Virus record (IMG/VR): IMGVR_UViG_3300045922_000730
Location: 1 to 34,742 of that record
DNA length: 34,742 nucleotides
From: a virus
Strand: one strand, 5' to 3'
Below the pieces are notes generated by a model. That model made no database searches. It was not told the origin of the DNA and saw only the letters and a list, made by a program, of their open reading frames with translations. Below are positions 1 through 34,742 of the stretch, one piece after another (within the stretch, counting starts at the first letter, position 1; each line of letters opens with the position of its first letter). The translations under genes were made by a program, and so were the position numbers.

Positions 1-143
1 ACGAGTATTACACTCCCGACACCGCAGATCGCGGAATTGTTGAAATCTCAATCGTCAAGCAGCGCAACGGGCCAACCGGAATCACCCGCGTTTTGTTTGA
101 GCAAGAGTTTTCCCGTTTTCGCAACCTTAAATCGTTTAGCTAA
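1..143 (+). CDS. dnaB: DnaB-type replicative DNA helicase, C-terminal end (5' partial)
   Basis: The reading frame whose first full codon is at base 3 encodes 46 residues up to TAA at 141-143 and runs in from outside the window. The sequence EYYTPDTADRGIVEI, followed by a KQRNGPTG segment and FEQEFSRFRNL, matches the conserved C-terminus of DnaB helicases: the arginine-finger region and the RNGPTG loop of the RecA-like ATPase domain. DnaB unwinds DNA ahead of the replisome as a hexamer. Whether this copy belongs to the phage or to the host cannot be settled from 46 residues, but its position directly ahead of phage-type methyltransferase and ParB-like genes on the same strand favours a phage replication gene. 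Confidence 0.85.
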   Translation, partial: EYYTPDTADRGIVEISIVKQRNGPTGITRVLFEQEFSRFRNLKSFS

Positions 144-258
144 TGTACGTTGCCTGACCAATGCGAAGCGAGGGAAGGCAACAGCCCGCTGGTGTCAGCA
201 GCCGAAAACGGTGGAGCAAATCAAAGAATTTCTGGAGAACCTGAAACATGCTGCTTAG
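37..258 (+). CDS. Doubtful small ORF overlapping the dnaB end
   Basis: This is a 73-codon frame starting at TTG 37. Its first third lies inside dnaB in another frame. Only the last part, after the dnaB stop, looks protein-like (PKTVEQIKEFLENLKHAA, a short amphipathic helix), and no ATG/GTG start or ribosome site fits that part. The frame ends 11 bases inside the methyltransferase gene, which would fit translational coupling. It may be a real small peptide with an unrecognised start, a remnant of a longer gene, or chance. No function is assigned. Confidence 0.2.
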   Translation: MLKSQSSSSATGQPESPAFCLSKSFPVFATLNRLANVRCLTNAKRGKATARWCQQPKTVEQIKEFLENLKHAA

Positions 259-1486
259 AACGCAATTAGAACTAGCTTTTCACCGATACGCTGACGTGTT
301 CCCAATGATGGACGCAGCAGAGTTTTCATCGCTCAAGGAAAGCATCAGCAAGGGCGGGCTAAAGGAACAAATCTGGCTGTATGAGGGCAAGATTCTAGAC
401 GGCAGAAACCGATATTTAGCCTGCCTAGAGGTTGGGATAGAGCCAGAGTTCAGAGAGTTTCGAGGCACTGATGAGCAGGCACTAGAAGCGGTCATCGCCT
501 GGAACCTGGAGCGGCGGCATTTGTCGAGCTGGCAAAAAGCAGCGATCGCCACCGAAGCCGACGGACTGTTTGAGGAACTGACAGAGCAGGCAAAGGCAAG
601 GCAGCTATCGACGCTGAAGCAAAACCAGCCCAAAGAGGAGTGCGGCAATGTGGCGATCGCGCCCCTGCCTCCTACGGCTCCCGTTGTGCAAAATTTTGCA
701 CAACGGGTTGATACTCGACCCGAAGAAAGTAAAACCCGCGCAAAACTTGCCCAAGCATTCGGCACCAACCGTCAGTACGTCCAAGACGCACTGCGAATCA
801 AAGCCGAAGCCCCCGAAGTCCTGGAAGCCTCAAAACAGGGTGTACTTTCCGGGCCGCAGGCAAAGTCCATCGCTCAACTTCAGCCAGAGCAGCGACAAGA
901 GGCGATCCAGGTCTTGCAAGAAACCCCCAAATCAAAGCGCAGCGCAGCGCTCAACGCCCTGCTGAGCAGCGAGTCAAACGAGTGGTACACACCCGCTCAG
1001 TACGTCGAAGCAGCGCGGCGGGTGATGGGGCAAATTGACCTAGATCCAGCCTCCAACGCTGTAGCCAATGAGGTTGTAAGGGCAGAGGTATTTTACGACA
1101 TCGAAGACAACGGCTTATCACAGCCCTGGAGTGGGTGCGTATTCCTGAATCCTCCCTATGGACAGGACAACGACAAAAACGCCAGTAATCAGGCGATTTG
1201 GGCAAGACGCCTGATTGACGAATACGAATCTGGCAGCGTCACGCAAGCAATTTTGCTTGTCAATGCTGCCACTTCAGCAAAATGGTTTGAACCGCTGTTT
1301 GAACACGTCATTTGCTTCACCAATCACCGCATCAAGTTCTATCGCCCTGGCGCTGATGCAAACTCGCCCACCCAGAGCAACGCCATTGTCTACATGGGCG
1401 ATCGCGTTGACAGTTTCGCTGAGGAGTTCAAAGAGTTCGGAGCGGTCGTTAAAAAACTAGTGGAGCACTCCAGTGAATCAATTTGA
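248..1486 (+). CDS. ParB-like domain fused to phage N6-adenine DNA methyltransferase
   Basis: This 412-aa protein has two recognisable parts. Residues about 10-115 resemble the ParB/Srx N-terminal domain (ILDGRNRYLAC at 49-59 matches the family's DGRHR-type box), followed by a KorB-like helix-turn-helix near 161-185. Residues about 243-400 match the phage Dam-type N6-adenine methyltransferase family: EWYTP at 245-249, LDPAS at 265-269 and the catalytic NPPYG at 301-305. It would transfer methyl groups from S-adenosylmethionine to adenine in DNA; the ParB-like part may give DNA binding. The ATG at 248 overlaps the doubtful upstream ORF, and the 3' end overlaps the nuclease-like gene by 14 bases. 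The target site is not known; GATC, the core of HIP1, is a reasonable candidate but is inference. Confidence 0.85.
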   Translation: MLLRTQLELAFHRYADVFPMMDAAEFSSLKESISKGGLKEQIWLYEGKILDGRNRYLACLEVGIEPEFREFRGTDEQALEAVIAWNLERRHLSSWQKAAIATEADGLFEELTEQAKARQLSTLKQNQPKEECGNVAIAPLPPTAPVVQNFAQRVDTRPEESKTRAKLAQAFGTNRQYVQDALRIKAEAPEVLEASKQGVLSGPQAKSIAQLQPEQRQEAIQVLQETPKSKRSAALNALLSSESNEWYTPAQYVEAARRVMGQIDLDPASNAVANEVVRAEVFYDIEDNGLSQPWSGCVFLNPPYGQDNDKNASNQAIWARRLIDEYESGSVTQAILLVNAATSAKWFEPLFEHVICFTNHRIKFYRPGADANSPTQSNAIVYMGDRVDSFAEEFKEFGAVVKKLVEHSSESI

Positions 1487-1940
1487 TTTTGAGTCGCAAC
1501 TACTGAAGGGGCAACAGGCAGAACTGGAGCTGGATCAATACTTTGCGCGGTTTTATGAAATCGATCGCCACGCCACCCGCGAAGAACAAAGAAAAGGCAT
1601 AGATCGGGTTTTTCATGGATCAACTGGTTCGTTTTTTGTTGAGTATAAAACCGACTTCAAAGCCCATCAAACAGGCAACGCTTTCATAGAAACCTTGTCG
1701 GTAGATCGAGCAAATATTTCAGGTTGGGCGCATTCCTGCAAATCTGATTTTCTTGCCTACTACATTCCAGGACTCAAGTTGATTTACTGGCTAGACGTGC
1801 CCGCCATAAAAACCAGGATTTTGCTCTGGCAAGCCAAGTATCGAAAGGCGTTCGCCCAAAACAACAACTACAAAACTGGCGGCGTTTTGGTTCCGCTGTT
1901 TGAACTGGATGCGATCGCCCTTCAAGTCATCAACCTCTAG
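1473..1940 (+). CDS. Small PD-(D/E)XK-type nuclease-like protein
   Basis: This 155-aa protein starts at GTG 1473, inside the end of the methyltransferase gene. The segment with Asp44 (KGIDRVF) and Glu57-Tyr-Lys59 (FFVEYKTD) has the spacing and hydrophobic strand context of a PD-(D/E)XK nuclease core; residues 30-41 are rich in charged side chains. A conserved-looking LIYWLDVPA strand follows. Overlap with a methyltransferase suggests a restriction-modification-like pair or a phage recombination nuclease, but the family is not identified with certainty and the catalytic assignment rests on motif spacing alone. No signal peptide or membrane segment is seen. Confidence 0.7.
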   Translation: MNQFDFESQLLKGQQAELELDQYFARFYEIDRHATREEQRKGIDRVFHGSTGSFFVEYKTDFKAHQTGNAFIETLSVDRANISGWAHSCKSDFLAYYIPGLKLIYWLDVPAIKTRILLWQAKYRKAFAQNNNYKTGGVLVPLFELDAIALQVINL

Positions 1941-1996
1941 CCAGGCGATCGCCCTCTACCTCGCCAAAAACCTTCACTTTTACGCAACCAACAGCC

Positions 1997-2173
1997 ATGC
2001 AGATTCCCGTCAATGACATCCGAAACGCGATCGCCGTTATCCGCCAAAAGTACCCCGGCACCGAAGTAAGGCAAGCGTTCGACGACTTTGAAAGACTCCT
2101 AGAACCTGCCTGCACCCAGCCCCAAGATCCCCGCCCCGTAAAGCCCCTGACGATCAGCCTTGGAGAAAAGTAG
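1997..2173 (+). CDS. Hypothetical 58-aa protein
   Basis: ATG 1997 opens a 58-residue frame ending at TAG 2171-2173. The N-terminal 40 residues (MQIPVNDIRNAIAVIRQKYP, then GTEVRQAFDDFERLLEP) are predicted helical and soluble; the tail is proline-rich. The gene lies 56 bases after the nuclease-like gene on the same strand and just before a terminator-like hairpin, so it is probably the last gene of the operon. No clear Shine-Dalgarno sequence is seen before the ATG. The function is unknown. Confidence 0.5.
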   Translation: MQIPVNDIRNAIAVIRQKYPGTEVRQAFDDFERLLEPACTQPQDPRPVKPLTISLGEK

Positions 2174-2181
2174 TCAACTAC

Positions 2182-2202
2182 CCCCACCTGAACGAGGTGG
2201 GG
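2182..2202 (+). terminator. Stem-loop after the methyltransferase operon
   Basis: A perfect 8-bp stem, CCCCACCT / AGGTGGGG, encloses a 5-base loop 8 bases after the stop of the 58-aa gene. It lacks a T-run, so it may be a weak terminator or an mRNA 3' stabiliser. It lies between converging genes. Confidence 0.45.
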
Positions 2203-2211
2203 CCAGCGGGC

Positions 2212-2237
2212 CAGCACCGCCAGACTAGGTGGTGCTG
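2212..2237 (-). terminator. Stem-loop at the end of the minus-strand gene
   Basis: CAGCACCGCC pairs with GGTGGTGCTG (10 bp with one G·T) around the 6-base loop AGACTA. The stem spans the stop codon and the last codons of the minus-strand gene. With the hairpin at 2182-2202 it forms a two-hairpin barrier between converging transcripts. No T-run is present. Confidence 0.35.
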
Positions 2238-2578
2238 ATGTTTTCGTCTGGGTCGAGTCCCCAGGCTAGGCAAAACGCGCCCGCCGCTGCGTCCAATTCC
2301 AAAAACTTGCCGTAGCCCTTTTCTTCCAGCATTTCGTAAATCACCTGTCTGGGCGATCGCTGAAGCAGCTTGGCTCTGATTCTTACGGCTGCTGCCAACG
2401 CCTGGATATTCTCAGGCACTCCCGCCCTGTCCATCAAAAACTGCTCCAGCGTGCGCGTGGTTGAGGCTTCGCGCACGAATTCGCCTTGAGCCGCATAGAA
2501 AATCTCGGTTTCGATAGGCAGTCGAACCGGAATAGGGCGATCGCGGCGATTGATTGATTTGGGACTCACTTGATCCAT
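2225..2578 (-). CDS. Hypothetical 117-aa protein, divergent from the HTH gene
   Basis: This soluble protein starts MDQVSPKSINRRDRPIPVRL and continues with a predicted helical middle (residues 40-95). The RPIPVRLPIETE opening resembles the strand-plus-helix start of small ribbon-helix-helix regulators, but the rest is not typical and the family is not recognised. The ATG (2576-2578) lies inside a CCATTTGG box that recurs twice upstream, which suggests the gene is controlled by binding at its own start. It is transcribed away from the HTH gene at 2764, and the shared upstream region holds both palindromes. A regulatory or partition role is possible but unproven. Confidence 0.65.
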   Translation of the reverse strand: MDQVSPKSINRRDRPIPVRLPIETEIFYAAQGEFVREASTTRTLEQFLMDRAGVPENIQALAAAVRIRAKLLQRSPRQVIYEMLEEKGYGKFLELDAAAGAFCLAWGLDPDENISTT

Positions 2579-2625
2579 TTGGTAACTAACCAGATTTTAG
2601 AGTGTTAGCTCCTATCGTATCTTTT

Positions 2626-2666
2626 GATTTCCATTTGGTAGCCATTTAGGTTGCCAAATGGAAATC
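2626..2666. promoter_or_regulatory. Palindrome with 13-bp arms, likely operator
   Basis: GATTTCCATTTGG (2626-2638) is matched perfectly in inverted orientation by CCAAATGGAAATC (2654-2666), with a 15-base spacer that itself pairs partly. A third copy of the core, CCATTTGG, lies at 2574-2581 over the start codon of the minus-strand gene. The plus-strand sequence TTGCCA (2651-2656), 17 bases before TAATCT (2674-2679), is a weak promoter candidate towards the HTH gene. Spacing and symmetry fit a dimeric repressor site. Confidence 0.6.
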
Positions 2667-2681
2667 ATTCGGTTAATCTCT

Positions 2682-2760
2682 ATTTCAAGGGCGTTTCAAA
2701 ATGGTTTCAAACCCGTTTCGCAGAAACGCCCTTGAAACCATTTTGAAACGGTTTTGAAAC
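2682..2760. repeat. 11-bp-phased array of four plus four inverted half-sites
   Basis: ATTTCAA at 2682, GTTTCAA at 2693 and 2704, and GTTTC at 2715 are spaced exactly 11 bp apart. The inverted forms GAAAC (2723-2727) and TTGAAAC at 2732, 2743 and 2754 follow with the same 11-bp period, mirrored about base 2721. The block 2693-2710 is the exact reverse complement of 2732-2749 (18 bp). A second inverted pair, 15 bp long (2683-2697 and 2723-2737), is nested off-centre. An 11-bp period places every site on the same face of the helix, as in cooperative operators, plasmid centromeres and iterons. Confidence 0.85.
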
Positions 2761-2763
2761 GGA

Positions 2764-3024
2764 ATGCTGGCAGAACAGCCCAAACCTGTGTTTTTCAAAG
2801 ACCTGGCGCGGCGCTTCGGCGTTACCGAGCGCACGCTCTACAACTGGTTCGCGGCAGCGGGCCCGTTGGGGTGGCTCGACCCCACTGGCGATCGCCAGTG
2901 GTTCGACGAGGAGGATGCTTTGTGGGCTGCTGACTGGCTTGCTTTCAGGACTCAGGTTTCGTCTAAAGCGCAGCTCTACATTGCTGCGGTTCAACGCAAC
3001 AACTACCAAAGGATTTTTGTATGA
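2764..3024 (+). CDS. Small HTH DNA-binding protein
   Basis: This 86-aa protein has a helix-turn-helix at about residues 11-30 (FKDLARRFGVTERTLYNWF), followed by a wing-like GWLDPTGDRQWF and an EEDALWAADWLAF helix, an arrangement like excisionase/MerR-type small DNA binders. Its ATG lies only 3 bases after the last half-site of the phased array, with no Shine-Dalgarno sequence, so binding there would block both transcription and translation initiation. It overlaps the next gene by 4 bases (ATGA). The likely role is regulator or partition/origin-binding protein of the array; this is inference from position. Confidence 0.7.
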   Translation: MLAEQPKPVFFKDLARRFGVTERTLYNWFAAAGPLGWLDPTGDRQWFDEEDALWAADWLAFRTQVSSKAQLYIAAVQRNNYQRIFV

Positions 3025-3422
3025 CACTTACCGAGGAACAGAAACAAGCGCTCAACTCCGCCGCCAATTGCAGAACCCGGAAGAAAAGCACTAAGCAGGC
3101 GCGTCAATCTGCTGCAAGCAGCGCAAGTGGAACCGCAAGTGACGTGAAGGGGGCTGACCTGGTTGACTTGGCGGCGATCGCCCAACAGTTCAACCAGGTC
3201 GGGCAAACCGTTGGACTGACAGCGATCAACTCAATGCATCAAGGTATTGCCCAGGTGTTTGAGTCCTACCGCCAGCACGGCGGCGTCCAGTTCTTTGTGC
3301 AGCAGGTGGGCGATCGCGCTGTAGCGCTGCCGGAAGCTGCACCTAACCTGTTGGGAGCAGCAGAGCCATCGACAAAGGATGAGGCGATCGCCGCCATTGA
3401 AGCCCTGTTTGTGGAGGAGTGA
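3021..3422 (+). CDS. Hypothetical 133-aa protein with basic N-terminus
   Basis: The ATG at 3021 overlaps the HTH gene stop (ATGA). Residues 1-40 are basic and low in complexity (RTRKKSTKQARQSAASSASG), and residues 45-105 form predicted helices with many Gln, Val and Ala. No membrane segment or known domain is seen. It lies between the HTH gene and the membrane-protein genes of the same operon and ends in GTGGAGGAGTGATGG, which supplies the ribosome site for the next gene. The function is unknown; a soluble partner of the downstream membrane complex is possible. Confidence 0.65.
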   Translation: MTLTEEQKQALNSAANCRTRKKSTKQARQSAASSASGTASDVKGADLVDLAAIAQQFNQVGQTVGLTAINSMHQGIAQVFESYRQHGGVQFFVQQVGDRAVALPEAAPNLLGAAEPSTKDEAIAAIEALFVEE

Positions 3423-3901
3423 TGGAATCACTGCTAGATCCTCGCAAGGCAGCGGGCAACAGCCTGGTGATCAGCCTCCTGTTAGTTGTTTGTGGTGCCG
3501 CAGTTTCGGTGACGCGCCTACAGACCGCCACAGCGGAGTTCGGGCGCGACAAGATCGCCAGCTACCGCGCCGAACGTTGCCGCATCGTTGGCAACGGCGA
3601 AAAGCTGGAGCTGGGAGCTTTCTACTTTCAGCCGATCCCTGGCGGTGGCGAGTGGCTGTCGGAGGGCGAATATCTGTGCGACCTGTTTGGCAATAGCGGA
3701 CGGGTTGAGCGCAATGGCTCGTTGCAGCACTTCGTAAACTCGCCGCCGGAAGAGGTTAACAAAGTGCTGATGAAGCGCCTGGAGAATCCAGCCCTGCCCG
3801 ACAGCAACCCGCAGTTTCGCCCACTACGCGATCGCACTCGCCCGCCCGTCTACCTGGAAGAGGCGATCGCGCCTGATAGCCAAGTTTTTCAACAGCCCTA
3901 G
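3422..3901 (+). CDS. Membrane-anchored protein, unknown function
   Basis: This 159-aa protein has one predicted transmembrane helix near residues 13-30 (NSLVISLLLVVCGAAVSV) and a large soluble domain of about 125 residues. The soluble part has a CRIVGNGEKLELGAFYFQ segment and a second Cys (EYLCDLFGN), which could form a disulfide outside the membrane. ATG 3422 is chosen because GGAGG (3413-3417) lies 4 bases upstream and TGATG couples it to the previous gene; a GTG at 3419 is an alternative. Its place beside a polytopic membrane protein and a DNA-pump-like ATPase suggests part of a membrane assembly. Confidence 0.7.
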   Translation: MESLLDPRKAAGNSLVISLLLVVCGAAVSVTRLQTATAEFGRDKIASYRAERCRIVGNGEKLELGAFYFQPIPGGGEWLSEGEYLCDLFGNSGRVERNGSLQHFVNSPPEEVNKVLMKRLENPALPDSNPQFRPLRDRTRPPVYLEEAIAPDSQVFQQP

Positions 3902-3911
3902 AGAGGTTCTT

Positions 3912-4634
3912 ATGTCCTTGCCCTTTGAAGCAACGCAGCAGCCCGGTGGACGCCCGTCCGAAGCTGCCCGCCCAACTGGCCACCCTACAGCAGGCAAAGC
4001 AAAGCCGCGGGGTGGCAGCGCTATTTACAATTTCGCCCAAGTGATTGAGAACGTTTTCAGCCACCGCGGGCTGTTTGTCTTGGGGGTGGTCGTCACCCTC
4101 GTCTGCTTCTACGCAAACGCAAGCTTTTGGGTAAACGTGTTCGCCTCGGTTGGCTACGCAGGGGCGATCGCGCTATTTCTAGGCGTCTTGGCAAGCTTTG
4201 GTACTTCAATCTTCCAGGTGTTGCCAGTGGTGTACCAACACAGCCGCCGCCTCTCGTTGATGCGCCTTTTCAGCGCAGGTATTAAGCCCGATCGCCTGCC
4301 TGCGATCAATGACAAGGTTGTGCCGGACGCAGAAAGGATGCTGACCCAGTACAAAGAGAGCGATCGCGCTCGGCGCAAGTTTTTCTCAATGATGCGCTGG
4401 GTCGCCTACGGAGTAGAAACCCTGATGGGGGTAATTTTCCTGGGCAGCGTCGGCACAGGCTTTGTCGGCATTGTGCAGCTCCTCATGTTCGTCGTTTCAA
4501 TCGTTGGAGTGGAGTGGGGTGTCTCCCTAGCGCTTCGGGCTAGCCAAGACGAACTGCCGCCGAACGTGCAGCAGCAATTTGACAGCCTGATTGAGAAATC
4601 GAATCAGCAGCTTAGCCTGAAGGAGATCCGCTAG
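3912..4634 (+). CDS. Polytopic membrane protein, unknown function
   Basis: This 240-aa protein starts at ATG 3912 with GAGAGG just upstream. After a Pro/Gly-rich basic N-terminus, two hydrophobic helices occupy about residues 52-100 (GLFVLGVVVTLVCFYA; GAIALFLGVLASFG) and two more about 160-205 (GVETLMGVIFLGS; LLMFVVSIVGVEWG). A charged loop lies between the pairs (KPDRLPAINDKVVPDAERM). The gene stop overlaps the GTG of the ATPase gene (CTAGTG), so the two are coupled. It may be the membrane partner of that ATPase. Confidence 0.75.
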   Translation: MSLPFEATQQPGGRPSEAARPTGHPTAGKAKPRGGSAIYNFAQVIENVFSHRGLFVLGVVVTLVCFYANASFWVNVFASVGYAGAIALFLGVLASFGTSIFQVLPVVYQHSRRLSLMRLFSAGIKPDRLPAINDKVVPDAERMLTQYKESDRARRKFFSMMRWVAYGVETLMGVIFLGSVGTGFVGIVQLLMFVVSIVGVEWGVSLALRASQDELPPNVQQQFDSLIEKSNQQLSLKEIR

Positions 4635-6157
4635 TGACTGCGATCGCCCCATTCCAGCCCCAGCGGACTGAAACCAACGGATACCTAGACCCGGATCAGA
4701 CCATCATTGATTACTGCGTGCGAGAGCTGGGCTGCACGTTTCAAGAGGTAATTCAGGACGACCCAAACCGGATGCTCAGGGCATGGCAGCGGCTACGCAA
4801 AACTGGGCAGCAAGCGGCGATCGCCGGAGTCGGGCTGGGTGGGGTGGGGGTGGCGTTAGGCGTGTTCGCTGGCGCAACACCCCTGATGATCGCTGGGGTA
4901 AGCGTCGTTGCCCTCAACGGCTGGCTGTGCAAGGTTCATGCAGACGCTCAAGAGGCGATCGCAATTGAATCCGACGTGCTGAACCAGTGCCGACCCGCCC
5001 TTGACCTGCTTGCCAAGCTGGAGCAGCAAGGCGTCAACGCATCGCACCTGGTCAGCATCTACAACCGATTGGTGCAGTTTGCCAGCACCAATCGCCTTGC
5101 AGCCGACGACCCCAAGCAGTTAGCCGACTTTTTCAAAATGAGCCTTAAGCAGGCTCAAATGCTTAAGGCTCTAGAGCCGGAGCCGGAGCCGGAGCCGCCG
5201 CAAGCGACTGAGTTTGCGGTCACGGTTCAGCTTCCGCAACTGCAAGCCCCCGTCTGTCCCCAATCGCCCCCATCTACCTCTGCCGAGACTAGGCAAGAGA
5301 CGCCAGACAACAACTGGCAACCTCCGGCAGTGCCGACTGACGACATTGCTAGGGATCTGGCAAGCAATCTCAGATCAGCCCTAGTCGTAGGGCAGCCTGG
5401 TGCAGGAAAGGGAATCGTCGTGGCACAGGCAATCCGAGAGATCAAACGGCAGCGTTCAGACTTGCAGATCTGGGTGATCGACCCCAAAAATGAGCCCTCT
5501 GAGGCGCACTACTGGGAGCCTGCCGACAAGGTGCTACGCCGCACAATCGATCCGTTCACCTCGCCCAATGAGATGGAACTGATCGTTCAGGACTTTGAGG
5601 AATTTATCAGCCGATTCAGTGCGATAAAAGCCCCCAAATTGCTGATCGTTGATGAGGTTCTGACGATCATGAACAAGGCTAAACAGTGGTATCAAAACTT
5701 CCTAGCCCCTGGCTGTCATGCGCTGTGCAGCACTGGGCGGGCTGCTGAATCTTACGTGTGGCTGATCTCCCAAAGCCCCAATGCCACCGACTTCGGCATG
5801 TCGGGCGGAACCCGCAACGTATACCGCCGCTTATTGCTGGTCAGTGCCGACAACGTCGGGCTACTGGCTAATGGTTCAACCTTTTTCTCTGGCTACCCTG
5901 AGCAGAAGCTTTTCTCTGCGACTGGGCGCGTTTTCTACGATTCGGTCGCCAACCGCTGGGGCGCAACTCCGGTTTACGATCTTTGCTCCGTCACCAGCTT
6001 TGCCGACTGGCTCAAGACCAATCAGCCCGCAACGGTTGAGCAGGCGGTCGGCTTCTTTGGCGGCGATCGCGCTCAATTCAAGCAAGAGGCGATCGCCCTA
6101 GTGGAGAGCGGGGCGATCGCCTTCGACGCAAGCACTCAAGTTTTTTCTACACCATAG
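4634..6157 (+). CDS. Membrane-anchored P-loop ATPase (HerA/FtsK/TraD-like)
   Basis: This 507-aa protein starts at GTG 4634. The N-terminal part has two glycine-rich hydrophobic helices (about 60-97), followed by a helical region (105-180), a PEPEPEPEPP linker encoded by four GAGCCG repeats (5174-5197), and an ATPase domain from about 245. The Walker A motif is GQPGAGKG (253-260), Walker B is LLIVDE (336-341), and WLISQSP (376-382) resembles the sensor segment of DNA-pump ATPases. WVIDPKNEP (280-288) is typical of the FtsK/HerA/VirB4/TraD and Zot groups. The likely role is DNA or protein movement at the membrane; which of these groups it belongs to is not resolved. The C-terminal 60 residues look like a small winged-helix-type domain. 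Confidence 0.8.
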   Translation: MTAIAPFQPQRTETNGYLDPDQTIIDYCVRELGCTFQEVIQDDPNRMLRAWQRLRKTGQQAAIAGVGLGGVGVALGVFAGATPLMIAGVSVVALNGWLCKVHADAQEAIAIESDVLNQCRPALDLLAKLEQQGVNASHLVSIYNRLVQFASTNRLAADDPKQLADFFKMSLKQAQMLKALEPEPEPEPPQATEFAVTVQLPQLQAPVCPQSPPSTSAETRQETPDNNWQPPAVPTDDIARDLASNLRSALVVGQPGAGKGIVVAQAIREIKRQRSDLQIWVIDPKNEPSEAHYWEPADKVLRRTIDPFTSPNEMELIVQDFEEFISRFSAIKAPKLLIVDEVLTIMNKAKQWYQNFLAPGCHALCSTGRAAESYVWLISQSPNATDFGMSGGTRNVYRRLLLVSADNVGLLANGSTFFSGYPEQKLFSATGRVFYDSVANRWGATPVYDLCSVTSFADWLKTNQPATVEQAVGFFGGDRAQFKQEAIALVESGAIAFDASTQVFSTP

Positions 6158-6167
6158 GAGCAAAACA

Positions 6168-6422
6168 ATGGAAGAAGAATATCAATACTGGGAAGAAGAT
6201 GGGCAGTATCAAGGTGAGCAATATTACGAAGAGCCTCAAGGCTATTCAGAGGACTGGGTAGACGCAGACAGCGACGGCTGGGGGATCACCCCCGGCATCG
6301 GACTCTTTGGCGGCTGCGCCTGGAGCCATACGACGGTCTACGACTCGGATGGGAATGAAGTGCATCAAGAGAGCAGCCGGACGCCGTTCTTTGGGTTAGG
6401 AGGATTTTTGGGGCTGTGGTGA
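6168..6422 (+). CDS. Acidic tyrosine-rich small protein
   Basis: ATG 6168 follows the ribosome site AGGAG (6155-6159) at an 8-base distance. The first 37 of its 84 residues are almost entirely Glu, Asp, Tyr, Gln and Gly (EEEYQYWEEDGQYQGEQYY), so highly acidic and probably disordered. The C-terminal half is Gly/Phe/Trp-rich (GIGLFGGCAW and TPFFGLGGFLGLW), which may associate with the membrane. It overlaps the GIY-YIG gene by 7 bases. The function is unknown; an acidic N-terminus beside DNA enzymes could mimic DNA, but this is speculation. Confidence 0.65.
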   Translation: MEEEYQYWEEDGQYQGEQYYEEPQGYSEDWVDADSDGWGITPGIGLFGGCAWSHTTVYDSDGNEVHQESSRTPFFGLGGFLGLW

Positions 6423-6775
6423 ACCCATCAGGCATCTATCAGATTCGCTGCCAGCGCAACGGACGCCGCTACGTCGGCAAATCCGAAAACATTCCTCGAC
6501 GCTGGCAGCAGCACCGCCGAGAGCTAGATTCTGGACGGCATTGCTGCGATCGCCTCCAAGCCGACTGGAATCATTATGGGGCGCGGGCTTTTGCCTTCTC
6601 AGTAGTCGAATATTGCCATCCTTGGCTGATGAGCGGTAAGGAAGCCTACTGGATCAAAATGATTGGAGACTACAATGAACAGCGCCCACAGGTTCCCCGG
6701 TGGGTCTTGCTGGCGAATGCGATCGCCCTACTGCTCTCCCTACTCGGACTGATCGCCGTCCTCTTGCTGCTCTGA
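6416..6775 (+). CDS. GIY-YIG nuclease with C-terminal membrane helix
   Basis: This 119-aa protein has the GIY-YIG fold signatures in order: GIYQI (6-10), RYVGKS (18-23), the catalytic-type Arg/His helix RRWQQHRREL (28-37), and the metal-binding Glu in GKEAYWI (Glu76), ending near YNEQRP. Residues about 95-119 are a strongly hydrophobic helix with eleven leucines, ending at the stop. Start candidates are GTG 6416 and GTG 6419, with AGGAGG at 6399-6404. The nuclease part is about 90 residues, as usual for stand-alone domains; the membrane tail is unusual. It probably cuts DNA at the membrane, perhaps on DNA handled by the neighbouring ATPase. Confidence 0.85.
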   Translation: MVNPSGIYQIRCQRNGRRYVGKSENIPRRWQQHRRELDSGRHCCDRLQADWNHYGARAFAFSVVEYCHPWLMSGKEAYWIKMIGDYNEQRPQVPRWVLLANAIALLLSLLGLIAVLLLL

Positions 6776-6793
6776 GCTAATGCAGCCACCCAA

Positions 6794-6823
6794 AAAAACC
6801 GCCCCTGACTGAGGGCGGTTTTT
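6794..6823 (+). terminator. Bidirectional rho-independent terminator
   Basis: AAAAACCGCCC (6794-6804) pairs perfectly with GGGCGGTTTTT (6813-6823) across an 8-base loop. A-runs and T-runs flank both sides, so it can stop the plus-strand operon ending at 6775 and the minus-strand operon ending at 6843. Confidence 0.9.
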
Positions 6824-6842
6824 AAATGCGTCAGGCTGTCGC

Positions 6843-7055
6843 TTAGCGAGGGGTAGGGAGTTGGTGCGAGATTGGGCGATCGCCCTCCATCACTTCTCTG
6901 ATGATAAAAGCGCCCGATTTACGGACGGTAACAAAAATCTTGCCCTGCGGCGACTCAACACAAACTGTTACCCAACCTTTATCGTCATCGTCGCAAACTC
7001 GGCTAACCACCGCGCTGCCCCACTTAAAACCCGTGCTTGTTTCAGTCACCCGCAT
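6843..7055 (-). CDS. Hypothetical 70-aa protein behind the repressor
   Basis: The gene starts at ATG 7055, preceded by GAGGAGG at a 9-base distance; an ATG at 7073 is also open but has no ribosome site. It overlaps the end of the repressor gene by 14 bases. The product has an Asp-rich stretch (CDDDDKGW) and alternating hydrophobic residues (VTVCVESPQGKIFVTVR) that suggest a small beta-barrel. No family is recognised. Co-transcription with the repressor suggests a role in lysogeny control or superinfection immunity, without direct evidence. Confidence 0.6.
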   Translation of the reverse strand: MRVTETSTGFKWGSAVVSRVCDDDDKGWVTVCVESPQGKIFVTVRKSGAFIIREVMEGDRPISHQLPTPR

Positions 7056-7293
7056 GGCGATCGCCCTCCTCATACTTCTTCCCCAAAACTGCCTCCAGTT
7101 TCCTGAGTACGCCCTCTGTTACCGATGGCTGCTTTCCAGACATCAGCCGATAAAGGTAGCTCGGCGTGATCTCAGCCTCAGCGGCGATCGCTGTCACACT
7201 TTTTTCACTCGCCTCAACCGCCTCGCTCAGCCACCGCTCAAGCCCCGGCGCATCTTCTTCTCTCTGATACAGGATTTTCACTGCTGCATTCAC
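7042..7293 (-). CDS. XRE-type phage repressor-like protein
   Basis: This 83-aa protein starts at GTG 7293, because AAGGAG lies 7 bases upstream; an in-frame ATG at 7317 would place the start before that site. Residues about 35-75 form a Cro/CI-type helix-turn-helix: TAIAAEAEITPSYLYRLMSG, then KQPSVTEGVLRKLEAVLG. The N-terminal 30 residues may form a dimerising helix. It has no peptidase domain, so it resembles small repressors or Cro proteins rather than the cleavable CI type. A large nested palindrome with divergent promoters lies directly upstream, its probable operator. Confidence 0.8.
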   Translation of the reverse strand: MNAAVKILYQREEDAPGLERWLSEAVEASEKSVTAIAAEAEITPSYLYRLMSGKQPSVTEGVLRKLEAVLGKKYEEGDRHAGD

Positions 7294-7324
7294 AAAACCA
7301 CTCCTTAAAAATCTCATACTTTGA

Positions 7325-7353
7325 ATTATGACTTATGACTTGACAAGTCACAA
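7325..7353 (-). promoter_or_regulatory. Promoter for the repressor operon
   Basis: On the minus strand, TTGTGA (7353-7348) is followed after 17 bases by CATAAT (7330-7325). Both hexamers overlap the palindromic operator, which predicts autoregulation. Confidence 0.55.
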
Positions 7354-7359
7354 GTCATA
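7327..7359. promoter_or_regulatory. Nested palindromic operator with four TGACTT half-sites
   Basis: TGACTT at 7329-7334 and 7336-7341 is mirrored by AAGTCA at 7345-7350 and 7352-7357, symmetric about base 7343. Over 33 bp only one symmetric pair and the centre base fail to match. Two tandem half-sites per arm suggest a tetramer or two dimers on one site. It lies between the repressor gene and a divergent small gene. Confidence 0.8.
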
Positions 7360-7369
7360 TAGCTAAATT
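7340..7369 (+). promoter_or_regulatory. Divergent promoter towards the small genes at 7.4-7.9 kb
   Basis: A perfect -35 hexamer TTGACA (7340-7345) lies at the centre of the operator, followed after 18 bases by TAAATT (4 of 6 matches to TATAAT). Repressor binding would block it. Confidence 0.45.
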
Positions 7370-7383
7370 AGTCTTAAGCAGCA

Positions 7384-7420
7384 AGCCCGCAAGCAACGGC
7401 TGCGAGTCCTAAACCCTAGA
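7384..7420 (+). repeat. Duplicated leader element, copy 1
   Basis: AGCCCGCAAGCAACGGC (7384-7400) and AACCCTAGA (7412-7420) lie 5 bases before ATG 7426. The same two blocks recur before the next gene, at 7630-7673. Confidence 0.6.
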
Positions 7421-7425
7421 GAACA

Positions 7426-7608
7426 ATGACAAACCCAGAGATTGAAGCGATCAAGAATCAAGTCCGCGACCTGATGCTCAAACTTACGGTTCTAGACCTA
7501 ACCGACTTGCAGTATGCCCTTGATGAACTGAGCGACGAGGCGGCGGCAAAGGCGAACGAAGGCTTCGACATTGAAGAGGCGATCGCCGATCTGGCAACGA
7601 CTTGGTAG
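7426..7608 (+). CDS. Hypothetical 60-aa acidic protein
   Basis: ATG 7426 opens a 60-residue acidic, fully helical-looking protein (MTNPEIEAIKNQVRDLMLKL, later DLQYALDELSDEAAAKA). No Shine-Dalgarno sequence is visible; instead the duplicated leader with AACCCTAGA precedes it. A small acidic helical protein divergent from a phage repressor is typical of early lambdoid-type regions, where such proteins act as anti-repressors or replication accessories, but no family is recognised. Confidence 0.6.
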   Translation: MTNPEIEAIKNQVRDLMLKLTVLDLTDLQYALDELSDEAAAKANEGFDIEEAIADLATTW

Positions 7609-7629
7609 ATACGGCAAAGGGCGATCGCC

Positions 7630-7673
7630 AGCCCGCAAAAGCAACGGCGATCGCCCCTCCTGTGAACCCTAGA
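7630..7673 (+). repeat. Duplicated leader element, copy 2
   Basis: AGCCCGCAA-AA-GCAACGGC (7630-7648) and AACCCTAGA (7665-7673) match copy 1 at 7384-7420, with a 2-base insertion and a HIP1 palindrome in the spacer. It lies 20 bases before ATG 7694. Confidence 0.6.
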
Positions 7674-7693
7674 AAAAGACTCACCAATAGATC

Positions 7694-7921
7694 ATGACAC
7701 AGTTACCAGTGATTGAAGACGGGCACGAAATTGGAACCGTTTACCGAATCCAAAGCGGCTGGCTGGTGGATTCCCGCTACTGCTCCAACAAAGGTGACGG
7801 CATTGAGCTTGATTCCAGCTTTGGTGGGATCTGGGTTGTAAAACCTTGGAACTCTGCCGATGAGGCGATCGCAGCCGTTCTCAGCGCCTACCACGCGGCT
7901 CGCCCCGCGATCGTCGCCTAG
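7694..7921 (+). CDS. Hypothetical 75-aa protein
   Basis: ATG 7694 opens a 75-residue soluble protein. Its first half has alternating hydrophobic residues (IGTVYRIQSGWLVDSRY) suggestive of a beta-sheet; the second half ends in an Ala-rich helix (EAIAAVLSAYHAARPA). The beta-strands followed by one C-terminal helix are of the kind seen in small single-domain accessory proteins. It is preceded by the same leader element as the 60-aa gene, so the two are probably controlled together. The function is unknown. Confidence 0.6.
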   Translation: MTQLPVIEDGHEIGTVYRIQSGWLVDSRYCSNKGDGIELDSSFGGIWVVKPWNSADEAIAAVLSAYHAARPAIVA

Positions 7922-8018
7922 CCCTACCCCTCCGAGTGCGTTCTCCAGAGTTAAAAACGCAAACCCCGTCCCAAGACGCAAACCACAGGACGGGATTAGA
8001 CCTCGGAGGGTCAATCAA

Positions 8019-8210
8019 ATGCTATCACTGTTAATTTCAATCTTGCTGTCCGTTCAGTCCGTAGACACCCTTGTGTCCACGGCGTCCGAAGATCCCTGCT
8101 GCGTCGCTGGTGGCCCAGCCAGCGGCCAAGGCAGTGGCACTCGCTTCCGAGACTCAGCCAAGCCACCGCAGCATCGAGGCAGCGGGCGCGGCGAAGAGCA
8201 GGGGGCGTAA
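8019..8210 (+). CDS. Possible small protein with hydrophobic N-terminus
   Basis: ATG 8019 has a good ribosome site (GGAGG 8005-8009, 9 bases upstream) and encodes 63 residues beginning MLSLLISILLSVQS, a short hydrophobic stretch. The rest (CCVAGGPASGQGSG onward) is low complexity and rich in Gly, Ser and Arg. The next frame over the same bases is also open and gives more ordinary protein sequence (PAASLVAQPAAKAVALASET, about 8095-8154) before joining the long gene. A frameshift may therefore separate a true start here from that second frame. Real but short, or the broken start of a small gene; the evidence is divided. Confidence 0.4.
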   Translation: MLSLLISILLSVQSVDTLVSTASEDPCCVAGGPASGQGSGTRFRDSAKPPQHRGSGRGEEQGA

Positions 8211-8280
8211 GCCCTGGCCCGCCTTCACCGGGCTTTGTAGACGCGATCGCTGTGAAGGGGCGATCGCAACCCAAAAAACA

Positions 8281-9702
8281 ATGCTACGCAAGAAATCTAT
8301 TGAGTCCCAGCCCGCCCGCCTTGAAGAGATCGGGCGTCTGTTCAAAGGTTCTCCTAAGCGCACTGTTGAGAGCCGGAAGCAACCTGGCAAAATGATTGAG
8401 GTCGCAGGCTCAGAGCTGGATCACTATCGCTTTGAGCCTGCGGACTGGACGAAGGCGATCGCCCTCAACGGTGGCACGCTCTATGACCAGCTTGCCCAGC
8501 GCTGGCATCAGTGCCGGGAATTGTTTAGCGACTGGCGATCGGTGCAGGTGATGCTGCCGTATCCGACCCTTGAGCAGAACTATTTCTACGAAAACGCCAA
8601 GTTTGACGGGGCGCGGCGCTGCGTTCGTCGGTGCGACGGCGAAATCTGCACTCGGCACGAAGAAAAGTACGGCGATCCTAAAACGGGCAAGCAGGTGAGC
8701 CGGATCGCCACCAACCCGATCCCCTGTGCGGCCGGCCCAGATGACGAAAAGTGTCCCGCTGGCTGTGTGCAGCGGGGACAGCTCAAGATGCTTGTCCCGG
8801 CGCTGGAGTATCCCGGCGTGGTCATCCTGACGACCCACTCAAAGCGCGACATCGTGGCGCTGCTGGGCAATCTGAAGGCGTTTGGCGACCACGACCTAAG
8901 CCGCATTCCGCTGCGGCTGCTGCGAGTTGAGGAGCGGTGCGATCGCCCCAACAGCGACGGCTCACTCTCCAGCGGAACTAAATGGTTCTGCCGTTTACAG
9001 GTTGATCCGCTCTATGGCGGCCGGGCGCTGGCGGAGCAGCATCGACTTGCGCTCACGGCGGGCGGCGAGCCGGAACCGCTTCGGCTGGCAACTTCCAGCA
9101 CCGTGGAACCTGCGCCGCTGAAACCGTTTCGACAGCAGCAGGAGTGGCTAGACTTTCAGCAGGCGATCGCCAGTGCGATTCGCTCTGCCAAGCCCGCTGC
9201 GGTCGATTCCGCCTGTGAGATTGCGCTGCTGCTGGTGGAAAACGGCATCCTGCCCGACCATGCCCGCAAGAGCGTCGCCACTGAGCGCGATCGCGCAATG
9301 GATGCGATCGCCTCGCTCGGCATATCTGCGCCCGTCCCAACCGAGCAACCCACCAAGCCGACCCGTAAAAAGGTTGAGAAAGCGCAGTACATCGCGGCGG
9401 ATGGGTTGCCGCAGCGAGTTGAGGCGTTGTGCAGCCTGCTGAAGTGCCAGCCGACCGACTTGGAGGCGATCGCCGTTTCAAAGACCGGGCGATCGCTTTT
9501 GGAACTGTCGAGTTCCGATTTCCGCAAGGTGCGATCGCTTGCGTTCCTGGATTGGGCGACGATTGCACGGGGCGATCGCGGTCTGCCAGCTATCAACGTG
9601 GCAAGTGAGTGGACACGGATGGCTGAGGAACTGGGTGATTTGTCGGGGCTGAGCGACAGCGAACTGTTTCAGCGGTGGGGCGATCGCATTTTGAGTGTTT
9701 AG
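8281..9702 (+). CDS. Recombination directionality factor-like (Gp3-like) zinc protein
   Basis: From ATG 8281 the product is 473 aa; the frame stays open back to TTG 8071, and the start is unsure because neither has a ribosome site. Residues 80-170 hold Cys114, Cys118, Cys123, Cys149, Cys158 and Cys162, including RRCDG, consistent with zinc binding. A conserved-looking core follows: LKMLVPALEYPGVVILTTHS (168-187) and LSRIPLRLLRVEE. The RCDG box, the Cys cluster and the leucine-proline core recall the Gp3-like recombination directionality factors of phages with serine integrases, which switch integrase from integration to excision. The C-terminal 220 residues are a separate helical region. The identity is from memory of the family and is moderate. 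Confidence 0.6.
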   Translation: MLRKKSIESQPARLEEIGRLFKGSPKRTVESRKQPGKMIEVAGSELDHYRFEPADWTKAIALNGGTLYDQLAQRWHQCRELFSDWRSVQVMLPYPTLEQNYFYENAKFDGARRCVRRCDGEICTRHEEKYGDPKTGKQVSRIATNPIPCAAGPDDEKCPAGCVQRGQLKMLVPALEYPGVVILTTHSKRDIVALLGNLKAFGDHDLSRIPLRLLRVEERCDRPNSDGSLSSGTKWFCRLQVDPLYGGRALAEQHRLALTAGGEPEPLRLATSSTVEPAPLKPFRQQQEWLDFQQAIASAIRSAKPAAVDSACEIALLLVENGILPDHARKSVATERDRAMDAIASLGISAPVPTEQPTKPTRKKVEKAQYIAADGLPQRVEALCSLLKCQPTDLEAIAVSKTGRSLLELSSSDFRKVRSLAFLDWATIARGDRGLPAINVASEWTRMAEELGDLSGLSDSELFQRWGDRILSV

Positions 9703-9715
9703 GAACGGTTGACGG

Positions 9716-9904
9716 TCACTCAGCAGGCAACAGCAAGATCTCTGCCTTCACCGCCTGCACCCATTTGCCGTCGCGGCTGGCGATCGCAACTCCCAGCGAG
9801 TAACCCTGAATGTCGTCTGCCTTATACTCCTCGCACAGCTCGTAGAAGCGCCGCAAAAACTCTTCCTGGCGCGCTGTTAGTTTTGGCTGTGGCTCAGGTT
9901 GCAT
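9716..9904 (-). CDS. Hypothetical 62-aa protein
   Basis: ATG 9904 lies inside the last codons of the upstream minus-strand frame, an 11-base overlap. The product begins MQPEPQPKLTARQEEFLRRF and contains ELCEEYKADDIQGYSLGVAI, a helix then a strand. It converges with the recombination-factor-like gene, with 13 bases between the stops and no hairpin there. No family is recognised. The close overlap argues that the upstream frame, at least near its end, is translated. Confidence 0.6.
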   Translation of the reverse strand: MQPEPQPKLTARQEEFLRRFYELCEEYKADDIQGYSLGVAIASRDGKWVQAVKAEILLLPAE

Positions 9905-10190
9905 CAGGGATTGGGTCGAAGGAGGTGAAATACTCGCGGCAGTAAACCCGCAGCATGCCCAGCCAGCGATCGCTCACACTTTGGCGATCGCTTTCCGTTT
10001 GGTACTCGGTCAACAGCCCTAAGTCTTTTTCACTTCGCTTGCTGAGCTGAATCGCCAGAGAATCAGTAATTGGCAGCGCCCAGCCGTCTAGCCCGCGCAC
10101 TCCGGGCGCATCAACCAGGCAGCAGTCTGCCAGAAACAGTACGTCCACCCGCAGGTTTTTGGCGTGGCTGCTTAGCTTCGAGTGACGTGC
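9894..10190 (-). pseudogene. C-terminal part of a gene in a shifted frame
   Basis: From about base 10190 down to TGA 9894 this frame encodes protein-like sequence (AKNLRVDVLFLADCCLVDAP, then DSLAIQLSKRSEKDLGLLTE and DRWLGMLRVYCREYF), but no convincing start exists; the nearest is GTG 10148, without a ribosome site. Upstream of about 10200 this frame turns arginine-rich and noise-like, just where the preceding gene in the neighbouring frame ends with a premature-looking stop at 10172. The simplest reading is one gene of about 199 codons broken by a single-base indel near 10175-10200, by mutation or by a sequencing error. No slippery heptamer for programmed shifting is visible. Confidence 0.5.
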
Positions 10191-10492
10191 GATCGTAAGT
10201 CGATGAGTAGCCGCTGGGCTGCCTGCGAATTCCGCGCGGCGAAGTTCACTGCGCTGGATGCGATCGCAGGTAATGAGTAGGTCGAACCATGCCGCCGATC
10301 GAAAAATACAGCGCCAGACCCGAACCCGAATGAATCCTGACAAAGGCTCTCGATCTGCCTCCAGCAGGAGTAGGGAGACGAGCGGGCGATCGATTCGCCT
10401 AAGAATTCGCACAGGGCGATATCCGGCACGCTTACCTGAGAGTCGGGCAACCAATCGCTTAAGCCACCGTCGTAGCTGTCGTACCCAGTCAT
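10172..10492 (-). CDS. Hypothetical protein, N-terminal part of a frame-disrupted gene
   Basis: ATG 10492 has GGAGG 7 bases upstream. The 106 residues (MTGYDSYDGGLSDWLPDSQV, later ESIARSSPYSCWRQIESLCQ and FGFGSGAVFFDRR) look like a folded soluble protein. The frame stops at 10172 after AQRLLIDLRSHVTRS, while the protein-like continuation is in the neighbouring frame (the 9894-10190 entry). Either two overlapping genes exist or one gene is broken; I favour the latter. The family is not recognised. It is the fourth gene of the sigma-factor operon. Confidence 0.5.
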   Translation of the reverse strand: MTGYDSYDGGLSDWLPDSQVSVPDIALCEFLGESIARSSPYSCWRQIESLCQDSFGFGSGAVFFDRRHGSTYSLPAIASSAVNFAARNSQAAQRLLIDLRSHVTRS

Positions 10493-10525
10493 CCGCCGCC
10501 CTCCGTCGCATTGCGTCCCTCCAGC

Positions 10526-10804
10526 CTAGCCCTTGCCAGCGCGATCGCCCTGAACACTTAAGATCCCGTGCAGAATTGAGCCAGTACCAAAAAACAGCCC
10601 CAACACCTCGGACGACAGCTCCCAGCGCACCCCGTTCGCGTCATATCGCACCCCAGACCCGATAATCAGCAGAAACGCAGCCAGCCCGGCCAGCCCGTAG
10701 ATCTGGAGCCGCTCAGCGCTGATGCGCTGTCTATGTTCTCGCTCGTACAGCCGTTCCAGCGTTTCGAGGCGATCGCTCATCAGCTTCAGTTCGTCTTCGT
10801 TCAC
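10526..10804 (-). CDS. Small membrane protein with coiled coil
   Basis: GTG 10804 overlaps the stop of the DUF3102-like gene (GTGA). Residues 1-32 are a charged heptad-like helix (ELKLMSDRLETLERLYEREH), followed by a transmembrane helix at about 34-50 (IYGLAGLAAFLLIIGSG) and a second moderately hydrophobic helix at about 66-84 (EVLGLFFGTGSILHGILSV). This topology (cytosolic coiled coil plus two membrane helices) is seen in some holin-like and signalling proteins, but no family is recognised and the gene is far from the lysis genes at 22.7 kb. Confidence 0.65.
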   Translation of the reverse strand: MNEDELKLMSDRLETLERLYEREHRQRISAERLQIYGLAGLAAFLLIIGSGVRYDANGVRWELSSEVLGLFFGTGSILHGILSVQGDRAGKG

Positions 10805-11466
10805 AAAGCCTCCAGGATTGCCGCTAACTCCGCTAGTAGCTCAGGCGTCAGTGTTTTCTGCTCGTAGATCCGCTCTAGCAGGGTGCGGAGCTGGCGCGTC
10901 GTGGGACGGGCGACTCGGCTTACTGCCTGCGGGGTTCCCGGCGGCGCATCCTCTGAGCGCTCCAATTCTGCTGGTAAAAACGGGAACTCAAGCCCCTGAT
11001 CGTCTACGACGCACATCAGCACAGAGCCGCACCGTTCCGCAACTCGCACCAGTCCCCCTGCATACAGACTGCCGGGCGCAACCACCCGCGCCACGTCGCC
11101 GATCGCCAGGTCTTCGACGGGTTGAGCCGGAACATCAATCGTCTGCACCTCAATTTGGCGCGGTTCGGCGATCGCTTCATCTGCCAACAGTTTCAACGCG
11201 GCTTTGATGCTGAGCACTTCTGCTTCCTGGATCTTGTCCCAGTCGCGGGCGATCGCCATGTACCGCTGGGCAGTGCGCTCACTCAGCTCGCAGTTTTCCT
11301 CAATCCATCTTGTCCAGGTGCCGTGCGGATGCAGCTCTTTCTCTTCGATCAGCAGCCGTCCACAGTCGTAGGCGCTTTGCAGCGCGTCTCTAGTTGCCTC
11401 CATGCAGGCGCGGTGTCTGCGGTTGATTGCCGCCGCCCGACTCAGGCTTTCTGATGTCGCTAGCAT
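10801..11466 (-). CDS. DUF3102-like DNA-associated protein
   Basis: ATG 11466 is chosen because it overlaps the sigma-factor stop; upstream extension to 11697 lies wholly within the sigma gene. Residues 13-85 match the DUF3102 pattern: a helix with CGRLLIEEKELHPHGTWTRW (35-54), then IEENCELSERTAQRYM (55-70), a helix-turn-helix-like SERTAQRYM element. These proteins are frequent in phages and plasmids and are thought to bind DNA. Residues 115-165 form a KOW/SH3-like strand region (IGDVARVVAPGSLYAGGLVR). It is the second gene of the minus-strand operon headed by the sigma factor. Confidence 0.7.
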   Translation of the reverse strand: MLATSESLSRAAAINRRHRACMEATRDALQSAYDCGRLLIEEKELHPHGTWTRWIEENCELSERTAQRYMAIARDWDKIQEAEVLSIKAALKLLADEAIAEPRQIEVQTIDVPAQPVEDLAIGDVARVVAPGSLYAGGLVRVAERCGSVLMCVVDDQGLEFPFLPAELERSEDAPPGTPQAVSRVARPTTRQLRTLLERIYEQKTLTPELLAELAAILEAL

Positions 11467-12095
11467 AGGCAGCCTCGCAGCGTTTCGATCGCTGTCTCGA
11501 TCGCCAGTTCCACCACCGCCACGCTGCACCCATGCCGGAGGGCGATCGCCTGGGGTGTCTGCCCACCAAAGTAATGCTCTCGGACACAGGTGCGCTGAAA
11601 CTCTGGCAGGGCGAACAGGGAGTCTAGCCAGTCGCGATCGCCCTGAATCTGCGGGTCTGCCTGAATCTGTGGATCTGCTTCGTCCAGGCTGACGCACTGT
11701 CCGCGCCTCGCCTCAACGATCTCAGCCCAGCGCTGGGCTGAGATGCCTGAGAGCTGAGCAACAGTCGCTAGGTCGAGCGATCGCCCGTGTTTCTCCAGCA
11801 GCCGGTGCGCTCTAGCAACGCGCCCGTAGTCCTCAACGTCGCGGCGCGGCGGGCGGACGGCATACCCGCGATCGCGCAAGTAGTGCTGTATCTGCCCTCG
11901 AATCAGAGGCACCGCGTATGAACTAAAAGCGCATTGCCTGCCGCCGTCAAAACTCCGCACCGCCTTGATCAGCCCGATTGTCCCTTCCTGAATCAGATCG
12001 TCGTAGGGCTCGCGGCACAAGCCCTGAAAACGCCTCGCCAGCTTGCGAACCAATCCCATGTTTCGCTGAATTAGATCGGCTTCACTTTTTCCCAT
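11460..12095 (-). CDS. Sigma-70 family RNA polymerase sigma factor
   Basis: From ATG 12095 the product is 211 aa; an in-frame ATG 12134 would add 13 untypical residues. Region 2 is clear: LIQRNMGLVRKLARRFQGL, then YDDLIQEGTIGLIKAVRSFD with the core-binding DLIQEG box, and SSYAVPLIRGQIQHYLRDRG for -10 recognition. A region-3-like HTH (DLATVAQLSGISAQRWAEIV) and a region-4-like HTH (FGGQTPQAIALRHGCSVAVV) follow. It lacks region 1, as in group 3 (SigF/SigB-like) and phage sigma factors. QADPQIQ/QGD near residue 150 is a short internal duplication. It probably directs host polymerase to phage genes. It is divergent from the HU gene. Confidence 0.85.
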   Translation of the reverse strand: MGKSEADLIQRNMGLVRKLARRFQGLCREPYDDLIQEGTIGLIKAVRSFDGGRQCAFSSYAVPLIRGQIQHYLRDRGYAVRPPRRDVEDYGRVARAHRLLEKHGRSLDLATVAQLSGISAQRWAEIVEARRGQCVSLDEADPQIQADPQIQGDRDWLDSLFALPEFQRTCVREHYFGGQTPQAIALRHGCSVAVVELAIETAIETLRGCLC

Positions 12096-12197
12096 GATCT
12101 CTGAATAGCGAAAAACTGATAAAATCTTGCCCATGCTGCCAATTGCGCCAATAGACTGAGTATATTCTTTGAGAATCCCGTCGTTTCACAAATCGGC

Positions 12198-12476
12198 ATG
12201 AATAAAAGCGATCTGGTTGATAAAGTTTCGGCGGCTGTACCTGGGCTAAAAAAGAGAGACGTTGATGCGGTGATCTCTGCAACGCTTGAGGCGATCGCCG
12301 AAGCGGTAGCCAAAGGCGACAAGGTGACGCTTGTGGGCTTTGGCAGTTTTGAGCCTCGCCACCGCAAAGCCCGTGAGGGGAGGAACCCTAAGACGGGCGA
12401 AACGCTGATCATCCCCGCCGCGAAGATTCCCGCTTTTTCGGCTGGAAAAGGCTTCAAAGACAGGCTGTCCGCTTAG
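12198..12476 (+). CDS. HU-family DNA-binding protein
   Basis: This 92-aa protein is full length for HU: MNKSDLVDKVSAAVPGLKKR at the start, the hinge VTLVGFGSFEPRHRKAREGR, the arm RNPKTGETLIIPAAKIPAFS, and the end GKGFKDRL. HU bends DNA non-specifically as a dimer and assists replication, recombination and packaging. The copy is near-canonical and could be a host-derived gene carried by the phage. It stands alone between the divergent sigma factor and a strong terminator, 103 bp from the sigma start, so it probably has its own promoter. Confidence 0.95.
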   Translation: MNKSDLVDKVSAAVPGLKKRDVDAVISATLEAIAEAVAKGDKVTLVGFGSFEPRHRKAREGRNPKTGETLIIPAAKIPAFSAGKGFKDRLSA

Positions 12477-12504
12477 TCGTCTGCATGGTCTGATCTCCTC
12501 TAAT

Positions 12505-12526
12505 GCCCGCGCTTGCGGGCTTTTTT
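12505..12526 (+). terminator. Rho-independent terminator after HU
   Basis: GCCCGC (12505-12510) pairs with GCGGGC (12515-12520) around GCTT, followed directly by six T (12521-12526). The next start codon, ATG 12527, begins at the base after the T-run. Confidence 0.9.
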
Positions 12527-13120
12527 ATGACTCAAGCAAAACTTACCGACTTTGTACCCGATCCGCACAATGCCAACAAGGGCACGGAGTACGGGCGATC
12601 GCTCCTAGAAAAATCCCTCGGCACCCTTGGCGCTGGCCGGTCGATCGTTGTTGATAAAAACAACGTGATCATTGCTGGCAACAAAACCCTGGAAACCGCT
12701 GTAGAGTCCGGGTTTGAGAATGCCATCGTCGTCGAAACTGACGGTTCGGCATTGGTTGTCACCAAGCGGGTGGATCTCGACCTCTCCACTGACGAGAAGG
12801 CGAAAAAGCTGGCGATCGCCGATAACCGCGTCGGGTCTGTCTCTCTTGCCTGGGACGAGGAGGTGCTAGAGGAGCTGCACGAAGAAATCGACCTTTCCGA
12901 CTGGTTTCTAGAATCCGAGATTGAGGACTGGGGCGAGGCGGCGGCGGAAGACGAGGAGGAGCCTGCTGGGTCTGGGGTGGACGGCGATCGCTACGTGATT
13001 CCAATCGTCCTGAGCCACAGGGAAAACCAGATTTGGCAGGCAGTCAAACGGGGCTACGGGGTGAAAGACGACAAAACTGTATTTCTGAAACTGCTGGAAG
13101 GCAGGGCACTGGAGGACTAA
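12527..13120 (+). CDS. ParB-like nuclease-domain protein
   Basis: This 197-aa protein starts at ATG 12527; the ATG at 12503 lies inside the terminator stem and is rejected. The first 90 residues follow the ParB/Srx N-terminal pattern common in phages: DFVPDPHNANKGTEYG, GAGRSIVVDKNNVIIAGNKT and LAIADNRVG. An acidic linker (WGEAAAEDEEEPAGSG) separates it from a C-terminal helical part. Such phage proteins often sit with methyltransferases or DNA-modifying enzymes and may bind or nick DNA. No ribosome site is visible, as the terminator occupies that position. It overlaps the radical SAM gene by one base (TAATG). Confidence 0.75.
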   Translation: MTQAKLTDFVPDPHNANKGTEYGRSLLEKSLGTLGAGRSIVVDKNNVIIAGNKTLETAVESGFENAIVVETDGSALVVTKRVDLDLSTDEKAKKLAIADNRVGSVSLAWDEEVLEELHEEIDLSDWFLESEIEDWGEAAAEDEEEPAGSGVDGDRYVIPIVLSHRENQIWQAVKRGYGVKDDKTVFLKLLEGRALED

Positions 13121-14424
13121 TGGCACAGCAGTTAACAACCTATTACGGCGAATTTCTGGTATCGCCGATTCCCTTGGAGCTGAGCGTGATTGAACCTTGC
13201 TCGATGGGCTGTGCGTATTGTTTCGCGGTGTTGGGCGATCGCCACCAAGCCCAAAAATCCGGCAAAAGCAAAGCCCGTAACGGCTCCAAGCAAGCCGTGA
13301 ACCTTCTGGCAGACTACCAAAACCGCGACACCCTAGAGGCGAAGCTGCTGCAAGCGGGCTACCCCGTCCTGCTCAGCAACCGCACCGACCCCTTCAGCCT
13401 GAGCAACCGCACCGCCGCTATCCCGATCATGCGCCTGATGGTTGAGTTAGGAATCCCGATCGCCCTCCAGACCAAAGGCTTCAGCCGGCCCGACGACCTA
13501 CCGGAAGTGCTGGAATTCCTCAAACCGTCGTGCTGGTATATTTCAATCAGCTTCAACGAAGACGACCTGCGCGCCAAAATTGAGCCGGGTGCGCCGAGTG
13601 TGGGCGATCGCCTCCGACTAATCGAAACCCTCAGAGCACACGGTCATTCCGTCGTCGTCGGGATTAACCCCTGCGTCCCTGAGTGGCTACCCCGACCGCA
13701 AGAGCTGATCCAGCAAATTGCCGCCGCTGGTGCAGAGGGCGTGTGGGTGCAGAGCCTGCACCTGAGCAGCAGCCAAGAAAAGCAGCTTAGCCCACGGGAG
13801 CGGGGGGCACTGACAGAGGAGATTATCGCCCGCGCCAAAAAGCGCACCTGCGACCCAAAAGACAGCGATCACTTGAACCTAGTAAGCGATCTGGCAGCAG
13901 CTCAGGGGCTTGAGGTCTACACGATGGGGCAAAATCGGCGATCGGACTTCTTTGAGATCTACCGACGGCACTACCCCAAGACTTTCCCGGTACTGCAAGA
14001 TTTTGTGAATCTCTGTCACGACGAGGGGTTGGAAAAAGGGGCGATCGTCACGTTCGAGGATTTCTACGAGCTGATGTCCCCATTCCTGCCTGAGGGCGTG
14101 CTGCAAGTTGGGCATTACTTGGGCGCAACCGCTCACAACGTGATCCGTGATATTCCCAATTGGAGTAACAAATTCACCTACGATGCTTTGCTGGCAATGC
14201 TTTGGGATGAGCCGCGCTACAACCTCAGCCCAGCGCAAACGCAGGCATTTAGCTACGCCCTGGCGTCGGGCAAAGAGGGGAATGCTCTAATTACAAGCGA
14301 GAACGAATTACCCTGCCTGACGTTCAATCCAGAGCCGGGCGGCTGGGGGGATTTTTACGAAGTGGTGGCGACCGTTGACGAGTTGCCCCAACTGTTTCCA
14401 GAGGAATTAAGCGAGGCAAGCTAA
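13120..14424 (+). CDS. Radical SAM enzyme
   Basis: From ATG 13120 (GGAGG 4 bases upstream) the product is 434 aa. The [4Fe-4S] motif CSMGCAYC gives Cys27, Cys31 and Cys34, which bind the cluster that cleaves S-adenosylmethionine to a 5'-deoxyadenosyl radical. VLLSNRTDPFS (83-93) and WYISISFNEDDLRAKIEPGA resemble the SplB-like (spore photoproduct lyase) and related radical SAM groups, in which substrates include DNA bases. No SPASM Cys cluster is seen at the C-terminus. It is locked by one-base overlaps between a ParB-like gene and a basic Ala/Ser/Arg-rich protein gene. The substrate is unknown; DNA, RNA or the downstream protein are the options. Confidence 0.85.
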   Translation: MAQQLTTYYGEFLVSPIPLELSVIEPCSMGCAYCFAVLGDRHQAQKSGKSKARNGSKQAVNLLADYQNRDTLEAKLLQAGYPVLLSNRTDPFSLSNRTAAIPIMRLMVELGIPIALQTKGFSRPDDLPEVLEFLKPSCWYISISFNEDDLRAKIEPGAPSVGDRLRLIETLRAHGHSVVVGINPCVPEWLPRPQELIQQIAAAGAEGVWVQSLHLSSSQEKQLSPRERGALTEEIIARAKKRTCDPKDSDHLNLVSDLAAAQGLEVYTMGQNRRSDFFEIYRRHYPKTFPVLQDFVNLCHDEGLEKGAIVTFEDFYELMSPFLPEGVLQVGHYLGATAHNVIRDIPNWSNKFTYDALLAMLWDEPRYNLSPAQTQAFSYALASGKEGNALITSENELPCLTFNPEPGGWGDFYEVVATVDELPQLFPEELSEAS

Positions 14425-15101
14425 TGGCGAGTCAAGGCGGCAAGAAGGTAAAAACCTCAAAAGGTGCAAGCACTTTTGCGAGCAGCAGCGATCTGGCTGC
14501 TGCTGGAGTAACAGCTCGGCAAATTAGTGAGCAAGGCGGTGTTGTCACCCAGGCACAGTCCGACGCGATTCGAGCAGCGCAGCGATCGCGGGAAGAGGGC
14601 ACCTCTTTTAGTTCCGCTCTTGCCAGTCAGATTGGCGATCGCCCCGCGCAGCCGTTGCAAGGAAGGGCGCTTCAAAGGGCTAACGCCGCCGCTCGGCTTC
14701 CAGTAAACGCGCCTGGAGTAGGCAATTCAAGCGGATCAGCCCTTGCCCGCCAATCCTCTAGCACCTCGCTTTCTGCCGCAGTCCGTCAGGGCACCGCCCG
14801 CAGCGCGCAAATTGCCTCGCGCCCCGTCACCGCACCCACCGCAGCGGGTCGAGCTGGGCAGCTTGCCTCTAGGGGGGTAGCTTTAGCGAGAGAGGGCGCA
14901 CGATCAGCCCGCGCCGCTGCCAGCTCACCGCAGGCGCAGGCAATCCGGCAACGTGCAGCTCAAGATACTCAGCGGGTCGTTCAGGGGGTGCGTCGTCTAG
15001 GCACAGCAGCAGCCCGCCGCGCCATTGAAGCAGCACGGGGTAAAGGCAGAGGCTTTGGCAGGCAAGGGGCGATCGACGTTCCGGCGCGGCGAGTCAACTA
15101 G
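14424..15101 (+). CDS. Basic Ala/Ser/Arg-rich low-complexity protein
   Basis: ATG 14424 overlaps the radical SAM stop (TAATG). The 225 residues are dominated by Ala, Arg, Ser and Gln, without Cys, Trp or Tyr, with repeated AxR/SAR-like steps (LASRGVALAREGARSARAAA, AIRQRAAQDTQRVVQGVRRL) and a very basic end (RGKGRGFGRQGAIDVPARRV). The composition resembles histone-H1-like or packaged DNA-binding proteins and some virion proteins. The coupling to a radical SAM gene raises the possibility that it is a substrate or partner, but nothing in the sequence proves this. Confidence 0.65.
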   Translation: MASQGGKKVKTSKGASTFASSSDLAAAGVTARQISEQGGVVTQAQSDAIRAAQRSREEGTSFSSALASQIGDRPAQPLQGRALQRANAAARLPVNAPGVGNSSGSALARQSSSTSLSAAVRQGTARSAQIASRPVTAPTAAGRAGQLASRGVALAREGARSARAAASSPQAQAIRQRAAQDTQRVVQGVRRLGTAAARRAIEAARGKGRGFGRQGAIDVPARRVN

Positions 15102-15141
15102 GCAGTAGTGCTTGAGCCGGAGTTGAGCTAATCTTACTGAT

Positions 15142-15246
15142 CCCCCCCCCCAGAACCGCTCAATCGAATAGACCACGGCGATCGCCTCAGCCAGCGCGGG
15201 ACTTATAGCCCCCCGAACCCCCCGGCAGTTAAAACGCAGTTAAAAC
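15142..15246. repeat. Non-coding gap with C10 tract and 11-bp tandem duplication
   Basis: The gap 15102-15302 holds no convincing gene. It contains ten C in a row (15142-15151), a HIP1 palindrome, a second C-rich stretch (about 15208-15223) and a perfect tandem copy of GCAGTTAAAAC (15225-15235 and 15236-15246). It lies between converging operons. The homopolymer is prone to slippage, but no gene start is near enough to make phase variation obvious. Confidence 0.6.
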
Positions 15247-15302
15247 AACGACTCCTTTGATTGCTGGCTGCACCCAAAGCGGTCGGCAGCAAGGATCGGC
15301 TT

Positions 15303-15581
15303 CTATTCCACCACGCCACCGCTCTTTACGATCTCCAGATCCACGCCGTCGTAGTCGGCCGGCAGCCCCAGCCAAACTCGCAGCACGACCTCTATTAGGT
15401 AGGCTTCACTCCAGCCCCCTGACTGAACCTGCGGCAGCGCGGCGATCGCGTCCACAAGCTCCTTGGTCAGTCGGTGCGACCTTGGAATTTTGGTCGCACC
15501 GAATTGGGGCGATCGGGGCTTGAGGTTTTCGAGACTCTTAGGGTGCGGCTTTCGCCGCCTACCCGAATTATTAGAAGACAT
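15303..15581 (-). CDS. Small basic protein with a ribbon-helix-helix-like segment
   Basis: From ATG 15581 the product is 92 aa: a basic, disordered start (MSSNNSGRRRKPHPKSLENL) and then SHRLTKELVDAIAALPQVQS and SEAYLIEVVLRVWLGLP, a strand-helix-helix pattern like small RHH regulators. GTG 15644, overlapping the upstream stop as GTGA, is an alternative start, but it would run through a perfect 15-bp hairpin. It is the second gene of a two-gene minus-strand operon. It could be an antitoxin-like or operator-binding protein; this is inference. Confidence 0.6.
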   Translation of the reverse strand: MSSNNSGRRRKPHPKSLENLKPRSPQFGATKIPRSHRLTKELVDAIAALPQVQSGGWSEAYLIEVVLRVWLGLPADYDGVDLEIVKSGGVVE

Positions 15582-15600
15582 CTTGTTGTTTCCAGTCTTG

Positions 15601-15636
15601 GGGCTACCCGATCGGTCAATGCCGATCGGGTAGCCC
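15601..15636 (-). terminator. Perfect 15-bp hairpin between two minus-strand genes
   Basis: The 15 bases 15601-15615 are perfectly complementary to 15622-15636, around the loop TCAATG. It lies 4 bases after the stop of the upstream gene. No T-run follows on the minus strand, so it may be an RNA processing or attenuation site, or a DNA-binding site, rather than a full terminator. Confidence 0.5.
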
Positions 15637-15640
15637 GTTT

Positions 15641-16003
15641 TCACAGGTTCGCTTCTGCAATCTTTGCCCAGTCAGCAGCTTGCTTGGCTAACAGGCGCTC
15701 TGCCTGGGCTAAGGAGCTGCAGGGAATTTCGTTTTCGGCTGAATCGTCGCCGCTGCAAACACCGACGATCAATACCCTCTGGGAGGGCGACCAGCGCCCA
15801 TGCACTTTTACCCGTAGAGGTTCGTACACAGCCTCAAGGAACTGGTAGTCCCGCATAAATTCGTCCACCTTTGCTGCGATTTCCTCTGCGGTGAGACAGT
15901 ATTCCACCCGCCGGCCTTCCTGCCAGCGGAAAAACTGCATTGAGTATACTTTGACAAGGTGCTCCCGCTCTGATTGGGTAGTGTTGGCGACTTTTACAAA
16001 CAT
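15641..16003 (-). CDS. Hypothetical 120-aa protein under operator control
   Basis: ATG 16003 is chosen because AAGGAG lies 6 bases upstream; the open frame back to 16057 runs through the operator. The product starts MFVKVANTTQSEREHLVKVY and has a FFRWQEGRRVEYCLTAEEIA segment, a PSQRVLIVGVC strand, and an Ala/Leu-rich C-terminal helix (LAQAERLLAKQAADWAKIAE). No known family is recognised. It is the first gene of a minus-strand operon facing the terminase genes across a palindromic operator, a placement typical of a regulator or an accessory (moron-like) gene. Confidence 0.65.
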   Translation of the reverse strand: MFVKVANTTQSEREHLVKVYSMQFFRWQEGRRVEYCLTAEEIAAKVDEFMRDYQFLEAVYEPLRVKVHGRWSPSQRVLIVGVCSGDDSAENEIPCSSLAQAERLLAKQAADWAKIAEANL

Positions 16004-16038
16004 TTCGATCTCCTTTGGTACTTGTAGTGTGTAGCTCA

Positions 16039-16073
16039 ATATCAATATGTCATGCATATTGATATAACGTCAA
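16039..16073 (-). promoter_or_regulatory. Palindromic operator over a promoter
   Basis: ATATCAATATG (16039-16049) and CATATTGATAT (16055-16065) are perfect 11-bp inverted arms around TCATG. On the minus strand, TTGACG (16073-16068), 18 bases before CATATT (16049-16044), forms a promoter that runs through the palindrome towards the 120-aa gene. A dimeric regulator binding here would also reach the divergent terminase side. Confidence 0.65.
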
Positions 16074-16186
16074 GTTTATTTTGCAAAAAAAACCAGATAT
16101 CGCCCAGAGATTGCAGATCAACGCAGCGCAATGCGGGCGATCGCGGGAATTCTGAAAGTGTCCGCCGTGTGTCCGTTTTGTCCAAA

Positions 16187-16684
16187 ATGCCCAAAGTCAA
16201 AGCCCTGAGCGCAGATCAGCGTAGTGCGGCCGCCTTGCTGGCGTCTGGGAAGACCCAAAAACAGGTTGCTGCTGACCTCGGCGTGTCCGCTAAGACGATT
16301 CAGCGGTGGAACGCTACCGAAGCGTTTCAAGAAGAGGTAGTGCGGCGCAAAGAATTGGGCGATCGCGCTGAACAGATAATCGAACTCACGGAGGCAGCGA
16401 TCGCCCAAAACCTTCCCGAACTAGAAGAGTGGAGGCAGCAGTTAGACGAGCACGTCCAGTGGCTAGCCCGTGCCTCAAAGACGATCAAGGTCACGGGGCT
16501 AAACGCGATTCTCAAAGCTTCTTCCAGGATTCGCGATCTGCCGCCTGAGGCTTTCAGGCCGGCCGATGCGATCGCCCTCGGTCGGTGGGGAGGCGAACTT
16601 ATAAAGGCTGCTTGCGACCTGGAAACCGAACTACTGGGACTCGGAGAACTGGCGGAGCGAGTCAGTGGTCAACAGGCGGAGTAG
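16187..16684 (+). CDS. terS: Terminase small subunit
   Basis: From ATG 16187 the product is 165 aa; the frame is open to 16052 but that part crosses the operator and is not protein-like. An N-terminal helix-turn-helix is clear: ALLASGKTQKQVAADLGVSA then KTIQRWN, as in small terminases that bind the packaging site. A long helical oligomerisation region follows (EQIIELTEAAIAQNLPELEE). The gene overlaps the large terminase gene by 20 bases. It would select phage DNA for packaging and stimulate the large subunit. Confidence 0.8.
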   Translation: MPKVKALSADQRSAAALLASGKTQKQVAADLGVSAKTIQRWNATEAFQEEVVRRKELGDRAEQIIELTEAAIAQNLPELEEWRQQLDEHVQWLARASKTIKVTGLNAILKASSRIRDLPPEAFRPADAIALGRWGGELIKAACDLETELLGLGELAERVSGQQAE

Positions 16685-18005
16685 CTCACCTCGATCGCTA
16701 TTGCTTGAGCTAGGGCGCGATCGCCAGCGACGACACCTAGCCAAGCGGCTGCCTGAAGTTCGGGCAGTTGAGGGCGATCGCATTGACGTGGATGCCCTTG
16801 CCTCAAACCTGGCGGACTGGGCAAAACCGCTCTTGCAGCCCTACCGCTACAAGTGCCTGTGGGGAGGCCGCGGGTCTGGCAAAAGTTACGCCGCCGCAGA
16901 CGCCTTGCTGATTACCGGAATTCAGCGCAAAATCCGGGTTCTTTGCGCCCGCGAGTTCCAAAACTCAATCAAGGATTCAGTGCATCACCTGCTGAAGGAG
17001 CGGATTGACGCGCTGGGGCTATCGAGCGTGTACCGGGTGAAACGCGACGAAATCCAGGCGGTGAACGGCACAAGCTTTGTGTTCAAAGGCGTTCGCATGA
17101 ACACCCAGAGCATCAAGTCGATGAGCGGCGTGACGCACTGCTGGATTGAGGAGGCGCAGACCATTAGCGAGGAATCTTGGCAAGTCCTTGTCCCTACGAT
17201 TCGCGCTGAAAATTCCGAGATTTGGGTGACGTTCAATCCGCTAAATGAGAGCGATACGGTCTATCAAGAGCTGATTTTGCGCGGGCGCGAGAATGCCTAT
17301 GTGCAGCGCGTCAACTGGGATCAGAACCCCTGGTTTCCGAGCGTGTTGGACGATGAGCGGCGATCGCTCCAAGCTGCTGACCCCGATGCCTACGCCCATA
17401 TCTGGGAGGGCGGATTCTGGGAGAAGTCCGATGCACAGATCCTCTCTGGCAAGTGGGAGGTGCAAGAGTTTGAGCCTGCACCTGGCTGGGACGGGCCGTA
17501 CTACGGTGCCGACTTCGGCTTTGCTCAAGACCCAACCGCCTTGGTGCGCTGCTGGATTGGCGATCGCTGCCTGTGGGTGGAGCATGAGAGCCGCCACACC
17601 GCCTTGGAGCTAGACGACACGGCGGACGTGTGGCGGGCGGAAGTGCCGGAGTGCGATCGCCATGCAATTCGCGCCGACAGCTCCAGACCGGAGACGATTA
17701 GCTACCTGAGCAGGCACGGGATGCCTCGGATTGAAGGCGTTGCCAAGTGGGGTGGCAGCGTAGAAGACGGCATCACGTTTTTGCGGAGCTTTGACAAAAT
17801 CGTGATTCACCCGCGTTGTAAGCACACTGTCGAAGAGGCGCGGCTGTATCGCTACAAGACCGACCGCATAACGGGTGACGTGTTGCCCGTCGTGCTGGAT
17901 GCCCACAACCACCTGATCGACGCGATCCGCTATGCCCTGGCGCCCGCAATCCAGGCGCGATCGCCCGCCAAACGCCACACCCCCAGAGCAACCACCAACT
18001 GGTAG
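16665..18005 (+). CDS. terL: Terminase large subunit (PBSX type)
   Basis: This 446-aa protein starts at GTG 16665. The ATPase domain has Walker A GGRGSGKS (67-74), Walker B CWIEEA (159-164) and the coupling-type motif VTFNP (188-192). The nuclease domain begins with YYGADFGFAQDPTALV, in which Asp283 is a metal-binding residue, and ends with a DAHNHLIDAIRYAL helix. Length and motifs match the Terminase_3/PBSX XtmB-like group. It powers DNA packaging into the prohead through the portal and cuts the concatemer. A 27-base gap separates it from the portal start. Confidence 0.95.
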   Translation: MVNRRSSSPRSLLLELGRDRQRRHLAKRLPEVRAVEGDRIDVDALASNLADWAKPLLQPYRYKCLWGGRGSGKSYAAADALLITGIQRKIRVLCAREFQNSIKDSVHHLLKERIDALGLSSVYRVKRDEIQAVNGTSFVFKGVRMNTQSIKSMSGVTHCWIEEAQTISEESWQVLVPTIRAENSEIWVTFNPLNESDTVYQELILRGRENAYVQRVNWDQNPWFPSVLDDERRSLQAADPDAYAHIWEGGFWEKSDAQILSGKWEVQEFEPAPGWDGPYYGADFGFAQDPTALVRCWIGDRCLWVEHESRHTALELDDTADVWRAEVPECDRHAIRADSSRPETISYLSRHGMPRIEGVAKWGGSVEDGITFLRSFDKIVIHPRCKHTVEEARLYRYKTDRITGDVLPVVLDAHNHLIDAIRYALAPAIQARSPAKRHTPRATTNW

Positions 18006-18032
18006 GGAACCTTTACAAAAAGGCTTTTGAGC

Positions 18033-19451
18033 ATGTACGCAAGCGACTACAGCCAGCGCAAACCCTTCTATGGCGTCAACAGCGGGCAGATCGACCTGAC
18101 CAACCTGGATTGGTATCACGGCGACGACCTGTTCCGGCTGGCGTGGATCGGGCCACGCTTCCGGGAGACAGACCCGAAGTATGGTGACAAGATGAGCGAG
18201 TTGCGCCGCGTCTTCCAGGGGCACAACGTTCTTAAAGAACTGGTTGACAATTGGAAGGACGGGCTGATCTCCCAGCCGTTTACCTGGAATCTGAAGACCC
18301 CGGAGGGCGATCGCACGGATGCCCCCGACGCCGAAATCGCCTTGCAGCGCTGGCTGGATTGGGTCAATCAGCAGGCAACCGAACTCGACCCCGCCGCCTC
18401 CAACTTTGAGCCAGCGGATGTGTGGGCAGAATTTATCCTCTCGCTGGGCGTAATTGGCGAGGGCAACCTGCGACTGTGGCAGCCGAAGCGGTTTGCAGAC
18501 GACCCCGACCCGATTCACCGAATCCACCTGCACGCGCCCAAGGCAGGCAGCATCATGCTGAGGCGCGACGATGACGGCTTCATTGAGGAGATTTCCTACA
18601 GCTACGAGCGCTATCAGGTGGAGGGCGATCGCGTGATTGTGCAGACGCCAGACGAGGAATTGGAGATCGACACGGGCGGGCGCTGGCCCGTTCAGCACGT
18701 TCGAGGGCGATCGCTCCTCAGTCAGTCCGCAAAGCAAAAGCAGGCGGGCATTTGCCATGCCCTGACGATGCTTGTCCGCAATCAGTCGATCGCGGGTTTC
18801 AAAGAACGCACCCTGATCAACTGCGAGTTTCCAGAAGAGGACGTAGAGCGCGGGCCGGGAATCGACCAATACCTCTACGGCATCCCTCAGGGCGATCCGC
18901 GTGAGCCGAACTACGCCAGCCCTAGCGTGGTGGAATCGCAGCCCGTGGGGATTGGCAGCTTTGTGGAGGCGGTGCAGCTCTACCGCACGTTGCTCTATCT
19001 GGAGTTCAAGCAGGGGCACCTGCTCAGTGCAGGCGATGGGGGACTGAGTGGGGAAAGCCGGATTCAGATGCGGCAAGGGTTTGAGCTGCATTTGCGCGGC
19101 TGGAAGCGTCCAGTCGAGGGGGCGATCGCCAACGTGCTGAACATTGTGCTGCGACTGCTGGGCTACGGCGACCTGCAAGCCGTCGTTTCGCTCAATATCA
19201 CGACAGGTAAGCTGAGTGCCGAAGAGCGGCGGCAACTGCTAGAGGAGTACAACGCGGGGCTGCTTAGCAAGTCCACGACGATCGCCACGCTGGGCACCGT
19301 CGGCGACGTAGACTCAGAGCTGGCGCTGCTGGACGAGGAACGCAGAGAGCAAGAGGCGCGGCAAGCTGTGCCGCAGCCGAATTATGGGCTTGTGCCGTTT
19401 GAGCGGGCAAACGGGCGAACCGAGCCACCCACGCCAATCCGCAGCTTTTGA
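18033..19451 (+). CDS. Portal protein
   Basis: From ATG 18033 the product is 472 aa (TTG 18027 is an alternative, nearer the AAGG at about 18019). The position directly after the large terminase, the length and segments such as GHNVLKELVDNWKDGLISQP, a WAEFILSLGVIGEGNLRLW core and a long C-terminal helical part with SGESRIQMRQGFELHLRGW fit the SPP1 gp6-like portal group. Twelve copies form the DNA channel at one head vertex. It is followed by a strong terminator, so it closes the terminase-portal unit. Confidence 0.8.
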   Translation: MYASDYSQRKPFYGVNSGQIDLTNLDWYHGDDLFRLAWIGPRFRETDPKYGDKMSELRRVFQGHNVLKELVDNWKDGLISQPFTWNLKTPEGDRTDAPDAEIALQRWLDWVNQQATELDPAASNFEPADVWAEFILSLGVIGEGNLRLWQPKRFADDPDPIHRIHLHAPKAGSIMLRRDDDGFIEEISYSYERYQVEGDRVIVQTPDEELEIDTGGRWPVQHVRGRSLLSQSAKQKQAGICHALTMLVRNQSIAGFKERTLINCEFPEEDVERGPGIDQYLYGIPQGDPREPNYASPSVVESQPVGIGSFVEAVQLYRTLLYLEFKQGHLLSAGDGGLSGESRIQMRQGFELHLRGWKRPVEGAIANVLNIVLRLLGYGDLQAVVSLNITTGKLSAEERRQLLEEYNAGLLSKSTTIATLGTVGDVDSELALLDEERREQEARQAVPQPNYGLVPFERANGRTEPPTPIRSF

Positions 19452-19467
19452 AAGCGTTTCCCTTCCA

Positions 19468-19490
19468 GCACCCAACCGGGTGCTTTTTTA
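19468..19490 (+). terminator. Rho-independent terminator after portal
   Basis: AGCACCC (19468-19474) pairs with GGGTGCT (19479-19485) around AACC, followed by five more T. It separates the portal transcript from the scaffold-capsid transcript. Confidence 0.85.
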
Positions 19491-19496
19491 TTGCCG

Positions 19497-19520
19497 GGAA
19501 CTCTCGCAGCAGTTGAGTTG
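19497..19520 (+). promoter_or_regulatory. Shared late-gene leader element, copy 1
   Basis: The 17 bases GGGAACTCTCGCAGCAG (19497-19513) are identical to 24733-24749 ahead of the tail-tube gene. The gap from its end to the start codon is 18 bases here and 17 there. Here AACT and AGTT can pair around the loop. It follows the portal terminator directly, so it probably belongs to a new transcript leader. Confidence 0.65.
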
Positions 19521-19531
19521 CATACCCGCGC

Positions 19532-20200
19532 ATGGATTTCAAACAGGCGATCGCCAAACTGAAGACTCTGGAAGTCGAAGGCGTTGCAGAACTGGTGTCT
19601 GCCGTCGAAGGCAGGATCGCTGATCTCGAAGCCGATAAGTTCGGCGTGATTGGTGAGAAGCGAAACGCTCTTGCCAAGGCGACGACTTATGAACAGGCAC
19701 TGCTGGCGGCGGCTAAGGCTCTGGGAGTCGAAGGCGACATCGAAGCAGTGATCGGCAATATCGAACCCACAGCGCGGGCGATCGCCTCGGATGCGTCGCA
19801 GCTCCGCACTGAAAAGACGGCGCTAGAGACGCGAGTGAGCGAGGCGGAAACAAAGGCGATCGCCCTGGAACGACAGGGCAAGTTAGCCCAGGTCGCAGCA
19901 GCGACGGGAGCCAATCTGGCTGTGCTGGAACGGCTCCTGGGTGACAAGGCGAGTGAACTGGCGATCGCCGACGACGGCGTGAAGCTGGGAGACAAGCCCC
20001 TGCGCGAATACGTCGAAGCCGATGACGCGCTGAAACCCTTCGCTGCTGCCCTGTTTCCGGCGATCGAAAAGACCCCTGAAACCCCCAGACTGCCCAGCGG
20101 CAGCCCCAAGGGTGAACCGCCGAAAGAGCCTGATCCTGTGGACGGGCTGATCGGTCGCACCTACTCCGGCTACAAAGCGCTGGTTTCCCCCAAATCCTGA
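19532..20200 (+). CDS. Capsid scaffolding protein
   Basis: This 222-aa protein is almost wholly helical, with a heptad-rich coiled coil at about residues 75-135 (SQLRTEKTALETRVSEAETK), a proline-rich linker (PETPRLPSGSPKGEPPKEPD) and a short basic C-terminal helix (GRTYSGYKALVSPKS). This is the usual scaffold design, with the C-terminal end touching capsid protein. It lies between portal and capsid genes, as in many siphoviruses. No protease signature is present here or nearby. Its leader carries the 17-bp shared element; no clear Shine-Dalgarno sequence is seen. Confidence 0.75.
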   Translation: MDFKQAIAKLKTLEVEGVAELVSAVEGRIADLEADKFGVIGEKRNALAKATTYEQALLAAAKALGVEGDIEAVIGNIEPTARAIASDASQLRTEKTALETRVSEAETKAIALERQGKLAQVAAATGANLAVLERLLGDKASELAIADDGVKLGDKPLREYVEADDALKPFAAALFPAIEKTPETPRLPSGSPKGEPPKEPDPVDGLIGRTYSGYKALVSPKS

Positions 20201-20254
20201 CCCCTGACCCCTGACCCCTGACCTCTGACCCCTGACCCCTGACCCCTGACCCCT
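20201..20254. repeat. Heptanucleotide tandem repeat (STRR-like)
   Basis: Seven tandem units of CCCCTGA plus a partial CCCCT fill the gap between the scaffold stop and the next ATG; the fourth unit is CCTCTGA. The scaffold stop TGA is itself the end of the first register. Such 7-bp repeats (STRR) are known from filamentous cyanobacterial genomes. They leave no Shine-Dalgarno sequence before ATG 20255. Confidence 0.9.
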
Positions 20255-20884
20255 ATGGCACAAGTCACCTTTTCTTACACTGGCTACGCCCACCCCGCGT
20301 GGGCAGCCGAACCCCTGGAAGCCGAGAAGCTGATTCCAGGCGGTGCGCGGCTGGATGCTGCCGTTTTCCCAAGGCAGGATCAGCAAACCGTCACCCTTGC
20401 GGCCGGAGTTGTCACCAGTGGCACGGGCAAAACACTCACCCTGACGACTGCACTCAGCTACGACATCCCGTCTGGCACGATCCTCGACTTTGGATCGGGG
20501 GAGTTTGCAACCCTGACCACGGGCGCAACCAAGGGCGCGACGACCATAACGGGCGTCACTCTTGCGGCTGACCTGGAGGGCGGCGAGTCGGTGACGTGGG
20601 CAGGCGTTTCGCCAATCCGCACTGTGCAGTCTGGGACGCTAGTTGGTCGCACATTCACCGAACGCGACAACCGCGCCCCATATGGCCTGCCAGACGTGAC
20701 CACGCCCGACGATGAGCTGTTTCTGACCGCGTTCTCTGTGCCGGATCTAGCCCAAAACGCAGACGTGACGCTGGTTCGTCACGGCACGTTGATTTATGAG
20801 GACAAGCTGCCTGGCTGGGCTGGGTTGGCAAGCAACGCAAAAGCGGCAATCCGCGCCCGCTATCAGTGCATTCGCTCCGCATAG
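20255..20884 (+). CDS. Head decoration-like structural protein
   Basis: This 209-aa protein lies between scaffold and capsid genes, the place of lambda gpD-type decoration proteins. Residues about 45-115 form a Thr/Ala/Gly-rich beta-sandwich-like module (VTLAAGVVTSGTGKTLTLTT, then GATKGATTITGVTLAADLEG) of the same kind as the modules in the tail-tube protein at 24767. The N-terminal YTGYAHPAW and the C-terminal LTAFSVPDLAQNADVTLVRH flank the module. It probably stabilises the expanded capsid. Translation must start directly after the heptamer repeat. Confidence 0.65.
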   Translation: MAQVTFSYTGYAHPAWAAEPLEAEKLIPGGARLDAAVFPRQDQQTVTLAAGVVTSGTGKTLTLTTALSYDIPSGTILDFGSGEFATLTTGATKGATTITGVTLAADLEGGESVTWAGVSPIRTVQSGTLVGRTFTERDNRAPYGLPDVTTPDDELFLTAFSVPDLAQNADVTLVRHGTLIYEDKLPGWAGLASNAKAAIRARYQCIRSA

Positions 20885-20930
20885 CGGGCGATCGCACCTC
20901 ACCTTACTCACCCCATCCAGGTTTTGACCC

Positions 20931-22136
20931 ATGACCGTACTGACTTTTGAGGAGCTATATCAACAGCTCGAACGCGACCAAAAGGGCTATTTTCGGCGGC
21001 TTGCCCTAAACCCGCTGGCTCAGTTTGGCAGCGAGGAACAGCCCCTTTTGGGCGCTCGATACCTGCCAGAGGTGCTAGTGCCTGAAAACGCCTACACCGA
21101 GGAGCAGATCCGCTATCGCACTCAACCCGCCCTCGACGGCACCCGCTATAGCCCCGCCCAGATGCAGCGCGGCGGCATGTTGCTCGGTTCGCTCAAGGTG
21201 GAATTGGGGCACACCGACACTGCGGACGAGTTTACCGGACAGCAGCATGATGGCTTGGTGAAGCTGCTGATGCGGGGCGGAGACTTGCAGGCGATCGCCC
21301 AGGTGATCCGCTGGGCTGACTCTTCGCTGCTGCGTCCCCACCTCATCAAAAACGAGCTGCAGCGCTGGGACGCAATCATCCGCGCCCAAACCGTGCGCCG
21401 TGGCTCCGACGGCTACGAAGAAACCGTCAACTACTACGCCCCGCCGGGCCATCGCCCGACCGTCGGCGGCGGCACGGTTGGCACGCCCGCTGGCTGGTAT
21501 GCAGCGACGGGATACGACCCGTTTGACGACATCTTTGCGGGTGTGCAGAAGCTTGAGGACTTGGGCTACGAGCTGACCGACATAATCATGTCTGGCAGGC
21601 TGTTGAGCGTGATCAAGCAAAACAGCGAAGTGGTGAAACGAACCAGCAAGGTAATCGTCAACGCAGGCGGGCAAATCCAGGGCAGCACCGGGCGCGTTAG
21701 CACTTCCGACGTGCAGGCGATCGCCTCTGACGAAGGGCTACCAGAGTTCACCGTCTATAACGCGGGTTACGAAACCGCGACGGGCTTCCGGCGCTACCTG
21801 GATGCGCCCAACAACGACCGCGACTATGTGGTGATGCTCGGTCGCAGCCGCCTGCAGTGGGATATGAAAACTGATTACGCCAGCCGTGTCGAAGGCGTGA
21901 CCGGAACCTACGACCCTTCAGCGCTGGACGTGGAGGATCTGACGATCAACAACACGCTGGGCTATTTCGGCGTGGGGCGCAACGTGGGTCAGGGTTCCAG
22001 CGGTCGCACGATCTACACCGAGTTTCAGGGTAAAAAGCCTGTGGGACTCTATGGCGAGGCTTATCAAACTGGATTGCCCGTAATCCAGGAGCCGCAGGCG
22101 ATCTACGTGATTCAAGTCATGCGCCCGACGGCGTAA
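20931..22136 (+). CDS. Major capsid protein
   Basis: This 401-aa protein follows the decoration-like gene and precedes the connector genes. It has a helical N-terminus (LTFEELYQQLERDQKGYFRR) and then long mixed alpha/beta segments such as LKVELGHTDTADEFTGQQHD, DIFAGVQKLEDLGYELTDI and IIMSGRLLSVIKQNSEVVKR, where the putative-ligand 'IIMSGRLL...I' pattern is seen in HK97-fold capsid proteins of the gpE/GPA10-like groups. Length is typical. No cleavable N-terminal delta domain is obvious, in keeping with the missing protease. The order scaffold-decoration-capsid parallels lambda Nu3-D-E. Confidence 0.8.
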   Translation: MTVLTFEELYQQLERDQKGYFRRLALNPLAQFGSEEQPLLGARYLPEVLVPENAYTEEQIRYRTQPALDGTRYSPAQMQRGGMLLGSLKVELGHTDTADEFTGQQHDGLVKLLMRGGDLQAIAQVIRWADSSLLRPHLIKNELQRWDAIIRAQTVRRGSDGYEETVNYYAPPGHRPTVGGGTVGTPAGWYAATGYDPFDDIFAGVQKLEDLGYELTDIIMSGRLLSVIKQNSEVVKRTSKVIVNAGGQIQGSTGRVSTSDVQAIASDEGLPEFTVYNAGYETATGFRRYLDAPNNDRDYVVMLGRSRLQWDMKTDYASRVEGVTGTYDPSALDVEDLTINNTLGYFGVGRNVGQGSSGRTIYTEFQGKKPVGLYGEAYQTGLPVIQEPQAIYVIQVMRPTA

Positions 22137-22145
22137 GGATAGCGA

Positions 22146-22352
22146 GTGAAAAAAGTTACCTTACTTCATGACGCAATCTGGCGAGGACAGTTCTACGCGG
22201 CGGGCGATCGCACTGTGCCCGATGACATGGCGATCGCCCTTGGGCTTCTCACCCTGCCTGAAGCCGAACCCAAAAGCGACACGCTGACGCATTCCGAGCC
22301 GGAGCCACCCAAGCCCGCCACTCGTAGACGGACTACCAAAGCGGAGGGCTGA
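22146..22352 (+). CDS. Small protein after capsid
   Basis: GTG 22146 has AAGGA 6 bases upstream and encodes 68 residues. The first 40 (MKKVTLLHDAIWRGQFYAAG, then DRTVPDDMAIALGLL) form a small beta-hairpin-like unit, and the tail is Pro/Glu-rich and then basic (KPATRRRTTKAEG). Similar short proteins follow the capsid gene in many siphoviruses, with unknown or connector-related roles. It overlaps the next gene by one base (TGATG). Confidence 0.6.
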   Translation: MKKVTLLHDAIWRGQFYAAGDRTVPDDMAIALGLLTLPEAEPKSDTLTHSEPEPPKPATRRRTTKAEG

Positions 22353-22738
22353 TGTACACCGACCTCTCCCAGAGCCTTGCCAGAGCAAAAGAGCGCAGCG
22401 GAGCCACCACCGCTGACGACGCCTATTTGACGGAGGTGCTGACGCTTTCGGCTGCTCGTGACCAGGCGGGCGTGTTGAACTATCGCCCCTACTTTGCGGC
22501 GGCGAAATTTCTGGAGCAAAACCGAGCGCAGCAGCAGATCGACTCTGCTGACGGCGTGAAGTTCACCGGGCTGAAGACGCCGATCGAATCGCTGCTGCGG
22601 CTGCAAGCCAGCGTTGATTCGGCGCTAGGGCTGGACGTGCCCGCTGGGTTTGAGGCGATCGCCCCTGACTGCGAGGTGTGCAGCAATGTGCTGATCCGGC
22701 ACAAACGGCGGTCTGCTGTTTCCCATTTCAGCCCGTGA
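22352..22738 (+). CDS. Probable head-tail connector protein
   Basis: This 128-aa protein is mostly helical (SQSLARAKERSGATTADDAY, then LTEVLTLSAARDQAGVLNYR and RPYFAAAKFLEQNRAQQQID), with an IESLLRLQASVDSALGL helix, in keeping with the gp6/gp15-type adaptor proteins that bind below the portal. The assignment is by position and secondary structure rather than clear sequence motifs. The C-terminal 20 residues are basic. It overlaps the lipoprotein gene by 4 bases (GTGA). Confidence 0.55.
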   Translation: MYTDLSQSLARAKERSGATTADDAYLTEVLTLSAARDQAGVLNYRPYFAAAKFLEQNRAQQQIDSADGVKFTGLKTPIESLLRLQASVDSALGLDVPAGFEAIAPDCEVCSNVLIRHKRRSAVSHFSP

Positions 22739-22884
22739 GCAGGCTGCTTCCCTTGCTGACGCTGGCGATCGCCGTTTGCGCGGTGGGGTGTAGCCTTGCT
22801 GCCAAAAATCCGCCCTGCCCCAGCGACTATCCAGAGTGTGTCTGCACCCCTATTCCACGGTTCCAGCAGGTACAAGATGATTAG
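22735..22884 (+). CDS. Rz1-like small lipoprotein (outer-membrane spanin candidate)
   Basis: GTG 22735 overlaps the connector stop (GTGA). The 49-residue product has a lipoprotein signal peptide, MSRLLPLLTLAIAVCAVGC, where AVGC is an acceptable if not ideal lipobox and Cys19 would be lipidated. The mature part is only about 30 residues, rich in Pro and Cys (NPPCPSDYPECVCTPIPRF), like Rz1 o-spanins that help disrupt the outer membrane of Gram-negative hosts. It overlaps the endolysin gene by 8 bases. No inner-membrane Rz partner is seen next to it, so the spanin reading is tentative; the lipoprotein reading is stronger. Confidence 0.6.
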   Translation: MSRLLPLLTLAIAVCAVGCSLAAKNPPCPSDYPECVCTPIPRFQQVQDD

Positions 22885-23473
22885 GTTGATCGACGTTGCC
22901 CGGTTTTACGATGCGCTGCCCCATCAGGACGCAGCGCTTGAGTTTTTGCAGCAGCAGATCCCGTCCGATGCGCTGGCTGAGTTTGCCAGGATGTGGCGAT
23001 CGCTGGCAGTTCAGCGCTCGGAGCCACCGCCCAACGACTCGCCCCGCACCGGGCGATCGGGGTTGATTGAACTGCCTGGCCGGAGCGTGTATCTGGACGA
23101 TGCGATCGTCCCCAATGGCGCGTTCACGTGGGCTGAAGCGCTACATGACGGCGAACGCATCCCGCGCACAAAAAGCGAAGTTGCCAACATTCTGTCGCTG
23201 GCTCAATCCCTGCAGGCGGTGAGGCTGAAGGTCGGACGCCCCATGCTTGTTACGTCCTGGTATCGCCCCGACCCGTATAACGCCAGAGTCGGCGGCGCAA
23301 AGCACAGTCTGCACAAAGACGGGCGGGCGGTGGATTTGCGGGTGGAAGGCATGAGCGGGCGTGACCTAGCGCGGATCATTCGCCCGATATGGGGTGGGGG
23401 GCTTGGAATTTATGGCGATCGCCCTCGGATTATCCACCTGGATATCGGCGCTCTGCGGAGTTGGGGGATATGA
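22877..23473 (+). CDS. M15-family peptidase endolysin
   Basis: From ATG 22877 the product is 198 aa. The C-terminal half is a D-Ala-D-Ala carboxypeptidase-type M15 domain: TSWYRP (126-131), VGGAKHSLHKDGRAVD (138-153) and IIHLDIG (185-191), giving zinc ligands His146, Asp153 and His187. The N-terminal 80 residues are a separate helical region, perhaps cell-wall binding. It cleaves peptidoglycan stem peptides at lysis or, less likely, during tail penetration. It overlaps the lipoprotein gene upstream and the next gene by 4 bases (ATGA), deep among head-tail connector genes. Confidence 0.85.
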   Translation: MIRLIDVARFYDALPHQDAALEFLQQQIPSDALAEFARMWRSLAVQRSEPPPNDSPRTGRSGLIELPGRSVYLDDAIVPNGAFTWAEALHDGERIPRTKSEVANILSLAQSLQAVRLKVGRPMLVTSWYRPDPYNARVGGAKHSLHKDGRAVDLRVEGMSGRDLARIIRPIWGGGLGIYGDRPRIIHLDIGALRSWGI

Positions 23474-23919
23474 GCAGCCCGTTTGCAGACTTTGCAAACT
23501 TCGTCGCTGACTTTGAGGTGGGGACAGCCGAGCTGGGGCTAGATCGGCTGGGCAATCCCAGACCCGTCAAGTCCACGATCCGCGTTACCGCCGCCATGAA
23601 AGCCAGCAATCGACTAGACCGGATGCCACGGGACGACCGGATGCTGGGGAATGATGGGCGATCGCTTGCGCTGACTGGGTTTGTGGTGTCTCCCCTGCCC
23701 TTGCCGAGGGCGATCGCGCCCGATAGCCCGTGTGTGGCCACCCTAAACGGCATTCCGGGGCGCTTTGCGATGCAGCTCAGCACCCCTAGCCCCTACACTG
23801 CCAACGTCGTGGAGCTGACGCGATTGCGGGGCATCTTCACCCTTGCCGATCCGGGTGAACTGCAACCGCTGATCGACAGCCTGAGTGTTGATGACGATCT
23901 GGAGGACTTCAGCCTGTGA
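23470..23919 (+). CDS. Hypothetical neck/tail-completion protein
   Basis: ATG 23470 overlaps the endolysin stop (ATGA). The 149-residue product has a helical start (SPFADFANFVADFEVGTAEL) followed by beta-rich sequence (SLALTGFVVSPLPLP, IPGRFAMQLSTPSPYTANVV), which fits the small barrel-type stopper proteins at the head-tail junction. It ends in an acidic tail (SVDDDLEDFSL) and overlaps the next gene by 4 bases. The assignment comes from position and predicted structure only. Confidence 0.6.
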   Translation: MSSPFADFANFVADFEVGTAELGLDRLGNPRPVKSTIRVTAAMKASNRLDRMPRDDRMLGNDGRSLALTGFVVSPLPLPRAIAPDSPCVATLNGIPGRFAMQLSTPSPYTANVVELTRLRGIFTLADPGELQPLIDSLSVDDDLEDFSL

Positions 23920-24269
23920 CTAAGGTGCAGATAGACGTGGGCGTGATAGAGAAAGCGGCGATCGCCGCCTTTCAGGACTCTTGCCAAATCCTGGGACGCA
24001 GATACACCGAGCTGATCTCAGCCCCAGGCGCGTTCGCGGGGTTTCCGGGCGATATCGTGGACACCGGAGCGCTCAGAGCCTCGCAGCGCCTGGATTTTGT
24101 CAGCCCAACCTACGCCCGCTTCGGTTGGACGGTTGAGTATGCTCTCTACGTCCATGAGGGCTACCAGCGCAACGGAACGGAGGTGCAGGGGCGACCGTGG
24201 GGGCGCGTCGGACTGGAGCAATTCAACCTGCAAGAAACGACTTCGCTGCTGCTGAGGCAGAGGCTATGA
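23916..24269 (+). CDS. HK97 gp10-like tail-completion protein
   Basis: GTG 23916 opens a 117-aa protein with the layout of HK97 gp10-like proteins: an N-terminal helix (VIEKAAIAAFQDSCQILGRR), then DTGALRASQRLDFVSP, YARFGWTVEYALYVHEGYQ and a C-terminal GRPWGRVGLEQFN helix. The DTGALRxS and YAxYVHEG segments are characteristic of that group. It acts at the head-tail joint or at the tail terminator ring. It overlaps its neighbours by 4 bases on both sides. Confidence 0.75.
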   Translation: MTKVQIDVGVIEKAAIAAFQDSCQILGRRYTELISAPGAFAGFPGDIVDTGALRASQRLDFVSPTYARFGWTVEYALYVHEGYQRNGTEVQGRPWGRVGLEQFNLQETTSLLLRQRL

Positions 24270-24688
24270 TGAGCGCGCTAGAAATCCGCGACCTGCTGCA
24301 AACCGCCCTGGTTGAACTGCTGGGCGTCTACCGCTTTGGCAACCTGGAAACGCCCGCTATCCGAATTGACGACGGTGGGCAGCCGGGCCCGGTCGATGGC
24401 GTGGCGATCGGGCTGGAGGTCGTGATTGCGACTCAGTTAGAGACGACGCTAACACCGCTGCTGGGTGGCAGCTTCCAACAGCTTTGGACAACGGCGATCG
24501 CTCTCAAGCAGTGGGACACCGAGGGGACAACGCTGCCCGCGCTGGTGGCTGCATTGCAGGCGCTGCGGTCGGTTCCAGTGCTGGATGTGTCGGGCCCGAT
24601 CGCCCGTCAGGTGCGTAACTCAAACCTAGACAACATTGAGCGATCGCTGATCACCGTGCGCCAGACGGAGCTACTGAGCATTGAGTAA
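24266..24688 (+). CDS. Tail terminator-like protein
   Basis: ATG 24266 overlaps the upstream stop (ATGATG), and the product is 140 aa. The pattern of helix (SALEIRDLLQTALVELLGVY) followed by alternating strands and a helix (TTLPALVAALQALRSVPVLD), then NSNLDNIERSLITVRQTE, fits tail terminator (gpU-like) or tail-completion proteins, which come just before the tube gene in siphoviruses. No diagnostic motif is seen. A short GC-rich hairpin-like stretch with GTTTTT follows (about 24693-24718). Confidence 0.6.
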   Translation: MMSALEIRDLLQTALVELLGVYRFGNLETPAIRIDDGGQPGPVDGVAIGLEVVIATQLETTLTPLLGGSFQQLWTTAIALKQWDTEGTTLPALVAALQALRSVPVLDVSGPIARQVRNSNLDNIERSLITVRQTELLSIE

Positions 24689-24732
24689 TAAGCCGCCCGC
24701 GAACTACTCGGGGTTTTTCGTCTTTGGGGCAA

Positions 24733-24753
24733 GGGAACTCTCGCAGCAGAGTT
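24733..24753 (+). promoter_or_regulatory. Shared late-gene leader element, copy 2
   Basis: The element GGGAACTCTCGCAGCAG is identical to 19497-19513. Here AACTCT (24736-24741) and AGAGTT (24748-24753) form a perfect 6-bp stem with loop CGCAGC. The tube gene starts 17 bases after the 17-bp element. A leader hairpin that stabilises a highly translated mRNA, or a phage promoter/activator site, are both possible. Confidence 0.65.
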
Positions 24754-24766
24754 AGCGGGACACCCC

Positions 24767-25702
24767 ATGTCAACCATCCAAGTGTTGCCCGGATCGGGCA
24801 CGGAAGTATTTTTCGGGATCTTGCACCCGTCGCTACTGGCGCAAAGCCCAATCCCAGCCCCGCCCGACAGCCTTGCCAATGTTGCCGCAGGCGGCGCGAG
24901 TGCTGGCACATCCAGCATTCCGGTGTCTGCACTGACGCAGCCGATTCCGGCGGGTTCCGCCCTGCGTTTTTTTGCGGCTGCCAACGTCGTGACCGTGACG
25001 CTGGATGCGACGGCTGCCAAAGGCGCAACGTCTCTCACGGTCACGGCTCTGTCTGCTGCTGTGCCCGCTGGCAGCAAGATCTCGTTTCCGGGGATTGAGT
25101 ATGAAGCCGAGGTCACGACCACCGCCAATAGCGGCGCAACGGCGATCAGCGTTAAGGCGCTAAAGAGTGCGATCGCTGACGAGGCGGTAGGCTACGTCCT
25201 CTCAGGCGCGTTCAAGGTTGCCTATGTGTCTGCCGACGCGGCGATCGGCGCAACGGCGCTCAGTGTTTTGCCGTTGGACGATGCCCTGTCTGCGGGCGAC
25301 AAAGCCCTGCATCGAGGGCTGCTGAAGCTCCAAGGTGGCACGTCAACGGGCGAAGAAATCAGCACCGACGAAGAGACGATCATCGTGTTTGGCGACGAGC
25401 GGGGCTACAGCACAGGCAGCGCGACAGGTGCAAGCTGGTCGATTTCCTACGATGCCTTGGCGATCCCTGGAGAGCCGGGATACTACCGCCTCAGCTACGC
25501 CGCTAGAAACGCGGTCAAGGGTGTCACCGGCTACGTCCGCAAGCGCGACACCCCGCCCGCCGGGTTTATTGCAGGTGAGGCGTTTGAGGGAATTTGCCAA
25601 GCGATCGGGATATCGAAGGAAAACCCGGCAGACGGCAATATTACATTCAGCACCTCGTTTAACGGACGCGGTGAACCCATCACGACCCCACCGCGCAAAT
25701 AG
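24767..25702 (+). CDS. Major tail (tube) protein with tandem beta modules
   Basis: This 311-aa protein is preceded by the tail-terminator-like gene and followed by the chaperone-position and tape measure genes, the usual place of the tube protein. At least three Thr/Ala/Gly-rich modules are visible: GTSSIPVSALTQPIPAGSAL, GATSLTVTALSAAVPAGSKI and GATALSVLPLDDALSAGDKA, each followed by strands. The C-terminal 110 residues (SWSISYDALAIPGEPGYYRL, then CQAIGISKENPADGNITFST) resemble the tube core. Extra Ig-like or surface modules on tube proteins are known in siphoviruses. It overlaps the next gene by one base. Confidence 0.8.
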   Translation: MSTIQVLPGSGTEVFFGILHPSLLAQSPIPAPPDSLANVAAGGASAGTSSIPVSALTQPIPAGSALRFFAAANVVTVTLDATAAKGATSLTVTALSAAVPAGSKISFPGIEYEAEVTTTANSGATAISVKALKSAIADEAVGYVLSGAFKVAYVSADAAIGATALSVLPLDDALSAGDKALHRGLLKLQGGTSTGEEISTDEETIIVFGDERGYSTGSATGASWSISYDALAIPGEPGYYRLSYAARNAVKGVTGYVRKRDTPPAGFIAGEAFEGICQAIGISKENPADGNITFSTSFNGRGEPITTPPRK

Positions 25703-25917
25703 TGTTTGTAGCCAGCCTCACGGGCCACACCGTTTTTGCCTGCCACTGCACCGTTGACCACTCAGAGGTGAGCTGTGGCTATGCAATTTTCAGCCCCAGC
25801 TTTGAACCAGGCACACACCAGCTATGGGATGCGCTCGATCGCCGTTATTGGGTGCAGGTGACTGGAGATCCAGGAAAAACGCTCTTTGATGTCAGGTGGT
25901 TGCTTGCTGCCGTTTGA
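25702..25917 (+). CDS. Hypothetical 71-aa protein after the tail tube
   Basis: GTG 25702 overlaps the tube stop (TAGTG). The 71 residues include CHCTVDHSEVSCGYAIFSPS, with three Cys, and DRRYWVQVTGDPGKTLFDVR, beta-rich overall. It lies where the first tail assembly chaperone is normally found, but its length and Cys content are not typical. It overlaps the next gene by 29 bases in another frame. The function is unknown. Confidence 0.55.
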   Translation: MFVASLTGHTVFACHCTVDHSEVSCGYAIFSPSFEPGTHQLWDALDRRYWVQVTGDPGKTLFDVRWLLAAV

Positions 25918-26647
25918 GTCTCCAGATCTGATCAGCGTTGGGCGGTTCAGGCTGCCCAAGCTGGGCTGTTTGACCGTGCAAGAGGCGATCGCCCTGGATG
26001 ATTTGCTAACCTCGCAGGGCGACTTGATTGAGGGCAGCGCGCTAGAGCAGGCGATCGCCTTCCGCCTATCGTTGCAGCCCGCGATCGCCTGCCTGCTGCT
26101 GATCTCAAGAGATTCAGCAGAGTGGACGCTGGAGCGGGTTAGCGCGGATCTGTCGGCTGAGGAAGTTGAGGAGCTGTGCGATTTCCTGTTAGGCGAGCGG
26201 CGACGTTGGGCAGATCCACAGAAGTTGCAGCAGCCCGCCAGTAGCGACCCCGTGCAGCCGACCGACTGGGGTGAAATATTCTGGGTGTTGCAGCTTGCCT
26301 ACCCAAACGAGCCAAGATTCAGTGCTGACGAGTTTGGGCGGTGTCCGCTGGTGTGGGTGGAGGGGGCGATCGCCGCATTTGAACAGCAGGAATTGCGCCG
26401 AAGCCACCGGGCTGCTGTGCCCGTGTCGCTGCTGGGCTGTTATACCTTGGCAGCGCAAGGCGTGAAATCTCTGGAGCCGGGGCATTTCAACCCGTTTGAG
26501 CGGATGCTGAACCAGTATGCGGCGGTGGAAGAAATCGACCCAGCGATCGCCCGGACGCTGGTGTCTGAACTGGATGCGGGGCGCGTGCCGGATTGGGCAA
26601 TCCCAATGGTTCCGATCGGTAAGTTTAGGCTGGCAGCGAAGGGGTAG
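25889..26647 (+). CDS. Protein in tail assembly chaperone position
   Basis: From ATG 25889 (TTG 25886 is also in frame) the product is 252 aa, soluble, acidic and helical (LTVQEAIALDDLLTSQGDLI, LSAEEVEELCDFLLGERRRW). It lies directly before the tape measure gene, where gpG/gpGT-type tail assembly chaperones are encoded. No slippery heptamer linking it to the upstream 71-aa frame was found in the overlap. The C-terminal PVSLLGCYTLAAQGVKSLEP region is less clearly helical. The chaperone role is inferred from position alone. Confidence 0.55.
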   Translation: MSGGCLLPFESPDLISVGRFRLPKLGCLTVQEAIALDDLLTSQGDLIEGSALEQAIAFRLSLQPAIACLLLISRDSAEWTLERVSADLSAEEVEELCDFLLGERRRWADPQKLQQPASSDPVQPTDWGEIFWVLQLAYPNEPRFSADEFGRCPLVWVEGAIAAFEQQELRRSHRAAVPVSLLGCYTLAAQGVKSLEPGHFNPFERMLNQYAAVEEIDPAIARTLVSELDAGRVPDWAIPMVPIGKFRLAAKG

Positions 26648-26649
26648 AA

Positions 26650-29600
26650 ATGGCGACCGTTGGATCAGCTCAGGTCGATGTTCGGCTTTCCCTCAAGCAG
26701 CTATTGCAGGATGCCCAGCGTGCAGCCGAGACGATCAAGCAGCAGCTTAAGGATCAGCAGGTCAAGGTCAGCCTCAAGACCGAGGCGGGCGGGATTGCTG
26801 GGCTGGCCCGGACGCTGAAAAGCACCTATGGCGAGGCGCAGCAGTTTGCCAAGTCGCTGGGGCTAACCGGAGATCAGGCAAATGCGGCGATCGCCCGTAT
26901 TCGCGAACTCAACGCTGTCGGTGCGACCACTGCCGAGAAGTACAAAGCTCTCAAGAATGAATTTGGCTTGACGGCGATCCAGATGTCGCAGTTAAGCAAC
27001 GCCGCCAAAAACGTTGAAGGGCAGCTCAACGCTCAGGCGAAGGCAGCGCAGAACAACAGCCAGCAGGTGGTAAACCTGGCGCGATCGCTCAATACCAGCT
27101 ACGCCGGAGCAGAGCGGTTTGCGGCGGGGCTGGGACTGACGGCGCAAAAGGCTAATGAGGCGATCGCCAAGCTCCGTGATCTGGACAAGGCCGGGGCGAC
27201 CAACGCTGAAAAGTTTCGCGTCCTCAGCAAAGAGCTGTCCGTGACCAGCCAGCAGTTTGAGGTGCTGAATAAGTCGGCTAAGCAGACGACCGAGGGACTG
27301 ACGGCAGTAGCGACCGGAGCGGGTGCAGTGGGGGCCGCCGTTAGCGCTGCCTTTGTGAAAGGAACTCGGGACTTTATCGCCTTCGACTCTGCTGTTCGTC
27401 AGTCTGGCGTGATCAGCGGCAGCACTGGGACGCCGCAACTGCAAGCTCTCAGGGAAGAGGTGGAGCGGCTGGGCATCGTCACCTCAAAAGCTCCGGCTGA
27501 GGTGGCAAGAATGAGCGTCAGCCTTAGCCGGGCTGGTTTTACGGCTGAGGAGTCGGCTGCGTCACTAGAGGCTATCGTCAGGGCGTCTGAGGGCACGGGT
27601 GAGGCCACAGAGGTCGTGGGGGATATCGTTGCTAAGACCTATCGAGCGTTTCAGAAGGAATTTGATGCGGCGGCAGTAAGCACGACTGCGGCGTCCCAAA
27701 CAATCGCCGACGCATTGGTTGCGACCGCAAACAACACAAACACGACGGTTTCGTCGCTGGGTGAGTCGCTGAAATACGTTAGCGCCGTCGGCGCAGCGGC
27801 AAACCAGCCCATGGAAGATCTTCTAATCCTGATTGGCTTGCTGGGTGACTCCGGGATTCAGGGCAGCCAGGCGGGCACGAACCTGGCTGCTGCCCTGGAG
27901 AGACTGAAGACAGCAAGCGCAGGTGCCGAATCAGAGTTTTCGGGGCTGCTCAAGGGCAGCGCCAAGGCAACCGCCGCATTTGAGGCAATCGGCGCAGAGG
28001 TGCGAAATGCCGATGGCTCAATGAAGAGCGTGCTAGAGATTTTGCCGCTCATGCAGCAAAATTTAAACGGCTTGAGCCAGGCTGATCGGGACATCCTGAT
28101 GAAAGCCTTGTTTGGCGTGGAGGGCGGCAGGGCGTTTCAGGTGCTGCTGAACACAACGCCTGATCGGATCGATCTGGTGACGAAGAAGATCTACGAGGCG
28201 GAGGGAGCAGCGATCGCCTCTGGGCAGGCACTAAACCAGGGCTTGGGGGGAGCGCTGAATCTCTTCGGCGGGTCGCTGGAAACCGTCAGCACAAAGTTTG
28301 GGGAGTTTATCGCTGTTGGGCTAGAGCCAGCGGTAACTGCTGCGACGAACTTTTTGAACACGTTTCTGGGCGCTCCGCCAATCGTGCAGAAGCTGGTCAT
28401 CGGCGTGACTGCCCTCACAGGTGCCTTTGCGAGTGCGGTGGCGATTGTGACGACCTACAAGCTGCTGAACATCCAGCTTGTGGCCACGCAGGCAGCTCAG
28501 ACCGCTGCGATGATTGCCAGCGCACTCGCGACCAAGGGAGCTGCCGCTGCGCAACTCTTGTTTAATACGCAGATCACAGCCACAAATCTGCAACTGGTAG
28601 CAGCCAAGGCTGGTTTGCTGGCAGGGGCGATCGCACAGCAGGCTTACGCTGTCGCCACGGGTGGCGCGACTGTGGCGACGAAGGGGTTGCTAGTGGCGCT
28701 GGCGGGTGTTGCTCCGCTGCTGGTGGTGATCGCCGCTGGAATTGCGGCGATCAAATTCGCGCAATACGCCAATGATTTGCGGCAGGCCAACGAATCAATC
28801 GACGAATTCAGCCGGCGAGTGGAAACGAGTGGCAATGAGGCGATCGCCGCTGCTGGCAGAACCAAATCAGCGACTGAGAAGCTGAATCAGGCGCGGGCTG
28901 AGGGGCGAAAACTGACGCAGCAAGAGATCACAGATTCTCAGAATTTGCTCAAGGCTAACGGTGCGAGACTGGAAGCGCTGAAGCAAGAGCTGGCGGCAGC
29001 CGAAGGAATTACGACCGCCAATGACGAACAAGCTCGCAGCAAGGCGGCGCTGATCCAGAATTTGCAGACCTCTATTGGGGCGCTGGATGCGCAGAATCAG
29101 AAACTCAATGCGGCGATCGCTGCCCACCAAGGCGCAGCCAGCGCAGCTACCAACCAAGCTGGCGCAACAAAGCAGGCAGCCGACGCTGCCACCACCGCCG
29201 CCGTCGCTTACGAGCAGCAAACCGCTGCGCTGGAGAACGGGAGCAAAGAGCGCCAGGCTGCCATCAAGGAAGCTGTTGCCAATGGCGTCCTCACCGAAAA
29301 GCAGGGACAGGAGCAGCTATTGCAGCAGGAACGCGCCTATCAGCAGGAACGGCTCTCCCTTGCTAAGCAGCAAGCTGAGAAACTGCGTGAGATCCTCTCT
29401 GTCACCACCGACCCAAAAACGATTGAGGAGCTGAATACACAAATCGTTGAGGCTGAAAAGGAAGCGGCTGATGCCCGCTTGGCAGTTGCCGACAGCCTGG
29501 CTCAAGAGCGCCAACAGAAAGAGAAAGCTGCCCTAGAGCGCATTGAGGCAGCAAACAAAGAGAGCGAGGCACGGATCACCCAAAGCCAGCGGGCGCGGGT

Positions 29601-30900
29601 ATTGGCAGTGCGTCAGGCGCAGCTCAGCGGCGTAAAGACGGCAGAGCAGGCAGAAGAAGAGATCGCGCAGATTGAGAGCGATGGCATTGCCCAGAGGGTG
29701 CAGCAGAAGCGCAATGAGCTTGCCCAAGTGCAGCAGCTCCGGCAGCAGGGGACGCTAAGCGCTGAGGAAGCCCGCGATCGCGAGCTGACCCTGAACGAAG
29801 AAATTGGGCAGCTCAACCTGCAACGGATTGAGAAAGAGGTTGAGGCACAGGAGAAGGCTCGACAGGCGGCGCTGAAGGCGGCTGAGGATCAGAAGAAAGC
29901 CACGATTGAGGCGATTGAGGCGGCTGGCAACGCTGCCAAAAACGTCCTGCAAGCGGGGCAAATTCAGCTTGATATTGCGGGCGGGTCGCTGGGGCTTGAA
30001 TCCAATCTGCTGAGCGCCCAAGCAGAACAGCAGGCGGCATTGGCTGAGGTGGAGCAAGCGCGGTTATCCAGCGCGATTGAGCGGGCGCGTCTGTCGGGCG
30101 ATGAGGTGCAGGCAAACCAGCTCAAGCTGCAACAGGTGCAGGCGCAACAGGCTGCACTGGAACAGCAATTCAGCGTTGAGCAACAGCAGCTCAAGCTGTC
30201 TCAGCAGCAGCGGGCGATCGAACTGGAGCGGCAGCGCATTGCTGCTGAGATAGCCGCGATTGAGGCTGAAGTTGCGGTGCAGAAGGCGATCGCCAATGGC
30301 GCGACAGAGCAAGAAATCGGCAACCTGCAAACCATCCTGAGGTTGCGCCAGCAGCAGGTGCAACAGGCGAAACAGGCGGAATCGCAACAGGGGCAGCTCA
30401 ACCAGCTAGAGAGCGGGGCTTTGCAGGCGAGGCAAGAGGCAAGGCGCATCCAGGGGCAAACGGCGATCGCCCAACAGCAGCAGGCGATCAACGACGCCCG
30501 CAAGAGCAAGCAAGAGGAGTCCAGCCGCAGCGCAGAGCGTGAGGGCGATCGCCCCTCCCGGCCACGCGGCCTGAGTGCCGAGGAATTGGAGCGCCAGCGG
30601 ATTGAGCAAGGGCTGCGGACGGGCTTCAATGCGGCTGGCTCTGTGCAGCAGCTCAAAAGCAAGGTTCCGTCCACGCAGCTTAGGGAGTTGCGCCCCGTAG
30701 CCGACTTGGGCGGGCTGGGCAGCGTCGTCCAGGAGGGCAACGGGCTAGTGGTGACGGAGCTGCGAGAGCTGAAGGCGTCGATCATGCAGCTTGCCAACAC
30801 GCCGCGCTGCGTATCGGTTTCAGCGCCCGACCCGGTCGGAGCGGTGGGGCAAGTGCTGTCAGATATTGGACGGCAAAACTTTAGGAGGTCGAAGCTATGA
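26650..30900 (+). CDS. Tape measure protein
   Basis: This 1416-aa protein is the longest in the window. Residues 50-125 and 141-217 are a diverged tandem duplication (LARTLKSTYGEAQQFAKSLG against LARSLNTSYAGAERFAAGLG). Residues about 240-520 match the phage minor-tail/TMP core (LGIVTSKAPAEVARMSVSLS, GLLGDSGIQGSQAGTNLAAA). Hydrophobic helices lie at about 575-605 and 615-705. The rest to about 1300 is Gln/Ala/Glu-rich coiled coil. It sets tail length; at about 1.5 Å per residue of helix the tail would be near 200 nm (inference). No lytic transglycosylase or peptidase domain is obvious. It overlaps the next gene by 4 bases. Confidence 0.95.
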   Translation: MATVGSAQVDVRLSLKQLLQDAQRAAETIKQQLKDQQVKVSLKTEAGGIAGLARTLKSTYGEAQQFAKSLGLTGDQANAAIARIRELNAVGATTAEKYKALKNEFGLTAIQMSQLSNAAKNVEGQLNAQAKAAQNNSQQVVNLARSLNTSYAGAERFAAGLGLTAQKANEAIAKLRDLDKAGATNAEKFRVLSKELSVTSQQFEVLNKSAKQTTEGLTAVATGAGAVGAAVSAAFVKGTRDFIAFDSAVRQSGVISGSTGTPQLQALREEVERLGIVTSKAPAEVARMSVSLSRAGFTAEESAASLEAIVRASEGTGEATEVVGDIVAKTYRAFQKEFDAAAVSTTAASQTIADALVATANNTNTTVSSLGESLKYVSAVGAAANQPMEDLLILIGLLGDSGIQGSQAGTNLAAALERLKTASAGAESEFSGLLKGSAKATAAFEAIGAEVRNADGSMKSVLEILPLMQQNLNGLSQADRDILMKALFGVEGGRAFQVLLNTTPDRIDLVTKKIYEAEGAAIASGQALNQGLGGALNLFGGSLETVSTKFGEFIAVGLEPAVTAATNFLNTFLGAPPIVQKLVIGVTALTGAFASAVAIVTTYKLLNIQLVATQAAQTAAMIASALATKGAAAAQLLFNTQITATNLQLVAAKAGLLAGAIAQQAYAVATGGATVATKGLLVALAGVAPLLVVIAAGIAAIKFAQYANDLRQANESIDEFSRRVETSGNEAIAAAGRTKSATEKLNQARAEGRKLTQQEITDSQNLLKANGARLEALKQELAAAEGITTANDEQARSKAALIQNLQTSIGALDAQNQKLNAAIAAHQGAASAATNQAGATKQAADAATTAAVAYEQQTAALENGSKERQAAIKEAVANGVLTEKQGQEQLLQQERAYQQERLSLAKQQAEKLREILSVTTDPKTIEELNTQIVEAEKEAADARLAVADSLAQERQQKEKAALERIEAANKESEARITQSQRARVLAVRQAQLSGVKTAEQAEEEIAQIESDGIAQRVQQKRNELAQVQQLRQQGTLSAEEARDRELTLNEEIGQLNLQRIEKEVEAQEKARQAALKAAEDQKKATIEAIEAAGNAAKNVLQAGQIQLDIAGGSLGLESNLLSAQAEQQAALAEVEQARLSSAIERARLSGDEVQANQLKLQQVQAQQAALEQQFSVEQQQLKLSQQQRAIELERQRIAAEIAAIEAEVAVQKAIANGATEQEIGNLQTILRLRQQQVQQAKQAESQQGQLNQLESGALQARQEARRIQGQTAIAQQQQAINDARKSKQEESSRSAEREGDRPSRPRGLSAEELERQRIEQGLRTGFNAAGSVQQLKSKVPSTQLRELRPVADLGGLGSVVQEGNGLVVTELRELKASIMQLANTPRCVSVSAPDPVGAVGQVLSDIGRQNFRRSKL

Positions 30901-31382
30901 CGCTCATCCTCACCCATGGCAGTCTGAGCCTTACGCTGGGCAACCCGTTTTTGAGTCCCTTCACCGAGGGGAACTTTCCTCGCACCCGGATCGACGTGCC
31001 CGCCTTTACCCGCTCGTTTGCGGGCGCGGTCGTAGCCGATGCCGTGCCCTACGAGTCTCCGCACACTTGGGGAGTCGGGTGCAAGCTGCGTCACTCCGAC
31101 GCTGCCACCCTGCGGCGGATTTACTCGCTGTGGCTGAATACGCGACCCTTCGGCTATATCACCCTAGACGACAACACCGAGCGGATCTATGAGGCGGGGG
31201 CACTGGCGGGCGATCGCACTCGCGCCTTAGCGACCGGGGCATCAGTGGCGATCGATGCCAGCGGACTGAGCTACTTCGCCCGCTTCAACGTTTTGTTTGT
31301 TGACCCGCCTGAATTTGCCCAAGACGGGGCTTGGGTGCGCTGCCAGTTCCAACTGCTGGAAGGCGCAAAAACGACACCCTGA
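30897..31382 (+). CDS. Minor tail protein, distal-tail-like
   Basis: ATG 30897 overlaps the tape measure stop (ATGA). The 161-residue product is beta-rich (LILTHGSLSLTLGNPFLSPF, SRSFAG-type strands, LSYFARFNVLFVDPPEFAQD) with one helix (HSDAATLRRIYSLWLN). Genes in this place usually encode the distal tail or a tail-tip adaptor that joins the tube to the hub. No specific family motif is seen. It overlaps the upstream-open frame of the next gene, whose start is uncertain. Confidence 0.65.
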   Translation: MTLILTHGSLSLTLGNPFLSPFTEGNFPRTRIDVPAFTRSFAGAVVADAVPYESPHTWGVGCKLRHSDAATLRRIYSLWLNTRPFGYITLDDNTERIYEAGALAGDRTRALATGASVAIDASGLSYFARFNVLFVDPPEFAQDGAWVRCQFQLLEGAKTTP

Positions 31383-31399
31383 CGCATTTGGTAACTGGC

Positions 31400-34111
31400 G
31401 TGATCCTAGACCTCGGCAACAACATTTCGGTGTCCCTCGCCTATCCAGACGGCAGTGGGGCGATCGCCGTGCCTGTGCTGCAATTCGACGCGAAAGACGC
31501 GCACCTGGCGAGTGACGGGTTGAGCAAGACGACCGGGACGCTGGTAATCCCTGCAAGTCCGGTGGACGCGCCGCCGGAGCCGCTTGACCCACTGGTGAAC
31601 CCGGCACGGTTTGCGCGCGGTTGCAGAGTAATCGTGCAGATCAAAGACAACACGGGCGCAACGGTGATGCACCCACGGGGACGGCTGCGAATCCTGAAGC
31701 CACCTGCGCCACCAGTCGGCAGAGCGCCCGTGCTAGAGATTGAGGTCGGTTGCCTGCTGGCGCTGCAAGACTATCGCCAGCCGCCCAGCGACGACAGCGG
31801 GGTGAGGCTGGGGGAGACGACGACGCGGACGGTGCTGATCAACCGCTTGGCGGCAAAGGTGGGGATAGGAGAGCTGCAAGACGCGATCGCCGAATTTCCG
31901 CTGAATTACCCCGTACCGACCGAGCAGAGCTATGTGGCGACGATGGGCGTGATCGCCTGGGATGCAGGCTATGTGCTGTGGATCGACAGCGCCGAACAGC
32001 TCCGCGCCCGCAAAGTGCCGAGCGACCCGGCTGCGCCAGACCTGCGGGTGCAGATTGGTAAGCAGGAGGTGGAAATCAGCGCGATCGCCCCAGACGAAAC
32101 GCCAGCCGAGCGAGTGCGGGCGGTGGGGGTCGCGCCAGAGGTGAAGGAGGTCACGAATCCGCCGCCAGTGTTCTCGGTGGCTGCGGACGCGGAGTTTGAC
32201 CCGTCCGAGATCAGCAGCACGGTGTTCACGGGTTTTGGCACCAGTGCGATCGCCACTTTCACCAACGTCCGCCAGCCAAAGGGTCGCCTGTTTCCGCAGC
32301 AGTATCCCGGCTCTAAAACGCTGGTCTACAGCATGGAGGAAGACAACTTCACCTATTACGATGACGAGCCGGAAGGCTTGCTGCGTAAGAAGCGGAGCAA
32401 AGTCAGGCAACCGCGAGGCATCGTTTTTCCCGGCACTGATCCGGGCAACACGGGATTGATCGACTCCAAAGAGATCGAGGAAACCTACACCTACGTTGAC
32501 GACGCCACGATCCGCATCGACAAGAAAACCTATGAGCCGGCGGCGATCGTGCTGGGCTGGGCACCGGATCAGCCCTTAAATACTCGCGCCTACGGCATGA
32601 AGCTGAGCGAGTGGGAGACGCAGTTTTGGTATAGGCAGGGGCGCGGGTGGATTCAGTTCTCGAAGGTGCGGAAGTACAAGCCGGGTGAGAGCAGTCGGGC
32701 CAGCACCAACTACAGCAGCAGCGGTGACACGCAGCCGCCATCGCCGGAGCGCCGAGCCGAGCCAAATGAGGGCGAAGAAAAGCAGTTTGTGGGGGAGGCG
32801 CGATTCCCGCCTGTGGCTGGCAGCAGCTTCCAGGAAGCGGATCGAGAGTATGAGGTGCGCTATCCCGTGAGCAATGCCCACTGTGAGGAGGTGGCACGGC
32901 GCGAGGGGGCGCTGCTGCACGGCAGGCAGGCGCGGATTAACTGGGTGCTTCCCCTGCGTCAGCGGTTTTTGGCAAACTATCAGCCGCTGATGGTGATCGA
33001 CTGGATTCAGCCGAATGGCACAATCACCCGGCACCTGGCAGACGGCGTGAGCTTTGTGCATGAGCCGCGCCGGGGCGTGGTGGGGGGAGACTCGATCAAC
33101 CTAGGGCAGGTGAAACGGCGATCGCCCCCTCCCCCAACGCCACCCGCAGACGGCGTGAGCGACCCGGATGAGTATTTGTTCCACCCTTACGCCGAAAGTG
33201 CCACGCTGAAAGGGGCGATCGCCCTCACGGGCACGCTGTTTGCCCCTGGCTATGCGCTAGAGGAGGAGCTTGAGTTTGGTGGCGTAACGACCACCACGGG
33301 TATCTTGCAAGTGCCCGACGACCTGACGGGTACAATTGAAATTAATGGCGAATTATTACCGACGGGAGAGGACATGAGGGAAGCGCCGCTAACGATTCCG
33401 CCAGAGGGCATGGTGCTGGAGTGGCTGAGCAGCACGCAGATCCGAATCACGGCCGGGCGCTGCGTCTATCCCGTTAACGGCGAAACCTATCGCGCCGTGG
33501 CGGTGAATCCCAGCAACTACACCAAGTCGATCAACGCCACCTGGGCAGAAGGCGGAGCGGGCGGGCGCGTGGGTGGGGCGCTGGCTGCGAACACGACCTA
33601 TCACGTCTTTGCGATCGTGAATGCAGCGGGCGGCGTGGATTTTATGTTCGACACGAGCGTCACGGGGGCGAATGCGCCGTCTGGCTATCTGAGCCGGAGG
33701 CGGATCGGGTCTGTGATCACGGATGGCAGCAGCAATATCCGGCGCTTTGAACAGGTGGGCCATCTGTTCACCTGGGCTGAACCCGTGACCGATTTCAGCG
33801 GGACGGTTCCGACGAGCACTGAAAACCTGCAAGCGCTCACAGTGCCCGCTGGAATTCGTGTAGAGCCAATCCTGCGGATTTTTGCGAATCAGCATGGGCA
33901 GCCAGTCCGAATCGCCAGCGCAGGTTTGCCGACTACAAACGTTGGAACCGCCGCAAATCACACAGGACTGACTGATACGACTGTCACTCAGCGCCCGTCA
34001 CTTTCTCGGACGATCGCCACCAACACCTCACGCCAGATTAGGTTTTGGGCTGATGGCTCAATTACCATTGGTGGGCTAAGCATCTACGGCTGGGTCGATC
34101 CTCTGTACTAA
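31400..34111 (+). CDS. Tail hub / host-recognition protein
   Basis: The frame is open from 31331, but the part to 31382 lies within the previous gene; GTG 31400 is taken as start (TTG 31388 is possible), giving about 903 aa. The N-terminal part (ISVSLAYPDGSGAIAVPVLQ, then KTTGTLVIPASPVDAPPEPL) and GVIAWDAGYVLWIDSAEQLR resemble tail-associated hub proteins. The C-terminal 270 residues (IRITAGRCVYPVNGETYRAV, TYHVFAIVNAAGGVDFMFDT, YLSRRRIGSVITDGSSNIRR) match a module common at phage tail fibre tips and likely contact the host. A proline-rich linker near residue 575 separates the two. No peptidase motif is seen. Confidence 0.75.
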   Translation: MILDLGNNISVSLAYPDGSGAIAVPVLQFDAKDAHLASDGLSKTTGTLVIPASPVDAPPEPLDPLVNPARFARGCRVIVQIKDNTGATVMHPRGRLRILKPPAPPVGRAPVLEIEVGCLLALQDYRQPPSDDSGVRLGETTTRTVLINRLAAKVGIGELQDAIAEFPLNYPVPTEQSYVATMGVIAWDAGYVLWIDSAEQLRARKVPSDPAAPDLRVQIGKQEVEISAIAPDETPAERVRAVGVAPEVKEVTNPPPVFSVAADAEFDPSEISSTVFTGFGTSAIATFTNVRQPKGRLFPQQYPGSKTLVYSMEEDNFTYYDDEPEGLLRKKRSKVRQPRGIVFPGTDPGNTGLIDSKEIEETYTYVDDATIRIDKKTYEPAAIVLGWAPDQPLNTRAYGMKLSEWETQFWYRQGRGWIQFSKVRKYKPGESSRASTNYSSSGDTQPPSPERRAEPNEGEEKQFVGEARFPPVAGSSFQEADREYEVRYPVSNAHCEEVARREGALLHGRQARINWVLPLRQRFLANYQPLMVIDWIQPNGTITRHLADGVSFVHEPRRGVVGGDSINLGQVKRRSPPPPTPPADGVSDPDEYLFHPYAESATLKGAIALTGTLFAPGYALEEELEFGGVTTTTGILQVPDDLTGTIEINGELLPTGEDMREAPLTIPPEGMVLEWLSSTQIRITAGRCVYPVNGETYRAVAVNPSNYTKSINATWAEGGAGGRVGGALAANTTYHVFAIVNAAGGVDFMFDTSVTGANAPSGYLSRRRIGSVITDGSSNIRRFEQVGHLFTWAEPVTDFSGTVPTSTENLQALTVPAGIRVEPILRIFANQHGQPVRIASAGLPTTNVGTAANHTGLTDTTVTQRPSLSRTIATNTSRQIRFWADGSITIGGLSIYGWVDPLY

Positions 34112-34117
34112 AAAATC

Positions 34118-34354
34118 ATGCCCTTTGTAAAACTCGACGAAAATGAAGCCGTGATCGGCTACGCCACTAGCCCTCCCAGCGCCGAGGCTGAGGAGTGGAT
34201 TGAGGTGAGCGAGGACGATCCGGCGGTGGTGGAATTCCTGAACTCAGTCACACCCAGCCCCCCTGACTTTGCGGGGCACCTGGGCACCCAGCGGGGCACG
34301 GCTGAATTTAGCCGCGCCTACACCGCCGCTGATGAGTCGATTGACGGGCTTTAA
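34118..34354 (+). CDS. Small distal tail-region protein
   Basis: This 78-aa protein starts at ATG 34118, 6 bases after the hub gene. MPFVKLDENEAVIGYATSPP and EEWIEVSEDDPAVVEFLNSV resemble the short proteins after fibre genes that assist fibre assembly. Codons 52-61 (AGHLGTQRGT) lie in a 29-bp block that recurs in the next gene in another frame. The function is not established. Confidence 0.6.
   Translation: MPFVKLDENEAVIGYATSPPSAEAEEWIEVSEDDPAVVEFLNSVTPSPPDFAGHLGTQRGTAEFSRAYTAADESIDGL
34271..34299 (+). repeat. 29-bp direct repeat, copy 1
   Basis: This block is identical to 34552-34580, 281 bp downstream. It contains the inverted pair TGGG-CA-CCCA. Here it encodes AGHLGTQRG within the 78-aa gene. 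Confidence 0.85.
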
Positions 34355-34369
34355 CCTGGAGGCTTGAGT

Positions 34370-34742
34370 GTGACCTTTCAAACGTTTCTCGACGGACTGA
34401 CGGAGCTGCTGGAGATCAACTACCGCAGCCGCGCCAAGTTCGACCCGGCAAAGTTCCGAGTTGCCCTACTCAACGACACGGACGCAATGACCGCCAATGC
34501 GACGCATATGGCAGTGCTGAAAAAAGAGGTGCTGCACAGCGACGGCTATGCGCGGGGCACCTGGGCACCCAGCGGGGCACCCGTGAAAGACACGGTGAAC
34601 GGCACGGTTGGCACACCGCTGGTGATTGTGACGCTGACTAAGCCGGGTAGCCCCAACACGCCTTTGCAATACGATTGCGTGGCGCTGATTGCCGACGGGA
34701 CGACCGTGAGCAATCGGCTGATCAGCTCAATCAGCAGCAATG
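34370..34742 (+). CDS. Structural protein, 3' partial
   Basis: GTG 34370 has GGAGG 7 bases upstream (34358-34362), and the frame stays open to the window edge, giving 124 residues. It starts MTFQTFLDGLTELLEINYRS, then KFDPAKFRVALLNDTDAMTA, and continues with VTLTKPGSPNTPLQYDCVAL. The mix of strands with ALLNDTD and YDCVALIADG is like virion proteins seen near fibre genes in other phages, but no family is certain. The second copy of the 29-bp repeat lies at codons 61-70. Confidence 0.7.
   Translation, partial: MTFQTFLDGLTELLEINYRSRAKFDPAKFRVALLNDTDAMTANATHMAVLKKEVLHSDGYARGTWAPSGAPVKDTVNGTVGTPLVIVTLTKPGSPNTPLQYDCVALIADGTTVSNRLISSISSN
34552..34580 (+). repeat. 29-bp direct repeat, copy 2
   Basis: This block is identical to 34271-34299 but read in another frame (ARGTWAPSGAP), so protein-level selection cannot explain the identity of both copies. 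Confidence 0.85.

What the first reader, a model, noticed from the sequence alone, without database searches (positions are those of the whole stretch)
2682..2760. Mirror-symmetric array of eight half-sites at an exact 11-bp period
Four GTTTCAA-type sites and four TTGAAAC sites are placed symmetrically about base 2721, each 11 bp from its neighbour, with an 18-bp perfect inverted block inside and a second, off-centre 15-bp inverted pair nested in it. The array ends 3 bp before the start of a small HTH gene, which has no ribosome site. This is more ordered than a normal operator and looks like a centromere, an iteron origin or a cooperative filament-forming site. No such arrangement is named by the ordinary annotation.
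Basis: partly seen in the sequence, partly recalled or inferred. Interest (0 to 1): 0.75.

Follow-up and report, generated by a model that had tools for sequence, protein, structure and literature searches.

The report
Helically phased operator of cyanophage cassette
Just in front of a small DNA-binding-protein gene, a cyanobacterial phage carries eight copies of a short DNA word, one per turn of the helix and arranged in two facing rows; this is most likely where that protein assembles along the DNA to control, and perhaps handle, an exchangeable gene cassette that cyanobacterial plasmids also carry.

Summary
The array is real: GTTTC half-sites start at 2682 (as ATTTC), 2693, 2704 and 2715, mirrored by GAAAC ending at 2727, 2738, 2749 and 2760, exactly 11 bp apart, centre 2721. 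It is the only such array in the window, and shuffles never give one. It is not a plain palindrome: units read A-B-C-centre-A'-B'-C', each inverted in place with a constant 57-bp span. The window is a cyanobacterial tailed-phage record. A sister phage (structural genes mostly 90-100% identical) has window 2173-6165 replaced by a different version of the same operon (small HTH, membrane proteins, ATPase). There the leader gene has its own array (TGGAAC/TGAAAC, 11-10-11 bp). A third element shares the divergent 117-aa gene at 67% identity and has GGGTGAA sites at 12 bp in the same place. Related operons lie on filamentous-cyanobacterial plasmids. Best explanation: a cooperative operator for the leader winged-HTH protein, probably one monomer per helical turn in two convergent runs, as in BldC, Xis and RdfS. 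An additional centromere-like role is possible. An iteron origin is unlikely, because the sister phage's DnaD-like initiator gene carries its own iterons elsewhere. Binding is untested, and the HTH assignment is sub-threshold.

The parts
2682..2714 (+). Left arm: three 11-bp units ATTTCAAGGGC (A), GTTTCAAAATG (B), GTTTCAAACCC (C)
2715..2727 (.). Centre of the array, GTTTCGCAGAAAC (fourth half-site of each arm)
2728..2760 (-). Right arm: three inverted 11-bp units, A' B' C' (bottom strand GTTTCAAGGGC, GTTTCAAAATG, GTTTCAAAACC)
   Evidence: inverted pairs
2764..3024 (+). 86-aa leader protein, putative winged HTH, the most likely protein to bind the array
   Evidence: sub-threshold HTH matches in Pfam; phrog_66 excisionase/regulator E=0.0013; low-confidence AF2 model with helix-turn-helix plus hairpin wing
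2623..2669 (.). Separate imperfect palindrome TGATTTCCATTTGGTAGCC-N5-GGTTGCCAAATGGAAATCA, shared with L016; probable operator of the 117-aa protein overlapping the promoter
   Evidence: I3, I8; blastn alignment with L016 covers 2391-2668 and stops before the array; alignment
2225..2578 (-). Divergent 117-aa protein, 67% identical in L016; N-terminus resembles a ribbon-helix-helix by eye only
   Evidence: AF2 model does not resolve the N-terminus
3021..3422 (+). 133-aa protein, second gene of the operon; occupies the slot of the C-terminal part of the fused leader proteins of relatives
3419..3901 (+). 160-aa protein with an N-terminal hydrophobic segment
   Evidence: by inspection
3912..4634 (+). 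240-aa multi-pass membrane protein
   Evidence: by inspection
4634..6157 (+). 507-aa P-loop ATPase with an N-terminal hydrophobic stretch; homologues on 19 plasmid records of filamentous cyanobacteria
   Evidence: HerA/VirB4/TraB resemblance only at sub-threshold level
2173..6165 (.). Exchangeable cassette: replaced as a block by a different version of the operon in sister phage G003

Best explanation
The array is the operator of the cassette's leader protein, the 86-aa winged-HTH protein encoded 3 bp downstream. The protein most likely binds one GTTTC(AA) half-site per helical turn on one face of the DNA and assembles cooperatively head to tail, giving two runs of four that converge on base 2721. 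This would cover the start of the operon and make its expression switch-like (autoregulation). Shown: the array, its phasing and unit order, its uniqueness, the cassette exchange, and the recurrence of phased arrays with changed motifs before leader genes of sister elements. Inferred: binding by this protein, head-to-tail cooperativity, repression, and the transcription start near 2682 (from alignment of a -10-like segment with L016). The same nucleoprotein structure could also act as a centromere-like or docking site for the membrane proteins and ATPase of the operon.
For: Array verified and far beyond chance. Sister phage G003 shares structural genes mostly at 90-100% identity but has window 2173-6165 replaced; its own leader HTH gene is preceded by TGGAAC, TGAAAC, TGGAAC, TGGAAC at 11-10-11 bp plus an inverted GTTCC (no shuffle of 200 scores as well). 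That array is one of only two of its score in 43 kb. In element L016/G001 the corresponding intergenic has GGGTGAA sites at 12-12 bp and TGGTTA sites at 11-12-11, and in 29.8 kb the strongest phased runs fall in this intergenic and the start of its leader gene. A homologous leader on a Leptolyngbya plasmid (L097) has GTGAAC, GTGACC, GAGAAC at 11-11 upstream (p about 0.03). Leaders of G003, L017 and L097 are homologues (45% and 30%). The region conserved with L016 covers the 117-aa gene and the TTGGTAAC palindrome and stops before the array, which assigns the palindrome to the 117-aa protein and the array to the leader. The model has winged-HTH topology, and its best though non-significant structural matches are RacA, MerR proteins, BldC and pSK1 Par. 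Published winged-HTH proteins assemble this way on DNA: BldC (PMC5859096), RdfS, itself first gene of a conjugation operon, and lambda Xis as cited there (PMC11963761).
Against: No binding data. The HTH assignment rests on sub-threshold profile hits and a single-sequence model with mean pLDDT 55. The 86-aa protein has no BLAST-detectable homologue in phages or plasmids, and its relation to the other leader proteins is by position and style only (23-25% identity in a poor alignment). Site orientation differs between elements (convergent here, direct plus a diverging site in G003). The phased-array detector was chosen after seeing the sequences. BldC sites are 9 bp, not 11.
Confidence: 0.6

Rival explanations
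1. Centromere (partition site): the array is primarily a segregation or DNA-docking site, with the leader protein as adaptor to the cassette's membrane proteins and ATPase or to a host partner; autoregulation is secondary, as in plasmid par systems.
For: Operons of this type lie on plasmids of filamentous cyanobacteria. One begins with an actin-like ParM homologue (L030, ALP_N E=6e-9); another has a ParG gene divergent from it (L021). Weak structural matches include pSK1 Par and RacA, wHTH plus coiled-coil segregation proteins (PMC11500499).
Against: The window phage shows no ParA or plasmid-maintenance gene among the proteins scanned. L016 and L097 have their own ParA genes besides. No evidence that this phage is kept as a plasmid. 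The array lies at the presumed transcription start, as an operator would.
Confidence: 0.2
2. RNA element: the array is transcribed and forms a 5' UTR hairpin controlling translation of the leader gene.
For: Folds at -48.5 kcal/mol as RNA, z = -7.2. Lies directly before an ATG without ribosome site.
Against: Hairpin formation needs neither 11-bp phasing nor a common half-site. The long hairpin is not conserved: G003 has four direct sites and one inverted, L016 mostly direct sites. Both strands fold strongly. Rfam has only sub-threshold microRNA matches, as for any long hairpin.
Confidence: 0.07
3. The array is the binding site of the divergent 117-aa protein.
For: It lies in the shared intergenic; the 117-aa N-terminus looks like a ribbon-helix-helix.
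Against: The 117-aa protein is 67% conserved in L016 together with the TTGGTAAC palindrome, but GTTTCAA sites are absent from that intergenic and conservation stops at 2668. G003 lacks the 117-aa protein yet has a TGRAAC array.
Confidence: 0.07
4. Iteron-type replication origin.
For: Short repeats at helical spacing next to a small DNA-binding protein.
Against: The sister phage has a DnaD-like helicase loader/initiator gene with GTCACG repeats inside it at 11, 10, 10 bp, outside this cassette. No clear GC-skew switch at the array. No Rep protein identified in the cassette.
Confidence: 0.04
5. Attachment or excision arm sites for a recombinase, with the 86-aa protein as excisionase.
For: phrog_66 (excisionase and transcriptional regulator) E=0.0013; a 543-aa protein at 8071-9702 matches the Gp3-like recombination-directionality-factor family.
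Against: No integrase was found among the window proteins scanned or seen in the G003 regions read; the array abuts the operon rather than an integrase gene.
Confidence: 0.02

Closest known systems
BldC of Streptomyces (single-domain MerR-like regulator)
   Same: Small wHTH-only protein; variable number of direct repeats; cooperative head-to-tail binding over promoters (PMC5859096)
   Different: BldC repeats are 9 bp and direct only; here 11 bp in two convergent runs. Sequence homology is not shown, and BldC is only a weak fold match
Winged-HTH excisionases: lambda Xis, RdfS of ICEMlSym R7A
   Same: Small wHTH forming filaments on DNA; RdfS is the first gene of an operon of transfer genes (PMC11963761)
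   Different: No integrase nearby; RdfS has no apparent consensus motif, whereas this array has a very regular one
pSK1 Par and RacA (wHTH plus coiled-coil segregation proteins)
   Same: wHTH DNA-binding domain; leaders of relatives G003, L017 and L097 are a small N-terminal HTH-like part plus a long Q/E/A-rich part, on plasmids and a phage
   Different: In the window the HTH is separate from the second protein; homology and segregation function are unproven
Cyanobacterial plasmid operon of small proteins, membrane proteins and unclassified P-loop ATPase
   Same: ATPase homologous at about 30% over its core, similar gene order
   Different: No statistically significant phased array was found upstream of the first gene in the Calothrix, Tolypothrix PCC 7712 and Scytonema plasmids

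Membership tests
BldC-type / Xis-type cooperative wHTH operator | Several short half-sites in one orientation at about one helical turn, or contiguous | tested here: met
   Four per arm at exactly 11 bp
BldC-type / Xis-type cooperative wHTH operator | Cognate protein is a small wHTH | tested here: inconclusive
   Sub-threshold Pfam and PHROG hits, low-confidence model with wHTH topology, non-significant fold matches
BldC-type / Xis-type cooperative wHTH operator | Array accompanies its cognate gene and its motif changes with it | tested here: met
   G003, L016 and, weakly, L097 have their own arrays at the leader gene; few relatives were available
BldC-type / Xis-type cooperative wHTH operator | Cooperative head-to-tail binding | not testable with these tools
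   Needs EMSA, footprinting or a structure
Plasmid centromere | Partition NTPase or cytomotive protein partner in the same locus | tested here: not met
   The cassette's only NTPase is an unclassified HerA/VirB4-like P-loop ATPase; ParM-like protein only in relatives
Plasmid centromere | Confers stability and incompatibility | not testable with these tools
   Needs a plasmid assay
Iteron replication origin | Replication initiator gene next to the iterons | tested here: not met
   None in the cassette; the sister phage has a DnaD-like initiator with its own repeats elsewhere
CRISPR repeat array | Repeats of 25-40 bp separated by unique spacers | tested here: not met
   11-bp tandem units without spacers, although GTTTCAA/TTGAAAC resembles ends of some CRISPR repeats

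The most novel reading that the evidence does not exclude
The array is the centromere or docking site of an undescribed DNA-handling cassette: a wHTH filament on a helically phased array, linked through membrane proteins to a HerA/FtsK/TraB-like ATPase, and exchanged as a block between cyanobacterial phages and plasmids. The A-B-C-centre-A'-B'-C' order would reflect pairing of specific units across a fixed 57-bp distance.
Probability: 0.2. Interest if true: 0.75.

Novelty: new variant of a known kind. Interest (0 to 1): 0.45.

Why it matters
It links a visibly ordered DNA site to an unclassified operon that recurs on plasmids of filamentous cyanobacteria and is exchanged as a block between nearly identical phages. 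If the leader protein assembles on the array as proposed, phage and plasmid versions with different motifs would be a ready natural set for studying how wHTH filaments choose motif, phase and orientation, and for finding out what the cassette does.

Tried and rejected
Simple mirror palindrome: rejected, the units are in parallel order A-B-C / A'-B'-C'. Genome-collection hits to the 86-aa protein in Actinobacteria (L008-L015): rejected, on inspection the match falls in long proteins that look like isochorismate synthases sharing a GPLGWLD stretch. Viral hits L002-L005 match mainly the TERTLYNW segment and were not used. Pattern hit L006 falls inside a structural protein gene and has no array. 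The exact DNA array has no blastn match in plasmids or phages. An alignment search with the 117-aa protein gave only L016 again, and an alignment search with leader proteins gave only G003 again. ATPase scan of viral contigs: none. CRISPR, Rfam RNA and sigma-70 promoter consensus: no support. A first fixed-period scan missed mixed 10/11-bp arrays and was replaced. In Calothrix and Tolypothrix plasmids TACGG words at 10, 11, 11, 10 bp were seen by eye, but the test gave p about 0.08, so they are not claimed.

Full report
Observation. GTTTC-type half-sites start at 2682 (ATTTC), 2693, 2704 and 2715. Their reverse complements end at 2727, 2738, 2749 and 2760. Each step is 11 bp and the centre is 2721. 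GTTTCAA-N4-GTTTCAA occurs three times and never in shuffles. No other comparable phased run exists in the 34.7-kb window. The six flanking units are A B C on the left and A' B' C' on the right, each inverted in place, so every pair spans 57 bp and the pair centres are staggered by 11 bp (2710, 2721, 2732). A true palindrome would read C' B' A'. Eleven of 12 variable bases agree within pairs, P about 2e-5 even if any pairing is allowed. I have no firm explanation for this order.

Context. The window is a virus record rich in GCGATCGC words, with terminase, portal-like, major head and tail genes, so a tailed phage of cyanobacteria. The array lies between a divergent 117-aa gene and an operon of five genes: 86-aa putative HTH, 133 aa, 160 aa, 240-aa membrane protein and 507-aa P-loop ATPase. 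The ATPase has homologues on 19 plasmid records of filamentous cyanobacteria at about 30% identity. It belongs to no curated family above threshold; HerA, VirB4 and TraB resemblances are sub-threshold.

Relatives. Record G003 (43 kb) is a sister phage: most structural and late genes are 90-100% identical in protein sequence. Similarity breaks at window 2172 and resumes at about 6140-6168. In between G003 carries a different 6.2-kb block ending in the same kind of operon: a 197-aa leader with an N-terminal HTH-like part, a membrane protein similar to one in the plasmid operons, a second membrane protein and an ATPase. Upstream of its leader are TGGAAC, TGAAAC, TGGAAC, TGGAAC at 11, 10, 11 bp and an inverted GTTCC. 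No shuffle of 200 scored as well, and in the 43-kb genome only one other run scores as high. That other run is a set of GTCACG repeats inside a DnaD-like helicase-loader gene, the likely origin of this phage group and a reason not to call the window's array an origin. Element L016/G001 shares the 117-aa protein at 67%. The intergenic similarity covers the promoter region and a TTGGTAAC palindrome and stops at window 2668, before the array. In its place L016 has GGGTGAA sites at 12-bp spacing before a different leader, and in 29.8 kb the strongest phased runs lie in this intergenic and the start of the leader gene. Leptolyngbya plasmids carry homologues of the G003 leader (45% and 30%) with GTGAAC-type sites upstream, weakly significant in one (L097, p about 0.03) and not in the other.

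Interpretation. Motif and leader protein change together while helical phasing and position persist. That is what an operator read by the leader protein would do, and not what an RNA hairpin or an origin requires. The 86-aa protein has weak HTH and excisionase-type profile matches. Its model, of low confidence, has the winged-HTH order helix-helix-hairpin-helix. The best fold matches, none significant, are RacA, MerR proteins, BldC and pSK1 Par. BldC binds direct repeats as head-to-tail multimers (PMC5859096). RdfS and lambda Xis form comparable filaments, and RdfS heads a transfer operon (PMC11963761). By alignment with L016 a -10-like segment (TAATCT at 2675-2680 here; TGCTATCCT in L016) places the transcription start near the first array base; this is inference, as the consensus scan found no sigma-70 promoter. 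The array would then cover the first 79 transcribed bases, and its occupation should block the operon.

What remains open. A centromere-like function is compatible with everything here, since such sites often double as operators; relatives on plasmids include an actin-like ParM homologue and a ParG neighbour. The RNA reading is kept at low probability because the hairpin is very stable (-48.5 kcal/mol, z -7.2) and abuts a start codon without ribosome site. Limits: three phage-type elements and two plasmids is a small comparison; the detector was tuned after seeing the arrays; the window's leader has no detectable homologue; host genomes could not be searched.

Noticed in passing
window 2173-6165 versus L087 10558-16772 (minus strand): Nearly identical phages differ by clean exchange of one gene block between a stop codon and a start codon; the G003 leader is closest to a Leptolyngbya plasmid protein.
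   Followed up: yes
L088 541-577 (G003 40541-40577): GTCACG repeats at 11, 10, 10 bp inside a DnaD-like helicase-loader gene; candidate replication origin of this phage group.
   Followed up: partly
window 2574-2668; L016 intergenic: TTGGTAAC-type palindromes shared by two elements together with the 117-aa gene; in L016 they are themselves spaced 11-12-11 bp.
   Followed up: partly
L033 2816-2857 (inside the L016/G001 leader gene): TTCACCC-type words at 12-bp spacing continue inside the leader coding sequence of L016, where they also encode an SP-rich stretch.
   Followed up: no
L007 7770-7960: Unrelated AT-rich virus contig with dense GTTTCA/TGAAAC sites at 11-12 bp, including a four-site core matching the window's pattern exactly; host and function unknown.
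   Followed up: no
L030 1391-2398; L028 178-921: Actin-like (ParM/ALP) gene on one small cyanobacterial plasmid (L030), and by eye a similar partial one on another (L028), at the start of the ATPase-bearing operon.
   Followed up: partly
window 8071-9702: 543-aa protein matching the Gp3-like recombination directionality factor family (E=1e-10); no integrase was found among the window proteins scanned.
   Followed up: no
window 248-1486: Fusion of a ParB-type HTH region with a Dam-like adenine methyltransferase domain.
   Followed up: no

Follow-up and report, generated by a model that had tools for sequence, protein, structure and literature searches.

A putatively tail-anchored GIY-YIG nuclease in an accessory cassette of two sister phages

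SNIPE (PD-lambda-1; Nature 2026), a membrane-bound bacterial defence nuclease of the GIY-YIG type, cuts phage DNA during injection (PMC13190303). Its nuclease is tethered to the inner membrane by an N-terminal anchor and lies on the cytoplasmic side; without the transmembrane (TM) region, SNIPE becomes toxic to the host, a toxicity that depends on catalysis, and the enzyme requires its catalytic glutamate (PMC13190303). Among SNIPE homologues, 66% contain one or two TMs, which lie within the first 70 residues (PMC13190303). Besides the anchor, SNIPE comprises DUF4041, which binds DNA and the tape measure, and a C-terminal nuclease domain with E414 as the catalytic residue. GIY-YIG domains also occur in I-TevI, the homing endonuclease of the phage T4 td intron (1ln0/1mk0), in which the catalytic domain continues into a linker and a DNA-binding domain; in free-standing homing endonucleases of phages; and in UPF0213/YhbQ-type proteins, which represent small stand-alone GIY-YIG domains.

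Here we describe a 119-residue phage protein that shares the fold and the catalytic residues of I-TevI but continues into a single hydrophobic helix where I-TevI continues into its linker and DNA-binding domain. Like SNIPE, it pairs a GIY-YIG domain with a TM anchor, in this case a putative one, in a single protein; location of the domain on the cytoplasmic side is proven for SNIPE and presumed here. Unlike SNIPE, it carries the presumptive anchor at the C-terminus, lacks DUF4041, is phage-borne and is accompanied by an acidic partner gene. Identity with SNIPE was rejected, as DUF4041 and the N-terminal anchor are both missing: Pfam searches up to E=1 gave no DUF4041 match, with all 119 residues accounted for, and the sole hydrophobic segment maps to residues 101-119, with no N-terminal TM region. 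The first-pass annotation of this DNA had started from the premise that stand-alone GIY-YIG proteins are soluble; membrane-bound SNIPE shows that this is no general rule (PMC13190303).

The phage and its closest relative

The protein is encoded in a 34.7-kb virus record, and by "the window" we mean the entire stretch of DNA analysed, i.e. all 34,742 nt of the IMG/VR record IMGVR_UViG_3300045922_000730. Among the products of the window are terminase-like, portal-like and capsid-like proteins (named by eye and from conserved gene order) and a protein of 1416 aa that contains a PhageMin_Tail domain. The HIP1 motif GCGATCGC, which is typical of cyanobacteria, was abundant upon direct inspection, and the host is presumably a cyanobacterium. 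The phage is probably temperate, although neither an integrase nor a lysogeny module could be established in it. Its closest relative is represented by the IMG/VR contig 3300044994_000276 (loci L002, L104 and L105; L002 in the following); the late proteins of the two are 87-99% identical, marking them as sister phages.

Several other genes of the window were noted in passing. A ParB HTH domain is fused to a phage Dam-type adenine methyltransferase (248-1486; PF17762 and PF05869). The product of 8308-9702 contains a Gp3-like/recombination-directionality-factor domain (PF18897); compared to L002, its N-terminal part is divergent while its C-terminal end is nearly identical, placing a mosaic breakpoint within the gene. 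On the minus strand, a sigma-70 family-like factor (by eye) adjoins a DUF3102 protein (11460-12134 and 10801-11697); both are 99% identical in L002, and together they possibly constitute a phage-encoded transcription switch. Between the early and the packaging genes, a ParB-like protein (by eye) is followed by a radical-SAM protein (12503-14424), whose match to PF04055 (E=3.9e-6) fell slightly under the cut-off. Rfam yielded no match in the window or in L002.

An I-TevI-type domain with a hydrophobic C-terminus

The nuclease gene (Table 1) starts with a GTG codon, 5' of which an AGGAGG sequence is found at 6398-6403, and encodes a basic protein (pI 9.6) with a catalytic domain of net charge +7. 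It matched the Pfam GIY-YIG family PF01541 with E=2.1e-12 and 47.6 bits (cut-off 22.6). All GIY-YIG landmarks had been reported as present in the first-pass annotation, and our alignments bear this out: the protein contains G6-I7-Y8, Y19-V20-G21, R29, H42, E76 and N87, and thus the GIY...YIG core as well as the catalytic Arg, Glu and Asn residues of the superfamily. Across an alignment of 44 sequences, G6, I10, G21, E76 and N87 were invariant and Y8, Y19, R29 and H42 were at least 90% conserved.

Table 1. Positions of the cassette, its parts and the preceding ATPase gene in the window
Feature	Position	Strand	Evidence and remarks
P-loop ATPase of plasmid type (N-terminal hydrophobic segment); neighbouring gene, probably outside the module	4634..6157	+	Related genes on cyanobacterial plasmids and in genome G188; unrelated ATPase in L002
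Cassette (acidic gene, nuclease, terminator) common to L002, flanks otherwise unrelated	6162..6842	+	blastn, pairwise alignment
Acidic 84-aa protein, pI 4.05, co-inherited partner	6168..6422	+	7-nt overlap with nuclease gene; conserved part dN/dS 0.09; other copy only in L002
GIY-YIG nuclease (119 aa) ending in a hydrophobic helix	6416..6775	+	Pfam PF01541; I-TevI fold; AlphaFold2 pLDDT 93; dN/dS 0.29 vs L002
Catalytic GIY-YIG domain, residues ~6-90	6431..6685	+	Alignments; phmmer to 1mk0/1ln0; structure match; dN/dS 0.16
Hydrophobic C-terminal helix, putative tail anchor, residues 95-119	6698..6772	+	Kyte-Doolittle mean (19 residues) 2.73; octanol sum; AlphaFold2 helix; kept in L002
Intrinsic terminator at cassette end	6795..6825	+	Hairpin MFE -19.5 kcal/mol, z -3.8 vs shuffles; kept in L002

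In a phmmer search of the PDB, the I-TevI catalytic domain was the sole match. An AlphaFold2 model, computed from the 44-row alignment, adopted the alpha/beta GIY-YIG fold and superimposed on 1ln0 with a Z score of 15.7 and an rmsd of 1.1 Å over 86 residues at 34% sequence identity, the next fold relatives scoring far lower. The match to the UPF0213 protein 1zg2 was much weaker (Z 2.9), and a UPF0213-like 88-aa example in a more distant phage record (L166; label by eye) bears no long hydrophobic tail. The best PHROG match was PHROG 7168 (E=9.9e-14), a family of free-standing phage homing endonucleases, which are likewise located in phages but differ from the present protein in that the latter is without a DNA-binding module. 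Among the PADLOC models, Uzume UzuA was matched in its GIY-YIG part only (positions 184-250 of 278, E=5.6e-6); a search for Uzume together with GIY-YIG found no report in the paper collection covered. Comparison with L002 gave a dN/dS of 0.29 for the entire gene and of 0.16 for residues 1-95. The domain thus looks catalytically intact and of I-TevI type, and is presumably an active nuclease.

No DNA-binding domain accompanies the catalytic unit. Pfam searches up to E=1 revealed no domain besides GIY-YIG, the match to SegE PF19835 remained under the Pfam cut-off (16.8 vs 25 bits), and the 29 residues after the catalytic domain, which make up the hydrophobic helix, leave no room for such a domain. 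A standard I-TevI/Seg-type homing endonuclease therefore does not fit, as NUMOD, HTH, zinc finger or other DNA-binding elements are lacking.

The last 25 residues of the protein, RWVLLANAIALLLSLLGLIAVLLLL, had been described in the first-pass annotation as a TM helix with eleven leucines; hydropathy and structure prediction agree with a hydrophobic helix, while the number of leucines is 12. With a Kyte-Doolittle mean of 2.73 over 19 residues, the tail ranked first when all stop-to-stop frames of the window with a length of 60 aa or more were compared (268 frames), and only 1 in 20,000 residue shuffles reached this value. The Wimley-White octanol sum is -11.2 kcal/mol, and AlphaFold2 predicted a separate helix at residues 95-118, outside the catalytic domain. 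The hydrophobic segment lies at the extreme C-terminus, as in tail-anchored proteins. R95 directly precedes the helix, which, together with the positive net charge of the domain, favours an N-in topology. Judged by its hydrophobicity and predicted helix, the tail would insert into the membrane, and it is quite probable that the nuclease is membrane-tethered in one way or another.

ClpXP, Tsp/Prc and FtsH proteases can recognise non-polar C-termini, and the tail might in principle represent a degradation signal or a folding element instead of a membrane anchor. However, such signals are short, and a continuous, uncharged helix of more than 20 residues with the above octanol-scale sum exceeds them by far; we deem this explanation very improbable.

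The nuclease of L002 is 92% identical, with frame, stop codon and hydrophobic tail all kept (Kyte-Doolittle mean 2.69). At the start of the tail, codons 98-100 differ (LLA in the window, DVC in L002), whereas the last 19 codons show just two differences, too few to reveal selection on the tail itself. A frameshift at this position, put forward in the first-pass annotation as a possible complication, is not seen in the relative, and an origin of the tail by frameshift or read-through was ruled out on the basis of the two sequences, as frame and stop codon are kept and a terminator follows.

Beyond L002, we found no C-terminal membrane helix among ~80 related GIY-YIG loci, comprising 60 viral loci, nine genome loci and 12 matches among 386 cyanobacterial genomes. 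In L077, a protein has a hydrophobic stretch, which however falls into the translated sequence 5' of the likely start codon. Scanning 244 cyanobacterial genomes with PF01541 returned frames that mostly measure 84-120 aa and contain the complete domain, among which rare tailed forms are possible. When 18 records of more distant phages with related terminases were searched, an above-cut-off GIY-YIG match was obtained in the sister phage alone; a weak match in G389 corresponds to a short, tailless protein of 88 aa. As two sister phages are the only known carriers of the tailed form, independent support for it is thin.

These observations bear on the main rival to a nuclease acting on entering DNA, namely a decaying homing endonuclease: a free-standing gene of I-TevI type whose DNA-binding half was lost and whose hydrophobic tail was acquired by chance, the product having no function at the membrane and the gene being a passenger, either selfish or in decay. 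The fold and the best family matches (the I-TevI structure, PHROG 7168 and PADLOC HEase models) are indeed those of homing endonucleases, phage GIY-YIG matches are frequently annotated as such, the first tail codons are variable, and the tailed form is limited to the two sister phages. However, without its DNA-binding part a homing enzyme would not be expected to home, the catalytic residues are all retained in a domain with low dN/dS, and the tail, the most hydrophobic among the ranked frames, is in frame, ends at the same stop in both phages and is succeeded by a terminator. We therefore regard a remnant of this kind as doubtful.

A cassette with an acidic partner gene

Homology between the window and L002 sets in 6 bp upstream of the acidic gene's ATG and ends ~680 bp further on. 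To the left of this region, the two phages carry different ATPase operons, and to its right different HTH regulator genes. Because homology is confined between two sets of different flanks, the acidic gene, the nuclease gene and the terminator behave as a unit of moron-like shape. In the window, the terminator hairpin begins ~18 nt past the nuclease stop; in L002, a 149-bp insertion separates the two. The inserted sequence (L002:6358-6506) reads, by eye, as the C-terminal end of a TnpB of the IS200/IS605 type, LDRDHNAAINIKYLAVGHPVNKAQ...YASA followed by a stop, and is apparently a transposon remnant. A consensus scan detected no promoter of the cassette's own, and no empty cognate site was found, the cassette sitting between non-homologous flanks in both phages.

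The first gene of the unit encodes the acidic protein and, as previously annotated, overlaps the nuclease gene. Its product has a net charge of -17, of which -14 resides within the first 38 residues. This segment is rich in Tyr and Glu and differs from its L002 counterpart by an indel and many substitutions. In contrast, the conserved part, GWGITPGIGLFGGCAWS.TTVYDSDGNEVHQESSRTPFFGLGGFLGLW, is rich in Gly and aromatic residues, nearly neutral (-3) and, with a dN/dS of 0.09 vs L002, under strong purifying selection. Structure prediction was unusable (pLDDT 52), and the protein matched no family in Pfam, PHROG or the PADLOC models. Searches of plasmids, phages and viral contigs, and of 386 plus 42 cyanobacterial genomes (the genome searches run without a positive control), returned a relative in L002 only. 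The earlier suggestion that the protein is a DNA-mimicking inhibitor finds no support in this pattern, as the charge sits in the variable segment and the conserved part is nearly neutral. Given co-inheritance and gene overlap, the protein is likely a partner of the nuclease.

Such an arrangement would also suit a toxin with its partner, in which the nuclease, once freed, damages DNA of the host or of a phage at the membrane and the acidic protein provides immunity or acts as an antitoxin, for abortive infection or cassette maintenance. The order of an acidic gene followed by a basic nuclease, their 7-nt overlap, their co-inheritance as a unit and the strong constraint on the conserved part of the acidic protein are consistent with this idea. 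However, overlapping genes are common in phage operons, the acidic protein resembles no known family, and it is its acidic segment that varies while the conserved part is near neutral; a toxin pair thus appears unlikely.

Upstream of the cassette lies a plasmid-type operon for a single-TM protein, a multi-TM protein and the P-loop ATPase with its N-terminal hydrophobic segment (2764-6157 in the window; L002:1809-5757 for the operon of the same layout). Each of the two ATPases has relatives on many cyanobacterial plasmids, and we found no relatives of the window ATPase in phage records. The closest one, with 40% identity and the same operon layout, is located on a cyanobacterial plasmid-like contig (L095; contig C62 of genome G188), where a ParM/actin-like gene (by eye) stands upstream of the ATPase operon. 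This contig also encodes a distant GIY-YIG-like protein of 123 aa (808-1176, minus strand), which lacks a tail and lies 8 kb from the ATPase.

As the nuclease gene is the last one of this operon in the window, and as the cassette of L002 likewise ends an operon of the same layout, the nuclease might be a working part of the ATPase machinery, trimming or nicking DNA during its transport across the envelope by a membrane ATPase complex. However, homology between the two phages breaks exactly at the end of the ATPase gene, neither BLASTP nor hhalign detected homology between the two ATPases, and the 17 loci from plasmids or genomes in which the window ATPase has relatives contain no nuclease relative adjacent to the ATPase. 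We consider such a role improbable and do not favour a job shared by nuclease and ATPase; for the same reasons the operon, which the first-pass annotation had used as a guide to function, proved a weak one. Cutting of DNA at the membrane, which had been proposed from that neighbourhood, stays plausible on other grounds, as SNIPE does precisely this (PMC13190303).

A possible role in superinfection exclusion

By analogy with SNIPE, we suggest that the cassette encodes a tail-anchored phage nuclease that cuts DNA as it enters at the membrane and so mediates superinfection exclusion, a reading to which we assign a rough probability of 0.4. According to this proposal, an I-TevI-type catalytic domain would have had its missing linker and DNA-binding domain replaced by a single C-terminal TM helix. 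The catalytic domain would lie on the cytoplasmic side, and the C-terminus would stop within the membrane or barely beyond it. A nuclease lacking a recognition domain would be held in check by the tether, which would at the same time position it where DNA crosses the membrane. Presumably expressed during lysogeny, the phage being probably temperate, the locus would serve as an accessory cassette for exclusion: its nuclease would cut the incoming DNA of other phages (or plasmids) and thereby protect the host of the resident phage from rivals. The acidic protein, as the co-inherited partner, may regulate, restrain or recruit the nuclease.

The phage nuclease may thus work like SNIPE while being built from the catalytic part of a homing endonuclease. 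A more far-reaching version, in which we place little confidence, sees it as a minimal phage counterpart of SNIPE, where the position of the anchor replaces sequence recognition in distinguishing rival from own DNA, and the acidic protein either shields the genome of the resident phage or sets off the nuclease. The concept of a membrane-bound nuclease has already been published for SNIPE; a 119-residue, phage-carried and C-terminally anchored form without a targeting domain would be new.

If the proposal is true, 119 residues with a catalytic domain of the homing-endonuclease type suffice for the SNIPE-like strategy of a membrane nuclease, and phages also carry this strategy and turn it against other phages. 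As it contains no DUF4041, the protein would offer a small, tractable system in which to ask how much of the self/non-self discrimination of SNIPE is due to position alone. A direct nuclease would then join the known superinfection-exclusion proteins of phages.
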